Source: Methanobacteriota archaeon
GTDB taxonomy: Archaea; Thermoplasmatota; Thermoplasmata; Methanomassiliicoccales; Methanomassiliicoccaceae
Length of the DNA: 64,000 nt
NCBI GenBank assembly: GCA_012518185.1
Contig: JAAYTA010000105.1
Location: 1-64,000, forward strand
Direction: 5' to 3'
Shown in pieces: positions 1-64,000 of this stretch. How positions within the stretch are numbered: the stretch's first letter is position 1; each line of letters begins with the position of its first letter. Under the pieces are notes generated by a model. The model searched no databases. It was not told the origin of the DNA and saw nothing but the letters and a program-made list of their open reading frames with translations. The translations under genes were made by a program, and so were the position numbers.

Positions 1-140
1 AATTGAGCAAGATAATAGACCTTCCCACGAGGAGTTATGGACTCCCAGGGAGTCTGCTCATAAGATGGGCATACTCTCATACAGTATCCACATTGCAAGC
101 ATGCGAGCAGTTCTCTGTTGATGTCAGGCATTTGTACCAT
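1..140 (-). CDS. Fe-S cluster protein, HdrD/GlpC/LutA-like N-terminus (partial, runs off left edge)
   Basis: Reverse complement of 1-140 reads MVQMPDINRELLACLQCGYCMRVCPSYEQTPWESITPRGKVYYLAQ; CxxCxxCxxxCP 4Fe-4S motif; SD-like aggtg upstream. Absent from ORF track because truncated. Confidence 0.8.
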   Translation of the reverse strand, partial: MVQMPDINRELLACLQCGYCMRVCPSYEQTPWESITPRGKVYYLAQ

Positions 141-154
141 TAGTGCACCTCATG

Positions 155-188
155 ACAGTATATCGGCAGTATGTCGGAGTCATACTGT
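155..188. promoter_or_regulatory. Putative operator: tandem 11-bp repeat cagtat(a/g)tcgg plus inverted catactgt
   Basis: cagtatatcgg (156-166) directly followed by cagtatgtcgg (167-177), then atactgt (182-188) complementary to acagtat; 15 nt upstream of the Fe-S gene start. Confidence 0.45.
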
Positions 189-558
189 TAAGATGTAAAT
201 GAGACCTCTGTATGGAGAGAGATCACATATATTTATCTATTGGATACCGGCACAATCTCTGAGGGAACATTACCCTTTTGGCCACGTAGGGTGAGGCATA
301 ATACATATACATATGGCATAGCACATTTCTAAACAATTATAGTATCTCAATTGAAATTCTGCAAATATAAAATATTAATTTAATATAAATCGTAATAATA
401 ATTATTATAAATTGATATAGTGATTTTATATGTCTACCTATAGTTCTTCAGCCTATGGATCGTGTATATGCCATACGCACGGCAATACTGAGATCTGTCT
501 CTAATTATTACTTTTTAATTAATACTGAGAGGATATGACCGATCCTGACACCATCAAT

Positions 559-583
559 AATAATATATGAGTCATATATTATT
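559..583. promoter_or_regulatory. 25-bp perfect odd palindrome aataatatatgagtcatatattatt, putative operator overlapping a TATA-like element
   Basis: 12-bp perfect arms around a single central g; ~125 bp upstream of the Ehr-like operon. Confidence 0.55.
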
Positions 584-706
584 CGATTATTCCTGACTCG
601 TCCCGATACGTTTATGTGGTGGAATCAGATGATCCCATATCTTTAGGAAGGGTTATCTACGAGAATAAGCACACTTTGATCCATCAAGCTACTCGTAAAC
701 TTTCCA

Positions 707-2761
707 TTGATCGGCTATAACATGTTGTTTGTATCTATCATCCTGACCTCACTTGCTGGCGCGCTGCTGGCGGTGTTACTGAATAAACGAAGAGCTGGCA
801 TGCTCATCCCCTACATCGCAGCTGCGTTGAGTTCTGCTATGTTAATCGTTATGTCGGCACCAGTGCTCCTAGGCCATGGAGACGTAATACTATCTCTACC
901 TACTTATATCCAAAGACTCGGAGAATTCTCATTACGTGTGGACAGCCTATCTGCGTTCTTCCTAATCGTCATGGCCATAGTGACGATGTGCGTATCCATC
1001 TACTCCGTAGGATATCTTCGAGAATATGAGAATAAATATAATCTAGGAAGAATGGGATTTCTATTCAATATATTTATACTATCATTATGTATGGTATTCA
1101 CTGCAGGCAATGCCATATTATTCCTCATAATGTGGGAAATAATGTCTGTCTCATCCTATTTCTTAGTCATATATGAATGGAGGAGGGCAGATAGTGTCTC
1201 ATCAGGCCTGATGTATCTGGTAATGACACATGTTGGAACTGCATTTATAGCTGCAGCATTTTTACTAATGTGGACGCAGACAGGATCTTTTGATTTCACC
1301 TCATTTGCTGGCATCCGAGAAATGAGTGAATTATCAGGAACTATGCGTTCAGGAATATTCATTCTCCTACTATTGGGCTTTGGAACCAAAGCTGGGTTAG
1401 TGCCACTTCATATATGGCTTCCAAGGGCACATCCAGCTGCTCCATCTAATATATCTGCCCTGATGTCTGCTGTGATGGTCAAAACAGCAGCATATATGAT
1501 TATACGCTGTTGTTTCGGATTTCTGGGAGTCACTGAAGTATGGTGGGGCCTACTTGTTCTATTGATAGCCTGTATCTCTGCATTAGTTGGCGTAGTATAT
1601 GCTCTGGCAGAAACGGACATCAAACGCATATTAGCATATTCTACGGTTGAGAATATGGGCATTATATTCATTGGAATAGGAGCAGCTATGGTATTCCAGG
1701 CATTTAGCAATGGGGATTCTACTATTCCATACCTGGCTGATATAGCTGCCTTAGCTTTGGTAGCATCCCTGTTCCATGTAATGAGTCATGCATTGTTTAA
1801 GAGCTTGTTATTCATGGGCGCAGGAGCGGTAATCTCCTCCTCTCATACTCGTAACATTGAGAAGATGGGAGGAATCGGAAGAAGGATGCGATATACTGGT
1901 GCATTCTTCTTCGTAGGTGCATTATCTATATCGGCCATACCTCCTTTAAATGGATTCATAGGAGAATGGATGCTATTCCAGTCTCTGTTCCTTTCTCAGA
2001 CTATCGGGGATCCTATGGTCAATATTTTAATACCGGCTGCAGTAGCTGCTCTAGCATTAGCAGGAGCTATAGCTGCTGCATGTTTTGTACGCCTATATGG
2101 TGCAGTATTCTTAGCTAGGCCTAGAAGTGATCATGCAGAAAATGCTGAGGAAGCATCTAATTCTATGCTAGGGAGCATGATGATATTAGCCTCATTATGT
2201 GTTCTCACGGGTGTACTAGCGACCTTTATTGTAAGGATTGTAGACAAAGTATCTGCCTCTGTTCTTGGGACAAGTATAGCTTCAAAAGTGGTCGGTGGAA
2301 TTACCCTTAGTACGCCAGATGGAGGTTTTTCGCACATAAGTCCACTTGCAGTAGTCATAGTATTCCTATTGCTATTGCCCTTAGTGTACTTACTTTCTAA
2401 TCGACTAGGCGGCCCACAGAGGATAATGCGAGAGGATACTTGGGATTGCGGTACGCCACTTGGTCCACGCAACCAGTACACTGCCACTGGACACTCGCAA
2501 CCTTTAATACATTCATTTGGTCGCTATGTTGGTGTCAAGTCAGAAGTAAGTGAGACAAAATCTTCATCGCCACTCATACCTGCTCGCATGAAATTCCATC
2601 AAGAGGTTGAGCCAGTATTCGAACGCTATCTTTATCGCCCTATTCATCGTGCAGCAGTGGAATTATCCAATCGCATTGGATGGATACAGATGGGGAGCAT
2701 CCAGGCCTACCTGGCATACATCTTCGTCACACTCCTAGTGTTGTTGGTGGTATTCAGATGA
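707..2761 (+). CDS. Complex I/group-4 hydrogenase-like antiporter subunit (HyfB/NuoL type); TTG start at 707 or ATG at 722
   Basis: 684 aa multi-TM protein; motifs NILALMSAVMVKTAAYMIIR / KRILAYSTVENMGIIFIGIG typical of proton_antipo_M; operon context. Confidence 0.85.
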   Translation: MIGYNMLFVSIILTSLAGALLAVLLNKRRAGMLIPYIAAALSSAMLIVMSAPVLLGHGDVILSLPTYIQRLGEFSLRVDSLSAFFLIVMAIVTMCVSIYSVGYLREYENKYNLGRMGFLFNIFILSLCMVFTAGNAILFLIMWEIMSVSSYFLVIYEWRRADSVSSGLMYLVMTHVGTAFIAAAFLLMWTQTGSFDFTSFAGIREMSELSGTMRSGIFILLLLGFGTKAGLVPLHIWLPRAHPAAPSNISALMSAVMVKTAAYMIIRCCFGFLGVTEVWWGLLVLLIACISALVGVVYALAETDIKRILAYSTVENMGIIFIGIGAAMVFQAFSNGDSTIPYLADIAALALVASLFHVMSHALFKSLLFMGAGAVISSSHTRNIEKMGGIGRRMRYTGAFFFVGALSISAIPPLNGFIGEWMLFQSLFLSQTIGDPMVNILIPAAVAALALAGAIAAACFVRLYGAVFLARPRSDHAENAEEASNSMLGSMMILASLCVLTGVLATFIVRIVDKVSASVLGTSIASKVVGGITLSTPDGGFSHISPLAVVIVFLLLLPLVYLLSNRLGGPQRIMREDTWDCGTPLGPRNQYTATGHSQPLIHSFGRYVGVKSEVSETKSSSPLIPARMKFHQEVEPVFERYLYRPIHRAAVELSNRIGWIQMGSIQAYLAYIFVTLLVLLVVFR

Positions 2762-3693
2762 TAATAGAGTTAATTCAAACCTTTCTGCTATTAGCACTGG
2801 CTCCCCTAGTGACCGGAATCATACGCTCACTTAAAGCTCGTATGCAGGGGCGGAAGGGTCCAAGCGTGTTACAGCCATATCGTGACTTGCTCAAATTACT
2901 ATATAAGTCATCTATACGATCTAGGGACTCTTCATGGGTACTATCAATTGCACCGTACGTATGCATGGCTGCAGTGATAGCGGCGGCCTTGTTAGTCCCG
3001 GTAATCTATACAGGTACTTTTGGCCTAATAGGGGACCTGCTTTTACTGATATATTTACTAGCAATAGTTAGATTCTTCACTACTCTAGCTGCATTAGATG
3101 CTGGTTCAACATTCGGAGGGATGGGATCAAGTAGAGAATTATTCATATCCTCCATAGTAGAGCCTACAATGCTACTGTCTATATTCACTGTAGGATTAAT
3201 TTCCAGTACTACAGATCTAGGCGGTATATCAATGAATATGGCCTCTACAGGATTAGATCTAATAGAGCCATCCTTATTACTGGCTGCTGCAGCCTTCTTC
3301 ATAGCCATTTTAGCTGAAAACTCTAGAGTCCCAGTTGATAATCCAGCAACTCATCTTGAACTTACTATGGTTCATGAGGCAATGGTCTTAGAGTATTCAG
3401 GAAAGGATCTAGCGTTGATGGAATATGCATCCATGACCAAGTTGCTAGTATTTTTCACCCTAATGGCCAATATATTCTTTCCTTGGGGGATTGCTACTTC
3501 TATGGATCCGATAGCACTAGCCATCGGTTTGCTAGCTTACTTGGTCAAAATTAGCATCCTAACTCTAGCCATCGCAGTTGTCGAATCTTCTATGGCTAAA
3601 ATGAGATTATTCCGTTTACCCAATTTGTTTACTATGGCATTTATACTATCTTTATTAGCAGTAATAGCGTACTACATCTTGGGGGTGGCCTGA
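2758..3693 (+). CDS. HyfC/NuoH-like membrane anchor subunit
   Basis: ORF from 2680 but homologous start ATG 2758 (MIIELIQTFLLLALAPLVTGIIRSLKARMQGRKGPSVLQPYRDLLKLL), the NuoH/HyfC N-terminal signature. Confidence 0.88.
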   Translation: MIIELIQTFLLLALAPLVTGIIRSLKARMQGRKGPSVLQPYRDLLKLLYKSSIRSRDSSWVLSIAPYVCMAAVIAAALLVPVIYTGTFGLIGDLLLLIYLLAIVRFFTTLAALDAGSTFGGMGSSRELFISSIVEPTMLLSIFTVGLISSTTDLGGISMNMASTGLDLIEPSLLLAAAAFFIAILAENSRVPVDNPATHLELTMVHEAMVLEYSGKDLALMEYASMTKLLVFFTLMANIFFPWGIATSMDPIALAIGLLAYLVKISILTLAIAVVESSMAKMRLFRLPNLFTMAFILSLLAVIAYYILGVA

Positions 3694-3708
3694 ATTAACG
3701 CTATTCCC

Positions 3709-4359
3709 ATGAATTTGATTGACGGACTAGCTGCCACTTTCTTACTAATAGCCATCCTTGCGGTGGCTAGTGGTCGAGTTTTGTCTCTGGTCCGATTATA
3801 TTCTTTACACTCTATCGTGTTAGGGATAACAGCTGCAGCAGTAGCAGCATTGACTAATGCTGGACACATCTACATTGTGGCTGCATTAACGATAGCGCTG
3901 AAAGGTGCTCTTATCCCGTGGGGACTTAGATATGTAATCGAAAAGATCGGAGTGCATAGGGAAGTGGAACCCTTAGTCCCACTACCTGTCTCACTCCTCA
4001 TATGCGGAGTCCTCACAGCACTGAGCTTCTACATAGTCCAACCAATAGTCACTGGACATGATATATTGGAGACCATAACTAAAAATTCCCTTCCGATGTC
4101 ATTGGCCGTCATATTCATCGGATTTTTCATGATGATTGCACGTAAGAAAGCCATCACGCAGATCATCGGATTGCTTATAATGGAAAATGGGCTATTCATG
4201 GCTGCCTATGCAGTAGCATATGGTATGCCACTCATAGTTGAGTTAGGTGTATTCTTTGACATACTCATGGCGGCAATAATCTTAGGATTGCTGGCCTTCC
4301 GAATCAATCGCACCTTTGACACAGTAGATACGACCATACTTAGGAGGTTACACGATTGA
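3709..4359 (+). CDS. HyfE-like membrane subunit (NuoK-related)
   Basis: 216 aa, ~6 TM, position between HyfC and HyfF homologs; IIGLLIMENGLFMAAYAV motif. Confidence 0.82.
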   Translation: MNLIDGLAATFLLIAILAVASGRVLSLVRLYSLHSIVLGITAAAVAALTNAGHIYIVAALTIALKGALIPWGLRYVIEKIGVHREVEPLVPLPVSLLICGVLTALSFYIVQPIVTGHDILETITKNSLPMSLAVIFIGFFMMIARKKAITQIIGLLIMENGLFMAAYAVAYGMPLIVELGVFFDILMAAIILGLLAFRINRTFDTVDTTILRRLHD

Positions 4360-5825
4360 TTGAATTACTCTTACTTATCCCATTAGTCACAACATTCTTA
4401 CTATATCCTATGCGTCACAAGCGCGCTGTAGAGGCAATATCAGTGTTAGCTTCGCTGATCACCTTTGCTGCAACAATCTACCTAGCCTATCAGGTCTACT
4501 ATCACGGGACGATAGATGAGGGCCTACTGTACATGGATGCATTATCTACATACATCTTATTCCTCATTGCATTAGTAGGCCTGGTAGCTAACCTGTATTC
4601 GGTGTCCTATATAGGATTAGAGTTGAAAGATGGAACTATAGGTAAATCCAAACTACGTAATTTCCACTTATTCTTCCACTTATTCATATTCACCATGATA
4701 TTGGTAGGCGTATCGGATAATTTGGGCATAATATGGATAGCTATTGAAGGCACAACCTTAGCATCTGCTTATCTAGTAGGCTTTTACGATCGGGATACCT
4801 CAGTAGAGGCTGCCTGGAAATACCTAATAATATGCTCAGTAGGTATTACACTAGCTCTACTAGGCACCGTATTATTGTATGCTTCATCAGTCAACATTCT
4901 AGGAGGTGCCTCAGATGCTCTAAGTTGGTCTACTCTTATGGATCCAACTGTATTAGCTAATTTAGATGTTGGTCTGTTACGAATCGCTTTCATCCTAGTG
5001 CTAATTGGATATGGGACTAAGGTTGGATTAGCACCTATGCATACATGGCTGCCTGACGCCCACTCCCAGGCGCCAACTCCTGTATCGGCACTATTGTCAG
5101 CGGTCTTGCTAAACTGTGCTATGTATGGCATCCTACGTTTCCATCTCATAATTTCAGGTTCAGCCATTGGCCCTGAATTCAGTAGTAATCTACTACTCTT
5201 GTTTGGATTATTATCATTAGCTACAGCAGCAGCATTCATAGTACTTTCAAAAGACTACAAACGTATGTTGGCCTACTCTTCAATAGAGCATATGGGCATA
5301 ATCGCTGTAGGCTTTGGCGTTGGTGCTCCATTAGCCATTATGGGAGCATTATTCCACATGCTAAATCATGCCTTAACTAAGACCTTATTATTCTTTGGAG
5401 CAGGTAATATACTTCAGCGTTATAAAACTCGGGAGATCACAGAAGTAAGGGGATTAGTATCAGCCATGCCTGCTACTGCGATACTAGTTATAGGCGGTGC
5501 ATTAGCTATAGTCGGATGCCCTCCTTTCGCCACTTTCATCAGTGAAATAATGATATTAGCAGGAACCATAATGGAGGGCGATCTACTAGTAGCAGCTCTA
5601 TATTTGGGCCTACTCGCTGTAGTATTCGCGGCCTTATTGTATCAGGTAGGCCGAATGGTGTTCGGCGATGCTCCTGATATGGAGCAGGGGGAGATCAGTA
5701 AATGGAGGCCCGTGTTGATGGTTCCATTACTGGCAGCTATAGGTATTCTCGGACTTTGGATGCCCAATGTATTAGAGACAGCATTAGAGCAAATGACTTC
5801 ACTCTTCATGGGAGGGATGACATGA
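4356..5825 (+). CDS. HyfF-like antiporter subunit (NuoN/M type), TTG start
   Basis: 489 aa; GTKVGLAPMHTWLPDAHSQAPTPVSALLSAVLLNCAMYGILRF signature. Confidence 0.87.
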   Translation: MIELLLLIPLVTTFLLYPMRHKRAVEAISVLASLITFAATIYLAYQVYYHGTIDEGLLYMDALSTYILFLIALVGLVANLYSVSYIGLELKDGTIGKSKLRNFHLFFHLFIFTMILVGVSDNLGIIWIAIEGTTLASAYLVGFYDRDTSVEAAWKYLIICSVGITLALLGTVLLYASSVNILGGASDALSWSTLMDPTVLANLDVGLLRIAFILVLIGYGTKVGLAPMHTWLPDAHSQAPTPVSALLSAVLLNCAMYGILRFHLIISGSAIGPEFSSNLLLLFGLLSLATAAAFIVLSKDYKRMLAYSSIEHMGIIAVGFGVGAPLAIMGALFHMLNHALTKTLLFFGAGNILQRYKTREITEVRGLVSAMPATAILVIGGALAIVGCPPFATFISEIMILAGTIMEGDLLVAALYLGLLAVVFAALLYQVGRMVFGDAPDMEQGEISKWRPVLMVPLLAAIGILGLWMPNVLETALEQMTSLFMGGMT

Positions 5826-7378
5826 GCTTCAACGATGGATTAATACGTAAAATTTCATCGATGGCAGAACGCTTAGAGCATCGGGGGGAGCTACTACATG
5901 TGGCTACATCTCGAGACCAATTCGTAGATCTAGTAGATATCATCCATAAGGTCGGTGGGCGTCTAGTAAGCCTGCATGCTACTGATGAGCGCGCTACAGC
6001 AGAATCATTTATGATGTATGCTATTTTAGATCATGATGGTTGCCTTATCGAAGTGGTAAGTCCAGTATGGGATGGTGTACCATTCCAATCTCTAGTGCCA
6101 AGAGTGCATGCAGCTAACTGGTATGAGCGTGAGATACAAGATATGTTTGGACTCACTCCTCATGGCCATCCCGATCCTCGCCCACTCGTATTGTATGATG
6201 ATTGGCCACAAGATACATTTCCTCTGCGTAAGGATTTTGATTCCTCAATAGATATACCGCGAATTCCGAGAGAATATAAATATCGCCACATGGAGGGAGA
6301 TGGTGTATTCGAGATCCCGGTAGGTCCAGTTCATGCTGGAGTTATAGAGCCTGGCCATTTCCGATTTTCTGTTGCAGGCGAACCTATTATGGCACTGGAG
6401 ATCCGACTTGGATATGTGCATAGGGGGGTAGAGAAACTCTCCGAAACTATGCCATATCATAAGGGCGTTATCTTGGCCGAAAGGATCTCTGGTGACACAT
6501 CAGCTGCGCACTCTGCAGCCTACTGCCAATCAGTTGAACAACTCTTTGAAATCAAGGCGCCAGAGAGGGCAGAGTATATTAGAACAATAATTTTAGAGCT
6601 AGAGCGCTTGTACAATCACCTAGGAGATATTTCTGGCATCGCACTTGATACTGCATTTGCAGTACCTGCTGCAGATGGCTATGTGCTCAGAGAGAGAGTG
6701 TTGGAGCTTAATGAGTGGTTGACAGGATCTCGCCTACTTCGCTCTATAAATACAATCGGAGGTGTCAATAAAGACATTGATAGGGACAAATCAGCTAAGT
6801 TATTATCTCATTTGGTTGATCTCCGTTTGCAATTTGAACGCCTATCTAGCACTATGATGTCATCTGTATCTATGCTAGATCGTGTTGAGGGAACAGGGAT
6901 TTTGAGCAAGGAAAATGCTAGATCCCTTGGTTGTGTGGGACCAATAGCCAGAGCTAGTGGTGTCGATATAGATACGAGGCGAGATCATCCCTATGCTGCA
7001 TATCCAGACATGTCATTTCGTATCCCTTTGCAGAAGTCTGGAGATGTTTATGCTAGAACTGTTGTAAGAATAGATGAAGTGAGAGAATCATTCGCTATAA
7101 TCGAGCAAGCCTTAGACAGGATACCAAATGGCTCAATCTGCACTGAGTTTACTGGAGCGCCTATCAAAACAACAGCACTTTCTTTAGTGGAAGCATCTCG
7201 TGGTGAACTTATGCATTGGATGATCGGCGAAGAGGAAAAACCATTTCGCCATAAGATTCGTGATCCTAGTTTCTGCAACTGGCTAGGTCTAGAACTCGCA
7301 GTGCGTGGAGACATTGTACCTGATTTTCCACTGGTAAACAAAAGCTTTAGCTTATCATATGCTGGAAACGATCTGTGA
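5822..7378 (+). CDS. HyfG/NuoCD-like fusion large subunit without Ni-Fe ligand cysteines (Ehr type)
   Basis: True start ATG 5822 (MSFNDGLIRK). NuoC-like N-terminus (YEREIQDMFGLTPHGHPDPRPLVLYDDWP) fused to a hydrogenase-large-subunit fold; L1 motif reads RISGDTSAAHS and the C-terminus reads LVNKSFSLSYAGNDL. Confidence 0.88.
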   Translation: MSFNDGLIRKISSMAERLEHRGELLHVATSRDQFVDLVDIIHKVGGRLVSLHATDERATAESFMMYAILDHDGCLIEVVSPVWDGVPFQSLVPRVHAANWYEREIQDMFGLTPHGHPDPRPLVLYDDWPQDTFPLRKDFDSSIDIPRIPREYKYRHMEGDGVFEIPVGPVHAGVIEPGHFRFSVAGEPIMALEIRLGYVHRGVEKLSETMPYHKGVILAERISGDTSAAHSAAYCQSVEQLFEIKAPERAEYIRTIILELERLYNHLGDISGIALDTAFAVPAADGYVLRERVLELNEWLTGSRLLRSINTIGGVNKDIDRDKSAKLLSHLVDLRLQFERLSSTMMSSVSMLDRVEGTGILSKENARSLGCVGPIARASGVDIDTRRDHPYAAYPDMSFRIPLQKSGDVYARTVVRIDEVRESFAIIEQALDRIPNGSICTEFTGAPIKTTALSLVEASRGELMHWMIGEEEKPFRHKIRDPSFCNWLGLELAVRGDIVPDFPLVNKSFSLSYAGNDL

Positions 7379-7384
7379 GGGAAG

Positions 7385-7708
7385 ATGATACTAAAATTAC
7401 TAAGACGATTACTTGGAAGGAGATCAAGAACAATTCAATATCCTATTGAACAGCCAATAATTCCTGCGGAATTTATGGGTTGCCCTGAGGCAGACATGAA
7501 TAGATGCGATCGCTGTGATCAATGCATTGCGTCATGTCCAGTATCTGCACTCGACTTCGTAGATGAGGGACTCCAGTTAGATCTCTCATTATGTGTATTC
7601 TGTGGAGAATGTGCACGAGTATGCCCAGAATGTATAGTTATGAGCGATAAATTTGAACTAGCCTCCAAGAGTAAAGAGGGATTGAAGGTGGTGTTCACTT
7701 ATGGATGA
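7385..7708 (+). CDS. 2[4Fe-4S] ferredoxin-like subunit (HyfH/NuoI type)
   Basis: CDRCDQCIASCP and CVFCGECARVCP. Confidence 0.87.
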   Translation: MILKLLRRLLGRRSRTIQYPIEQPIIPAEFMGCPEADMNRCDRCDQCIASCPVSALDFVDEGLQLDLSLCVFCGECARVCPECIVMSDKFELASKSKEGLKVVFTYG

Positions 7709-8168
7709 ATCTACAGAGCAACTTGGAAAGCAGTTACAGGAACGTATCCATCAACTATTCGGGCGATCCCTAGGCATACGTGAAGTAGACGCCGGCTCTT
7801 GCAATGGCTGTGAGGTGGAAGTGAATGCCCTTACCAATGCTATCCATGATATTGAGAGATTTGGTATGCATATAGTGGCCTCCCCTAGGCATGCTGATAT
7901 GTTATTAGTCACGGGGGCAGTTACTAGAAATATGGAGATGCCATTGATAAAGACGTATCGAGCAACACCATCACCCAAGATGGTGGTAGCCATGGGATCT
8001 TGTGCAGCCTCTGGTGGGCCATTTTTATCATCTTATGCAGTAGTGGGACCTGTCGATAGCCTCATACCAGTAGATGTGTACATCCCGGGATGTCCTCCTC
8101 GACCGCAAGCCATAATTCATGGCATAATGGTGGCTCTAGATTTGTTGGAAGAAGCTAATAATCGATAA
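7701..8168 (+). CDS. HyfI/NuoB-like small subunit
   Basis: SCNGCEVEVNAL...MGSCAASGG...PGCPPRPQAIIHGI; all N2-cluster cysteines kept. Confidence 0.9.
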   Translation: MDESTEQLGKQLQERIHQLFGRSLGIREVDAGSCNGCEVEVNALTNAIHDIERFGMHIVASPRHADMLLVTGAVTRNMEMPLIKTYRATPSPKMVVAMGSCAASGGPFLSSYAVVGPVDSLIPVDVYIPGCPPRPQAIIHGIMVALDLLEEANNR

Positions 8169-8172
8169 TTAT

Positions 8173-8592
8173 TCAGCGTACCACAATTACACTACAGCGC
8201 GAGTTGCGATAAATAAATTCTGACACACTACCTATCAGAACTCGACCCAAAGTGCTCTTACCTGACGTGCCAACAATCACTGCTCCAACTTGAAGACGTT
8301 CAGCGGCATCAATGACTGCTTCGTAAATATCTCCTCCCTCTAGAAGAGCCGTAGCTTCCACTCCACTTGCAGAAGCAAGTTCTTTCAACTCCTCTAATTT
8401 CTCCATCCCTTCATCAATAGAGGCCTGCTTTTCAGATTCGTTGCTCTTACTGACAACATATATCATATACAGTTTAGAGGAGGCCAAATTGGCCAATTCG
8501 ATAGCATATTGTGCAGCCTTCATTGAATGAGGCTTACCATCAGTCGCCAGGAGCAGGTTCTTCTTTTGGATGAGCCTCTCCGTCTTATTCAT
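8173..8592 (-). CDS. Universal stress protein (UspA family); alternative upstream start at 8661
   Basis: LLLATDGKPHSMKAAQYAIELA...AVIVGTSGKSTLGRVLIGSVSEFIYRNSRCSVIVVR. Confidence 0.88.
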   Translation of the reverse strand: MNKTERLIQKKNLLLATDGKPHSMKAAQYAIELANLASSKLYMIYVVSKSNESEKQASIDEGMEKLEELKELASASGVEATALLEGGDIYEAVIDAAERLQVGAVIVGTSGKSTLGRVLIGSVSEFIYRNSRCSVIVVR

Positions 8593-8697
8593 ATCTATCA
8601 GTACAGCATGGTAACGTATATTAATAGCATTATCGAGATAGAGCTCGAAATCATAATGCAAAGATAGAATAAGGTATTGTTCTCATCTTAGATAATC

Positions 8698-10557
8698 ATG
8701 GCCACCATTGAAACAGCCATTACGCTGTTAATCTTCGTTCCACTGATAGGTGCCATAGCATGCCTTGTAGGGCAGCGGAAGATATTGAAACAGGTGACCA
8801 TAATGACTGCCGTCGCTACGGCAGTCATATCTCTAATACTCTTCATTGAAATAGCGGGACAGGGATTCATTGACACTCGTATCTTCCTGCCTGATGATCT
8901 AGGTTACTTAGTAGAAATATTTGGAGCTATAGTAGCGTTAACATTCCTCTATTTGGGATGGAGGACCAGAAGTATATTAGTGATAGCATTTTCAATCGGA
9001 CAATTAGCAGTACTAAGTACTATATTATTAACTCCCGGCTCCGAAACCAGCTTCTTCTTGATAGATACTCTTGCTCTGATCATGGTGATGATAACTTCCA
9101 TCATCGGCTCCATAATTGCTCTTTATTCGTTAACATATATGAGGAACGATCCACGTCGGGGTGTATTCCTTGCTGTAATACTTGCCTTCCTAGGTATAAT
9201 GAATGCAGCAGCGATAAGCAATGACATACGGTGGTTCGATGTTTTCTGGAGTATCACCACATTATTTTCATTCCTTTTGATTGGTCATACTAGGACAGAT
9301 GATGCTAGAGCTGCTGCCAGATTAGCCTTGATAATAAACACGGGCGGAGGTCTCGCATTACTCCTTGGCGCTAGGCTTATGATGCATTATCATGAGACTT
9401 ATCTATTCACTGACTTACCAATCGGAAACATGACTGGATTAGTTTTACTCCCATTAGCATTCATATCAATCGGAGCATTTACGAAATCGGCTCAACTACC
9501 ATTTCAATCGTGGTTGCTAGACGCCATGGTTGCGCCAACTCCTGTATCAGCACTTCTTCACTCCTCAACCATGGTAAATCTAGGAGTATTCCTAGTACTT
9601 CGAATCACACCCTCACTACAGGGAGAAACTTTCTTTTCCATATTTATCGCCCTTATAGGAGGGCTATCTTTTCTGATAACATCTATACTTGCCATGACTC
9701 AGAGTAATGCAAAGCGCATACTTGCATACTCCACTGTAGGGAATCTTGGCCTGATATTCATGTGCGCGGGTATCGGAACTCCGTTAGCTCTCGCCGCAGC
9801 TGTAATCCTTCTCCTATACCATGCGATCTCCAAGGCATTGTTGTTCCTAGCAGTTGGGGTCGTCCAAGAAGGTAAGATGTCTGAAGATATTGAGGATATG
9901 TATAGTCTAAGAAGAGATATGCCACTTGTCACTCTATCTATTTTCATAGGAATAGCTACCTTAGTACTTCCTCCATTTGGCATGTTCGTATCAAAATGGC
10001 TTATTAGTGAGACTACAACTACATTTCCCTTATTAGCATTCCTTTTAGCAGTGGGATTTGCATCGATGGTAGTGTATTATTTCAAGTGGCTTGGGATCTT
10101 GCTGACTTCTTTTACAGGAACGAGACGGCCTCTAAGAGAGGATGTATCTCCACAATCTTATCGGTGGATATTGGGAGCGTTAAGTGCAGGAGCGGTAGCA
10201 ATATCTGCCTTAGTAGGGCCAATAACACATTACCTCATATCTCCCTTTGTAGCCATGGAATATGAGCTCCCTGGTCTAACTGAATCACTATCTATATTTA
10301 CTGTAGAGGGCGAGGTCCAGGCACTCTTGATATTATTTTTAGTAGTTTTGGCCATATTGATAATCAGCTTATTCAGGCGGCGCTCTAGAGATGTCACCGT
10401 ACCATATGGTGGGGGCGAGGAGGTGATCTTCCAGGCTGGAGGATCATATTACCTATCGAATGAATTAGTAACCAAAATCACGCGTATTGGAAATCTGATC
10501 GGTGCCACACTAATTGTCATATTAGTCATTATTCCACTAATTATGGAGGTATTCTAA
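8698..10557 (+). CDS. echA: Ech hydrogenase subunit A (antiporter-like)
   Basis: 619 aa NuoL-like; FQSWLLDAMVAPTPVSALLHSSTMVNLGVFLVLR; first gene of ech-like operon. Confidence 0.87.
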   Translation: MATIETAITLLIFVPLIGAIACLVGQRKILKQVTIMTAVATAVISLILFIEIAGQGFIDTRIFLPDDLGYLVEIFGAIVALTFLYLGWRTRSILVIAFSIGQLAVLSTILLTPGSETSFFLIDTLALIMVMITSIIGSIIALYSLTYMRNDPRRGVFLAVILAFLGIMNAAAISNDIRWFDVFWSITTLFSFLLIGHTRTDDARAAARLALIINTGGGLALLLGARLMMHYHETYLFTDLPIGNMTGLVLLPLAFISIGAFTKSAQLPFQSWLLDAMVAPTPVSALLHSSTMVNLGVFLVLRITPSLQGETFFSIFIALIGGLSFLITSILAMTQSNAKRILAYSTVGNLGLIFMCAGIGTPLALAAAVILLLYHAISKALLFLAVGVVQEGKMSEDIEDMYSLRRDMPLVTLSIFIGIATLVLPPFGMFVSKWLISETTTTFPLLAFLLAVGFASMVVYYFKWLGILLTSFTGTRRPLREDVSPQSYRWILGALSAGAVAISALVGPITHYLISPFVAMEYELPGLTESLSIFTVEGEVQALLILFLVVLAILIISLFRRRSRDVTVPYGGGEEVIFQAGGSYYLSNELVTKITRIGNLIGATLIVILVIIPLIMEVF

Positions 10558-11402
10558 TGATACTGTCATCGATCGCTATTCTGCTCCTTGGACCATTATT
10601 AGTAGGGATCAGCATGGGATTGGATCGTAAGATCACTGCTCGTTTACAAAATCGGCGTGGCCCTCCATTATTACAACCATTCTATGACATAGGTAAATTA
10701 TTGAGTAAACAATCGCTCGTATTAAGCGATCTACAAGCACTATTTGCCTCATTTTCTTTGATTTTCCACATTATTGCCTTTGCGCTATTTGCATTTGGGG
10801 GAAATCTCCTAGTAATATTCTTTATCAGTAGCATGGGAGCTATCTTTCTTGTTCTGGGTGCCTATTCGACGCCTTCACCCTACTCTCATTTAGGCGCTAA
10901 TCGTGAACTACTCGCAATGCTTGCCTATGAACCCATCTTATTTTTAGCAGTAATTGCGATAGGTATGCAAGGATCATTTCTAGTTGGTGAGATAGTTCCT
11001 GGATTACTGTCTCATATTCCACTAATCCTTATTGCACTATTACCGGTATTAGTCATCCTACTGGAAAAATCCCCATTTGATGTACCAACAGCTCATCAGG
11101 AATTAGTTACAGGACCTTATGTAGAATATTCGGGGCCATATTTAGCCCTGCTAGAGTTAGGCCATTGGTATCAACTAGCGTTTGTTTATGGTATGATAAC
11201 ATTATTCATATGGGGAACCGGAATCACATCTGACATAATTCTCAAGCTTGTCTTGGCCTTTATATTATTATTTGCTGCAATATTGATAGATAATATCACT
11301 GCTCGCTTGACCAGGAAAAGTATGGTAGCCTTCATGTTAACCGTGGGGATAGGATTGATCGCTCTCAACCTCCTCATATTGTACATAATTGAGGTGATAT
11401 GA
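10557..11402 (+). CDS. echB: Ech hydrogenase subunit B (NuoH-like)
   Basis: GLDRKITARLQNRRGPPLLQPFYDIGKLLSKQ. Confidence 0.88.
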   Translation: MILSSIAILLLGPLLVGISMGLDRKITARLQNRRGPPLLQPFYDIGKLLSKQSLVLSDLQALFASFSLIFHIIAFALFAFGGNLLVIFFISSMGAIFLVLGAYSTPSPYSHLGANRELLAMLAYEPILFLAVIAIGMQGSFLVGEIVPGLLSHIPLILIALLPVLVILLEKSPFDVPTAHQELVTGPYVEYSGPYLALLELGHWYQLAFVYGMITLFIWGTGITSDIILKLVLAFILLFAAILIDNITARLTRKSMVAFMLTVGIGLIALNLLILYIIEVI

Positions 11403-11845
11403 TGGGATTACTGGATAAGATAGGGACAAAATCGCCTTGGATATTACATTTTGATACTGGTTCATGTAATGGATGTGATCTAGAGATATGGGCGCTATTA
11501 ACTCCTAAATATGATGTAGAGCGATTTGGTGGAATAAATCGAGCCAATCCTAAACAAGCCGATATATTATTGATAACTGGGCCGGTGACAATGAGATGCG
11601 AAGATAGACTTCGCAATCTCTATGAGCAAGTTCCAGAACCTAAGCTGGTAGTAGCATGTGGCAACTGTGCTAGTACTGGTGCGCCCTTTCATAATTGCTA
11701 CAATGTCTGCCAAGGAGTTGACAAAGTCATCCCTGTAGACGTTTACGTACCAGGATGTGCTGCTTGCCCAGAGGCCCTTATCGATGGCTTCGTCAGAGCA
11801 TTATCGTTATGGGAAGATAAGGCTAGGAGGCGAGAGTCTGAATAA
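11399..11845 (+). CDS. echC: Ech hydrogenase small subunit C
   Basis: GSCNGCDLEIWALLTPKYDVERFG...ACGNCASTGAPF...VPGCAACPEALIDG. Confidence 0.9.
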   Translation: MMGLLDKIGTKSPWILHFDTGSCNGCDLEIWALLTPKYDVERFGGINRANPKQADILLITGPVTMRCEDRLRNLYEQVPEPKLVVACGNCASTGAPFHNCYNVCQGVDKVIPVDVYVPGCAACPEALIDGFVRALSLWEDKARRRESE

Positions 11846-12188
11846 TAGCTCTGCTAATGAATCACATAAAGTCATACGAGACATAGCTGTCAGAATGAAA
11901 AATAGAGGTGTGAGATTAGTATCAATAACTGGCCGAGATTGTGATGAGGGAAATATAGAACTAATATACGTATTTGATGAAGATGGAGTCATACTAGATC
12001 ATCGTTTTGTTGTGGATGTCGAACGCGAATTAGATAGCATATCTGATATCTATTCTGGAGCGATAAATATGGAGCGCGAAAACATCGATTTACTGGGAAT
12101 GAAATTCAAAGGTCTTACACCTGGACTGTTGCTTGAGCCAGAAAAGAGTGTTATAGCACCTCTACGCAAAAGACAGGAGGAAGTATGA
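11784..12188 (+). CDS. echD: Ech hydrogenase subunit D (NuoC-like); start uncertain, overlaps echC
   Basis: Small NuoC-like ORF between echC and echE; ORF opens at 11757, next in-frame ATG at 11784; true start may be a non-ATG codon near 11838. Confidence 0.75.
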   Translation: MASSEHYRYGKIRLGGESLNNSSANESHKVIRDIAVRMKNRGVRLVSITGRDCDEGNIELIYVFDEDGVILDHRFVVDVERELDSISDIYSGAINMERENIDLLGMKFKGLTPGLLLEPEKSVIAPLRKRQEEV

Positions 12189-13261
12189 AGCGTCCTACAA
12201 CTATTCCCATTGGACCACAGCATCCTGCGTTTCTGGAACCTCTCAATATAGGACTTGAGTTAGAAGAGGAGAGAGTAGTAGGAGCAACACTGAATCTTGG
12301 CTACAACCATAGAGGAATGGAATATGCGTTAGCTCTTGACTATAAGAAAACGCAATATTTAGTTGAGAGAGTTTGTGGTATCTGCTCTAATCATCATTCT
12401 GCAGCTTACTGTCAAACTATGGAAGATATTTATGATATAGAGGTGCCGGTACGGGCCAAGGTGATACGAACAATAATGATGGAGTGCCAACGCATAACGT
12501 CTCATCTCCTTGCACTTGGGCATACCGCTGAGACTATGGGCTATGAGAATCTATTTATGCAGTGTTTTAGGGAAAGAGAATTGGCTATGCGTCTTGTTAA
12601 TGAAATCTCTGGCAACCGTGTACATTATAGCATCAATGTTATCGGAGGCATTAAGAGAGATATGGATGCTGGCATGGAGAGACATACCGCTAATGTGATG
12701 AGGGAGCTTAGGCCATTATTAGAAGATTTAAGAGATGTATTTGCTAGAGATAATACTCTAGTGAAGAGGATGAAAGACGTCGGTGTTCTGACGAATGAAC
12801 AAGCTAGAGATTGGTGTACGGTGGGGCCAGTGGCTAGAGCATCTGGACTTCCTCAAGACATACGAGAAGATGGATTCGCTGCTTATGATATGATAGATCT
12901 AAAACCTGTAGTAAGAGATGAAGGAGATTGTTATGCACGCACTATGGTAAGAATGGACGAATGCTTACATTCTATAGATCTAATTGAAGAATGTCTCAAG
13001 CTGCTTGATGAGGGACCAGTGATAATGACTGTAAAAGGACACCCGACTGGGGAAGGCCTCAGTCGCGTAGAAGCGCCACGTGGTGAGTTATTATACCACG
13101 TCAAGGCAATTGGAGGGCTACAATTAGATCGTATAAAAATTCGAACTCCAGCCTTCTTGAATGTACCCTCAGTGCAGGCCATGCTTCCAGGGAGTCGGTT
13201 AGCCGACGTACCACTCATTACGGTCTCGGTAGATCCATGTATATGCTGTACAGATAGGTGA
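12185..13261 (+). CDS. echE: Ech hydrogenase [NiFe] large subunit E
   Basis: VERVCGICSNHHSAAYCQT and C-terminal SVDPCICCTDR: both CxxC Ni-Fe ligand motifs intact. Confidence 0.92.
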   Translation: MKRPTTIPIGPQHPAFLEPLNIGLELEEERVVGATLNLGYNHRGMEYALALDYKKTQYLVERVCGICSNHHSAAYCQTMEDIYDIEVPVRAKVIRTIMMECQRITSHLLALGHTAETMGYENLFMQCFRERELAMRLVNEISGNRVHYSINVIGGIKRDMDAGMERHTANVMRELRPLLEDLRDVFARDNTLVKRMKDVGVLTNEQARDWCTVGPVARASGLPQDIREDGFAAYDMIDLKPVVRDEGDCYARTMVRMDECLHSIDLIEECLKLLDEGPVIMTVKGHPTGEGLSRVEAPRGELLYHVKAIGGLQLDRIKIRTPAFLNVPSVQAMLPGSRLADVPLITVSVDPCICCTDR

Positions 13262-13265
13262 TATA

Positions 13266-13673
13266 ATGTCTATGCTTCGTTCCTCTTTAAGGAATTTGTT
13301 CCAACGACCAGTAACTACGGCCTATCCTAATGTGCAGGCAGATCTGCCTCAATCTAATCGTGGCCGCGTTATGTGGGAGATGAGTAAATGCATATATTGC
13401 AGGCGCTGCGAACGGGTGTGCCCTACCAACGCGATAAGTACTAATAAAGAAGCTAAAAGTCAGACAATAGTGCGCAATCGATGCATCACATGCAATGCCT
13501 GCGTAGAGGTGTGCCCCACTCAGACCATCAGTATGGTAGCTGATTATTCTAAACCCGATCTTGCGCCTACGGTACACATATTTTCTGCTAATCTTCCTGA
13601 TTATAATTTCCGTGTCGAGCATCTGCCGCGAGGTAGCGGTAGCCGCCGTCCTGATGAAGTGACTAATGATTAG
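13266..13673 (+). CDS. echF: Ech hydrogenase 2[4Fe-4S] subunit F
   Basis: CIYCRRCERVCP and CITCNACVEVCP. Confidence 0.88.
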   Translation: MSMLRSSLRNLFQRPVTTAYPNVQADLPQSNRGRVMWEMSKCIYCRRCERVCPTNAISTNKEAKSQTIVRNRCITCNACVEVCPTQTISMVADYSKPDLAPTVHIFSANLPDYNFRVEHLPRGSGSRRPDEVTND

Positions 13674-13914
13674 TTAAATTTACATAATTTTTAATAAAAT
13701 ATTCGGATTGATGGATCGCTCACGAATTGACAATTATATTGAGCTGATCCCAACTCATATGCTAATATTTTATAGCATTATTTATTGATTAAAGTATTAT
13801 TTATTATTGTAAAAATAAATTATTCACGCTGAGATCTAAATAATCAGCTTTGATTACTAGTATCACAAAAGCTTAACAATGACTGCCTGCCTAATTTGAT
13901 ATGTGGATGGTTAG

Positions 13915-14946
13915 ATGCATCAGGATCGCCACGATTATCGCGATCGGAAATATCTATCTGCAGTGGAAGCGGCAAGATTTCTAGAAACTACTGTAGAAGA
14001 AATACATCGATTAGGCCGAGAGAATCATATATTAATGCATAGGGCATCTAGCGGTCAGCAACGGTTTGACCTTGACTCATTAATTCATCTGGCAGATTCT
14101 AGCAGTCCAAATACTATATCTCGCGGTACAAGATTGAATATTGGTAAAACAGTGCAAAAAGTAATATGTGCTGATGCTTCACATATGAAAGATCTAAATG
14201 ATGAAAGTGTGCATCTTGTAGTGACCTCGCCACCATACTTCAATGCTAAAATGTACTCATCTCCATCTATTGATGGAGATCTTGGTAATGTACACTCTGT
14301 GGAAGAATGGCTTGAGCGCATAGCCTTGATATGGAAAGAAGTGTTCCGTGTCCTACAACCTGGTAGAAAGGCGTTTATAAATATAATGAATCTTCCTGTT
14401 CGATTGGGAGGAGGTTCATACAGGACGCTGAACCTCGCTGGCCGTACTATAGACTTATGTGAGGAAATAGGTTTCATATTTAAACGAGATATAGTCTGGC
14501 ATAAGACAAATGGAGTACGTGCTCCTATAGGTACATACCCTTTCCCAGGAGGAATTTTACTGAATAATATGCATGAATTTATCTTAGAGTTAGAGAAACC
14601 AATGCCGGAAAAAACCTCCAAATACTCCCACGTCACTCCTGAAGATCGAGAGGCTTCCCGCCTTGATAAAGAGTTCTGGCTAAGTATAAAGAATTCTGAT
14701 GTATGGCTCATGAATCCAGAGGGAAGTGGAGATCAGCGCGATCATGTAGCGCCCTTTCCACTCACTCTCCCGTCTCGTTTAATACGTGCGTTTAGCTACC
14801 GGCAGGAAACGATATTAGATCCATTTTGCGGCAGTGGAACCACATTAGTTGCTGCATCACGACTAGGACGAAATGGAGTAGGCTATGAGATAACTCCCGA
14901 TATCGCTTCTCACTCTATAATGCGACTCAAACAGGAAAATAAATAG
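13915..14946 (+). CDS. DNA methyltransferase (TSPPY type, N4-C/N6-A) with N-terminal MerR/excisionase-like HTH
   Basis: VVTSPPYFNAKMY (motif IV) precedes ILDPFCGSGTTLVAASRLGRNGVGYEI (motif I): beta-class order; N-terminal YLSAVEAARFLETTVEEIHRLGRENHI HTH. Confidence 0.85.
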   Translation: MHQDRHDYRDRKYLSAVEAARFLETTVEEIHRLGRENHILMHRASSGQQRFDLDSLIHLADSSSPNTISRGTRLNIGKTVQKVICADASHMKDLNDESVHLVVTSPPYFNAKMYSSPSIDGDLGNVHSVEEWLERIALIWKEVFRVLQPGRKAFINIMNLPVRLGGGSYRTLNLAGRTIDLCEEIGFIFKRDIVWHKTNGVRAPIGTYPFPGGILLNNMHEFILELEKPMPEKTSKYSHVTPEDREASRLDKEFWLSIKNSDVWLMNPEGSGDQRDHVAPFPLTLPSRLIRAFSYRQETILDPFCGSGTTLVAASRLGRNGVGYEITPDIASHSIMRLKQENK

Positions 14947-15030
14947 TATATGTGTTTTGTAATATTTTCTAGTCATGTCTTCCTAGCCAAACAGCATTTA
15001 GAAAGGATTAATTATCATGATAGATGATAG

Positions 15031-16029
15031 TTGACTGTGCACCCTCTATCGCGTTATCTAAGTGTAGTTGATGGCACGGTCAGACCGCGTTATATGAGTG
15101 CAAAATCGATAAAAGTCGATATGTCGTCGCAGGAGCGACGATGGGAGGAGCACGATTCCGCGGTGAAGCGAGCATACACACTTACCAATGAGATTGGTCC
15201 TGAGGTAAAACCGTCATTAGTAGACCTCAAGGCTGAGCTAGCAAGACCACATATGAGATCGTGCTCACTATGCCCTTGGCGATGTGGAGACGCTCGTATG
15301 TCTGGTCGGGGACGGTGTGGAGTCACTAATCCTCGGATAAATAGTACATTCATACATATGGGGGAAGAAGCTCCCCTTGTCCCCTCATATACTATATTTT
15401 TCTCTGGTTGCAATCTTAATTGTGCATTTTGTCAGAACTACGATCTCAGTACAATGCCAGATCGAGGAGTTGAACTTTCATCGAAAGAGTTAGTTGAAAC
15501 TATAAGTGATGCTTTAAACTCGGGAAGATTGATTAAGAATGTAAATTGGGTTGGAGGTGATCCAATCCCAGTTTTACCTTATGTGCTAGAATCTCTAAGT
15601 CTTATGGAATCAAACATCGCCCAAATTTGGAATTCTAATATGTATTTAGAAGAAGACTCCATGAAATTACTCAGTGGAGTCATCGATGTATATCTTACTG
15701 ATCTAAAGTTTGGCAATGACGACTGTGCTCAGCGAATTTGTGGTGTGAAGGATTATTCCTCCATAGTGTATCGCAATCATAAGATAGCAATGGAGCAGGG
15801 TGAAGTAATAGTGCGGCATTTACAGCTCCCTGGTCATCTGGAATGCTGCACCTTCCCAATTATCGATTGGTTGGCTAAATACCTCCCTGGTGCAGCAATT
15901 AACCTTATGGATCAATACCGTCCAGAGCATCGTGCATACGAGCATCCAGAACTAGGCAGATCCTTATCCTCAGAAGAAAGGAGAGAGGCTCTAGAATATG
16001 CTAGAGAGCGTGATCTCTATCTCCTCTAA
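15031..16029 (+). CDS. Radical SAM protein, PflA-like (COG1313 type)
   Basis: CSLCPWRCGDARMSGRGRCG plus FFSGCNLNCAFCQNYDLS. TTG start, may start downstream. Confidence 0.8.
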   Translation: MTVHPLSRYLSVVDGTVRPRYMSAKSIKVDMSSQERRWEEHDSAVKRAYTLTNEIGPEVKPSLVDLKAELARPHMRSCSLCPWRCGDARMSGRGRCGVTNPRINSTFIHMGEEAPLVPSYTIFFSGCNLNCAFCQNYDLSTMPDRGVELSSKELVETISDALNSGRLIKNVNWVGGDPIPVLPYVLESLSLMESNIAQIWNSNMYLEEDSMKLLSGVIDVYLTDLKFGNDDCAQRICGVKDYSSIVYRNHKIAMEQGEVIVRHLQLPGHLECCTFPIIDWLAKYLPGAAINLMDQYRPEHRAYEHPELGRSLSSEERREALEYARERDLYLL

Positions 16030-16062
16030 TTGTTAAATAGTCTATTTTCAAATAACTCCATC

Positions 16063-17367
16063 ATGGCAGTCCAGAAGGGCTCACCGTGGCTAAGTCTCTT
16101 GAATAGAGAACGTATTCCCATACCAATTACAGCGAATGAGTCTACTGATACAGTTGTGATTGGCGGAGGCATAGCTGGTCTTTCTACTGCTTTTTATTTG
16201 TTACATGATACAGATAGAGAAGTTGTATTACTTGAAGCGAATCTAGTCGCCCATGGAGCAACTGGTCACAGCGCTGGTAGCGTGGTAGCATCTATGGAAA
16301 AGAGCTATAACGAATTAATTCAAAATCTGGATGAGGAATGTGTAGCTCAAGGATATCGGGAACTACGTTCAGGATGGCATCTACTAGAAGAAATATTAGA
16401 AAAAATTGGCCAGAAAAATATTTTTCATAGAGTAAAAGGAATGACGTTTGTCGATTCCCAAAAAATGATCTCATCTATGATTGAGGAAGCAGATAGGCGA
16501 GCTGCTATATGGGGCGAAAAGGTAGAAGTAGTTATTATAAGCAATACGTCGGCAAATATAGGTGGAACAAGGGAGGTGGAATCTGAGCAACTTGTTCCGC
16601 CGTTCAATCTCAAAAATAAGGGATATACTGCTGCTATGTGCGTTCCAGCTGGTGTGTTAAATGCCGCCCTCTTTACAAACATTATAGCAGATTACTTGTT
16701 GGATGAATATCCGGATCGATTTCACCTATACGAGAAAAGTCGTGTTCGACGATTGCGCTTAGGTGATGAGATAGCTGCCACTGTCGATCGCAACACAGTG
16801 TTTGCAGATAATGCAGTGTTGTGCACTAATGGATATATAGGTATGGAGATAGAGTCTTGTGAGGTGCCCGTATCAGTAGGCAACATTAAGGCTAAAATTG
16901 GATTCATGTCGGGTTGGTATGATAATGAATCTCCTGCCTCTGCATCATTTTTTAAAGAACATGAGAAGAGTTATTACTACGTCACCAATCATCCATATTC
17001 TGAACACTCATTAACTACTCTCGGTGGGCCAGAAAAAGATTTAGCGTCTGGCGAACAATACAATCCTCAGAAGATCTATGATGTTGACGCTTACAATCGT
17101 CTTGATATATTTGGTAGAGAAACATTAGACGACTATAGTAGAGATATGGAGTGGCATGGGTTGATGGGATATGTGACAGATGGCATTAGGTTGGTTGGAC
17201 CGGATCCTAATAATCCAAACCTGATGTATAATTTAGGATGCAATGGTATCGGGATACTGGCATCTTTGGCAGGTGGATGGAAAGTTGCACAACAAATGTG
17301 CGGAATAACTTTGCCACAGTCCATGTTCGATCCATGTCGACTAGCTAATATTGATCAGTCAGATTGA
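16063..17367 (+). CDS. FAD-dependent oxidoreductase, DAO/GlpD-like; TTG 16030 is an alternative start
   Basis: TVVIGGGIAGLSTAFYLLHD Rossmann motif; NLGCNGIGILASLAGGWKVAQQM C-terminal motif. Confidence 0.82.
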   Translation: MAVQKGSPWLSLLNRERIPIPITANESTDTVVIGGGIAGLSTAFYLLHDTDREVVLLEANLVAHGATGHSAGSVVASMEKSYNELIQNLDEECVAQGYRELRSGWHLLEEILEKIGQKNIFHRVKGMTFVDSQKMISSMIEEADRRAAIWGEKVEVVIISNTSANIGGTREVESEQLVPPFNLKNKGYTAAMCVPAGVLNAALFTNIIADYLLDEYPDRFHLYEKSRVRRLRLGDEIAATVDRNTVFADNAVLCTNGYIGMEIESCEVPVSVGNIKAKIGFMSGWYDNESPASASFFKEHEKSYYYVTNHPYSEHSLTTLGGPEKDLASGEQYNPQKIYDVDAYNRLDIFGRETLDDYSRDMEWHGLMGYVTDGIRLVGPDPNNPNLMYNLGCNGIGILASLAGGWKVAQQMCGITLPQSMFDPCRLANIDQSD

Positions 17368-17439
17368 TGTAATTTATCGATATCTCAACGCCAATGTAGG
17401 GCCCAGTCTGCGATCAGGCTCTTTCAAAGTTGGAATCAT

Positions 17440-17928
17440 TTACCAGTTATACACATGATGTCTCCATATTAATGAAGTCCCAACTATGGCAACTAGTAGC
17501 GACATAATGATTATGGCAACGTTCTGATATCCAGATAATCTGTCAGCAAAAAAGTATAGCCATATAATCACCACAGATGTCCAAACTCCCCACATAGTCG
17601 CTACAGCAGCGAATCTTCCTCTAAGGAAATGAGACTTCCAGGATTCTATTGCTGTAGGAGCATAGCGCTTACCGATTCCAATACCATAATTTATCCATAA
17701 TATTCCTATAATGATAACAGTCACTGCTAGCGATAGCAAAATAATCGCTATGTTCCTATATATAGTGAAATTATTAGCTGCTAAAAGTAGCCATAAGAAA
17801 AAGAAAATCATCCAGCCTACGCAGATAATTGCTGAGGCGTATAATCTAGATCTTAGACTGGGAGCAGGCAAATCTCCTCTGATCCAATATATCTCATTTC
17901 TATCTCTTTTCCATGGAGCCACGTTCAA
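17440..17928 (-). CDS. Small membrane protein with two tandem TM repeats
   Basis: 162 aa; two similar halves (NFTIYRNIAIILLSLAVTVIIIGILWI / RLSGYQNVAIIIMSLLVAIVGTSLIWR). Confidence 0.6.
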   Translation of the reverse strand: MNVAPWKRDRNEIYWIRGDLPAPSLRSRLYASAIICVGWMIFFFLWLLLAANNFTIYRNIAIILLSLAVTVIIIGILWINYGIGIGKRYAPTAIESWKSHFLRGRFAAVATMWGVWTSVVIIWLYFFADRLSGYQNVAIIIMSLLVAIVGTSLIWRHHVYNW

Positions 17929-18235
17929 TTCTCCAGTGATTCAATCCTCCATCTAGTATTGAGATGTTCTTGAATCCTTTACTAGCTAGTAGATTGGCAG
18001 CCCGTCTACTTCTAACTCCTGAGCGACAATATAGTACTAGATTTTTCTCTGGATCTAATTCCCGCCATCTTTTATCAAGTTCAGATATGGACATTAAAGT
18101 GGCAAGAGGAATATGCTCTGATTCAAATTCGCGACGTTCTCTTACATCGAGCAGTATGTAATCTCCCTCCTCTATCTTATTCTCTAATACGAGAAGATCT
18201 TTAACACTTATCTGACTATGCTCTATGGTAGACAT
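17900..18235 (-). CDS. Rhodanese-like domain protein
   Basis: LLDVRERREFESEHIPLA...LVLYCRSGVRSRRAANLLASKGFKNISILDGGLNHWR. Confidence 0.9.
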   Translation of the reverse strand: MSTIEHSQISVKDLLVLENKIEEGDYILLDVRERREFESEHIPLATLMSISELDKRWRELDPEKNLVLYCRSGVRSRRAANLLASKGFKNISILDGGLNHWRIERGSMEKR

Positions 18236-18281
18236 GTATAATCCCTACTATCATCTACTTTTTACTGCACCTACTTATTTC

Positions 18282-19124
18282 CTAACCCTTGATCTCTAAT
18301 TCTTTATCTACTCTTCCGCTGGATCTAACCTTCTCAACATCATCCTTATTAGAAAGTAGTATCACAAGCTGATATCCATCCATAAATTCCAATATGGCAT
18401 CTGCTACTTGTTCTATTATATCAGAATTCATTTTCTCAAATGGCTCATCGAGAAAAATAGGGATTCCACTGCAATTCTCTCTAGCAAAAGCAATAGCAGC
18501 AGCGAGTGTCATAGCATGACACTCCTCGATGTCAACGACTGGACCATCAAGCTCTACACTTAGCTTCCCATGCTCATCAAACATGAGGCAGGTGATGGCA
18601 GAATCGAGCATCATCGATGAGAACAAGGATGTGGCTTCCATCGACGATCGTAATTGAGCATCGTGTTTATCCCAACCTCCCATCTTCTCTATTGCCACCT
18701 CTCCACCAGCTCTATCTCCATATGCAACTCTCTCCAATGAGATTCCTGACAAAATATTGGAGTGAATACATGACAATGGAAAAAGTTCCTCCCGCTTTGC
18801 ATTAAAGTCTCCATCAGGGTAGGTTATTATATCTTCCTCAAGACCGGTTGCTGATGACAAAATAATACGCTCAAGAACAGTCTGATGAGGATCATAGAAT
18901 TTTAAGGAAACCATTGTACTTTCTCCCGCATGACGTCCTTCTAAATTCATGACTTCGTTCCATGATATATTCCCGGCCAGACACCATGCAACTGATTCTA
19001 CAATGCTCGATTTCCCCATACCTTGAGGCACTTGAATAATGTCAATACCTCCCGATAAAGGAAGTTCGACCTCACCGCGAAAGCGTCGATAATTGCGAAG
19101 CACTATACTCTGGACATATGCCAT
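18282..19124 (-). CDS. Short SMC/DndD-like ABC ATPase lacking the coiled coil
   Basis: IVLRNYRRFRGEVELPL N-terminus, P-loop VPQGMGKSSIVESVAWCLAG, Walker B IPIFLDEPFEKM; only 280 aa. Confidence 0.72.
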   Translation of the reverse strand: MAYVQSIVLRNYRRFRGEVELPLSGGIDIIQVPQGMGKSSIVESVAWCLAGNISWNEVMNLEGRHAGESTMVSLKFYDPHQTVLERIILSSATGLEEDIITYPDGDFNAKREELFPLSCIHSNILSGISLERVAYGDRAGGEVAIEKMGGWDKHDAQLRSSMEATSLFSSMMLDSAITCLMFDEHGKLSVELDGPVVDIEECHAMTLAAAIAFARENCSGIPIFLDEPFEKMNSDIIEQVADAILEFMDGYQLVILLSNKDDVEKVRSSGRVDKELEIKG

Positions 19125-19396
19125 TATGATGCACTAGGTATAAGATACACTTAATCCTTCGCAGGTTATTCATAGCTTAAATCATCATCAATCAATAATA
19201 AATACTAAGATTTGATACCATATAGCTATCAAATTAGTATCTATATTTTTCAAAATGATAAGCTAATATTAATCTCATGTTAGCACATTTTCCATGATTT
19301 TCACAACAGTTGACAGAAGGTGAGGGCGATCTGAGCTAACAAAACTATTTTATCAAACCTCTCTTTAGATATGCAGTACTTATTGGAGATCTCTTG

Positions 19397-20809
19397 ATGG
19401 TTGAAAAAAGGATAGATGATAGGCAACTTGCCTTTCTGGTTGACGGAGATAATGCTTCGGCAACCCTCATTGAAGACATGTTGGCGGAAGCATCCAAGTA
19501 TGGTTCAGTCATCATTCGAAGAGTATACGGAAATTGGACAGGAGGGGGCCAAGTTAATAACTGGAAGGCCAAATTGAAAGAATATGCTCTAACACCATAT
19601 CAGCAATTTCCAAACATATCAAATCGACACATTACTAAGAATGCAACTGATATCGCACTCATAATAGATGCCATGGATATACTTCATGATGGCATCGTGC
19701 AAGGATTTGTTATTGTCTCTAGCGATTCTGACTATACTTCATTAGCTATAAAGATAAGAGAGCATGGACTATTCGTTATAGGCATTGGTAGGAAAGACAC
19801 CAATGACTCTTTCCGACGTGCTTGTGATGTTTTCGTATCCACTGAAAATCTAGGAAAGGATCAGGATGAACTCGATGAAGAAGAGAAGGCAAAGGATCGT
19901 CCTAGGAGCCAACGCAAGCAACGTCCCGTTCGAGATGCACTTGAACTCTTAAACAGAGCATTCGATTCAGCAGTAAATGATGATGGAAGGGCACTTAACG
20001 GAGATATCGGAGCTGCGCTAAGACGTTTAGATCCTGGATTTGATACGCGAACTTATGGTAAACCATCGCTCCTCAATCTCATCGAAGACCTAGACGATGT
20101 ATTTGAGGTAGAGCGCTATGATCGCGGAGTCATATATGTACAGAGGAGGGGTGAGAAGAAAGAATCAATTGATACTAAGCGGACAAGCTCCTCTCCTGAT
20201 TGCATTCCTACAATGTCTCCAGAGGATGCTCTTCCACTCATAAATCGTGCATATGAGCTAGCTGATAAAACTTCAGATGGATGGGTAGATACGTTCAGAT
20301 TATTCAGAGCAGCACGTAGAATAGACTCCTCTTTTGATAGCAGCTTTTACGGTAAGGAGAAGATATCTCATCTCCTCGAAGCACTACCATCTTATTTTAC
20401 ACTCAATCGTAGGGGTAAAAGTATGATGGTTCGGCCTACTGCATGGGCAGAAGAGGAGATAATGCAGCCTCCTGAAGTCATCGAATCAGTTAGCGAAAAG
20501 AAATCATCTGATCCAGCTCCTCATGAAACCCAATTAGAACTTAGACCTATGGAAGTCGTGCGCCTAGCTACTAAGGCTTTTGAGACTGCAGTCAAAGATG
20601 ATGGTAAAGCATTCCTGCCCCAGATGAGTAAGGAATTGAAGCGCATTGCTCCCGAGATAAACTTTAAGAGCATGGGAAAGAGCGGATTGAGAGAGTTCTT
20701 GGAGGAGTATCCTGATATATTCATTCTTCATAAAAAAGGACGTAATGTATATGTAAGTAGGAGAAAAGGGCGCCGACCTGCTCGACCTATTAGCGAACTG
20801 ATTCAATAA
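19397..20809 (+). CDS. NYN (PIN-like, LabA-type) nuclease domain with three OST-HTH/LOTUS repeats
   Basis: LAFLVDGDNAS, TDIALIIDAMD, VIVSSDSDYTSL catalytic Asp motifs; three ~70-aa repeats, each ending in a YG/MGK...L(I/L/E)...(D/S)x(F/I) LOTUS-like block. Confidence 0.85.
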   Translation: MVEKRIDDRQLAFLVDGDNASATLIEDMLAEASKYGSVIIRRVYGNWTGGGQVNNWKAKLKEYALTPYQQFPNISNRHITKNATDIALIIDAMDILHDGIVQGFVIVSSDSDYTSLAIKIREHGLFVIGIGRKDTNDSFRRACDVFVSTENLGKDQDELDEEEKAKDRPRSQRKQRPVRDALELLNRAFDSAVNDDGRALNGDIGAALRRLDPGFDTRTYGKPSLLNLIEDLDDVFEVERYDRGVIYVQRRGEKKESIDTKRTSSSPDCIPTMSPEDALPLINRAYELADKTSDGWVDTFRLFRAARRIDSSFDSSFYGKEKISHLLEALPSYFTLNRRGKSMMVRPTAWAEEEIMQPPEVIESVSEKKSSDPAPHETQLELRPMEVVRLATKAFETAVKDDGKAFLPQMSKELKRIAPEINFKSMGKSGLREFLEEYPDIFILHKKGRNVYVSRRKGRRPARPISELIQ

Positions 20810-21174
20810 ATCACTCTATCACTATATTCCATTAGAGATGGTGGAATAGGATAGAAACCTCTCAATCTATCCTGAATTATGCACTAATAATGAATATGAG
20901 ATATAATTCATAAGATGGATTCCAACAAGTCGGAGAGTCTAATCAAGCATACAGAACTATGTTATCAGCCACTCAATGAATTGATATTGTATATTTCTTA
21001 ACAATAATTATTGATTGTCGTAAAATCTAATCAATCACTTAACGTGAGAATTGATAAAGCGTCATAGGTTCATAACGCTCTACATGAGGTAATTCTATAT
21101 CGATAATGTACGGCATTTACATCAAAGAGTATTATTTGAATAAAACAATTTAAATACTCAGATATTATATCGAA

Positions 21175-22140
21175 TCATGTGGGCTTCAGCGCTTTTTTGA
21201 TCCGCCTTACTTCTCGGTTATGATCTGCCACCATCCCTTTTTTCCTGTATAAGGATAGAAGTTTTCGGCTTGCTTCTAAATCGTCGGGTAAGAGACTTAC
21301 CAAACTTTCTGCCTCGGCTATCGCCATCATAGTAAGTCCCTTGGCCTCATATGCCGCTATGCGGCCATACATAGCCTTTGGTTTTTTAGGACAAAATGCT
21401 GAGAGAAGATCACACCAATTCAGAACACGATCCCACTTATGTGATTCACTTAACACTCCAATCATATCAATACTTTTTTGGACACATGCTTCCTCTGATG
21501 GGAGTTCTTCATCCAGCAGTGGTAGGAGGCGAATAAGATTATAGTGTTTAGTTCCAACTGCATCCTCTACGCGCTGTATTGCCATTATATATTCGATCAA
21601 ATCTTGCGGCGGATCTCCCTGTCCAACTATGTCTGATTCTTGAAATATACTCATCAACTGGGCGTGATAAAGTGGCCATATGCTAGGGGCTTGCAGATGC
21701 CACATATACGTGATTAAGGAATAGAATCCATAAATTACTGATCGATCTACTTTTCCATTTGCAACCTTAAGCTCAATAAATTCCTCAGCATCTAATAACT
21801 GACCCTTAGCACACGTAAGATCTTCTGGCATGGCTCCTAATTTAATGAGAATGGGTGAGATCTCATCTACATCTATATTTAAGACGACTTCTCGAATGGC
21901 CCCTACAACCTCTCTAGGAGGGAATATATATCCTGTCTCAGTGAACGAATTATCCATGCGGTATTTCAGAGTGGCTAGATTTATGTTACCATTCTGAAAC
22001 TCATCCAGAGTATGATTTAGGATTGATAATGAATCTGAGATATTATGATCCTCATCTCCGTGGTCAAGATCCATTTCTTCTGATAGATATGCACACATGG
22101 CACGACGGAATCGATCTTTTAGAGACTCCTCAGAATTCAT
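21175..22140 (-). CDS. Hypothetical protein, TPR-like helical C-terminus
   Basis: ~320 aa ORF in coding orientation with neighbours; C-terminal AMYGRIAAYEAKGLTMMAIAEAESLVSLLPDDLEASRKLLSLYRKKG TPR-like; start 22140 or 22161. Confidence 0.6.
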   Translation of the reverse strand: MNSEESLKDRFRRAMCAYLSEEMDLDHGDEDHNISDSLSILNHTLDEFQNGNINLATLKYRMDNSFTETGYIFPPREVVGAIREVVLNIDVDEISPILIKLGAMPEDLTCAKGQLLDAEEFIELKVANGKVDRSVIYGFYSLITYMWHLQAPSIWPLYHAQLMSIFQESDIVGQGDPPQDLIEYIMAIQRVEDAVGTKHYNLIRLLPLLDEELPSEEACVQKSIDMIGVLSESHKWDRVLNWCDLLSAFCPKKPKAMYGRIAAYEAKGLTMMAIAEAESLVSLLPDDLEASRKLLSLYRKKGMVADHNREVRRIKKALKPT

Positions 22141-22166
22141 ATTATTCCTCACACCTAACAACGATA

Positions 22167-22976
22167 TTAGACTTGCTTACTACCATGAGACTGCACATGC
22201 TTCCAGGCCCGATGAAGATCTGGCCGTATATACTCTCTATCATATAGCCTTAGATCGGTGCGTTTGAAACGAACCCGATCTCTGCCGATTGGACATACCT
22301 TGATACATCTTCCACAAGGCGATACATGTTTCCGTGCAAGTGAGGCATTATATTGTGTACAAATCTCCTTCTTTGTAAGGCCTAGGGGATAATCTGTATC
22401 ATCCAGCGCTTCTACCGGACATGATCTTGAGCAGCGCATACACTTGATGCACAAATCTATATCCATTACATCATCCACCGGTAGCTCAGCAGTAGTGAAT
22501 ATAGTGCCAAGCCTCACTCTAGGGCCGTATTCGGGTGTAAGAAGCATATTATTCACACCGAAAGTACCCAATCCTGCGAGATAGGCTGCGTGTCGGTGTG
22601 AGAAAAATGCAAAGGGATTATCCTTGAGTATAGATAGGGAGCCGTAACCATCCCGGGGAACGTATATGGATGGGTAACCATGATTATCAAGGAAGCGAGC
22701 TAGACGATAGGTAGATAGATCGAGAAATGTATTAACTGTATTATATAATTCATGATAATATATAGAAGGAGCAGTTTCTATTATTGGAAGATCTATAGGG
22801 AGGCCTATAACGATCACTGAGCAGACCTCAGGCCATATAGAGAGGGGACGGAATTCTTCTGGAATCCATGGAGTGAACGGTGGGTCATTCCACCTTTCTG
22901 CTGGCGCTACACCTAGCAGTGGGATATCCATATTTTTACATTTTACTTCTAGCCGATCTCTGAGTTTGTTGCTCAT
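22167..22976 (-). CDS. 4Fe-4S protein, epoxyqueuosine-reductase-like (COG1600 type)
   Basis: DLCIKCMRCSRSCPVEAL and CGRCIKVCPIGRD; YLAGLGTFGVNNMLLTPEYGPRVRLGTIFT motif. Confidence 0.75.
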   Translation of the reverse strand: MSNKLRDRLEVKCKNMDIPLLGVAPAERWNDPPFTPWIPEEFRPLSIWPEVCSVIVIGLPIDLPIIETAPSIYYHELYNTVNTFLDLSTYRLARFLDNHGYPSIYVPRDGYGSLSILKDNPFAFFSHRHAAYLAGLGTFGVNNMLLTPEYGPRVRLGTIFTTAELPVDDVMDIDLCIKCMRCSRSCPVEALDDTDYPLGLTKKEICTQYNASLARKHVSPCGRCIKVCPIGRDRVRFKRTDLRLYDREYIRPDLHRAWKHVQSHGSKQV

Positions 22977-22991
22977 ACTTGATGAATGATG

Positions 22992-23681
22992 TTATGGAGC
23001 TAAACTACTTGCTGTGAGTGGATCTCCCGGAACAAGTTCTACTACTTCTAAGAGCTTCTCCCACTCCATAGTGGTCTCTACACATCCATCTTTGGAAGTC
23101 ACAACACCCATAGCTATCATGTCGATACTATCTGCCATTTCTAACCCCTCTTTTACTTCAAGTAGGCATCCAACTCCCACAATAGCTCTGGGATGATATT
23201 CCTTAATCATGCGCTTGATGAACGTTGATCCGGGTATTATGAAAACCATTCTTCCGTCATTCTCCAACTGATCGATGACGCTACCTATGCCGCAACGCAT
23301 ACATCGCCTACATACCAAACCCTCTGTAGTTAGATCAGCAGGGCACTTAGCAGAGCGGAGGCACTGAGGGAGAAAAATGGCTCTCTTATTCATGGGCACA
23401 GCGCAGAATTTATCATGATTCATCTGATTTCGTAGTCGAATAGTGAATGAAATGAGTTCTTTATCATCTAGCCGTAATGCCCTCCAGATAGAGCGGAGAA
23501 GTCCTTCAACTACGATTAGACCTGGCTTGATCAAATTTGGAAAATAGAATTTACCTCTTCTAATGGATATTAATGTTAAAAAGAGTATTATTAATGCATA
23601 TGATAGAATTAATATGGCGATTATCAGGATGATATATCCCAACATAAGCATCGTTTGGTCTAGAAGACTTAGAGATGGCAC
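22992..23681 (-). CDS. DUF116 family protein
   Basis: N-terminal TM then LPQCLRSAKCPADLTTEGLVCRRCMRCGIGSVID...VGVGCLLEVKEGLEMA. Confidence 0.82.
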   Translation of the reverse strand: MPSLSLLDQTMLMLGYIILIIAILILSYALIILFLTLISIRRGKFYFPNLIKPGLIVVEGLLRSIWRALRLDDKELISFTIRLRNQMNHDKFCAVPMNKRAIFLPQCLRSAKCPADLTTEGLVCRRCMRCGIGSVIDQLENDGRMVFIIPGSTFIKRMIKEYHPRAIVGVGCLLEVKEGLEMADSIDMIAMGVVTSKDGCVETTMEWEKLLEVVELVPGDPLTASSLAP

Positions 23682-23736
23682 ACTATGCGATAAGAGTAAA
23701 TGTATATTTGTTTGTAGCCCTATCTCTTCGTTAATG

Positions 23737-24600
23737 TTATTTCATATCATACGGATTCCATGTTGTAGTGCGATAATTTTGATCTAGCTTGTCTAGAATA
23801 GCAATGTCCTCCTGCGATAATGAAATATAGAGCGAGTCGAAATTCTCTTTCATATGCACTTTAGATGTAGTTTTAGGTATTGCCGCTACATTCCGCTGGA
23901 GACACCATGCAATCATCACTTGTGCGGGCGTTAAGTCATTTTTGGTCGCCACTTCTTTAATATAAGGATCATTCAGGCGTTTTCCTCGTGCCAGAGGGCT
24001 GGAAGCCTCTATAGCTATATGACTTTCTTTACATTGATCTAATACCTCATTACGCTGCAGGAAAGGATGCATCTCTACTTGATTTACTGAAGGAATTATC
24101 GAACCATGTTCTAAAATTTCTTCTAGATGAAGAGGCATAAAGTTGCTGACGCCAATGGCACGTACCATCCCTTCTTCGTATATAGACTCCAATGCTCTCC
24201 AAGTCTCCAGTCGGCTAGGCATAGGCCAATGTATCAGATATAGATCCACATAATCAATTTTGAGCAATTCTAAACTCCGTTGGAATGCGCTCTTAGTCTC
24301 TTCATAGCCCTGTTCATCATTCCATACTTTTGTAGTGATAAATATATCATCCCTATTGATACTGCTATCTCTTATCGCCTCACCCACTTCAGCCTCGTTA
24401 CGGTAGAAAGAGGCAGTATCAATATGCCTATACCCTAATGATAACGCATCTAGCACAGATCTTTTAGTAAGCTCAGGCTCCATCTTATATGTACCAAGGC
24501 CAAGAATTGGCATTTTGACGCCATTATTAAGTATAATAGAATTAGGAAAAGACATCGACCTCATTATCGTACTCATACTATTTGGACAGTTACTGATCAC
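23737..24600 (-). CDS. Aldo/keto reductase
   Basis: MPILGLGTYKM...YRHIDTASFYRNEAEVGEAIRDS...YLIHWPMP...IGVSNF. Confidence 0.92.
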   Translation of the reverse strand: MISNCPNSMSTIMRSMSFPNSIILNNGVKMPILGLGTYKMEPELTKRSVLDALSLGYRHIDTASFYRNEAEVGEAIRDSSINRDDIFITTKVWNDEQGYEETKSAFQRSLELLKIDYVDLYLIHWPMPSRLETWRALESIYEEGMVRAIGVSNFMPLHLEEILEHGSIIPSVNQVEMHPFLQRNEVLDQCKESHIAIEASSPLARGKRLNDPYIKEVATKNDLTPAQVMIAWCLQRNVAAIPKTTSKVHMKENFDSLYISLSQEDIAILDKLDQNYRTTTWNPYDMK

Positions 24601-24787
24601 CCATCATCATTGAAATAATCAATGAATACTTATTGAAAATATATTATACTAATCCATAGTATTTTAGGGCAGTCAATAATGATATCTGATAATTGGGAAC
24701 CTTAAAAAATGAATTACTTATCAATAAGACGAATTAAATTTACATATTATATTAGGTAGTAGGTACTTCCCAAGCCTATTAAATAGG

Positions 24788-26071
24788 ATGCCAACTTTTT
24801 CCAATAGAGTGCAAATGAATGGACTATCCATTGAGATCATATTACTTCAAATATTCACTCTATTCGTATTAGCCAAAGTGGCTGGCCTCATATGTGAGAG
24901 GTTCAAAGTATCATCAGTAATAGGAGAGATATTTGCTGGTATTATCGTAGCAAATACAATTCTATTCTCAGCACTTCAACTTGACGTTGATATCAGCTTG
25001 TTTGAAATATTAGCTGAACTTGGTGTAATCTTCTTACTATTTGCGGTTGGTTTAGAAACTCCCTTTAGTGAGCTAAGGAAAGTAGGTGATACGGCCACCA
25101 AGGTAGCTATTCTAGGTGTAATTCTACCTTTCTTAGCCGGATTCGCTATGTTCATGATTATAGATAATAATCTGAATGAGGCACTTTTCATCGGCGCTGC
25201 AATGGTCGCCACCAGTGTGGGTATCACAGCTCGTGTAATCAGTGATATGAATGTCACCAGAACGCTGGAATCAAGAATTATTGTTGGCGCAGCAGTCATC
25301 GACGATGTCCTTGGAATGATAGTCTTAGCGATTGTTATGGGAATAGCGGCAGGTTCTTCAGGCGGAATATTAGATATTATACTAATCTCTTTGGAAGCTG
25401 TCCTATTTGTAGTGCTAGTAATATTACTTGGATCTATACTTCTACCTAAGTTAAGAAAAAGGCTCGATAAGCGCCGAAAACCGAAATCGACGATCCATTG
25501 TGGAGACAGGAAAAAAGCATCCATATCTCCCCTTCCTCTCGCAATCATTGTATGTCTCGGTCTTGCAGTTCTAGCTACTGTTGCCGGCCTTGCTGCGATC
25601 ATTGGTGCATTTCTTGCAGGTATGGTATTTGCTGAATTCAAAGACAAGTGGCCCTGTGAAAAAGACTTTGGCCCTATCAATGATTTCTTAGTACCATTCT
25701 TCTTCCTTCATGTAGGTATGCTAGTTAATATCGAATCCTTCAGTGGAGTGCTAGGCATAGCAATAATCTTGACTCTCCTTGCTGTAGTGACCAAATGGGT
25801 GGGATGCGGATTAGGCGCCAGAAAGATGGGACGTGAATCATCCAACATAGTAGGCATTGGAATGATCCCAAGAGGGGAAGTAGGCATAATTATTGCTGCA
25901 ATTGGAGTCGGTGCAGCCTTCATCTCTGAAGAGTTATTCTCAGTAGTAGTGTTCATGTCTATGGCTACTACGATTATAGCTCCTCCATTATTGGAATGGG
26001 CTTTCCGGCGTAAAATGAAAGCCGATGGCATATGTGGCATTTCAGATAATTCATCGACAGGAAAAAAGTAG
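24788..26071 (+). CDS. CPA2/Kef-type Na+(K+)/H+ antiporter
   Basis: ~12 TM; GLETPFSELRKVG, VIDDVLGMIVLAIVMG, GMIPRGEVGIIIAAIG. Confidence 0.9.
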   Translation: MPTFSNRVQMNGLSIEIILLQIFTLFVLAKVAGLICERFKVSSVIGEIFAGIIVANTILFSALQLDVDISLFEILAELGVIFLLFAVGLETPFSELRKVGDTATKVAILGVILPFLAGFAMFMIIDNNLNEALFIGAAMVATSVGITARVISDMNVTRTLESRIIVGAAVIDDVLGMIVLAIVMGIAAGSSGGILDIILISLEAVLFVVLVILLGSILLPKLRKRLDKRRKPKSTIHCGDRKKASISPLPLAIIVCLGLAVLATVAGLAAIIGAFLAGMVFAEFKDKWPCEKDFGPINDFLVPFFFLHVGMLVNIESFSGVLGIAIILTLLAVVTKWVGCGLGARKMGRESSNIVGIGMIPRGEVGIIIAAIGVGAAFISEELFSVVVFMSMATTIIAPPLLEWAFRRKMKADGICGISDNSSTGKK

Positions 26072-26166
26072 TAGGATCATGTTCTGTATTGATCTTCAGT
26101 AAGAGTGAACACAGATAATCAAAATACCTTATGAGATTACTGTCATAGATAAATTAATATGGCTTA

Positions 26167-26184
26167 TCAAAGTGATAACTTTGA
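26167..26184. promoter_or_regulatory. Putative operator tcaaagtgataactttga
   Basis: 7-bp arms TCAAAGT/ACTTTGA with 4-bp spacer, upstream of the KamA-like gene. Confidence 0.35.
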
Positions 26185-26266
26185 CATATTATAGATAAGT
26201 TAAAACATGTAGAAATCTAACTGATTTAGTCGTTTGCACATGTAATAGGGATAAAGATTATGATAT

Positions 26267-28213
26267 ATGCCGTGTTCCATTACTTCAGATGCGAGTCATA
26301 ACTATCTTGACTTCATGTCAGTACCCGGCTCGTGCATAGAGGTGTCTTATATGAACAGTGACTCTTACCCCAGCGCAGCACAGCGAAACGATGTCTCTGA
26401 GCGACAGATCAGTGGCGTATCGCCTCTGCATACTCTGCGGTTCGAGCAGCTCAAGGAATCGGATCCTGAGATGTACGACATCTTCAAATCCTCAATGGGC
26501 TTAGAAGGAATCCGCCAAGAATTATTTCGACTACTCATCGAGCGAGAAATGAAATTATTCTCCTATGATTGTGAGATGGAGAGTATGGAGCGAGCCAATT
26601 CTCTACATTGCATCCGTGTTCTGAAGAATATATTCTCCCGCCGCAATGAGCGGCGGTCCGGACATAGTACTCTTTATCACGTAGTTGAACTAGCAAGAGA
26701 GGATGTAGAAGAAATTCAGAAGGACCGGAGAAGTCTATTTCTAGAATTATACATGTTATCTCGCGGCTCGCTCAGTAAGGCTGATATGCCCATCGAAAGG
26801 GCACCAGATTTCATGGATCAAGATGGTCGGGAAGGCGCACAAATTCGCTCTAATTTTCTAGATGTAATGGCGAAGCGCTGTGAAGATCGTATGAAATCAT
26901 ACATTTCTGGCTTAGATCCCTCAGTCGTTAAACATAGAGAAGGATCCAAGCACCGTATTCTTGAATTACTAGGAGGAGACGCCGACGATTGGAATGATTT
27001 CAAATGGCATCATAGGAATGTATTCTCTGATTCATCACTAATTTCTGAAATAGTAGATCTAACTGAGGATGAAAGGGCAGCTATCGACTTGGCCGTTGAG
27101 AATGATCTTCCATTTGGAATAACACCTTATTATCTATCCTTATTCGACCGAGACTCTTCTCGTAAATGGGATCATGCAGTCAGAGCCCAGGTAATACCTC
27201 CTCTTAGCTATGTCAACGCAGTTTTAAGTCCTAAAGTACATGGTCCTGAAGACCTGGACTTCATGAAAGAAGGTCAGACATCCCCTATAGATCTAGTGAC
27301 TCGTAGATATCCTATGATCGCAATCCTCAAGCCATACAACACTTGCGCTCAGATATGCGTATATTGCCAAAGGAATTGGGAGATAGACAATGTCACCGGC
27401 ACATACCAAGCGATGGCTCCGAGAGAAAGCATCGATCAGGCTATACAGTGGTTCCGTGAACATCCTGGAGTCACGGAAGTATTGATGACAGGAGGCGATC
27501 CCGCCTTGATGGATGATGAGATACTAGTAGATCTATTACAAGAGATCTCAGACATCGAGCATGTTAGTCGTATACGAATTGGTACTAGACTTCCCGTCGT
27601 ATTACCTATGCGTTTCACCGATCACTTAGTAGATACACTTGGCCGATTCCATCATCCGCCCCAACAAGATCTCTGCATAGTGACGCATTTCGAACATCCA
27701 TATGAGATAACTCCGGAAGCAGTTAAGGTAGTTAAAGATCTGCGCATGAATGGCTTAGCGATATACAATCAACAAGTATTCACTATAGAAAATAGTAGGA
27801 GGTTCGAAACTGCTGCAACTCGCATGTTATTAAAACAGATAGGTGTCGATCCTTACTATACGTTCAATACTAAGGGGAAGGAAGAGACTAGCTGGTATCG
27901 TGTCCCCATTTCTCGGATAATGCAAGAACGTGAGGAAGAAGCCAGATTACTTCCAGGACTATCTCGTACAGATGAGCCAGTATTCAACATCCCAGCGCTG
28001 GGGAAGAACCATTTGAGAGCATGGCAGAATCACGACCTGATTATGATCTCTCCACGGGGAGAAAGAATATATGAATTCTATCCATGGGAGAAGAATATCA
28101 CTACTGCTCCAACTTACACATATACTGACGTTCCTATTTTAGATTACTTGGAACGACTTCACGCGCGCGGAGAGGACATAGAAGAATATCGTAGTATCTG
28201 GTATTATTTCTAA
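26267..28213 (+). CDS. KamA-family radical SAM protein (lysine 2,3-aminomutase-like) with long N-terminal extension
   Basis: CAQICVYCQRNWEI cluster motif; MTGGDPALMDDEIL; 648 aa; alternative start near 26351. Confidence 0.82.
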   Translation: MPCSITSDASHNYLDFMSVPGSCIEVSYMNSDSYPSAAQRNDVSERQISGVSPLHTLRFEQLKESDPEMYDIFKSSMGLEGIRQELFRLLIEREMKLFSYDCEMESMERANSLHCIRVLKNIFSRRNERRSGHSTLYHVVELAREDVEEIQKDRRSLFLELYMLSRGSLSKADMPIERAPDFMDQDGREGAQIRSNFLDVMAKRCEDRMKSYISGLDPSVVKHREGSKHRILELLGGDADDWNDFKWHHRNVFSDSSLISEIVDLTEDERAAIDLAVENDLPFGITPYYLSLFDRDSSRKWDHAVRAQVIPPLSYVNAVLSPKVHGPEDLDFMKEGQTSPIDLVTRRYPMIAILKPYNTCAQICVYCQRNWEIDNVTGTYQAMAPRESIDQAIQWFREHPGVTEVLMTGGDPALMDDEILVDLLQEISDIEHVSRIRIGTRLPVVLPMRFTDHLVDTLGRFHHPPQQDLCIVTHFEHPYEITPEAVKVVKDLRMNGLAIYNQQVFTIENSRRFETAATRMLLKQIGVDPYYTFNTKGKEETSWYRVPISRIMQEREEEARLLPGLSRTDEPVFNIPALGKNHLRAWQNHDLIMISPRGERIYEFYPWEKNITTAPTYTYTDVPILDYLERLHARGEDIEEYRSIWYYF

Positions 28214-28220
28214 TTAAGAT

Positions 28221-29783
28221 CTATTCTCTTCGACGATATCGTGTCAATTCCCGCCAAAATACGGGAGTGAGTAGTGCAAAAACTGTAAGGAATTCTAAAC
28301 GGCCCGCCCACATAGCAAATATCAAAACGACTTTGGCCAAATCTGATAATCCGCCATATGTGCCAAATGGTCCCAGTTCGCCCAGAGCAGGACCAGCGTT
28401 GGAGACAGAAGATATAGATGCTGATATAGCAGTGGAGGGATCCAATCCCATGAAGATCAAGCTTGCAGAAACAATTACTACAGTAATCATATAACAGAAT
28501 ATTATGGCCATCATTGAGGTAAGAGCATTTTCTGTTAACGTATGACTATCTAATTTTATACTAAATATGGCCTTAGGATGAACGATTTTGTATACTGAGT
28601 TTGAAATGAACCTCTTTACCAATACTATGCGGACAACTTTCATTCCTCCTGCAGTAGATCCCGTACTTCCACCAATCGCTGTTAATAAAAATAAGATGAA
28701 TAGTAGAGGACCGTTCCATAATGGGAAATCAACAGTTGCAAACCCAGTAGAAGACATCATGCTAACCATCTGGAATGTAGAATCAGTTACAGTTCTCAAT
28801 ATATCAGAATGTGACTCCATCCACAAGATAATTGATCCCACTAGGCTGGCTGCTACTAGGATAATAGTATAGGTACGGAACTCAGAATTTCGCCAATAGG
28901 CCTTCCTGTCGCGGGCTCTAATTGCCTGGAAATGTAGATAAAAATTGACGCCTGCTAAGAACATAAAGATGATTACTATCCATTCTATCACTACACTATT
29001 GTAATGTGAAATGCTTCCTCCATATGGTGAAAAACCACCAGTAGACAGTGTAGAAAACATGATAGTCAATGAGTCATAAATGCCGATACCTGTTAAAAGC
29101 AATAATAAGAGTTGAATTACCGATAGTCCGATAAAGATGTAGTGAAATTTCATCGATTCTTCTTGGACCCGTCGAGTAAAATGTCGTACATCTATGCCAG
29201 AAAATTCTCTTCTAGCTAATGTACGTCCAACAACTCCTAGCATGGGGAATATGGTGACGAATACTAAGATTATACCCGCTCCCCCTAACCATTGAGTCAT
29301 ACTCCTCCAAAATAATAGACTCTTAGGCCAAGATTCAATATCGAACATAATAGTGGATCCAGTAGTTGTGAATCCACTCATGGTTTCGAATAAGGCATCT
29401 ACTATCCCCATGCCATACATCACATATGGAATAGCTCCGAACACCATAGCCATCAACCAAGCATTAGTTACCACAAACAATGCCTCAGTAGGGCGTGTAA
29501 CATCAGCTGGCTGAAATCGTAGGAGTAACGGGATACTCAATAATGTCGTGATCAAGAGAGGATAGATCCAGGGATTCAGATCATCTCCATAGGAGTATGC
29601 TACGATCAATGGAGCAAGGAGTGATATTGAGAGGAATAGGAAAAGAATGCCAAACATATAGGCTACTGTATTTCCTCGGCGGGCCATTCTCTCTTGAATT
29701 ATGTAATGATTCAGATTCAACTTCGATATTGTATGTCGGACATTTCTAGCTGATTGAGGATTACGGCCAGTCCTTCTAATCAT
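28221..29783 (-). CDS. trkH: Trk-type K+ transporter membrane subunit
   Basis: FETMSGFTTTGSTIM, MFSTLSTGGFSPYGGS, GGSTGSTAGGMKVVR, SSVSNAGPALGELGPFGTY selectivity-filter repeats. Confidence 0.93.
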   Translation of the reverse strand: MIRRTGRNPQSARNVRHTISKLNLNHYIIQERMARRGNTVAYMFGILFLFLSISLLAPLIVAYSYGDDLNPWIYPLLITTLLSIPLLLRFQPADVTRPTEALFVVTNAWLMAMVFGAIPYVMYGMGIVDALFETMSGFTTTGSTIMFDIESWPKSLLFWRSMTQWLGGAGIILVFVTIFPMLGVVGRTLARREFSGIDVRHFTRRVQEESMKFHYIFIGLSVIQLLLLLLTGIGIYDSLTIMFSTLSTGGFSPYGGSISHYNSVVIEWIVIIFMFLAGVNFYLHFQAIRARDRKAYWRNSEFRTYTIILVAASLVGSIILWMESHSDILRTVTDSTFQMVSMMSSTGFATVDFPLWNGPLLFILFLLTAIGGSTGSTAGGMKVVRIVLVKRFISNSVYKIVHPKAIFSIKLDSHTLTENALTSMMAIIFCYMITVVIVSASLIFMGLDPSTAISASISSVSNAGPALGELGPFGTYGGLSDLAKVVLIFAMWAGRLEFLTVFALLTPVFWRELTRYRRRE

Positions 29784-29787
29784 ACAT

Positions 29788-31137
29788 TCACGGGCTAATT
29801 GGTATACGTGTGCTGAATAGCTTTTCTAGCACTCCAGCATCTGATCTATCTGCATACAGCAATATTGCATCTCCTTCGAGTATGCGGACATCTGATTCGG
29901 GAATTATTGCTCCATCTTTAGTTAATATCATAGCAATAGCTGATTTGGGAGGCATATCAATGTCTTTTATTAGCTCACCACGAACGCGACTATTATGGCC
30001 CACATCGACACTTATCAGCTCTCTCTGAAAACCTTCCATAAGTATTAGGACTCCATAGTGAGGCACAGTCCTTTTTACTATCGCATTTGCCACTACTTCA
30101 TAAAAACTTATAGGAGAATCGATCCCCACTGTCTGAAAAATATCTTTATAATCTGGATTGGAAAAGGATGTGATAACTTTTGAAACTCCTAGGTGTTTTC
30201 CCACCAAGCCTGCTAATAGGTCACTCTCTTCGTTACCCGTAGCACATACCATCACATCAGTCATTCCTACATTCTCGTTTTTAAGAACTAATGGATCTGC
30301 ACCATCATCATTGATGACTATGGTATGATTGAATGATTGGGCCAGTTCTCGGCAGCGTTCTTCGCTCTCCTCAATGAGCCGTATAGATACATTTTCGCGT
30401 TCCTCCAACATAGATACTAAGTATTGCGCTACGATTCCTCCGCCAATTATCAAAACATCTCTTGATGATTTAGTCGTTCCAAGAAATGTGTTGAACTCTG
30501 CAACGCCGTCCTCTTTTCCGATTACAATTATCTCATCTCCCGTCAGGAGAACATCATCTTCCTTAGGTGCAATAGTCCTGCCTCCGCGATGTATGAATAA
30601 TATCTTACACTCGCTTGGAATAGAAAGGTGCTTAAGAGGAATAGAAGCTATGCCTTGGAGATTATGCATCATTCGGAATCTGGCAATTTCAAGTCCTCTG
30701 GATGGCATGGCATTGTAATCTATCGCATTTTCTAACATGGCGAGCTTCATCATCTTCCGCGCTACTAGGTATTCTGGAGATATCACCTGATCCACGTTAA
30801 GGAAATTAGTGATAAGGTCTCCTTCAGAATGATCAAACTCTCTGGCCCTAGCTAAAGTCACTACGTCCGGTAAAATCCTTTTAGCTAACATACAAGCGAA
30901 TATGTTGGTTTCATCTCTATCAGTTACGGCCATAAATAGGTCGACATGGTTTCGCAATATCTCCTGTAGAGTGTGAGGACTCGCTCCATTAGAGTGTAGG
31001 GCGCCAACATCTAATGTATCTACCACGTGCTCGAATCGCTTCTCATTCTTTTCCACTACCATAACAGAATGTTTACTAGCAAGAATCCGCGCAATATTGT
31101 AACCGATCCTGCCTGCACCTATAATGACGATATTCAT
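29788..31137 (-). CDS. trkA: Trk K+ uptake regulatory NAD-binding subunit
   Basis: MNIVIIGAGRIGYNIARILA plus second VLIIGGGIVAQYL TrkA_N and TrkA_C domains. Confidence 0.93.
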   Translation of the reverse strand: MNIVIIGAGRIGYNIARILASKHSVMVVEKNEKRFEHVVDTLDVGALHSNGASPHTLQEILRNHVDLFMAVTDRDETNIFACMLAKRILPDVVTLARAREFDHSEGDLITNFLNVDQVISPEYLVARKMMKLAMLENAIDYNAMPSRGLEIARFRMMHNLQGIASIPLKHLSIPSECKILFIHRGGRTIAPKEDDVLLTGDEIIVIGKEDGVAEFNTFLGTTKSSRDVLIIGGGIVAQYLVSMLEERENVSIRLIEESEERCRELAQSFNHTIVINDDGADPLVLKNENVGMTDVMVCATGNEESDLLAGLVGKHLGVSKVITSFSNPDYKDIFQTVGIDSPISFYEVVANAIVKRTVPHYGVLILMEGFQRELISVDVGHNSRVRGELIKDIDMPPKSAIAMILTKDGAIIPESDVRILEGDAILLYADRSDAGVLEKLFSTRIPISP

Positions 31138-31287
31138 CCTATCGACCTTCGGCCTGAGTAATTAGCAATATGATAATTGATCGACGCCTATAATGCCTGC
31201 CCTGTTAGGATATATGTTTACATATCAATATTCATATTTCATATAACGTAGTGAATTCGTTTATATCTGTTAAGCATTCATCGTCTC

Positions 31288-32187
31288 ATGTCGCTCAGAG
31301 TATGGCTAGTTGAGATAAGGGCTCCCTTCCTACTACTGCCTGTAATACTCGCTATTGTCGGAAGCTCTCTAGCTATATATGATGGATATTTCGATGCCAT
31401 AAATTTTGCACTATTCACTATAGTATTGGTGCTACTTCATATAACAGTCAATACTCTGAATGAATACTATGATCATCGAACTGGTATTGATTTTAATACG
31501 CGAAAAACGATGTTCAATGGCGGCACAGGCATACTTCAGACTGGTCTATTATTACCGAGGCAAGTACTCACTGTATCCATAGGATGTTTCATAATAGCTG
31601 GAATAATTGCTGGCGTAGTGATAGCTCGTACTAGCTTATTACTGGCTCCATTAGTAATCCTAGGGATGCTATTCTCACTATTTTATACACAAATATTTGC
31701 GAGAAATATGCTGGGAGAGATGGCTGCAGGATTAGGTCTCGGCGTTCTTCCTGTAATCGGTGCATATATGATTCACAATCCAGTCCTTACCGTACCGTGC
31801 ATTGCTCTCTCAGCAATGGCTGGTATTCTGACATTTAATTTACTGCTACTGAATGAATTCCCCGATTTAGAGGCAGACATGGCAGGAGGGAGGAAGAATA
31901 TCGTAATGGCATTAGGGATTAGGAAAGCAGCATGGTTGTATGCAATTCTAACCTTTTCTGTGTATGCAATTCTACTCATATTTGTTATCCTAAGATCACT
32001 ACCCACATTATCCTTACTTGGCCTTTTGACGCTCCCATTTGCCTTTAAGGCCGCCACTATGGCATTTATCGATCCACGAAAAACAGGCAAATTCTTACAG
32101 GGGCAGAAAGCCAACGTACAAATGATATTAGGTACTCAGGCATTTGTAGCTATAGGTTTGCTAGCAGCTTTCTTATTAGCTACATAA
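31288..32187 (+). CDS. UbiA/MenA-type prenyltransferase
   Basis: NTLNEYYDHRTGID and LLNEFPDLEADMAGGRKNIV Asp-rich motifs; 299 aa multi-TM. Confidence 0.85.
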   Translation: MSLRVWLVEIRAPFLLLPVILAIVGSSLAIYDGYFDAINFALFTIVLVLLHITVNTLNEYYDHRTGIDFNTRKTMFNGGTGILQTGLLLPRQVLTVSIGCFIIAGIIAGVVIARTSLLLAPLVILGMLFSLFYTQIFARNMLGEMAAGLGLGVLPVIGAYMIHNPVLTVPCIALSAMAGILTFNLLLLNEFPDLEADMAGGRKNIVMALGIRKAAWLYAILTFSVYAILLIFVILRSLPTLSLLGLLTLPFAFKAATMAFIDPRKTGKFLQGQKANVQMILGTQAFVAIGLLAAFLLAT

Positions 32188-32413
32188 TACCTAATCTTAT
32201 TTAGAATTAGAATAATAAATAATATGTCATAATCTTCATTAGCATTTTGACGATATCTAGTGATTTAATACTATATTAATTAATTTATAAAATATAGGCA
32301 GGGTATTTTGATAGATAATCCCTTAATAATTACATTGATCTGAATATGATTTACATGAAATCTCACATTACTCCTACCAATATGCTAGACATGCTAGAAT
32401 GATGAAAATAACT

Positions 32414-32434
32414 ACCTATTGATGATAAATAGGT
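32414..32434 (-). terminator. Stem-loop abutting the tRNA-Met 3' CCA, followed by T-rich sequence
   Basis: acctatt-gatgata-aataggt (7-bp stem), then TTATTTTC on the minus strand. Confidence 0.5.
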
Positions 32435-32533
32435 TGGTGGGCCCGACCGGATTTGAACCGGTGACCATCAGGTGTCTCAAGATCGAATAGATCTTTATGA
32501 GCCTGACGCTCCGCCAGACTAAGCTACGGGCCC
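32435..32533 (-). tRNA. tRNA-Met(CAT), elongator-type or tRNA-Ile2, with 22-nt intron at 37/38 and encoded CCA
   Basis: Acceptor GGGCCCG/CGGGCCC; T arm ACCGGTTCAAATCCGGT; anticodon stem TCAGG/CCTGA around CTCATA^[AAGATCTATTCGATCTTGAGAC]^A; CTCA/TGAG central helix with TAA and ACA 3-nt bulges = canonical BHB. Intron 32474-32495. Confidence 0.95.
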
Positions 32534-32854
32534 TTGCTACGAGTTGAGGTTAAATGAAGAGTTCGATATAAACCCTTTCTTTCTTGAGCTCATTGCTTTA
32601 TATATTGTATTGTAATGAGCGCCTATTGTTATTAATCATTAATAGAGTATTCTGATAGGGCGACCCTATCAGTAATAATTGCTCTCATCGCTTTACGTCT
32701 ATGTGTTGGCAACCTTAAATTCCCTATTATGCGCGATGCACCTTACAGATGATATATTACTTTTCCCCATTTCAGAACTATTACATTATGATTCTAACAT
32801 CTATTTGAACAGTAATAAGTACACCTGCTTACCTAAAAAGTCATGAGGTAGAAA

Positions 32855-33337
32855 ATGAACGCGATGACTAATAGGGCAACTTTTGGAGCAGGATGCTTCT
32901 GGGGCGTTCAAGTATCTTTTGACCGCATAGATGGAGTAATGTGTACTCAAGTTGGATACATGGGAGGTAAAGTAGAAAATCCCACTTATGAGCAAGTGTG
33001 CAGCAACCGTACAGGACATGCTGAAGTTGTAGATCTGCGATATGATCCTGATAAAGTTAGCTATCAGGATTTGTTAGAAGCGTTCTGGAATATGCATGAT
33101 CCTACTACGCTGAATAAACAAGGTCCCGATGTTGGCTCACAATATAGATCGATCATATTCTATTACGACGAGGAACAGAAAAAAGCTGCTGAGGGCATGA
33201 AGAAAAAACTCTCTAACAGCAATCGCTTTTCACGCCCTATTATGACTCAGATAGTGCCTGCAAATACATTCTGGCGAGCTGAAGAATATCATCAGAAGTA
33301 TCATCAGAAATATGGCGGAGCATGTCCTACCTGCTGA
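32855..33337 (+). CDS. msrA: Peptide methionine (S)-S-oxide reductase
   Basis: [14 protein letters not shown]...[12 protein letters not shown]...[13 protein letters not shown]. Confidence 0.95.
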
Positions 33338-33377
33338 TCATATTTCATGATATATTAGACAATATCCTTCGTATTAA

Positions 33378-34040
33378 ATGAAGCATAGTACCGTGCTAAC
33401 CAAATACCATTCTAAATATTTACTATTTATGCGCTCCTCCACTGATCTAGATATACTTTGTCAGAATGCACTCTCCTATGGTGCCTCTTCTGTGACTGTC
33501 ATGAACGCTAAAGATATAGTTTTAGATCCACGAGTTAGGCTGAAATGCATGATACCACAATGCATCAACTATGGTCGAAACTTGATGTGCCCTCCCAATG
33601 TCATAGATATAGACACATTTTCGGTCGTAATCAGCCGATACACTGATGCTATTCTAGTGCAATATCCCATCCCTCTAGATACGAAATTAATGGCTAGCTT
33701 TAAGGATAAAAATCTAGAAGATATCTATGATGAGGAGGATTATAAAAAGAGAATAGTCAGCAGCGAACGGAAATTCCAAAACCTTATGGGAAGACTAGAG
33801 TCTAATGCTCTAGAGCTCGGATATAGATTCGCCGCTGCACTCTCCGGCGGCCCCTGCTGCTTATGCGATGAATGTGTTGGCCAAAATTCTGGAGAAAATT
33901 GTCGCCATCCATTCCGCTCACGTCCATCAATGGAAGCCTTAGGGATTGATGTCTATATGACTGCTCAAAATGCTGGTTTGTCATTTGAGGTGCCAGCAAA
34001 AGATGATCCAGTTTGGAACGGACTGCTACTAGTAGATTAG
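33378..34040 (+). CDS. DUF2284 metal-binding family protein
   Basis: CMIPQCINYGRNLMCPPN...CCLCDECVGQNSGENCRHPFRSRPSMEALGIDVY. Confidence 0.85.
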   Translation: MKHSTVLTKYHSKYLLFMRSSTDLDILCQNALSYGASSVTVMNAKDIVLDPRVRLKCMIPQCINYGRNLMCPPNVIDIDTFSVVISRYTDAILVQYPIPLDTKLMASFKDKNLEDIYDEEDYKKRIVSSERKFQNLMGRLESNALELGYRFAAALSGGPCCLCDECVGQNSGENCRHPFRSRPSMEALGIDVYMTAQNAGLSFEVPAKDDPVWNGLLLVD

Positions 34041-34049
34041 GGGGATATA

Positions 34050-34877
34050 ATGAAAGATAGTACTGAAGAACCGTCTCCGGATACGCGGATAAAGCTGAAT
34101 GATGGAAATGAGATACCACTGATTGGACTTGGAACATGGGGAATTGGAGGAAAATCCTGCTACAAGACCATACTGGAGGCACTAGACATTGGCTACCGCC
34201 TCATTGATACTGCTCCTATGTATCTCAATGAGGAAGAAATCGGTCGAGCAATGAGAGATAGTGGCATTGATAGGGATGAAATAATTATCACTACTAAAGT
34301 GGCTAGTGCTGATATGGGGTATGAGAGCACTATAAGGGCATGTCATAACAGCCTACGGCGCTTAGGCGTCGAACAAATAGATCTATATCTCATACATTGG
34401 CCGTCGGCTGGTAGGAACATTAAAACATGGGAAGCAATGGAAGAATTAAGATCGCAGGGATTAGTCCGATCGATAGGTGTAAGCAACTATACGTCAAATC
34501 TTTTGAATGATTTACTATCGTCCGGAGGACCGATCCCAGCAGTGAATCAAATCGAAGCTAATCCATTCATATATGATATTGAACTGGCAAAGTATTGTGC
34601 TGATAATCGGATACATATAGAAGCATACAGTCCTCTAACTCGTGGATATTGCTTACAGGAAAAAAAACTTTTACAAATAGCAAATGCCTATGGTCGAAGT
34701 CCAGCACAAATTCTTCTACGATGGTCTATACAAAGAGGCTTGACAGTGATACCAAAGTCCGCGACGACCACCCACCTTAGAGAGAATTTTGACATCTTCG
34801 ATTTTGAAATTTATTTAGGAGATATGAATAAATTAGACACTCTCAACACAGTCAGTAGTATGTTGGATTGGCGTTGA
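34050..34877 (+). CDS. Aldo/keto reductase (paralog of 23737-24600)
   Basis: IPLIGLGTWGIGG...RLIDTAPMYLNEEEIGRAMRDS...LIHWPSAG...IGVSNY. Confidence 0.92.
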   Translation: MKDSTEEPSPDTRIKLNDGNEIPLIGLGTWGIGGKSCYKTILEALDIGYRLIDTAPMYLNEEEIGRAMRDSGIDRDEIIITTKVASADMGYESTIRACHNSLRRLGVEQIDLYLIHWPSAGRNIKTWEAMEELRSQGLVRSIGVSNYTSNLLNDLLSSGGPIPAVNQIEANPFIYDIELAKYCADNRIHIEAYSPLTRGYCLQEKKLLQIANAYGRSPAQILLRWSIQRGLTVIPKSATTTHLRENFDIFDFEIYLGDMNKLDTLNTVSSMLDWR

Positions 34878-34900
34878 ATTATTAGATATGAGAGGAAGGA

Positions 34901-34997
34901 TGGCGCCGTCGAACGGGCTCGAACCGTTGACCTTGTGATGACCGCTCCCGATTAAGGAATTAACAGTCACACGCTCTACCAGCTGAGCTACGACGGC
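34901..34997 (-). tRNA. tRNA-Asn(GTT) with 21-nt intron at 37/38 and encoded CCA
   Basis: Acceptor GCCGTCG/CGACGGC; anticodon stem TGTGA/TCACA around CTGTTA^[ATTCCTTAATCGGGAGCGGTC]^A; CTGT/GCGG helix with 3-nt bulges TAA and TCA and TTCC/GGGA outer helix = BHB. Confidence 0.94.
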
Positions 34998-35093
34998 TTA
35001 GCGCAGAAGACCACAATAATCCCCACATATTAAGCATTTGCGCTCATACAAATCATATTCCATGTTCTTAAGCACTCTAATGGTACGATAAGC

Positions 35094-35402
35094 CTAACTA
35101 AGCTCCTTCCTAAGTTTCATTACAGTCCTTTCTATGTAATCAAGGACTTCTCTTATCTGCTCCATGAATGCTTTCGCTTCTTCCGTGGTCACTGCACCCT
35201 CCGGAGAGGGTTGTATGAGCCCTTCCTGCTCCAATATACGCATAGAATATCGTACTTTATGTTGAGGATGATTCAGCAATTCAGATAATCGGATGATGCC
35301 TATAGGCTCATTCTCACGGATAGCCTTCAACATGTGTACATGCCGCTGTAACAACTCGATCTCATTTTCGATCTTACGCGTTAGGATACTTTTCCCCTTC
35401 AT
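35094..35402 (-). CDS. Winged-helix transcriptional regulator (small archaeal type)
   Basis: IIRLSELLNHPQHKVRYSMRILEQEGLIQPSPEGAVTTE wHTH. Confidence 0.75.
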   Translation of the reverse strand: MKGKSILTRKIENEIELLQRHVHMLKAIRENEPIGIIRLSELLNHPQHKVRYSMRILEQEGLIQPSPEGAVTTEEAKAFMEQIREVLDYIERTVMKLRKELS

Positions 35403-35673
35403 TAGCCCCTCTCGTCATTGCCTCGATTGCTGTAAGAGCATATAAATGAATATCTCACCACTCTTGCAGAATCGGAATATATCACTTCATAAATATGAAC
35501 TATATCGTATCTGGTTCGACATTCTTTTGACTGATATGCAATTAATGAATATACTTAGCCATTACGACCAAATCGATACTTAAGTAGGGATAGCATATCA
35601 TATAATTAATTATTAAATATTTATAATATGAAAATTATGGGTAGGAATTAATAATTATGATTCGTTCTTCATT

Positions 35674-36156
35674 TCAAAGTGAAAACCACGCCTTCACATG
35701 CGGCTGAAATAGATATACTATGATCAAAATAGGAATGACTATACTAATTCCTAATGTGAGGAATTCCATAATTCCGCCAGAGATTAGAGTAGAGATTATT
35801 GTCACAGTAACAGTTAGGAACCCATATGCTATTGCGAGATACCACGACCAGCCCTTGCCTTTAAAGAAACCAAAAGACACTATTAGGGCCAGTGTCCCAA
35901 ATACCATAGAGAATATTCCTATAGTTCCTAATAATATAGGAACCTGTTCCATGAACCACTCCGGCGTATTAGCATCCACCAATGCCTCGTGGAATACTGG
36001 ATCATCAACCATTGATATAGCCATAAATGTAGCCAGTGCCACTAATATAAGAGCTATACCTATCAATATGTTCAATATTGCGAGTAGTGTAATTCCGGTA
36101 GGTCTCTGCCTATAGGGCGGAGCAGGGTAAGGTTGAGGAGGATAGTATTCTGTCAA
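35674..36156 (-). CDS. Membrane protein, paralog 1 of tandem trio
   Basis: Pro/Tyr-rich N-terminus, RPTGITLLAILNILIG, FFKGKGWSWYL, VYLFQPHVKAWF. Confidence 0.75.
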   Translation of the reverse strand: MTEYYPPQPYPAPPYRQRPTGITLLAILNILIGIALILVALATFMAISMVDDPVFHEALVDANTPEWFMEQVPILLGTIGIFSMVFGTLALIVSFGFFKGKGWSWYLAIAYGFLTVTVTIISTLISGGIMEFLTLGISIVIPILIIVYLFQPHVKAWFSL

Positions 36157-36197
36157 TGTGACTTAAACGACGTCTAAGTATATGAATTCTAGATAAA

Positions 36198-36617
36198 TCA
36201 TACATAAAATGCTCTTACCTGTGGCCTATATAGGTACCATAATATTATTATGCTAATCAGCGCCCCTAGGATTGATGGTTCTAGTATAATAGCGCCTAAT
36301 ATGCTAAATGCCAAGATGATAATGGTAAATGCGATAGCAATAGTTCTGGCCCATTCCCTGCCTTTCCAGAGCCCCCGCGCAATGACTAAACCTATAATAC
36401 CTAGCAATATCAGGAAACTTCCGATTATGATGCCAACGCTTACTCCGATAGGTCCGAGCAAGGCTCCTAATCCCAAGATGCCGACGCCTGCTATGATGAA
36501 GAACAAGGATTCTAATCCGAGTAATATTGATAGGATACTCACGCCGGTAGGTCTAACTTTCACATACTTTAAATTAGGAGGTGGATGAGGAGTCATCATG
36601 TCATCAGACACTGTCAT
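36198..36617 (-). CDS. Membrane protein, paralog 2 of tandem trio
   Basis: VRPTGVSILSILLGLES, LWKGREWARTIAI, WYLYRPQVRAFYV. Confidence 0.72.
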   Translation of the reverse strand: MTVSDDMMTPHPPPNLKYVKVRPTGVSILSILLGLESLFFIIAGVGILGLGALLGPIGVSVGIIIGSFLILLGIIGLVIARGLWKGREWARTIAIAFTIIILAFSILGAIILEPSILGALISIIILWYLYRPQVRAFYV

Positions 36618-36634
36618 GCGCTATTCACTCCTAG

Positions 36635-37183
36635 TCATGCCTTTCCAAACCATACCTTCACATGCGTTTGGAATAGATATATCAATATTATGATAGGTAT
36701 GGCAATGCCTACTAGTAATCCTATTAGTAATCCTATTAGTCCAGAGGAGCTGAAACCAGCCGAGACAAACCCAATCACATTGAATAGTATAGAGAGTACC
36801 ATCAAGACCACTCCGAGAGTCCAAGACCACCCCTTTCCCTTGAAGTATCCGTATGCGATTAGGAATGATAGTATAGCAGATATTAAGAATACTATACCTA
36901 ACGCGGCAAAGAGGAGCGGTGTTGCCTCTATAATTTCCTGTGGAAAGTCTGAGCCTACTTGGTCAATAATCTCTTGAACATTTACGACTGAAGACGCGAT
37001 GAATAATCCTATAGCCGATATCAATGATAATATGCCACCAATTATTGCCAGGATTGCTAAAATAGTTATGCCCAGTGGCCGCTGGCGAGGGTGAGGCGGG
37101 TATGTATAGGGGATCGTCGGCGAGTCCATATGGACTGGTTCCACCGCTGGTCGATCATCAGGAGGCGGAGAATCGCTTGACAT
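36635..37183 (-). CDS. Membrane protein, paralog 3 of tandem trio
   Basis: YPPHPRQRPLGITILAILAIIGG, YFKGKGWSWTLGV, IYLFQTHVKVWFGKA. Confidence 0.75.
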   Translation of the reverse strand: MSSDSPPPDDRPAVEPVHMDSPTIPYTYPPHPRQRPLGITILAILAIIGGILSLISAIGLFIASSVVNVQEIIDQVGSDFPQEIIEATPLLFAALGIVFLISAILSFLIAYGYFKGKGWSWTLGVVLMVLSILFNVIGFVSAGFSSSGLIGLLIGLLVGIAIPIIILIYLFQTHVKVWFGKA

Positions 37184-37320
37184 GAGCTTATTTCTTAGAG
37201 CGCGTGTTATTTAATATGATTCTTTGTGAACATATCTAAACATAAGTATTTTGAGTTTTAATCATTAATCATGACGATATCGAACATAGAATTTAACTGA
37301 CTCAAATCTCATCACATATC

Positions 37321-37875
37321 ATGGATCGAGAGGCCACCTTCCGCAGGATAGTGCATCTCTCCGCACCATTATCACTAATATATTATTATTTACCATCTCC
37401 AATATGGAGCGGAGGGCCAACGCGTGAATTTGGCCTATTATTCTTATTATTGATTGTTTTAATTGTGGAATCTCTGCGCCTATTGATTGGATTTCATGTT
37501 CCTGGCCTGCGCAATTATGAGAAAAAGCGCATATCTGCGGGAGCATGGGCAGCTATTGCCATGACGTTCACTATGTTATTCTTCCCCCTATCCATAGCGG
37601 CTCCAGCAATTACGGGTATGGCAATTATAGATCCTCTTATATCAGCTATCCGGAATACTCGTTGGTATCCTTGGATACCGATGATATCCTATTTCCTACT
37701 TGCAATTTCGTTGCTATCTCTATTCTATCCATTATCATCGAGAATAATATTTGCTGCCGCAATAGGCTCTTTTTTGGCAATTGGATCGGAAGCACTCCGA
37801 TGCAGACGCGTAGATGATGATTTCCTGATGATAGTCATTCCTCTGTTAGGAATGGCTGCAGTAATATGCATTTGA
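37321..37875 (+). CDS. Dolichol kinase/phosphatidate cytidylyltransferase-like (SEC59/DGK1/VTE5) membrane protein
   Basis: REATFRRIVHLSAPLSLIYYYLP N-terminal 'RKxxH' motif; GMAIIDPLISAIRNTRW; TM pattern. Confidence 0.65.
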   Translation: MDREATFRRIVHLSAPLSLIYYYLPSPIWSGGPTREFGLLFLLLIVLIVESLRLLIGFHVPGLRNYEKKRISAGAWAAIAMTFTMLFFPLSIAAPAITGMAIIDPLISAIRNTRWYPWIPMISYFLLAISLLSLFYPLSSRIIFAAAIGSFLAIGSEALRCRRVDDDFLMIVIPLLGMAAVICI

Positions 37876-37880
37876 AAATA

Positions 37881-37899
37881 AGTTTACACTGTGTAAACT
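37881..37899. terminator. 19-bp palindrome agtttacactgtgtaaact between convergent genes; possible bidirectional terminator
   Basis: 9-bp perfect arms around one t, 6 nt past the SEC59-like stop codon. Confidence 0.35.
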
Positions 37900-37966
37900 A
37901 TCTAAAGGCATCAAGAGTTAATGCCACTGAGATTGTAGGATAAGTATAGACGACTTTATGTATCTT

Positions 37967-38194
37967 CTATTTGTTTTTCTTGTCCCACCAGACAACGGTG
38001 CCAAAAAACCCATTCTCGGGAAATCTTCCCACCTTAGTTTCGAAAGCCTGATAGGGTCCATCACATTTTTCTAGAGCTTCTTCTTCAGTTTTGAAGACTC
38101 TGCCTGTGTAGGCACACTGATAAACCACTCTATTCTTCTTCCTACCTACTATAGATTGCCAAAGACCCATGATGCCCTGTATTCGGAATGACAT
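37967..38194 (-). CDS. Small conserved-looking hypothetical protein
   Basis: 75 aa; RVVYQCAYTGRVFKTEEEALEKCDGPYQAFETKVGRFPENGFFGTVVWWDKK; start may be a downstream ATG. Confidence 0.55.
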   Translation of the reverse strand: MSFRIQGIMGLWQSIVGRKKNRVVYQCAYTGRVFKTEEEALEKCDGPYQAFETKVGRFPENGFFGTVVWWDKKNK

Positions 38195-38289
38195 TTATAA
38201 GGATTGAGGTACATCTAATCCCTGCGGCGTATGGCTGCCCTGTAAACTGCGGTAGTCCTTTATATTCTACCACTCCAATTAGGTGTTCT

Positions 38290-38787
38290 ATGAACAGGAT
38301 TAAGGTCATCAACGAGCCATCGGAACTTGTACCGATGTTGCGAGCCGTTGATACCGAGGTTAAAAGGGAAGTCCTCAAGGAAGTGACGCTGGAATGGCGC
38401 ACAGTTAAGGATGTGGAGGCAAAGTTCGGTCCTGAAGGAGCCGAATCCCTGAAATTCTTCGAGAAGATGAAGCTGGTAGAAACTCGTTGGCAGAGTACCA
38501 GCGGCTCATTCCCTGAGAAAGCCTATCACACTTACTATACCTCGTTTCATATCAATGCTTCGTGGCCTGTTTATGAAATATCTGATGTCCTCGCCGCTGC
38601 TATGATGGATGAGGAAGAATTTGATAAACTAGAGAAGCAAATATATGAAGAGGTAGGGCGAGACGGTCGCTTCGCTGGAGATATTGCTGAGAGTTTGGGG
38701 ATAACTTCCACTATGCTTCGCAGCTTGGTTAAGCGTTCTGTAAGACTAGACTATCGCGGACATCGAATTGAGAGACTCAAGGAGTAA
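38290..38787 (+). CDS. ArsR-like winged-helix regulator (COG1777-like)
   Basis: Start ATG 38290; MNRIKVINEPSELVPMLRAVDTEVKREVLKEVTLEWRTVKDVEAKFGPEG. Confidence 0.75.
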   Translation: MNRIKVINEPSELVPMLRAVDTEVKREVLKEVTLEWRTVKDVEAKFGPEGAESLKFFEKMKLVETRWQSTSGSFPEKAYHTYYTSFHINASWPVYEISDVLAAAMMDEEEFDKLEKQIYEEVGRDGRFAGDIAESLGITSTMLRSLVKRSVRLDYRGHRIERLKE

Positions 38788-38796
38788 TGTACTCCA

Positions 38797-39321
38797 ATGC
38801 TTGATACATACGTATTAAGACTCGGTCATCGGCCTGAGAGAGATAAACGCGTAACAACGCACGTTGCTCTCACAGCACGCGCATTCGGAGCCAAAGGTAT
38901 CTTCGTCTCGACTAAGGACGAAGAGCTAGAGAATAATGTAAGATCAGTAGTGGATAGGTTCGGAGGAGACTTTCAAATCACCACCGGAATAAAATGGAAG
39001 CCCTTTCTCAAGGAATTTGATGGAACATCTGTACACTTGACCATGTATGGCACACATGTAGACGATGCCATACCTTTGATCAAAGATGTAGCCACTAGAA
39101 AGATGCTTATCGTGGTTGGTGCTGAGAAAGTACCTCCAGACGTATATCAGTGGGCAACTTTCAACGTAGGAATGGGTAACCAGCCTCATTCAGAAGTTGC
39201 TGCTCTAGCCGTATTCTTAGATCGATTCTTTCAGGGAGAAGGACTTCGTCGTGACATGGATGGGAATATGAAAATACTACCTTGTGAACGAGGGAAGAAA
39301 GTTGTCAATGATACCCAGTGA
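38797..39321 (+). CDS. trm56: tRNA (cytidine-56-2'-O)-methyltransferase
   Basis: [39 protein letters not shown] family archaeal Trm56. Confidence 0.9.
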
Positions 39322-39871
39322 GGAACGATGCATACGTATCCTATTCGATGAAGGCATCCACCCTAAGATTGTACGTCATGTATGTACCGTGATGAGGGTA
39401 GCGGAAGCGATTGCAATAAAATGCGATGCTAATTTGTCTCTTGTACGCGCCGGAGCTTTACTCCATGACTTAGGACGCAGCCGTACGCAGGGAATCCGCC
39501 ATGCCATAGAAGGAGCTACACTTGCGCGGGATCTCGAGCTACCAGAGGAGTTGGTACTGATAATTCAAAAACACGTAGGTGCTGGCATAGAGCCAAAAAA
39601 TGCTCAGGAGCTTGGACTCCCTCCTCTAGATTATATGCCATCAACGCTGGAAGAAAAGATCGTTTGCCATGCTGATAATCTGGTCGATGATCATAAGATC
39701 ATAACTTTACGCGAAGCATATCTCGATTTCGTTGAGAAGAATCTTGAAGAGCAAGGAGAGCAGATGCTCAAAATGCATAGAGACTTATCTGAGGCATGTA
39801 ATATGGATGTCAGTCAGATAGTATCTCAAATCAATTCAATAGATGAGAGTCTATGCTCTGATTACTTATGA
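39308..39871 (+). CDS. HD-domain phosphohydrolase
   Basis: Start ATG 39308; [17 protein letters not shown]...[23 protein letters not shown]. Confidence 0.87.
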
Positions 39872-39884
39872 CTTCACGTATACT

Positions 39885-40382
39885 TCAGAATGTGAATCTA
39901 TTATGTTTTCCCTCTAAGTATTCGTCTCTAAGATGATGATAATCTCTAGCATTTTCAAGAGATTTAGTCTCTAGTGAGATGTCATTACTTCTGACAATCT
40001 TACCAGGGATTCCGACTACTAATGAATAGGGAGGAATATCTACTTTGCCGGTTACAACTGCACCTGCTCCAATTATACATCCCTTACCAATAGTAGCTCC
40101 TTCTATTATTGTGCAATTCATTCCAATGAGGGTACGATCGCCGATAGATGCTCCATTAATAATGGCGCCATGACCTATAGTTACATCCTCTCCGATGATT
40201 GTAGGGTGATCACTAGTGACGTGCAGTACTGCATGATCTTGGACGTTACTACCACTCCCTACTATAACGTAATTCTCATCGCCCCTAATCACGGCATAAG
40301 GCCATATGCTAACTCCATCTTTGAGTGTTACTCTCCCTATGATGATTGCAGATGGATCAACATATGTGCCTTTACCGATCAT
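39885..40382 (-). CDS. Gamma-carbonic-anhydrase-like hexapeptide-repeat protein
   Basis: GRVTLKDGVSIWPYAVIRGDENYVIVGSGSNVQDHAVLHV left-handed beta helix. Confidence 0.9.
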   Translation of the reverse strand: MIGKGTYVDPSAIIIGRVTLKDGVSIWPYAVIRGDENYVIVGSGSNVQDHAVLHVTSDHPTIIGEDVTIGHGAIINGASIGDRTLIGMNCTIIEGATIGKGCIIGAGAVVTGKVDIPPYSLVVGIPGKIVRSNDISLETKSLENARDYHHLRDEYLEGKHNRFTF

Positions 40383-40401
40383 AATTCACCGTTAGAATGC
40401 A

Positions 40402-40662
40402 TTAGATCTTAGCTGGCTTCTTAGTGGTGACTCGTTTTGGAAAGTACTTTAGCAAAATCACGTCTCCCACGGCGCTTATCCAGCGAAATGGGAGATTGAC
40501 TGCTCTGGACTCCTCCACCAGTAAGGGGTTAGTCTCACCGATGAACAGGCCATCCACGCGCTTATTATCCAGGTCGATGACGAGATTATTAACGTTACCT
40601 AAGAATATCCCGTTAGGAGTGTAGACCTGTAGTCCAATCAGTTCGGAGGCTTCCTCTAGCAT
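40402..40662 (-). CDS. PRC-barrel domain protein
   Basis: ELIGLQVYTPNGIFLGNVNNLVIDLDNKRVDGLFIGE. Confidence 0.87.
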   Translation of the reverse strand: MLEEASELIGLQVYTPNGIFLGNVNNLVIDLDNKRVDGLFIGETNPLLVEESRAVNLPFRWISAVGDVILLKYFPKRVTTKKPAKI

Positions 40663-40860
40663 GAGTTCATCCCGCCATTGGTATCTGCTTGCATATTTTA
40701 AACATTATTGTACAAAACTCGATATAATGAGGAAGCTAAGCCCATTATCCTCTATTTTTAGCAGTATTCGAAATGATCCTGTGGATATCTAGTCTATGTA
40801 CCGAATCCAGTGGCAATAAGATATTTATCCGGGAATGAATAATACGGTTTTGCATAAATA

Positions 40861-41274
40861 ATGCACAACCGAGAGGATGATCACATGGATGAGCTTGAGC
40901 AGATCAGGGAGAGGAAGAGGCAGGAAATGGCTGCTTCCGCCGGTTCCGATTGGCCTTCCGAACCAGTCAACGTAAATGATAGTAGTATTGATGATTTCAT
41001 CAAGCGCTACGATGTAGTGCTTGTAGATTGCTGGGCACCATGGTGCGGACCATGTAGAATGCTGACTCCGGTAATTGACTCCCTCGCTAAGGAAATGCAG
41101 GGTAAAGTCGCCTTTGCTAAATTGAATACTGATGAAAATCAAAAAACTGCTATGAGATACACAATTGAAGCCATCCCCACTCTATTGGTGTTCAAGGACG
41201 GCGAATTAGCAGATAGATGGGTAGGGGCACGTCCAAAAGAAGATTTAGCACGTCGATTGCAGGCCATGACCTAA
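40861..41274 (+). CDS. trxA: Thioredoxin
   Basis: VVLVDCWAPWCGPCRMLTPVID; possible start at 40885. Confidence 0.93.
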   Translation: MHNREDDHMDELEQIRERKRQEMAASAGSDWPSEPVNVNDSSIDDFIKRYDVVLVDCWAPWCGPCRMLTPVIDSLAKEMQGKVAFAKLNTDENQKTAMRYTIEAIPTLLVFKDGELADRWVGARPKEDLARRLQAMT

Positions 41275-41395
41275 TCTTTAAAATCGTTCGCCAAACCCTT
41301 TCTTCTTATTAGTATTCCATAGTAATATTATCCTTAAAAGACATAATATATTCCAAAAGTACAAATCATCGAGATCATATTTACAATTGATAATC

Positions 41396-42298
41396 ATGGA
41401 CTCGGATGTAGTGATTATAGGCCAGGGTCCCGCAGGACTACAGGCAGCCATACATGCTTCTCGAAAGAAAATAAATGTCACTGTGTTGGGAAAGAGTGAA
41501 AATTCTGCTCTTTACAAAGCTGAGATAGAGAATTACTTTGGGATAAAATCGGTAAATGGCAAAGAACTTCTCGATATTGGTCAAGAACAGGCTAAAAATT
41601 TTGGAGCCTCCATAATCGATGAGGACGTGATTCAACTTACTAAGGAAGGGGATGGTTTTAAAATAATCACAGAGACTGATCGAGTGATTCGTTCGAAGGC
41701 GATCATTCTAGCCATGGGTATCAGCAGAGTTAAGCTGAATATTCCGGGAGAGAAGGATTTTTTGGGGAAAGGTGTGAGTTACTGTGCTTCGTGCGATGCC
41801 GGCTTCTTCCGGGATCGTCCCGTGGCAGTCATAGGTGAAGAATCAGAAGCTGCCGAGTCTGCTATATTATTGAGTGAATATGCTTCTAAAGTATATTGGA
41901 TACACCGCGAGCTCAAAGTTACCTCTCAAATGCTGAATAGGGTAGATAATAGTAAGGTAGAGATGATCTCTGGAGATCCAGTAAAGATAACAGGAGAAAA
42001 TTCTGTAACTGGGCTCGAATTACGAGATGGTCGCCATCTGGAAATACAAGGAATTTTCATTGCGTTAGGAGCGAAAGGCTCGATGGAATTAGCTCTAGAA
42101 ATTGGATTACTGCCCGACCCTTCTGGAAAAATCAATGTTAATGAAGATTGCCGCACCGAGATGGAAATGGTATATGCATGTGGAGACGTCACCGGATCTC
42201 CTTGGCAACTAGCTCGTGCAGTAGGACAAGGAGCTGTAGCTGGAGATAATGCTTCTAGAGCAGTTCGGAAAGGGAAAATTGATGGCTCTAGAGAATAA
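41396..42298 (+). CDS. trxB: Thioredoxin reductase-like flavoprotein
   Basis: VVIIGQGPAGLQAAIHASR; SYCASCDAGFF redox motif; YACGDVTGSPWQLARAVGQGAVAGDNA. Confidence 0.87.
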   Translation: MDSDVVIIGQGPAGLQAAIHASRKKINVTVLGKSENSALYKAEIENYFGIKSVNGKELLDIGQEQAKNFGASIIDEDVIQLTKEGDGFKIITETDRVIRSKAIILAMGISRVKLNIPGEKDFLGKGVSYCASCDAGFFRDRPVAVIGEESEAAESAILLSEYASKVYWIHRELKVTSQMLNRVDNSKVEMISGDPVKITGENSVTGLELRDGRHLEIQGIFIALGAKGSMELALEIGLLPDPSGKINVNEDCRTEMEMVYACGDVTGSPWQLARAVGQGAVAGDNASRAVRKGKIDGSRE

Positions 42299-42803
42299 AT
42301 TAGTAGCTGGAATTTTAAGAGACGAAGGTGGTTTTAGAGATGCATTGCGAGAAGTGTTAGATGAAGATCTGAAAATGTCGGTACATGAGTTCTGCACATC
42401 TACTGGCCTATCGCCAAGCACGATCTATAAGATCATGCAAGAGCGGAGGGAACCTAATCTACGCACGATCAGAGAAATCATACGGGCAGTAAGGAAGCTA
42501 GAAAGGAGTCCTGGAGGAAATTTCATAGCTGTAATCGGTCACCGAGTAGTTCTAAATCAAATGGTAGAGCGAATTGTGCGTGTTAATGGTAAAGATGTCA
42601 GAATTAAGGAATATCCTGCTGCTAGTATAGAAGATGCCATTGTGGCTGCAGTACATGCTGAGAGAGATGGAGCCATAGCTCTAGTTTGCGCTCCAATTGC
42701 AGCACCTACTGTGGAGAAGATACTAACTATACCAGTCTCTATAGTTATTCCTCAGGAGAGCGTAACGCGAGCTATTGCTAGGGCAGCAGAGAAGACTACT
42801 TAA
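42282..42803 (+). CDS. HTH transcriptional regulator (COG1709-like)
   Basis: VHEFCTSTGLSPSTIYKIMQERREPNLRTIREIIRAVRKLE plus C-terminal sensor-like domain. Confidence 0.8.
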   Translation: MALENKLVAGILRDEGGFRDALREVLDEDLKMSVHEFCTSTGLSPSTIYKIMQERREPNLRTIREIIRAVRKLERSPGGNFIAVIGHRVVLNQMVERIVRVNGKDVRIKEYPAASIEDAIVAAVHAERDGAIALVCAPIAAPTVEKILTIPVSIVIPQESVTRAIARAAEKTT

Positions 42804-43558
42804 GTTGATCTCGCTGCATCAAGCTCATCTAATATAGTCTTGCGAAGCTCGATAAATACTGGTGATGCACGGCTCCGAGGCCGAGGGAGAGTTATGTTAT
42901 GAATACTTTTTATTGTTCCGGGACGACTTGTTAGGACGACGATACGATCTGCTAGAAATACTGCCTCATCGACAGAATGTGTTATGAAAACGATAGTTTT
43001 TTTCGTCTCTTGCCATATTCTAAGTAATTCGTTCTGCATCTGATTTCGCGTCTGAGCATCTAAGGCTCCAAATGGTTCATCCATCAGTAATATAGCAGGT
43101 TCATTTGCTAACGCTCTAGCTATACCTACGCGCTGTCTCATCCCGCCTGATAATTCATACGGATGTGCATCTTCGAATCCTCTTAAGCCAACGAGATCTA
43201 TGTATGTTTGAGATATCTCCCTCCTCTTCTCAGATGATAATTTTTGGATCTCTAAGCCGAATTCGATATTTCTCCTTACAGTCCTCCAAGGGAATAATGC
43301 AAATTCTTGAAATACCATTCCTCTATCTGAACCAGGCTCGGTAACTACGCGATTATCAACCTTTATTTCCCCAGATGTTAGATTCTCTAGCCCTGCGATA
43401 GTTCTTAAAATAGTGGTCTTACCACATCCAGATGGGCCAAGGATGCAAATAAACTCCCCTTTATTGACTTCCAGTGTGAAATTTTCGACCGCTACTAGAT
43501 CGTCGCCTTTTTCTCGTGGGAAAGTCTTAACAAGGTTAGATATGGAAAGGATACTCAT
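42800..43558 (-). CDS. ABC transporter ATPase, NitT/TauT/SsuB family
   Basis: GPSGCGKTT, ELSGGMRQRVGIARALA, LLMDEPFGALDAQTR. Confidence 0.93.
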   Translation of the reverse strand: MSILSISNLVKTFPREKGDDLVAVENFTLEVNKGEFICILGPSGCGKTTILRTIAGLENLTSGEIKVDNRVVTEPGSDRGMVFQEFALFPWRTVRRNIEFGLEIQKLSSEKRREISQTYIDLVGLRGFEDAHPYELSGGMRQRVGIARALANEPAILLMDEPFGALDAQTRNQMQNELLRIWQETKKTIVFITHSVDEAVFLADRIVVLTSRPGTIKSIHNITLPRPRSRASPVFIELRKTILDELDAARST

Positions 43559-44382
43559 TTATGAGACACCCCCATCCATTTGGATAATCGAATCTCGATA
43601 TATCTGGCTCCCCCAACTGTTATAATCCCCAATATGGCGACTACTGCCATGCCTGCAAACATTTCGGGATACCGCCCAATAGCATTCATATTTTGAATAA
43701 ACAGGCCTACACCTCCTCCCTCTGCACCTATCATCTCAGCAGCAACAATGCACATCCAACCGATTCCCAGTCCAATCGTCACACCCGCCATCAAAAATGG
43801 CACAGTATAGGGAAAAATCACCTTTAGAAATAAATCCGTTTGCTTCGCGCCCAATGTTTTTGCTGCATCAAGTAGATTAGGATCCACACTCTTGACTCCG
43901 AAGATCACATTTGAGAGTATTGGAAAAAGCACTCCTAAGAAGATCACTAAAACCGGACCTAGGAATGCACCGAATACGATGAAAAAAAACGGTGCCCAAG
44001 CTAGTGGAGGAATTGGTCTGAAAATTTCAATAATGGGCTTAGCTGCAGTTTCAGCTATCTTAGACCAACCTAATCCTAGTCCTATGGGTATTGCCACTAT
44101 GGCGGCTAATAAGAATCCAACAAGAAATCGATTCAAACTTGCTTCCAGGTTTTTCCACATAGTCACTCCCGTTATGGGATCTATCTCACTAAACGATCTA
44201 AAGAACGCATCTAGAACCTCAACTGGGTATGGGAGATATGGCGTATTGAGTATAATGACTGATAAATGCCATATAATTACAAAAGCGATCAGTCCTAGTA
44301 TAGAGATAAGTACATCAGTGAAACTAAGTTTGCCAAGGCGTCTGCCTCGTCCAGAAAAGAAATCTTTGACACCTTCAAACAT
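43555..44382 (-). CDS. ABC transporter permease, NitT/TauT/SsuC family
   Basis: EIFRPIPPLAWAPFFFIVFG...DAAKTLGAKQTDLFLKVIFPYTVPFLMAGVTIGLGIGWMCIVAAEM. Confidence 0.93.
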   Translation of the reverse strand: MFEGVKDFFSGRGRRLGKLSFTDVLISILGLIAFVIIWHLSVIILNTPYLPYPVEVLDAFFRSFSEIDPITGVTMWKNLEASLNRFLVGFLLAAIVAIPIGLGLGWSKIAETAAKPIIEIFRPIPPLAWAPFFFIVFGAFLGPVLVIFLGVLFPILSNVIFGVKSVDPNLLDAAKTLGAKQTDLFLKVIFPYTVPFLMAGVTIGLGIGWMCIVAAEMIGAEGGGVGLFIQNMNAIGRYPEMFAGMAVVAILGIITVGGARYIEIRLSKWMGVSHK

Positions 44383-44469
44383 AATATGGGATAATTACCT
44401 ATGATAATTATAATCTTGGGCTTCACAATGACTTGGCTTCTCTTCACTTAGTCATAATAAAAATAAAAA

Positions 44470-44485
44470 CTGGCCAAAAGGCCAG
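44470..44485 (-). terminator. Intrinsic-like terminator/attenuator between SBP and permease genes
   Basis: Minus strand: CTGGCC-TTTT-GGCCAG followed by TTTTTATTTTTATT. Confidence 0.65.
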
Positions 44486-44486
44486 A

Positions 44487-45590
44487 TTATGCAATATTAT
44501 TCTCTACCATTTCCTCCGCCCTTTCCAGATAGCTCGTATCAATGATCTTATCTACAAAATCCTTTACAGAACTATACCCTCTTTCAGATATTCTGTTCGA
44601 CTTAATCACATCTAGATCAATATATGATTCAGTAAATCCATCCAGGCTAGTTCTAAATGCTTCATCTATTTGATACTTGTATTTTATCTTGCTAAGAGCA
44701 CTGTCGATGACTTTTTCATCATTTATTCCTGAGAATGTTTTGGACATATCTACCAACTTAGTATAGTTCTCAGAATTCTTGTCCTCAACCGTCTCCTCTA
44801 TCCATTCTGTAGCATCTATATGCGCTTTAATGACCTTAGCTACTATGTCTGGATTGGCCTCAGCATAACTTGTTCTAACGGCTACAACGCAGCAAGGATG
44901 ATCTGGCCATACTTCGCCTGACCATTCTAATATCTTCGCAGTGCCATCTGTTATAGCAGCTGAGCCGTAGGGCTCCCAGCCTACAGCGGCATCTACGTCA
45001 CCCTTCTCAAGAGCTGCTTTTTGATTTACTGGAGGAAGCTGCTTCCAATAGACTATATTAGGGCCTGTTTCAGCGCCCTTCTGCACTGTTTTCATACCTG
45101 CATTTTCTATAACTTCCATGAATAATAGGTGCTGAATAGATGCAGGTCCAGGAGTAGCAACGGTCTTGCCCCTGAGATCTTCAACGCTATCAATGCCGTC
45201 TTTCACAACTATCGAAGAACCCTCGCTGTTAGCAACTGCAATAATCTTCACATCAGTGCCTGCATTCAGATGTTTCTGTATCACAGGAGGAGCTCCCAGC
45301 CATGCAATATCAACTGAACCTGCAGCAATAGCATCCATGACTGCACCACCATTTGCATATCCTCCAGGATTTGCACTTACGGCATCAACTTCATATTTTT
45401 CGAGTAAAGATTCATCACCAAATAGAGATTTATCCATCATAACCAGATGAGATATTTGATGCAAATCTCCAGTAAGATATCCTATCTTTACTCGATCATC
45501 ATCATCATGAGTCAGGATAATGATCCCAGCAACGGCAGCAATGATAACTACCGCAGCCACGCCTATAGCCAATGGTTTACTAATGTTCAA
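44487..45590 (-). CDS. ABC transporter substrate-binding protein, NitT/TauT/SsuA family
   Basis: N-terminal TM anchor then VKIGYLTGDLHQISHLVMMD...GSVDIAWLGAPPVIQKHLNAGTDVKIIAVANSEGSSIV. Confidence 0.9.
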   Translation of the reverse strand: MNISKPLAIGVAAVVIIAAVAGIIILTHDDDDRVKIGYLTGDLHQISHLVMMDKSLFGDESLLEKYEVDAVSANPGGYANGGAVMDAIAAGSVDIAWLGAPPVIQKHLNAGTDVKIIAVANSEGSSIVVKDGIDSVEDLRGKTVATPGPASIQHLLFMEVIENAGMKTVQKGAETGPNIVYWKQLPPVNQKAALEKGDVDAAVGWEPYGSAAITDGTAKILEWSGEVWPDHPCCVVAVRTSYAEANPDIVAKVIKAHIDATEWIEETVEDKNSENYTKLVDMSKTFSGINDEKVIDSALSKIKYKYQIDEAFRTSLDGFTESYIDLDVIKSNRISERGYSSVKDFVDKIIDTSYLERAEEMVENNIA

Positions 45591-45764
45591 GGTAGCACCA
45601 TCTCAATTAGCTATGGATTCCTATAAATTAGTTTGTCTCTAATAGGTGTAAACTATCCTTATTGTACATTTATCTATCACTCTTAAGACACATGTATTCC
45701 TCACCTCTCAAATAATGATATTAATATAGACAATTCTGCAACCTTTGGAGAATCTCAAAGTTCA

Positions 45765-45780
45765 ATTCATTTAAATGAAT
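45765..45780. promoter_or_regulatory. 16-bp perfect palindrome attcatttaaatgaat in the SBP/HTH divergent intergenic region
   Basis: Perfect dyad; a second palindrome tttaatcagattaaa at 45841-45855. Confidence 0.35.
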
Positions 45781-46180
45781 ATATTATTAGTCAGATGGAA
45801 TTCTATTAATTATGATCCTATTTTGATCAAATTATGATGCTTTAATCAGATTAAATAATGCAAAACAAAAGAATATCCTCTTAAATCATATGCGAATTTA
45901 ATGCAATAAGAGTAATTTATTTTTGTACAATATCATAAAACGTTAATAATTTTAACATGATGTGGGATTCATATGTGGCTCTAAAGGCTCTTCTGGATAC
46001 GCATGTCGCTCCTATAGTATTTTGAGATAGATGAAATAAGTCATCTGCTCGCTGATATATTTCTTTACAACATTGAATTAATCATAAAAATATCCCAGTA
46101 ATTGTGTAATCTATTATTAATTCATTAGAGATGTAAACAAAAGAAGCTAATACATTAACTGAGATTAGCTGCTGATATTA

Positions 46181-46636
46181 ATGTTTGAACTTCATGTAGA
46201 GAGCAATACCCCCCTTACTCCGCTGAATAATGTCGATGATGTCGCACTCCAATTCCTCACTCATATTGGGTATCTTCCCAAAGGCTATAGTCCCAAAACT
46301 AATGTGACAGATACTCAAGATAGCGTGCCATATAAATTATTCATGGATTGCTTCATGAAAAATATAAAGAGAGCGTGGCAAGTAGAAGAACTGGCTGCAT
46401 ATCTTGATACTACTAAGCCAACAATCTATCGTCACCTCAATAAGCTTAAATCTATCGATCTTTTAGAGGAAGCAGAAGTAGAGCGAAATGGCGTAATGAA
46501 GCGGGGTTACCGAATACGCTATGGCGATCTTCGAAAAGCTTGGGCCTTTACTGAAGCAAATGTAGAGATGGCTATGAAGAACTACCGGCAGACCGTGGAG
46601 CATCTCCAGGAATTAATAGACAAATCTCCTGAATGA
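46181..46636 (+). CDS. Winged-helix transcriptional regulator
   Basis: RAWQVEELAAYLDTTKPTIYRHLNKLKSIDLLEEAEVERNG wHTH; divergent from the ABC importer. Confidence 0.78.
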   Translation: MFELHVESNTPLTPLNNVDDVALQFLTHIGYLPKGYSPKTNVTDTQDSVPYKLFMDCFMKNIKRAWQVEELAAYLDTTKPTIYRHLNKLKSIDLLEEAEVERNGVMKRGYRIRYGDLRKAWAFTEANVEMAMKNYRQTVEHLQELIDKSPE

Positions 46637-46755
46637 GTCGCCTATCAATCTGTCTACAGATATCATAATGGCATAAAAAACATAGGCAAAAAACTAGGTG
46701 AGCAATAGTTAGCAACGCGGTAGAGAGAACAAAGAACAGTAACTTGAGGGAATAA

Positions 46756-48309
46756 ATGAGCAGTGACGTAGCATTACAGGAATATCATCACGAGCTAGTT
46801 CAGCGACTGCTCGATGGTCGCATCCAGGATAAAGATGCTCTCCAACGTGCTAAAATTGAGCTATGTCGCAGATATCGATTGAGTCGTGTACCTCCCAATT
46901 CAGAGACACTGGCATTATTGGGAGATAAAGAACTAGGAGATGCCGAATTGATTCTGCAGCGTAAACCCGTAAGAACATTATCTGGTGTGGCAGTGGTCGC
47001 TGTTATGACTTCTCCGGCTCCATGCCCTCATGGTAAGTGTACATTCTGTCCTGGAGGTGTTGATAATGGCTCGCCACAATCATACACGGGAAAAGAACCA
47101 GCCGCCCGCCGAGGAGCATCGTATAATTTTGATCCGTATGATCAAGTTGTCGGACGGATCGAGCAACTAGAAACGATTGGACACAATGCCGGCAAGATTG
47201 ATCTAATAATCATGGGCGGAACATTTACTTCTAGGTCTCTAGAGTACCAAGAACATTTTGTGAAGCGATGCTTTGATGCTATGAACGGGAGAGAATCTGC
47301 TACATTAGAGGAAGCACAGTCGCTCAATGAGACAGCACCATATCGATGCATAGGAATGACTGTTGAAACCCGTCCTGACGCATTGACTGAGGAGCAATGC
47401 AAAGCATCGATGGATCTTGGCATGACGAGAGTAGAGATGGGTGTACAGGTACTCAATGATAATATTCTAGAGAATGTGAATCGAGGTCATAATGTCCAAG
47501 ATATAATCGATGCCACTCTAATCGCAAAGCGCGCTGGCCTCAAAGTATGCTATCACATCATGCCTGGACTTCCGAACTCGTCGCCTGAATTAGATATAGA
47601 GAGCTTCCGCCGCATGTTTGATAATCCATCTTTTCGTCCCGATATGCTAAAGATATACCCCACGTTAGTCGTTGGTGGAACCAAGTTATATGATATGTGG
47701 GAATCAGGAGAATATGTTCCCTACAGTACTGATGAAGCAGTAGATGTTATAGCTCACATGAAAACAATCATTCCGCCATATGTACGCATACAGCGCATCC
47801 AGAGAGACATTCCTGTCCCATTGATTGAGGCGGGAGTAAATAAGGGACATTTACGTGAACTGGTCAAAGAACAGATGCGAAAGAATAGCACTGAGTGCGC
47901 ATGCATAAGGTGCCATGAGGTTGGGCTAATGGGCATAACTGATTATAGTATAGAAGATGTAAAAGCAAATGAGATAGCCTATGAAGCATCTAGTGGGAAA
48001 GAGCACTTCATCACGATCTCACTCCCTGATAGAGATGCTATAATTGGATATGTCCGCCTTCGCACTGGTGATGGGTCTCTGGCCAGTATTAGAGAATTAA
48101 AAGTATTCGGCAAGATGGTACCCCTTGATCAGGAAGTAGCTGGATGGCAGCACCGTGGCTTTGGCCGAGAGCTACTGTCCTTGGCAGAGAAGCGTGCCGA
48201 GGAGGAGGGATGTACTTCGATACGTGCCACTAGCGGAGTAGGTGTGCGCCTGTATTATGAGTCCCTTGGCTATCAACGAGACGGTATGTATATGACGAAA
48301 AAACTGTGA
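46756..48309 (+). CDS. elp3: Elp3-like tRNA uridine(34) acyltransferase (radical SAM + GNAT)
   Basis: CPHGKCTFCPGG...YTGKEPAARRG; C-terminal QHRGFGRELLSLAEKRAEEEG GNAT motif. Confidence 0.95.
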   Translation: MSSDVALQEYHHELVQRLLDGRIQDKDALQRAKIELCRRYRLSRVPPNSETLALLGDKELGDAELILQRKPVRTLSGVAVVAVMTSPAPCPHGKCTFCPGGVDNGSPQSYTGKEPAARRGASYNFDPYDQVVGRIEQLETIGHNAGKIDLIIMGGTFTSRSLEYQEHFVKRCFDAMNGRESATLEEAQSLNETAPYRCIGMTVETRPDALTEEQCKASMDLGMTRVEMGVQVLNDNILENVNRGHNVQDIIDATLIAKRAGLKVCYHIMPGLPNSSPELDIESFRRMFDNPSFRPDMLKIYPTLVVGGTKLYDMWESGEYVPYSTDEAVDVIAHMKTIIPPYVRIQRIQRDIPVPLIEAGVNKGHLRELVKEQMRKNSTECACIRCHEVGLMGITDYSIEDVKANEIAYEASSGKEHFITISLPDRDAIIGYVRLRTGDGSLASIRELKVFGKMVPLDQEVAGWQHRGFGRELLSLAEKRAEEEGCTSIRATSGVGVRLYYESLGYQRDGMYMTKKL

Positions 48310-48350
48310 ACACGCACTTCTAAATATCTGATCGATGACTAGAATGTTGC

Positions 48351-48758
48351 ATGCGATCATGCGATCGGAATAAGATAAAACGTTCAGATGAGGAATGGAA
48401 GCGCATTCTCACTCCAGAGCAGTTCCGCATACTTCGTCAAGATGGTACTGAACCACCTTTCCATAATAAGTACTGGGATAATCACAATAAGGGAATATAT
48501 TTATGTGCTGGATGCCAGAGTGAATTATTCTCTTCAGATACTAAATTTGAGTCGGGAACGGGATGGCCAAGCTTCTATGAGCCAATATGTGAAGGGGCTG
48601 TAGATGTCGTTGAGGATAAGCGCTTTGGAATGACTCGTGATAGTATCTCATGTGCGCGCTGCGGTGGACATCTAGGACATGTTTTCGAAGATGGTCCTCC
48701 ACCCACTGGATTGAGATATTGTATGAACTCTGGAGCCTTGGAGTTCAGAGAAAAGTAA
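48351..48758 (+). CDS. msrB: Peptide methionine (R)-S-oxide reductase
   Basis: GTGWPSFYEPI...GHVFEDGPPPTGLRYCMNSGALEF. Confidence 0.95.
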   Translation: MRSCDRNKIKRSDEEWKRILTPEQFRILRQDGTEPPFHNKYWDNHNKGIYLCAGCQSELFSSDTKFESGTGWPSFYEPICEGAVDVVEDKRFGMTRDSISCARCGGHLGHVFEDGPPPTGLRYCMNSGALEFREK

Positions 48759-48776
48759 TAATGGCTCCATATTTGA

Positions 48777-49022
48777 TTAAGCATCGGAAACTGACATCAC
48801 GACAACGTCACGAACAGCTCTCATTTCACTGAATGGCAACACTAGACGACCTTGTTCATCAGTCCTATATAAACGACTTTCCACTTCCTGAGCAGGTACG
48901 ACTAATACATTCTGTATATCGCCGCTGGCAGTATTTATAAGAAAGTTTTCAATCATTCCGAGTATCTGCCCATCATTAGTCATCACAGTTTTTCCCTTGA
49001 GCTCAGTTATAAATTTCCTCAT
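48777..49022 (-). CDS. PRC-barrel domain protein; alternative start 49076
   Basis: ELKGKTVMTNDGQILGMIENFLINTASGDIQNVLVVP. Confidence 0.85.
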   Translation of the reverse strand: MRKFITELKGKTVMTNDGQILGMIENFLINTASGDIQNVLVVPAQEVESRLYRTDEQGRLVLPFSEMRAVRDVVVMSVSDA

Positions 49023-49195
49023 CCCAGTAACCTCGTTTAATATGAAATACGACTGAGCAAGAATCAAGTCTTCCATATATAATATATACGAATTGAATTG
49101 TCATTTGACAACTTGCTAAAACAAACTGACATTTTCTATATCTCTATCAAGTCATACATGCTCATTATTCGCAGTATAAGTAATATGATTATACA

Positions 49196-51394
49196 TCACC
49201 TATATACTCCTGGATCCTCCCATTTTGGGATTGAAGGATCGATGCTCCGACTGAAGTTTTCGTACCAGTTCATAACATCATTTGTACATGATGCACGAAT
49301 GATTTTTAACGCAGCCTCGAAATGATGTTGCTTCACACAATCAGCATTAGAATTCTCGCGCAAAGCAATCATTGCGGCCTCTCTACATAGCGACTCTAAA
49401 TCAGCACCTACGAATCCCTCAGTTCTCATTGCAAGATTATCTAGATCAACATCATCTAACGGCATCTTGGAGGTCTTGATACGTAATATGCTTGCTCTAG
49501 CTCCGGTATCTGGAAGAGGAACAAGAGCTAGGCGGTCAAATCGTCCTGGTCGCAATAATGCAGGATCAATTATATCAGGGCGATTAGTAGCAGCCATAAT
49601 AGTAACTCGATCTAATGGTTCGAAGCCATCCATGGAAGTAAGTAATTGATTAACGACACGTTCGATGGCATGCGAATCAAAGTCGCTGCCTCTGCGAGGT
49701 GCAATAGCATCCAATTCATCTAGGAATATTATGGCAGGTGCAACTTGCTTAGCTTTCTTGAATATTAAGCGGATGGCTTTCTCGGACTCACCTAGCCATT
49801 TACTCAATACTTCAGGCCCTTTGACAGATATGAAATTAACTCCACATTCATTAGCCACTGCCTTAGCTATCAGGGTCTTACCCGTTCCTGGTGGTCCATA
49901 TAATAGTATCCCCCTCCCCGGCTTGATTCCCATACGGTCGAAGTTTTCTGGTTTCTCTAATGGCATTTCGACCATCTCTCGTAGCAGTTGTTTAACATCA
50001 TTAAGACCACCAACATCGGACCACTGGACACGAGGAATTTCAATTGCAACCTCTCGCATTGCTGATGGTTCTACTTCTCGCCTAGCGTCGTTGAAATCGC
50101 TGTGCGTAACGCGCATAGTTTCTAATATTTCAGGCGCCACAGGGCGATCAAGATCCAGGTGGGGGACGTGACGTGCTAGACATTTCATAGCCGCTTCCCT
50201 GGCAAGGGCTGCAAGATCTGCTCCCACAAAGCCGTGAGTAGAGTTGGCCAATTTTTTCAAATCCACATCTGAGCTAAGAGGCATGCCTCGAGTATGGATT
50301 TGCAATATCTCCAATCTTCCTTCCCTGGTCGGAACGCCAATTTCAATCTCACGATCAAATCGGCCTGGACGGCGTAGTGCTGGATCTATGGCATCTTCTC
50401 GATTGGTAGCGCCTATAACTATTACCTGACCACGTCCACCTAAGCCATCCATTAAGGTTAGCATCTGGGCCACCACTCTTCTCTCAGTCTCGCCTGCAAC
50501 ATCTTCACGTTTGGGAGCTATCGAGTCTATTTCATCAATGAAGATGATGGATGGTGCGCCTTTCTCTGCTTCTTCAAATTTTTCTCTTAGTTTCTCTTCA
50601 CTTTGCCCATAATATTTGGACATTATTTCTGGCCCATTAATACTATGAAAATTTGCTCCCGATTCATTAGCCACTGCCTTGGCTATCAGGGTCTTACCCG
50701 TTCCAGGCGGACCGTAAAGCAATACGCCTCGTGGAGGTACAATGCCTAGGCGGTCGAATAATTCGGGGTGCTTAAGTGGCAGCTCGATAATCTCTCGGAC
50801 GCGCTTCAATTCATCTCCCAATCCGCCTACATCGTCGTATGTAACAGATGTTGAAGCCACCTCTTCTGCTTCTACTGGTTCGGTTTTCACTACTAGCTCA
50901 GTATGACTTCCTACGACTACAACTCCAGATGGTATGGTGGAGACAACCATAAATGGCAAGAAGCCACCCATGAGGGCAATGTTTGGGATTATAATAGCGT
51001 CTCCTTTCACTAGTGGGCGATTAGTCAATCCTTTTTTGAATAATTCTTCCACTCCCTGACCGAAGCGAACTCTCTTCCCAGGAGGTATCTTGGGCGCTAC
51101 TATGATCTTACTAGCTGGCTGAGTCTCAGCTTTTGTAACTGCTACTTTCTCTCCAATACTTATTCCTGCGTTGGAGCGTATCATCCCATCAATAGATATT
51201 TGCCTCTTTCCTTCATCTTCCTGAGAAGCACGGAAGACCTTAGCTGCAGTCTTTCGCTTACCAACTATCTCTATAAAATCTCCCATATCGACACTGAGTT
51301 TTCTCCTAGTCTCAGTATCTATTCTGGCTCTGCCCAGCCCAACTTCTGACTGATGCTGTGCACTAGCTACCTTAAGCATTAGCGGCTCGTTCAC
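49196..51394 (-). CDS. cdc48: CDC48/VCP-type AAA ATPase
   Basis: Two AAA domains: [25 protein letters not shown] and [26 protein letters not shown]-domain [18 protein letters not shown]. Confidence 0.96.
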
Positions 51395-51486
51395 AAGAAG
51401 CCCCCAGCGAGGGAATCACAGGTGGGCATATTAACCTTGGGTCGTTAGTCATCATTGTTATATCTAACACTGTTCCTTTGAGAACT

Positions 51487-52350
51487 ATGGAATTAACGCC
51501 GGAATGCATTCCTTGCCTACTCGGGAGGGTATTATTCGAATCTGAACTATGTGCACCTGATCGATCTTCGGAAGCTATGCGTACTGGATTAGCAATCCTC
51601 TATGAAAATTACGTTTCTGGAGTAAACTCTGCTGAGGTGGCAACTAAATTACATAGTCATGTTTATGACATATTGGGTTGCGATGATCCCTATATTGAAT
51701 TGAAAGAAAGAAGCGATATCGTGGCCAGATCTTTACTAGATCGTGCAAACGATTTTATCGATCGCTCCACGGATCGCCTGGAAGCTGCAGTATTAGTAGC
51801 TATTGCAGGTAACGTGATGGATTTCGGGATACCGGGACATGACGATCCAGAACAGTTAGTGAATGATTTAGATACAATCCTATTGCAGGGGCTAAATATC
51901 AATGACGTTGATCAGCTGAAAGATAAATTAGGATCGGGCAAGAAGGCTGTATATCTGACTGATAATTGCGGTGAGTCAGTGTTTGATCGCCTGTTAGTGG
52001 AAGAGATTAGAAAAACTGGGACCAGAGTCATTGGCATAGTCAAGGGAGCGCCCGTGCTAACAGATGTTACAATGGATGAAGTCCATCGTGCTGGACTCGA
52101 TGAAGCGTTTGATGAATTACTCGATACTGGTATGTTTGCTGTAGGTATTGATGTAAAAAAAATAAGTAGCAACCTTCGCTCTGTGTTAGATGATGCTGAT
52201 ATAATTATTTCTAAAGGTATGGCAAATTTCGAATCTCTTTCGGATAGTGAAATAGGGCCGATTATGTACTTGTTGAGGGCTAAGTGCCGTCCAGTAGCCA
52301 AGGCTATTGGAGCTAAGAAAGGCGATAATGTAGCCAAATTGTTTGTTTAG
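51487..52350 (+). CDS. DUF89 / ARMT1-like damage-control phosphatase
   Basis: MELTPECIPCLLGRVLFE...YLTDNCGESVFDRLLVEEI...VKGAPVLTDVTMDEVHRAGLDE. Confidence 0.88.
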   Translation: MELTPECIPCLLGRVLFESELCAPDRSSEAMRTGLAILYENYVSGVNSAEVATKLHSHVYDILGCDDPYIELKERSDIVARSLLDRANDFIDRSTDRLEAAVLVAIAGNVMDFGIPGHDDPEQLVNDLDTILLQGLNINDVDQLKDKLGSGKKAVYLTDNCGESVFDRLLVEEIRKTGTRVIGIVKGAPVLTDVTMDEVHRAGLDEAFDELLDTGMFAVGIDVKKISSNLRSVLDDADIIISKGMANFESLSDSEIGPIMYLLRAKCRPVAKAIGAKKGDNVAKLFV

Positions 52351-52681
52351 TACTGATATCCTGACGAGTGTCAATTTACACCTAGATTAATGATGCTTAA
52401 TCTCAGATTACTCTGGCCCGGAAGTATTTATAAAATATATTAGGCGCTAGCATCACTGATGAGATATGGTAAAATATTCCATCTATCTGATCTGTTAATG
52501 AATATACCTGCATCTCAGGAGAGCAGTATGAATTCTGTTATATTGTTTATCAAATCAAGCTTGAACGCATTGCTATCATTCAATAGTAAAAAATGCATGT
52601 AGCTACCTCCTACCTCTCTATGTCTCATAAGAATATCGACACTATGCCCGCGTCTACGCCTGATCTGATTGGGGTGCTAAT

Positions 52682-53758
52682 ATGAGCAGAGCACACCAAG
52701 CAGTCATACTTGCTGGCGGCAAAGGTACTAGGCTCCGCCCACTGACAAACAATCTGCCCAAACCTCTTTTACCTGTATTGGGACGGCCATGCGTAGAATA
52801 TGTCATCGAGTCGATGGCAGATGCAGGAATAGAGGAAATATTCTTGACCTGTGGATATCGAGCTGATGATATGGTGAAGGCCCTTAGATCAGGCAATCAG
52901 CTAGGAGTAAATATTGTCATGTGTGTAGAGGAGAGTCCAGCAGGAACTGCAGGGGCAGTAAAGCTACTAGAAGATCGTCTTGAAGACACATTCATAGTTG
53001 CATCAGGCGATGTGCTAGCAGATGTAAATATCCATTCTCTAATTAAGTTACATGATGACACCGGTGCCATGGCAACTATGGCGTTGGCAGCAGTGGATAG
53101 GCCCGAAGAGTTTGGCATAGTCGGCCTTGATAACCGGGGTAGAATTGAAAGATTTAAGGAGAAGCCACGCACTGAAGAAATATTTTCTAACTTAGTTAAT
53201 GCCGGCATCTATGTATTGGAGAGAGATGTATTATTAGAAATGCCCGAGGGAGAAATGTATGATTTCTCTAAACAACTATTCCCTAAGTTATTAGATGCGG
53301 GTCAGGCACTCTATGGCTCTCTTCTAGATGGGTTATGGAAAGACATTGGGCGCCCACAAGATCTCTTAGATGCCAACATACAGATGGCGGATCGAAAGGG
53401 AAGCATATTGTCACATGACACTGCTGAAACTTCTGGGAAAATAGTAGCCACATCATTTTCAGCAAAAGATTGCAAAATTGATGGACCTACGTACATTGGT
53501 AAGGATGTCTCACTTGGACATGAGTCGAAACTACATTCAAGTGCTATTGGTGACGCCACTATAGTGGGCGAAGGGAGTGAATTATCCAATTCATTTGTTA
53601 TGAACGACTGTGTCATCGGATCCCAATGTCAAGTGATTGGGAGCTTATTAGGGAATGACGTGATAATAGGAAAGGGCGCAATATTGCATAACTGCATATT
53701 AGGCGATGGAGTACGAGTAGATGCTGGTATAAAGTTACTGGATCAGATATTAGAATAA
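52682..53758 (+). CDS. NDP-sugar pyrophosphorylase with C-terminal hexapeptide repeat
   Basis: AVILAGGKGTRLRPLTNNLPKPLLPVLGRP; C-terminal left-handed beta-helix repeats. Confidence 0.92.
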   Translation: MSRAHQAVILAGGKGTRLRPLTNNLPKPLLPVLGRPCVEYVIESMADAGIEEIFLTCGYRADDMVKALRSGNQLGVNIVMCVEESPAGTAGAVKLLEDRLEDTFIVASGDVLADVNIHSLIKLHDDTGAMATMALAAVDRPEEFGIVGLDNRGRIERFKEKPRTEEIFSNLVNAGIYVLERDVLLEMPEGEMYDFSKQLFPKLLDAGQALYGSLLDGLWKDIGRPQDLLDANIQMADRKGSILSHDTAETSGKIVATSFSAKDCKIDGPTYIGKDVSLGHESKLHSSAIGDATIVGEGSELSNSFVMNDCVIGSQCQVIGSLLGNDVIIGKGAILHNCILGDGVRVDAGIKLLDQILE

Positions 53759-53864
53759 TATCCTGTAGCCTAACGGATGATGTATGAGATGATAATATAC
53801 TATCTATCTGATCCAGCGCTTTCGCTCTCCCTACTAAATAGCTCAAAGTCATGGCGTAGGAATA

Positions 53865-53892
53865 TCTAGACGTGTTTAGTCATACGTCTAGA
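53865..53892. terminator. 9-bp stem hairpin between convergent genes
   Basis: tctagacgt-gtttagtcat-acgtctaga overlapping the ACT-protein stop codon. Confidence 0.35.
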
Positions 53893-54289
53893 AATACTTT
53901 GATAGAATCTCACGTGCTCTCTTACTATCATCCGTGGCAATAGCAATCTCATTTACGTTATTTCCATGAGTTCCTAAGATGAATAGAGATTCTATATTTA
54001 TTCCTGATCTAGATAATAATTTAGTCATCTTAGCAAGCTCGCCAGGCCGATCTGGGAGTGATACGACATCTATTTCTCTCTCAGAGAACTCCATATTTGC
54101 TGCCCGTAGAGCACTCCTTGTGCTAGCTTCATCGTCTGTGATGACTCGGATCATCGGTCGAGGCGATCCTAGATCAGTCGATATGCCCCTGATATTGACA
54201 GAATTGCGGGATAAGGCTTCCGCGATCCTCGATACGTCACCAGGTTTGTTCTGCACGAAGATCTCAAACTGTTGTATCATCATACCCAT
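53888..54289 (-). CDS. Tandem ACT-domain protein
   Basis: QQFEIFVQNKPGDVSRIAEALSRNSVNIRGIS...EIDVVSLPDRPGELAKMTKLLSRSGINIESLFI. Confidence 0.88.
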   Translation of the reverse strand: MGMMIQQFEIFVQNKPGDVSRIAEALSRNSVNIRGISTDLGSPRPMIRVITDDEASTRSALRAANMEFSEREIDVVSLPDRPGELAKMTKLLSRSGINIESLFILGTHGNNVNEIAIATDDSKRAREILSKYF

Positions 54290-54374
54290 ATTGTCTGTGC
54301 ATGTTTATAATCCTGGGTTATATCATCTCGACAGAAGTCGTTAATATTAGCGACTCTTTAATATCATAGTTATA

Positions 54375-55280
54375 ATGAGTCGAAAAATAGCGGTGGCAGT
54401 AGTAAACTGGAAGAGAGCTGCTGATACGCTTGAGTGCCTAGCATCACTCATGAATCATTCATACTATGATCTAGAGCTAATAGTGGTAGATAATGGATCA
54501 GAGGATGGCTCGGTTGAGAAGATTGCAGAACATTTCCCTCAAGTTCGCCTCATAGCTTTGGAGCGTAACGAAGGATATGTAGTAGGGATTAATACGGCCA
54601 TAAAGGAGGCGCTGAAGAATGATCCAGAATTTGTCCTAATAATGAATAATGATGCTGTGTCTACACCCTATTTCCTAAAACCTCTAATAGATATTATGGA
54701 TCGCCGCCCCCAATGTGGGGTGGCGGGACCTAAAATATTATACTATGATTCTGACTTAATATGGTTTGGTGGAGGAGCATACAATAAATGGCTAGGATAT
54801 ACGAAACATCAAGGTATGGATAGAGCAGATATTGAAGACGTAGAGAGGCAAGTTGACTATATCACTGGATGTGCTGCCCTTATCCGCTCTGAAGTATTCC
54901 AGCACATCGGCCTGTATGATGAAGAATTCACTATTTATTTCGAAGATCTAGATCTAGGCCTTCGAGCAGAGGCGGCAGGGTATGAGAGTTGGTATGTACC
55001 ATCATCAATAGTGAGACATAAGGTATCGGCATCTGCTGGGATGATTGGTGAAAATGTCCTTACTCCCATGCGAGCATATTATTACGCAAGAAATGCCCTA
55101 TTAGTCATTGGCAAAAATCGCAAAGGCATTCAGGCGACCACTTCCATAATGGGACAGTATTTGGTAGCAATGCCATACTATTCTCTGGGAATATTACTTG
55201 GACCTATCAAGCGTTCAATATTCTCATATATCAGAGGGCTGTGGGAAGGAACGCTGTGGCTAATAAATCATAATGGGTGA
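54375..55280 (+). CDS. Glycosyltransferase family 2
   Basis: VAVVNWKRAADTLECLASL...LIVVDNGSEDGSVE...YFEDLDLGLRAEAAGY. Confidence 0.93.
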   Translation: MSRKIAVAVVNWKRAADTLECLASLMNHSYYDLELIVVDNGSEDGSVEKIAEHFPQVRLIALERNEGYVVGINTAIKEALKNDPEFVLIMNNDAVSTPYFLKPLIDIMDRRPQCGVAGPKILYYDSDLIWFGGGAYNKWLGYTKHQGMDRADIEDVERQVDYITGCAALIRSEVFQHIGLYDEEFTIYFEDLDLGLRAEAAGYESWYVPSSIVRHKVSASAGMIGENVLTPMRAYYYARNALLVIGKNRKGIQATTSIMGQYLVAMPYYSLGILLGPIKRSIFSYIRGLWEGTLWLINHNG

Positions 55281-55283
55281 GAT

Positions 55284-56693
55284 ATGGAAGGGTCTACATT
55301 CAAAAATATACGATTATTCTTATGTCCTCCCAGCCTTGCGAAAATATTCGCCATCGGCCTCGTGATCCGGCTTGCTATAGCTCCATGGACATCCGATCCT
55401 TATGACATATATCCATTTTATGCAGCTAGCGTGGATATGTTAGCAGGGATGGGCATGTATGGTCATGCAATATTCTCATATCCTCCAGGATTTGGAATGA
55501 TAATGTATCCATTCATGGTCCTGCTATCTTGCTTCATCGATCCAGCATTATTCGGAAGCTTTCATTCTGAGATACTTGAGATACGTGAGATAGGAGCGAA
55601 TACTGATCTAATTTATCCATTTATTACGGCTCCAGCATTCAATCTAGCTCTAAAGTTACCAATCATCATTGGCGATCTTTTAGTTGCTTCTATGCTTTAT
55701 ATAATGGTGCGTGAATGGAAAGGAGATAAGTTAGCTAAACAAGCCTACATGTTATGGATCTTCAATCCACTTACTATATGGATAGGCTCGGTTATGGGAC
55801 AATTCGATGTACTAGCAGTATTGTGCACCTTGATAGCAGTATATTTCTTCATTCATCATCGCAACATACTAACTGGTCTTTTCCTAGGCATAGGCGTGCT
55901 AATTAAGGTATATCCAATTTATTTTGGCATATTATTCATAATTTATCTACTAGCTAATAGTAGTTCAGCATGGAAAGAGCGATTCATTTCTGTAATAAAT
56001 CTAATATCTGGAGCGTTAGTATCAACAATCTTAGTGTTACCTCTACTATTCACTACGCCTCAAATGATTGATATTATCTTCAGGAGAGCAGGAAATGACA
56101 CATTCGGAGGGATCAACGTATGGTTTCCATCCTCCTATATAAAGAATCTAACATCATCCTTGGAAAATAATATTTCAATTGAAAATTTTTTTCAGACTCC
56201 ATTATTCATAATGCTAATAGGACTTGCCCTAGTAATCGTAGTCTCATTTATCTTAGCTCGATCGGATAATTTGCCGCGCGAAAAAATCCTATTCGCTAGC
56301 GTAATAGTCATGGTAATAGCCCTAATGTTCCGCTCGATAACAAATCCACAACACTTACTATGGGTGCTGCCATTCATACTACTGTCCTCATTCGTCGATA
56401 AACGCATGCGTACTCCCATGTATGCGCTGACAGCCTCTGGTCTATTATTTTCTATGGCGTTACGCAGCCCTGCAGTCGTCCTCTATCCGCTGGCAGCTCA
56501 CACTCCGCTATTGACCATAAGTCAACTAAACAATATCATAATTGCCTACTTCTCTGCTGGATCTTTATTGCCCGCTACTCTTCTAGCGCTATCTAGCCTC
56601 GTAGGCGTTGTTGCTATGATCCAGGCCGTCTTGATAATCTCTCCGTTCCCTTCAGGGAAGCTTCGAAAAAAACTATGGGGCACTGGGAGATGA
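55284..56693 (+). CDS. GT-C type membrane glycosyltransferase (mannosyltransferase-like)
   Basis: ~10 TM; YKLAKQAYMLWIFNPLTIWIGSVMGQFDVLAVLCTLIAVYFF; LFLGIGVLIKVYPIYFG. Confidence 0.78.
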   Translation: MEGSTFKNIRLFLCPPSLAKIFAIGLVIRLAIAPWTSDPYDIYPFYAASVDMLAGMGMYGHAIFSYPPGFGMIMYPFMVLLSCFIDPALFGSFHSEILEIREIGANTDLIYPFITAPAFNLALKLPIIIGDLLVASMLYIMVREWKGDKLAKQAYMLWIFNPLTIWIGSVMGQFDVLAVLCTLIAVYFFIHHRNILTGLFLGIGVLIKVYPIYFGILFIIYLLANSSSAWKERFISVINLISGALVSTILVLPLLFTTPQMIDIIFRRAGNDTFGGINVWFPSSYIKNLTSSLENNISIENFFQTPLFIMLIGLALVIVVSFILARSDNLPREKILFASVIVMVIALMFRSITNPQHLLWVLPFILLSSFVDKRMRTPMYALTASGLLFSMALRSPAVVLYPLAAHTPLLTISQLNNIIIAYFSAGSLLPATLLALSSLVGVVAMIQAVLIISPFPSGKLRKKLWGTGR

Positions 56694-57694
56694 GACGTAT
56701 ACTAATTGTAGGAGCAACAATTTTGCTTACTCTAATCATAATTGGGGTGCAACCGACACATTCAGTAATTTCGGTTTATCTCGATGCTGAGAAGAGTCTA
56801 AAAAATGAAGACGTTTTAGAAGTACACTTTTCAGTGGATAGATCTCCTCATCTCTATGAAATGATAATATCAGCCATACCTGTAGATTCTATACCAAATA
56901 TCCCTGGTATAGTAATACTGAACATGAATAATCAGAAGAACATACCGCCATCATTAACTGGATTATATGATCATATAACTGCCGACTTAAGTTTGAAAGG
57001 CCTGAGTCCTAATGTTTCTATAACAAATTTTAAAGATATGGATTTTAAAGAGATTTCCAACGATATCCTTATCATAAGTGAGCCTACGGATATAGATGAG
57101 GATGTCGCTGCTGATTTCTTATCATGGGTACTGAGTGGAGGTCGCCTGATATGTATAGGTCCCGACTCCCTTCCTTTCCGCCAAAAATTAGATGGATATA
57201 GATGGACAGGCAGAGATGATTTCTTGCGTATTAGTTATCGTGAACTTAACTATTCAGCCGATGCAGTAGAAGAGAGCATTTATGCTAAGGCTCTATCATT
57301 ACAGACATCTGCTCCTCAATGGGCATTAGAAAAACAATATCTAGATGAATTTGAAGCAGTGATGACTGGACACATTCATCATGATAGCAAGGGTAGTTTA
57401 GTAACTTCTGCTATGCTAGAGCTGGAAAACGGGCGTTTAATTTTATTTGGCGGCCCTATTAAGCAACCAGCCATAACTTCAGGAGATGTTGCTATCTCCT
57501 GGGATATTTCGCAACTAATACTTAGTGGTGCTTTATGGTCAGTTGGAGAGCCCGATTTCCTCATACTTCCGCTAGACTCTGCAGAACGTAGTGGTATATT
57601 CCATACCTCTCTGAATGAATATACGGTAGTGATGGCTTATAGTTCTTCCACATATGTCCCAATCTATGGGCGCATAGTGGCAGCGATCTCCTGA
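56675..57694 (+). CDS. Hypothetical exported/membrane-anchored protein
   Basis: Single N-terminal TM (ILIVGATILLTLIIIGVQ), extracytoplasmic domain; coupled to GT-C gene by 19-nt overlap. Confidence 0.65.
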   Translation: MGHWEMRRILIVGATILLTLIIIGVQPTHSVISVYLDAEKSLKNEDVLEVHFSVDRSPHLYEMIISAIPVDSIPNIPGIVILNMNNQKNIPPSLTGLYDHITADLSLKGLSPNVSITNFKDMDFKEISNDILIISEPTDIDEDVAADFLSWVLSGGRLICIGPDSLPFRQKLDGYRWTGRDDFLRISYRELNYSADAVEESIYAKALSLQTSAPQWALEKQYLDEFEAVMTGHIHHDSKGSLVTSAMLELENGRLILFGGPIKQPAITSGDVAISWDISQLILSGALWSVGEPDFLILPLDSAERSGIFHTSLNEYTVVMAYSSSTYVPIYGRIVAAIS

Positions 57695-58467
57695 TCTGGT
57701 GAGTGTTTAGCTGGCTTTCGATAAAATAAACTTACAAGCGCAGCTGCAAACTTTCCGAGATAGCCACATTGACGCAGGAGAGATATTATCACTCTAGAAT
57801 CAAGTTTGGATTCCCCACATGATCTCTCGCCAAAGTCATATTTCACCTCTGCCACTTCGATTCTTACTGGTGAAAACTTCATCAGATCAAACAGAGCCTT
57901 AAATCCCTGCCTTTCGAACTTTGTATTATTATTGATTACGACATTTTTCCAAACTATTGCATCGCCACCAAAGAATCCACTCATGAGGTCACGGGGTCTA
58001 GTTTTGCGATGTAAAAAAAGATAGGATTGAGCGAGAAAATTAGCTCCCCAAGATGCCAGACGCCGTATCAAACTTAATGCTTCTATGTCGTTACGCGTCC
58101 CCACTGCTATGGCATATCCTGTGGATAACTTCTCCATGATATCGCCAACTTTATCAGGAGGGTGTTGAAAGTCGGCATCCATTATGATGAAATATTTTGT
58201 TTTTGTATTAATTATTCCATCCATTAAGCTAGCAGTCAGACCTCTATCCTCTGGATCTCGGACTATGAGCCTTATTGAGGGATTTTTTAAAGCTAGGTCT
58301 TTCACAAATTCGATCGTACCGTCAATAGAGTTATCATCCACTACAAGTATCTCAATTTCTGGATATAACCTTAGAAGGCTCGCAATCATGTGCTGAATAT
58401 TTTGAACCTCATTATATGTAGGAATAATAATCGTGAAATGAGACATATCCAGCCCAGATCTGGTCAT
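57664..58467 (-). CDS. Dolichol-phosphate mannosyltransferase-like GT2
   Basis: TIIIPTYNEVQNIQHMIASLL...ILVVDDNSIDGTIE...MDADFQHPPDKV. Confidence 0.9.
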   Translation of the reverse strand: MTRSGLDMSHFTIIIPTYNEVQNIQHMIASLLRLYPEIEILVVDDNSIDGTIEFVKDLALKNPSIRLIVRDPEDRGLTASLMDGIINTKTKYFIIMDADFQHPPDKVGDIMEKLSTGYAIAVGTRNDIEALSLIRRLASWGANFLAQSYLFLHRKTRPRDLMSGFFGGDAIVWKNVVINNNTKFERQGFKALFDLMKFSPVRIEVAEVKYDFGERSCGESKLDSRVIISLLRQCGYLGKFAAALVSLFYRKPAKHSPDQEIAATMRP

Positions 58468-58645
58468 ATAATCAAATCCTATTTAACATATTAAAGTGTA
58501 GTCATAGTTAACATCGCACTCATTCCCGCGCCAAGGTCAATCGAAATAGTATCTTCTATACGGTAGCATTGCATATTACTTCTCAATCAAAGGCCTTACA
58601 TCATCAAGAGATATTTTTATGTGTCTAACTTATTGTAGAAACTGA

Positions 58646-59536
58646 ATGATCTCTCTTACAGTGGGTGTCTGTGCTTACAATGAGGAAAAAAATATAGCCG
58701 ATTGCATAGACTCTATCCTGACTCAACGGGCCTCTTCATATAAACTTCTAGATATATTAGTCGTCTGTAGTGGATGTACTGATGGGACCGAGAATATTGT
58801 TAAAGAAATATCGCATAGAGATCATAGAGTTCGCCTATTAATTCAGAAGGAGCGGGAGGGCAAGTGCTCTGCTATCAATCTGATAATCTCTCAGGCAGAA
58901 GGAAATATAGTAGCATTGGTAAATGGTGACAATAGATTAGAGGAAGGAAGTTTAGAACACTTAATGAGACCTTTTAATGATCCATTAGTTGGAATGACTG
59001 GAGGTCATCCTATACCAGTAAATTCCTATGATGAAATGATTGGTTTTGCTGTCCATATGGTGTGGGAACTTCATCACAGACTATCTTTAAATTCTCCAAA
59101 GATTGGAGAATTAGTAGCCTTCCGTAAGGACGGCATCTCGCTACCAACGCATCTAGGCTCGGATGAAGATAATATTCGAATGCAACTGGAACGTAAGGGC
59201 CTTCGCTCAGTATATACTCCTAATGCTACGGTAATAAACAAAGGCCCTACTACAGTAACAGATTTCATGAAGCAACGAACTCGGATAAACATCGGTGAAG
59301 GATATATCAAGAAATTATACGACTATGATATACCTACTCAGGATCGGAGTTTGGTTATTCGTGCCTTGCTTGATTTCTTGCGAAAACATGGAAACCATCC
59401 TTTAAAAATCGCAGCAGCAATCATCTTAGAAGCGTCAGCACGAATGTATGCTAAAGTATACGTAGCTTTAGATAAGGGAGATAAGGCAGTGTGGTGTCCA
59501 ATAGCAACGAGTAAGGATATTGATATGAAAGATTAA
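58646..59536 (+). CDS. Glycosyltransferase family 2
   Basis: LTVGVCAYNEEKNIADCIDSIL...VVCSGCTDGTENIVKEI. Confidence 0.9.
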   Translation: MISLTVGVCAYNEEKNIADCIDSILTQRASSYKLLDILVVCSGCTDGTENIVKEISHRDHRVRLLIQKEREGKCSAINLIISQAEGNIVALVNGDNRLEEGSLEHLMRPFNDPLVGMTGGHPIPVNSYDEMIGFAVHMVWELHHRLSLNSPKIGELVAFRKDGISLPTHLGSDEDNIRMQLERKGLRSVYTPNATVINKGPTTVTDFMKQRTRINIGEGYIKKLYDYDIPTQDRSLVIRALLDFLRKHGNHPLKIAAAIILEASARMYAKVYVALDKGDKAVWCPIATSKDIDMKD

Positions 59537-59771
59537 ACCACGAATATAATACAGTAACTATGGTCTCTAAGACAAAGTCCTTTTATCTAATCAGTTACGA
59601 AACATATTGTATTATCCGATAGTGCCTAACATCCTTAACATTCATTGTTCACATGACTACATATAGATCAATCATTGAGCACAAGAAGATTATGAAGTCA
59701 ATAGCCTGACCGAACATTTTTGTATTGGTTACTCTCAAACAAATTTAATCTAGCATCATCTAAATGGGGGA

Positions 59772-60743
59772 ATGATCACGGGAGATAAGGTCTGGTTTGA
59801 TGGCTCATTAGCTACATCAAAAAGTATCAGTGTATCATTGATGTCGCATGGACTCCATTATGGCGGAGGAGTCTTCGAAGGTATCAGAATATATGATACT
59901 CCTCGAGGAAGAAGCATATTTAGATTGAGAGATCACCTATGCCGTTTCATTGACTCTGCCAAATATTTACGTCTCAATATAGAGTATGATATAGACGATC
60001 TTTATGAGGCAGTTAAATTAGTGGTCAGAGCCAATGGTCCTAATGCTGATTACATTAGGCCCATAGCGTTCTATGGCGAAACGCCCAATTTAAGTATGAA
60101 TCCGCTCAACATACCTAGTCATGTTGCCATAATTACAGTTCATATGGGTTCATACATAGGTAATAGGCAAGTGCAAGATGGAATGGATGTAATAATATCT
60201 TCCTGGGAGAAGTCATCCAATAGGACTACGTCTTCAATGGCCAAAATATGTGGGAATTATATTAATTTAGCATTAGCCAAATTAGAGGCGACTCAGGCTG
60301 GAGTAGATGAAGCCATAATGATCAACTGCAATGGCACGGTAGCAGAAGGGACAGGAGAGAATCTTTTCATAGTTCGCAATGGCAATGTTATAACGCCAGA
60401 TCTGGCCTCGGGCATATTGGAAGGGATTACGCGCGATACCGTGATGCGCTTGGCTAAGGCATCAGATTATATTGTAGAGGAACGGCCAATCATTAGGGGA
60501 GAACTCATGGTGGCAGATGAAATATTTATGACTGGCACTGCGGCTGAGATAGTACCTGTCCGAACAATAAATAATGTACTAGTGGCTGATGGAGCGCCGG
60601 GGCCAGTAACTCGGCACATGCAGAAACTTTTCCATGATGTGGTTAGGGGAAGAGATGCCCGATTTATAGAATGGATAGATCTAATCGATGATAAATCAGC
60701 CGAAATCTCAGATTCTTTAGAGACATTTGAGACCGAAAGCTGA
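59772..60743 (+). CDS. ilvE: Branched-chain amino acid aminotransferase
   Basis: SHGLHYGGGVFEGIRIYDTPRG...KICGNYINLALAKLEATQAGVDEAIMINCNGTVAEGTGENLFIV. Confidence 0.95.
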   Translation: MITGDKVWFDGSLATSKSISVSLMSHGLHYGGGVFEGIRIYDTPRGRSIFRLRDHLCRFIDSAKYLRLNIEYDIDDLYEAVKLVVRANGPNADYIRPIAFYGETPNLSMNPLNIPSHVAIITVHMGSYIGNRQVQDGMDVIISSWEKSSNRTTSSMAKICGNYINLALAKLEATQAGVDEAIMINCNGTVAEGTGENLFIVRNGNVITPDLASGILEGITRDTVMRLAKASDYIVEERPIIRGELMVADEIFMTGTAAEIVPVRTINNVLVADGAPGPVTRHMQKLFHDVVRGRDARFIEWIDLIDDKSAEISDSLETFETES

Positions 60744-60896
60744 TATGACACATTGATATGAGAACGCCTTATTGAGATAGGTAAAAGTAGAAAACAACGT
60801 TATATGGACTTTAATTGAACGTTATAATATTCGAGTAATAATTACCCCGACTCTATGGGTAAAGACTAATAGGAAGTTAAGCAGTCCATCAGCTCA

Positions 60897-61685
60897 ATGT
60901 CTTTCTCTCTCGGCATGCCTGCACTTATAGATATGCCCGATCTTACTGACCTTGTTGACCTGTGTCAGGAACTCGAACTCTCATTTATCGAGCTCAATAT
61001 GAATCTGCCAGAGAATAGCCCTGAAAAGCTAGATCCACTGGAAGTTAGAGACATCTCTAAACGCTACGACATCGAGTTCACATTACATTCGCATGACGAA
61101 CTAGATCTCGGCTCACTGCATCCAACAGTACGCAGAGGTCATTTGGATGCCATAAAAGAAGTGTTAGATTGGTCTGCACAGGCTGATATAAAAGTTCTGA
61201 ATATGCATCTAGGAACAGGAGTATACTTCACACTGCCAAATCGAAAAGTGTGGATATACGAGCAGTATGAGGAACAATTCATCGAGAATCTATGTTCCAC
61301 TCATCGTGACATACTCCCTCTGGCACAGGCCTATGGTGTAGAAATATGCACAGAAAATGTTGTAAATTTTCACATCCCCTTTGTCACTAGAGCTATCAAT
61401 ACATTATGTCGACTTGAAGGATTTAATCTTACATGGGATATTGGACATGATGCTCGATCTGACTTCAAGGAAAGAGAAGTTCTTATGAGACATGAATCGC
61501 GCATAAAGCACATGCATTTACATGACTATAATGGCATAAGTGATCATCAAGTACCTGGTACGGGCACATTAGATATACCAGCCATGCTAGATTTCGCCCA
61601 ATTAAAGAATATAAGAGTACTCGTTGAGACTAAGACACCCTCATCTCTCAGGAAGTCAGTCAAAGCAGTCAAGTCCATGATATGA
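60897..61685 (+). CDS. Sugar phosphate isomerase/epimerase (AP endonuclease 2 TIM barrel)
   Basis: CQELELSFIELNMNLPEN...FTLHSHDELDLG...CTENVVNF...LTWDIGHDARSD...HMHLHDYNG. Confidence 0.85.
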   Translation: MSFSLGMPALIDMPDLTDLVDLCQELELSFIELNMNLPENSPEKLDPLEVRDISKRYDIEFTLHSHDELDLGSLHPTVRRGHLDAIKEVLDWSAQADIKVLNMHLGTGVYFTLPNRKVWIYEQYEEQFIENLCSTHRDILPLAQAYGVEICTENVVNFHIPFVTRAINTLCRLEGFNLTWDIGHDARSDFKEREVLMRHESRIKHMHLHDYNGISDHQVPGTGTLDIPAMLDFAQLKNIRVLVETKTPSSLRKSVKAVKSMI

Positions 61686-61848
61686 TTATAAAGTTCATAT
61701 TTTAGATCTACATATATCACTATGTCTTGATTCATACATTCCCGCAGCATGGAGTAGTAGGACTGGAGTCCAATAGATCAGAGTGCTCTAATGCAGCAGA
61801 TTAACTATAAATAAGACTGTCACTTTGCTTCTCCTGCATTCATATTAA

Positions 61849-61887
61849 ACCGATGAATGATGAGGACACTTATCGTCCGAATGAGGT
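61849..61887 (+). promoter_or_regulatory. Predicted tandem (stacked) double kink-turn in the rpl7ae leader, containing the Shine-Dalgarno
   Basis: ACC-GAU-GA-AU-GAU-GA-GGAC(ACUUAUC)GUCC-GA-AU-GA-GGU: two 3-nt GAU bulges, two tandem G.A steps; SD gaggt 61883-61887, ATG 61895; TATAAATA at 61806-61813. Confidence 0.75.
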
Positions 61888-61894
61888 AATAATT

Positions 61895-62266
61895 ATGTCA
61901 AAGGCAATGTTCGTCCGTTTCGAAATGCCCAAGGAGCTCTCTGATAAAGCCTACGAGATCGTTGAGGCTGCTAGAGATACTGGCAAGGTGCGCAAGGGGA
62001 CAAATGAAGTAACCAAGCTCGTGGAGAGGAGCGAGGCCGTATTAGTGATAATGGCTGAAGATGTTCAGCCTCCAGAAATATTAGCTCATGTACCCCTACT
62101 GTGTGAGGAGCGCAACATACTATATGCTTATGTCCCATCTAAGGCGGAACTAGGACACGCTGTCGGTATGGAAAAACCTGCCGCCTCGGTTGCCGTTCTC
62201 GATGCTGGTAAGGCCAAGCCCATGATCGAGAGCTTTACTGAACAAATTAAGAAGCTAAGGCAGTAA
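61895..62266 (+). CDS. rpl7ae: Ribosomal protein L7Ae
   Basis: MSKAMFVRFEMPKELSDKAYEIVEAARDTGKVRKGTNEVTKLVERSEAVLVIMAEDVQPPEILAHVPLLCEE. Confidence 0.96.
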   Translation: MSKAMFVRFEMPKELSDKAYEIVEAARDTGKVRKGTNEVTKLVERSEAVLVIMAEDVQPPEILAHVPLLCEERNILYAYVPSKAELGHAVGMEKPAASVAVLDAGKAKPMIESFTEQIKKLRQ

Positions 62267-62278
62267 GCGAGGGATATC

Positions 62279-62491
62279 ATGGTTGATGGAGACAGCATTC
62301 CATCCGAAGTGGTGGAGATTATAGGCCGTACCGGTATGACTGGTGAGGCCACCCAAGTCAAAGTGCGTGTGCTTGATGGCCGCGATAAAGGCCGCATCAT
62401 CACTCGCAATATCATGGGACCCGTTAGAATGGGAGATATACTGATGCTCCGCGAGACCTCTAGAGAGGCCCGTAAGCTATCGATTAGGTGA
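62279..62491 (+). CDS. rps28e: Ribosomal protein S28e
   Basis: [60 protein letters not shown]. Confidence 0.96.
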
Positions 62492-62496
62492 TATAT

Positions 62497-62823
62497 ATGG
62501 CCGAGAGACGCGTGTGTTCGTTCTGCGGTGAGGATGTAGAGCCAGGCACTGGTAAAATATATGTTAAGAGAGATGGCACTATTTTGATCTTTGATTCTAG
62601 TAAGTGCTACAAGAATATGATTGGTCTCGGCAGGATACCTAGGAGAACCAGGTGGACTAAGTCTGCTAGCGCTCTAAAGGCCTCTCTTAAGGCAGCTGGT
62701 ACTAAAGATACTAGAGTAGAGATCCCAGCAGTTCCTACTAGGACCAAAGCCACTACCAGGCGGTCTCGAAGGGTGAGAACTAAGGCTGAGGCTCCGGTAG
62801 AATCAGATGAAAATAATGAGTGA
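62497..62823 (+). CDS. rpl24e: Ribosomal protein L24e with C-terminal extension
   Basis: [48 protein letters not shown]; ~45-aa basic/acidic tail. Confidence 0.93.
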
Positions 62824-62827
62824 TAAT

Positions 62828-63280
62828 ATGGCTGAGCGCACCTTCTTAATGCTTAAGCCTGATGCAATTCAGCGTGGACTAATGAGCGAGATACTTGCCC
62901 GCATCGAAGCCAAAGGTTATAAGCCAATTGGCATGAAGTTCATGCGACTACCTAGGGAACTTGCTGAGCGTCACTATGGCGAACATAAGGACAAACCGTT
63001 CTTCCCTGGACTCATTGAATACATTACATCTGGACCATCTTTAGTAATGGTATGGGAAGGAGAAAATATCATTGCTGGAATGAGAGCACTGATGGGCAAG
63101 ACAAATCCTTCTGAGGCTGCACCAGGTACTATTAGAGGAGATCTAGCTCAACATACGGGCAGAAATTTAATACATGGATCCGACTCTCCAGAATCGGCGA
63201 AGAGAGAAATTGATCTCTTCTTCAATGATTATGAGCTACAGAGTTGGGATCGATCTGTAGAGACTTGGCTAATAGAATGA
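62828..63280 (+). CDS. ndk: Nucleoside diphosphate kinase
   Basis: [25 protein letters not shown]...[26 protein letters not shown]. Confidence 0.96.
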
Positions 63281-63287
63281 ATTACTT

Positions 63288-63310
63288 AGGAGCTCCAACT
63301 CCTCTTTTTT
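63288..63310 (+). terminator. Hairpin plus T6 tract after ndk
   Basis: aggag-ctccaa-ctcct-ctttttt. Confidence 0.55.
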
Positions 63311-63517
63311 ATTATATATCTAAAATCATTTCTTATCATTTATATAAAATATAATCTCTATTATCTTTTAAGATTAGAAAACATTAGATGTTAGTATTCC
63401 ACGTTCCGTGAGCTATGTGTGAAGAATATCAAACAATGTCAAAAATCCATATATCTGATCATGATAGCATGTTAGCTATGGCAAATCAATTAATATATGT
63501 CCCTTCATCGCTCCAAT

Positions 63518-64000
63518 ATGGCCACCCGACAGCCAATCGTAAGTGTCCTTGGTCATGTTGACCATGGTAAAACCTCCCTGCTCGATCGCATTAGAGGTAC
63601 CTCAGTCACCAAGCGAGAGGCTGGCCTAATCACTCAGCACATAGGTGCTACCGAAGTGCCTATTGATCATATCTATCGAGTCACTAAGCCTCTAACAGGA
63701 GATAATCGCAAATTCACAGTTCCCGGCTTATTGTTCATTGACACTCCAGGACATCAGTCGTTCACATCATTACGTGCTCGAGGAGGTGCTCTGGCCGATC
63801 TTGCTGTATTAGTGATCGATGTAAGTGAAGGCCTGAAACCACAGACTCTAGAATCCATTCAACTTCTAAAGCGTTTCAAAACTCCATTTATTATCGCCAT
63901 GAATAAGATCGATCTTATAGATGGCTGGCAGACTAAGGAAGGCGCACCTTTCATACTAAATTACAATGCGCAGACAGAACAGACGAAGGCCAAGCTAGAT
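63518..64000 (+). CDS. infB: Translation initiation factor aIF5B/IF-2 (partial, runs off right edge)
   Basis: MATRQPIVSVLGHVDHGKTSLLDRIRGTSVTKREAGLITQHIGATEVP...FIDTPGHQSFTSLRARGG...AMNKIDLI; not in ORF track because open at the window end. Confidence 0.95.
   Translation, partial: MATRQPIVSVLGHVDHGKTSLLDRIRGTSVTKREAGLITQHIGATEVPIDHIYRVTKPLTGDNRKFTVPGLLFIDTPGHQSFTSLRARGGALADLAVLVIDVSEGLKPQTLESIQLLKRFKTPFIIAMNKIDLIDGWQTKEGAPFILNYNAQTEQTKAKLD

Follow-up and report, generated by a model that had tools for sequence, protein, structure and literature searches.

The leader of rpl7ae, the gene for eL8/L7Ae, in a 64,000-nucleotide stretch of Methanomassiliicoccales DNA (hereafter the window, meaning the whole stretch that was analysed) raises the question of whether an mRNA leader can carry two kink-turns (k-turns) for the protein that it encodes, and what the second one might do. 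An earlier note, made from the sequence alone, had read positions 61849-61887 as two stacked k-turns that include the Shine-Dalgarno sequence, and had proposed that they form an L7Ae autoregulatory switch. We compared this element with its counterparts in related genomes and weighed the proposal against other readings of the same conservation.

The rpl7ae gene and its promoter

The reading frame behind the element encodes a protein that scored 154.3 bits against TIGR03677 (cut-off 134.6) and matched L7Ae structures with E-values down to 3e-43. The genome contains one match to this gene, and the closest named relatives of the product are Methanomassiliicoccales proteins with 98% identity. When aligned to solved L7Ae, KGTNEVTKLVER in the product shows N-E-x-x-K-x-x-x-R, spaced as are the residues that contact the k-turn (N33, E34, K37 and R41 in A. 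fulgidus numbering; PMC6298567). The features of the locus, with strand, are:

61806-61813, + strand: TATA box TATAAATA of the rpl7ae promoter, by direct reading
61836, + strand: predicted transcription start (G), placed by TATA spacing
61895-62266, + strand: rpl7ae (eL8/L7Ae), 123 amino acids
62279-63280, + strand: rps28e, rpl24e and ndk, closely spaced behind rpl7ae

The earlier note had reported the box at 61806-61813 and a leader of about 60 nt. The box was confirmed, and TATA spacing predicts a leader of about 59 nt starting at 61836. A TATA-like box was also found upstream in 10 sampled relatives, mostly about 26-31 nt before the GCTC or CATTC segment described below. The three genes behind rpl7ae are probably on the same transcript. 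The gene upstream of rpl7ae (60897-61685) shows a weak likeness to CbiR, a cobamide-remodelling phosphodiesterase (62.3 bits, curated cut-off 105).

Architecture of the leader element

Positions 61849-61887 can be folded into two standard k-turn cores, head to tail, with both bulges on the 5′ strand, and the sequence, coordinates and pairing described previously agree with ours base for base. GA 61855-61856 lies opposite GA 61883-61884 in the outer k-turn, and GA 61862-61863 lies opposite GA 61879-61880 in the inner one. The components are listed here with their conservation in a comparison set of 70 distinct hairpins, drawn from 95 loci:

61849-61851, + strand: outer C-helix, 5′ strand ACC; CC invariant (70/70)
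61852-61854, + strand: outer 3-nt bulge GAU; UGU, CGU, CAU or AAU in relatives, with L3 always U
61855-61856, + strand: outer GA step, b strand; invariant (70/70)
61857-61858, + strand: spacer between the k-turns; A61857 is the variable outer 3b, and U61858, the partner of A61881, is invariant
61859-61861, + strand: inner 3-nt bulge GAU; AAU, CAU, CGU or UGU in relatives
61862-61863, + strand: inner GA step, b strand; invariant (70/70)
61864-61878, + strand: inner NC stem GGAC/GUCC (61864-61867/61875-61878) with a 7-nt loop (61868-61874); covaries in relatives
61879-61880, + strand: inner GA step, n strand; 69/70
61881-61882, + strand: spacer, 3′ strand; A invariant, then U here and G or A in most other families
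61883-61887, + strand: outer GA step, n strand, and outer C-helix, 3′ strand (GGT 61885-61887), together the Shine-Dalgarno sequence GAGGU; invariant (70/70)

GAGGU ends the element 7 nt ahead of the rpl7ae ATG at 61895, and because it is the 3′ strand of the outer k-turn, the Shine-Dalgarno sequence does lie inside that k-turn, as had been claimed. The two-base-pair AU/AU helix that had been described between the bulges is present in the query but is a typical feature of no family except the query's own. At the corresponding outer 3b:3n position (61857/61882), other families have A.G (26), A.A (13), C-G (8), U.G (4), U-A (3) or G.G (1).

Occurrence in the window and the genome

A structural descriptor of the tandem element, composed after the site had been seen, matched once on the two strands of the window, at 61849, and simulation gave 0.017 matches per 64-kb strand. 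A looser conserved sequence pattern had five matches in the 1.6-Mb genome, of which the rpl7ae copy is the one with a good fit to the covariance model. The covariance model R2, which was built from 54 hairpins with the query's own family left out, scored 37.9 bits at 61849-61887 (E = 7e-11 for the window and 1.8e-9 for the genome), and the rpl7ae element was its only significant match in the genome. The next R2 match (18.6 bits, E = 0.018) lies within an open reading frame and was rejected as chance. Nearest-neighbour folding of the single sequence was unremarkable (z = -0.86); minimum-energy folding of this kind is uninformative here because sheared G.A pairs are not modelled. Rfam 15 gave no relevant match in positions 58000-64000 of the window, where one unrelated hit fell below threshold, nor in 12 related loci. 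Reading the RNase P RNA region of this genome for a tandem k-turn revealed nothing clear.

Conservation and covariation in relatives

By sequence comparison, the tandem element is real and strongly conserved. It precedes rpl7ae in all 61 genomes of the order in which leaders were read. The model R1 matched 137 of 148 genomes of the order. Among them are 74 of the 75 high-quality genomes, each of the 30 genera is represented, and a genome nearly always has a single copy. Six genomes without an R1 match were checked: five had no detectable rpl7ae, and in the sixth a contig ended in the middle of the motif. Matches were obtained in 175 of 350 genomes of the class and in 82 of 297 in a sample of the phylum, the weakest of these matches being doubtful. 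One match (L188, G310:C3; 7.8e-6), with ACCGATGAATGATGA, lies ahead of another reading frame and not of rpl7ae; it may be a chance match or a second target.

All 70 hairpins share three of the four GA steps, the L3 uridine of each bulge and the U-A pair 61858-61881; the fourth GA step occurs in 69. This invariance arises partly by construction, since the search pattern fixed those letters and most of the GA steps, but a looser scan that fixed the GA steps and left bulge and spacer letters free recovered the same L3 and U-A letters. The bulge letters take five forms in each bulge. In the inner stem the 4b:4n pair is G-C in 69 of 70 hairpins, and the pairs beyond it covary, with 123 double-changed cells versus 46.8 after shuffling; when the partners were slid, the signal dropped to 1-31. 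The result was the same with the query's own family left out. The query itself has C61867-G61875 where the rest of its genus has U-A. Members of the own family show 99.6-100% identity in the arms, as against 63% over the 60 bases upstream. As checks, the earlier note had named the GA/bulge pattern in related leaders, where it is indeed kept, and covariation in both helices around invariant GA steps. Covariation was found in the inner stem, and the GA steps are invariant or nearly so, but the outer C-helix CC/GG never varies and is therefore without covariation support.

These data bear on two simpler readings. One is that only Shine-Dalgarno and promoter sequence are conserved and that the hairpin is incidental. 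The invariant outer C-helix agrees with it, inasmuch as GAGGU is the Shine-Dalgarno sequence and this 3′ strand would be kept for that purpose anyway. However, the 5′ strand CC-NNU-GA-NU-NNU-GA, which precedes the Shine-Dalgarno sequence by some 20 bases or more, is equally constant, and the covariation of the inner stem, which vanishes on sliding the partners, contradicts an incidental hairpin. We regard this reading as very unlikely. The other takes the segment for coding sequence or for an upstream reading frame that is conserved, given that ATG 61853 is in frame with rpl7ae and the frame from it is open into rpl7ae in the window. An open in-frame upstream ATG occurs in only 17 of 70 leaders, however, so 61853 is not a general start and the original reading of the segment as leader stands. 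ATG positions move while the L3 and GA letters are fixed, bulge variants such as CCTGTGA drop the ATG and keep the GA, and loop lengths shift the frame. A coding role is thus extremely improbable.

Variants of the second k-turn

The tandem element recurs in other Thermoplasmatota, where the second k-turn takes more than one form. In family f13 of the class, the outer k-turn is as in the query and the inner one is inverted, so that the 3′ strand carries the bulge. The form ACC-CGU-GA-GCC-GA-stem-GCU-GA-CGC-GA-GGN describes 9 of 12 loci. The leaders with the inverted inner k-turn are L172-L176, L194-L197, L212 and L213, and L174 reads GCC-CGU-GA-GCC-GA-GGGACGC..GCGUCCC-UUU-GA-CGC-GA-GGU. The outer k-turn alone was read in DHVE2 (L102-L107), in Hermodarchaeota (L116, L119, L120) and in L096, L098, L162 and L165. 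Among the DHVE2 and Hermodarchaeota leaders, L123, L127 and L141 also apparently have only the outer k-turn, which covers the Shine-Dalgarno sequence. The f29 leaders that were read (L202-L210) have neither k-turn and just a Shine-Dalgarno sequence, mostly GTGAAGGAGG or similar, and the switch seems to have been lost there. In two Asgard leaders (L125, L131) an inner-type k-turn (AUGAUGAGGGC..GCC(C/U)GAAGGAGG) accompanies a degenerate outer one. Because the second k-turn is inverted in f13, several lineages have the outer one only and f29 has neither, the distribution suggests that the outer k-turn is old and the second one lineage-specific.

The same distribution makes it conceivable that only the outer k-turn regulates, and that the inner one, by lengthening the stem, stabilises the hairpin without binding a second L7Ae. 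The Shine-Dalgarno sequence sits in the outer k-turn, and DHVE2, Hermodarchaeota and L096, L098, L162 and L165 keep the outer pattern when the inner bulge or GA is gone. Yet in the order and outside it, bulge length, L3 uridine and GA steps show the same constancy in the inner k-turn as in the outer one, while bulge letters and stem change; a plain stem would not need this constancy, which therefore argues against the outer-only reading. So does the retention in f13 of a second k-turn in the opposite orientation. We consider the outer-only reading a sizeable possibility, though not the one that we would choose.

Predicted protein dependence of folding and possible pairing with the 5′ segment

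A Watson-Crick pair at 3b:3n predicts that a k-turn does not fold in metal ions alone (PMC4382518). Both k-turns have such a pair in all 14 own-family hairpins tallied, and by this rule they are therefore predicted to need protein for folding. In 16 of the 70 hairpins, 3b:3n of both k-turns permits ion-induced folding, so protein dependence may differ among families. Ion folding is also favoured when -1b:-1n is C:G (PMC6298567); the outer k-turn of the query has C:G at this position, which argues against strict protein dependence. In a folding calculation that ignored G.A pairs and the k-turn's own stability, the outer C-helix had a probability of about 0.06 without protein.

A segment ahead of the element could compete for the k-turn strand:

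61837-61843, + strand: 5′ segment CATTCAT, complementary to ATGAATG at 61853-61859 in the k-turn strand; the own family retains its core, CATTC

We propose this segment as a candidate strand of a competitor helix in the ON state. Many relatives (L016-L061 and L073-L093) instead have a small hairpin, GCUC-loop-GAGC (P1), about 10-20 bases ahead of the element, where the transcript is predicted to begin. The last C of its GAGC doubles as the first one of the k-turn C-helix. In the own family, CATTC takes the place of this hairpin. Of 56 leaders from outside the own family, 53 have the P1 complementarity, versus 16 expected. Since the P1 pairs hardly vary, this is conserved complementarity and not covariation.

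A proposed L7Ae-sensing OFF switch

With the GA/bulge pattern kept, the inner stem covarying and the gene identified as that of eL8/L7Ae, the prediction of an L7Ae autoregulatory switch has gained weight. On these comparisons, the leader element is very probably a cis-acting, L7Ae-sensing translational OFF switch. In the proposed mechanism, the outer closing helix would hardly form when free L7Ae is absent, the 5′ segment could pair with the k-turn strand, and the Shine-Dalgarno sequence would stay open. Once L7Ae exceeds its sites in rRNA, box C/D RNA and RNase P, it would bind its own leader. The bound protein would fold the k-turns and close CC/GG over the Shine-Dalgarno sequence GAGGU. This would halt the translation of rpl7ae and perhaps also that of the downstream genes.

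How many L7Ae molecules take part is a separate matter. We put the chance that two occupy both k-turns at once no better than about one in three. Accordingly tentative, and in our view rather unlikely, is a two-site sensor in which two L7Ae share the two-pair spacer and closure occurs over a narrow range of free L7Ae; here the second site would have persisted during the evolution of Thermoplasmatota in two geometries, the same-strand tandem and the inverted f13 form, with competing 5′ hairpins as the ON state. The k-turns could also be mutually exclusive single sites that hold one L7Ae at a time and provide redundancy or higher apparent affinity rather than cooperativity. Just two GA pairs and two more pairs separate the bulges, which may crowd two L7Ae, and the loops of the crystallised two-k-turn unit are ten base pairs apart (PMC5058347). 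Against this may be set the double k-turn of RNase P RNA (Lai et al., here through a citation). We hold one-at-a-time binding, too, to be doubtful. The OFF switch itself is the reading that we carry into the comparison below.

Comparison with known systems

An L7Ae OFF switch is known from archaeal l7ae leaders, where L7Ae stabilises a hairpin that hides the ribosome site (Daume 2017, PMC5539422; Huang, Ashraf and Lilley 2019, PMC6298567). The published leader k-turns resemble the query in gene, place, overlap with the Shine-Dalgarno sequence and a GAU bulge followed by G.A and A.G. A further likeness would be failure to fold without protein, which the 3b:3n rule predicts for the query's own family and the outer -1b:-1n pair speaks against. 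They differ in that the six leaders drawn in Huang 2019 (PMC6298567) have one k-turn each, whereas the query has two, head to tail, and this arrangement is order-wide; the outer -1b:-1n C:G of the query occurs in none of the six. In the main text of Daume et al. (PMC5539422), high leader conservation is reported for Sulfolobales only.

In the main text of open-licence papers, l7ae leader k-turns are described as single and the two-k-turn form was not found, although an earlier description is possible; nor did open-licence papers include one that joins L7Ae, kink-turn, leader and Thermoplasmata. As far as could be found, the two-k-turn form of the known switch is new. Where single, poorly conserved l7ae leader k-turns had been predicted, there is now an RNA family whose clear consensus holds across an order and further afield, and in it the role of the second k-turn is directly testable. 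Should two L7Ae indeed bind across a two-pair spacer, the leader would stand out among natural protein-sensing switches for its compactness. Synthetic biology, which already employs L7Ae/k-turn pairs, would then gain a useful part.

Paired k-turns have been described in other settings. Euryarchaeal RNase P RNA contains a double kink-turn module (Lai et al. 2017, cited in PMC6565675), which, as far as that citation tells, resembles the query in that two k-turns, for which L7Ae is the likely ligand, sit close to each other in a single archaeal RNA; it is an element of a structural RNA and not of an mRNA leader. A designed, crystallised RNA (Huang and Lilley 2016, PMC5058347) has two k-turns in one duplex with L7Ae on each. 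Its unit is head-to-head, joined through the NC helices, and in this it resembles the inverted f13 form; it is artificial, and its loops lie ten base pairs apart, one on each strand, whereas the query is head-to-tail with its loops on one strand. In the yeast L30e pre-mRNA and mRNA, an L7Ae-family protein likewise exerts feedback on its own transcript through a k-turn (PMC6298567), but that system is eukaryotic, has one k-turn structure and also affects splicing.
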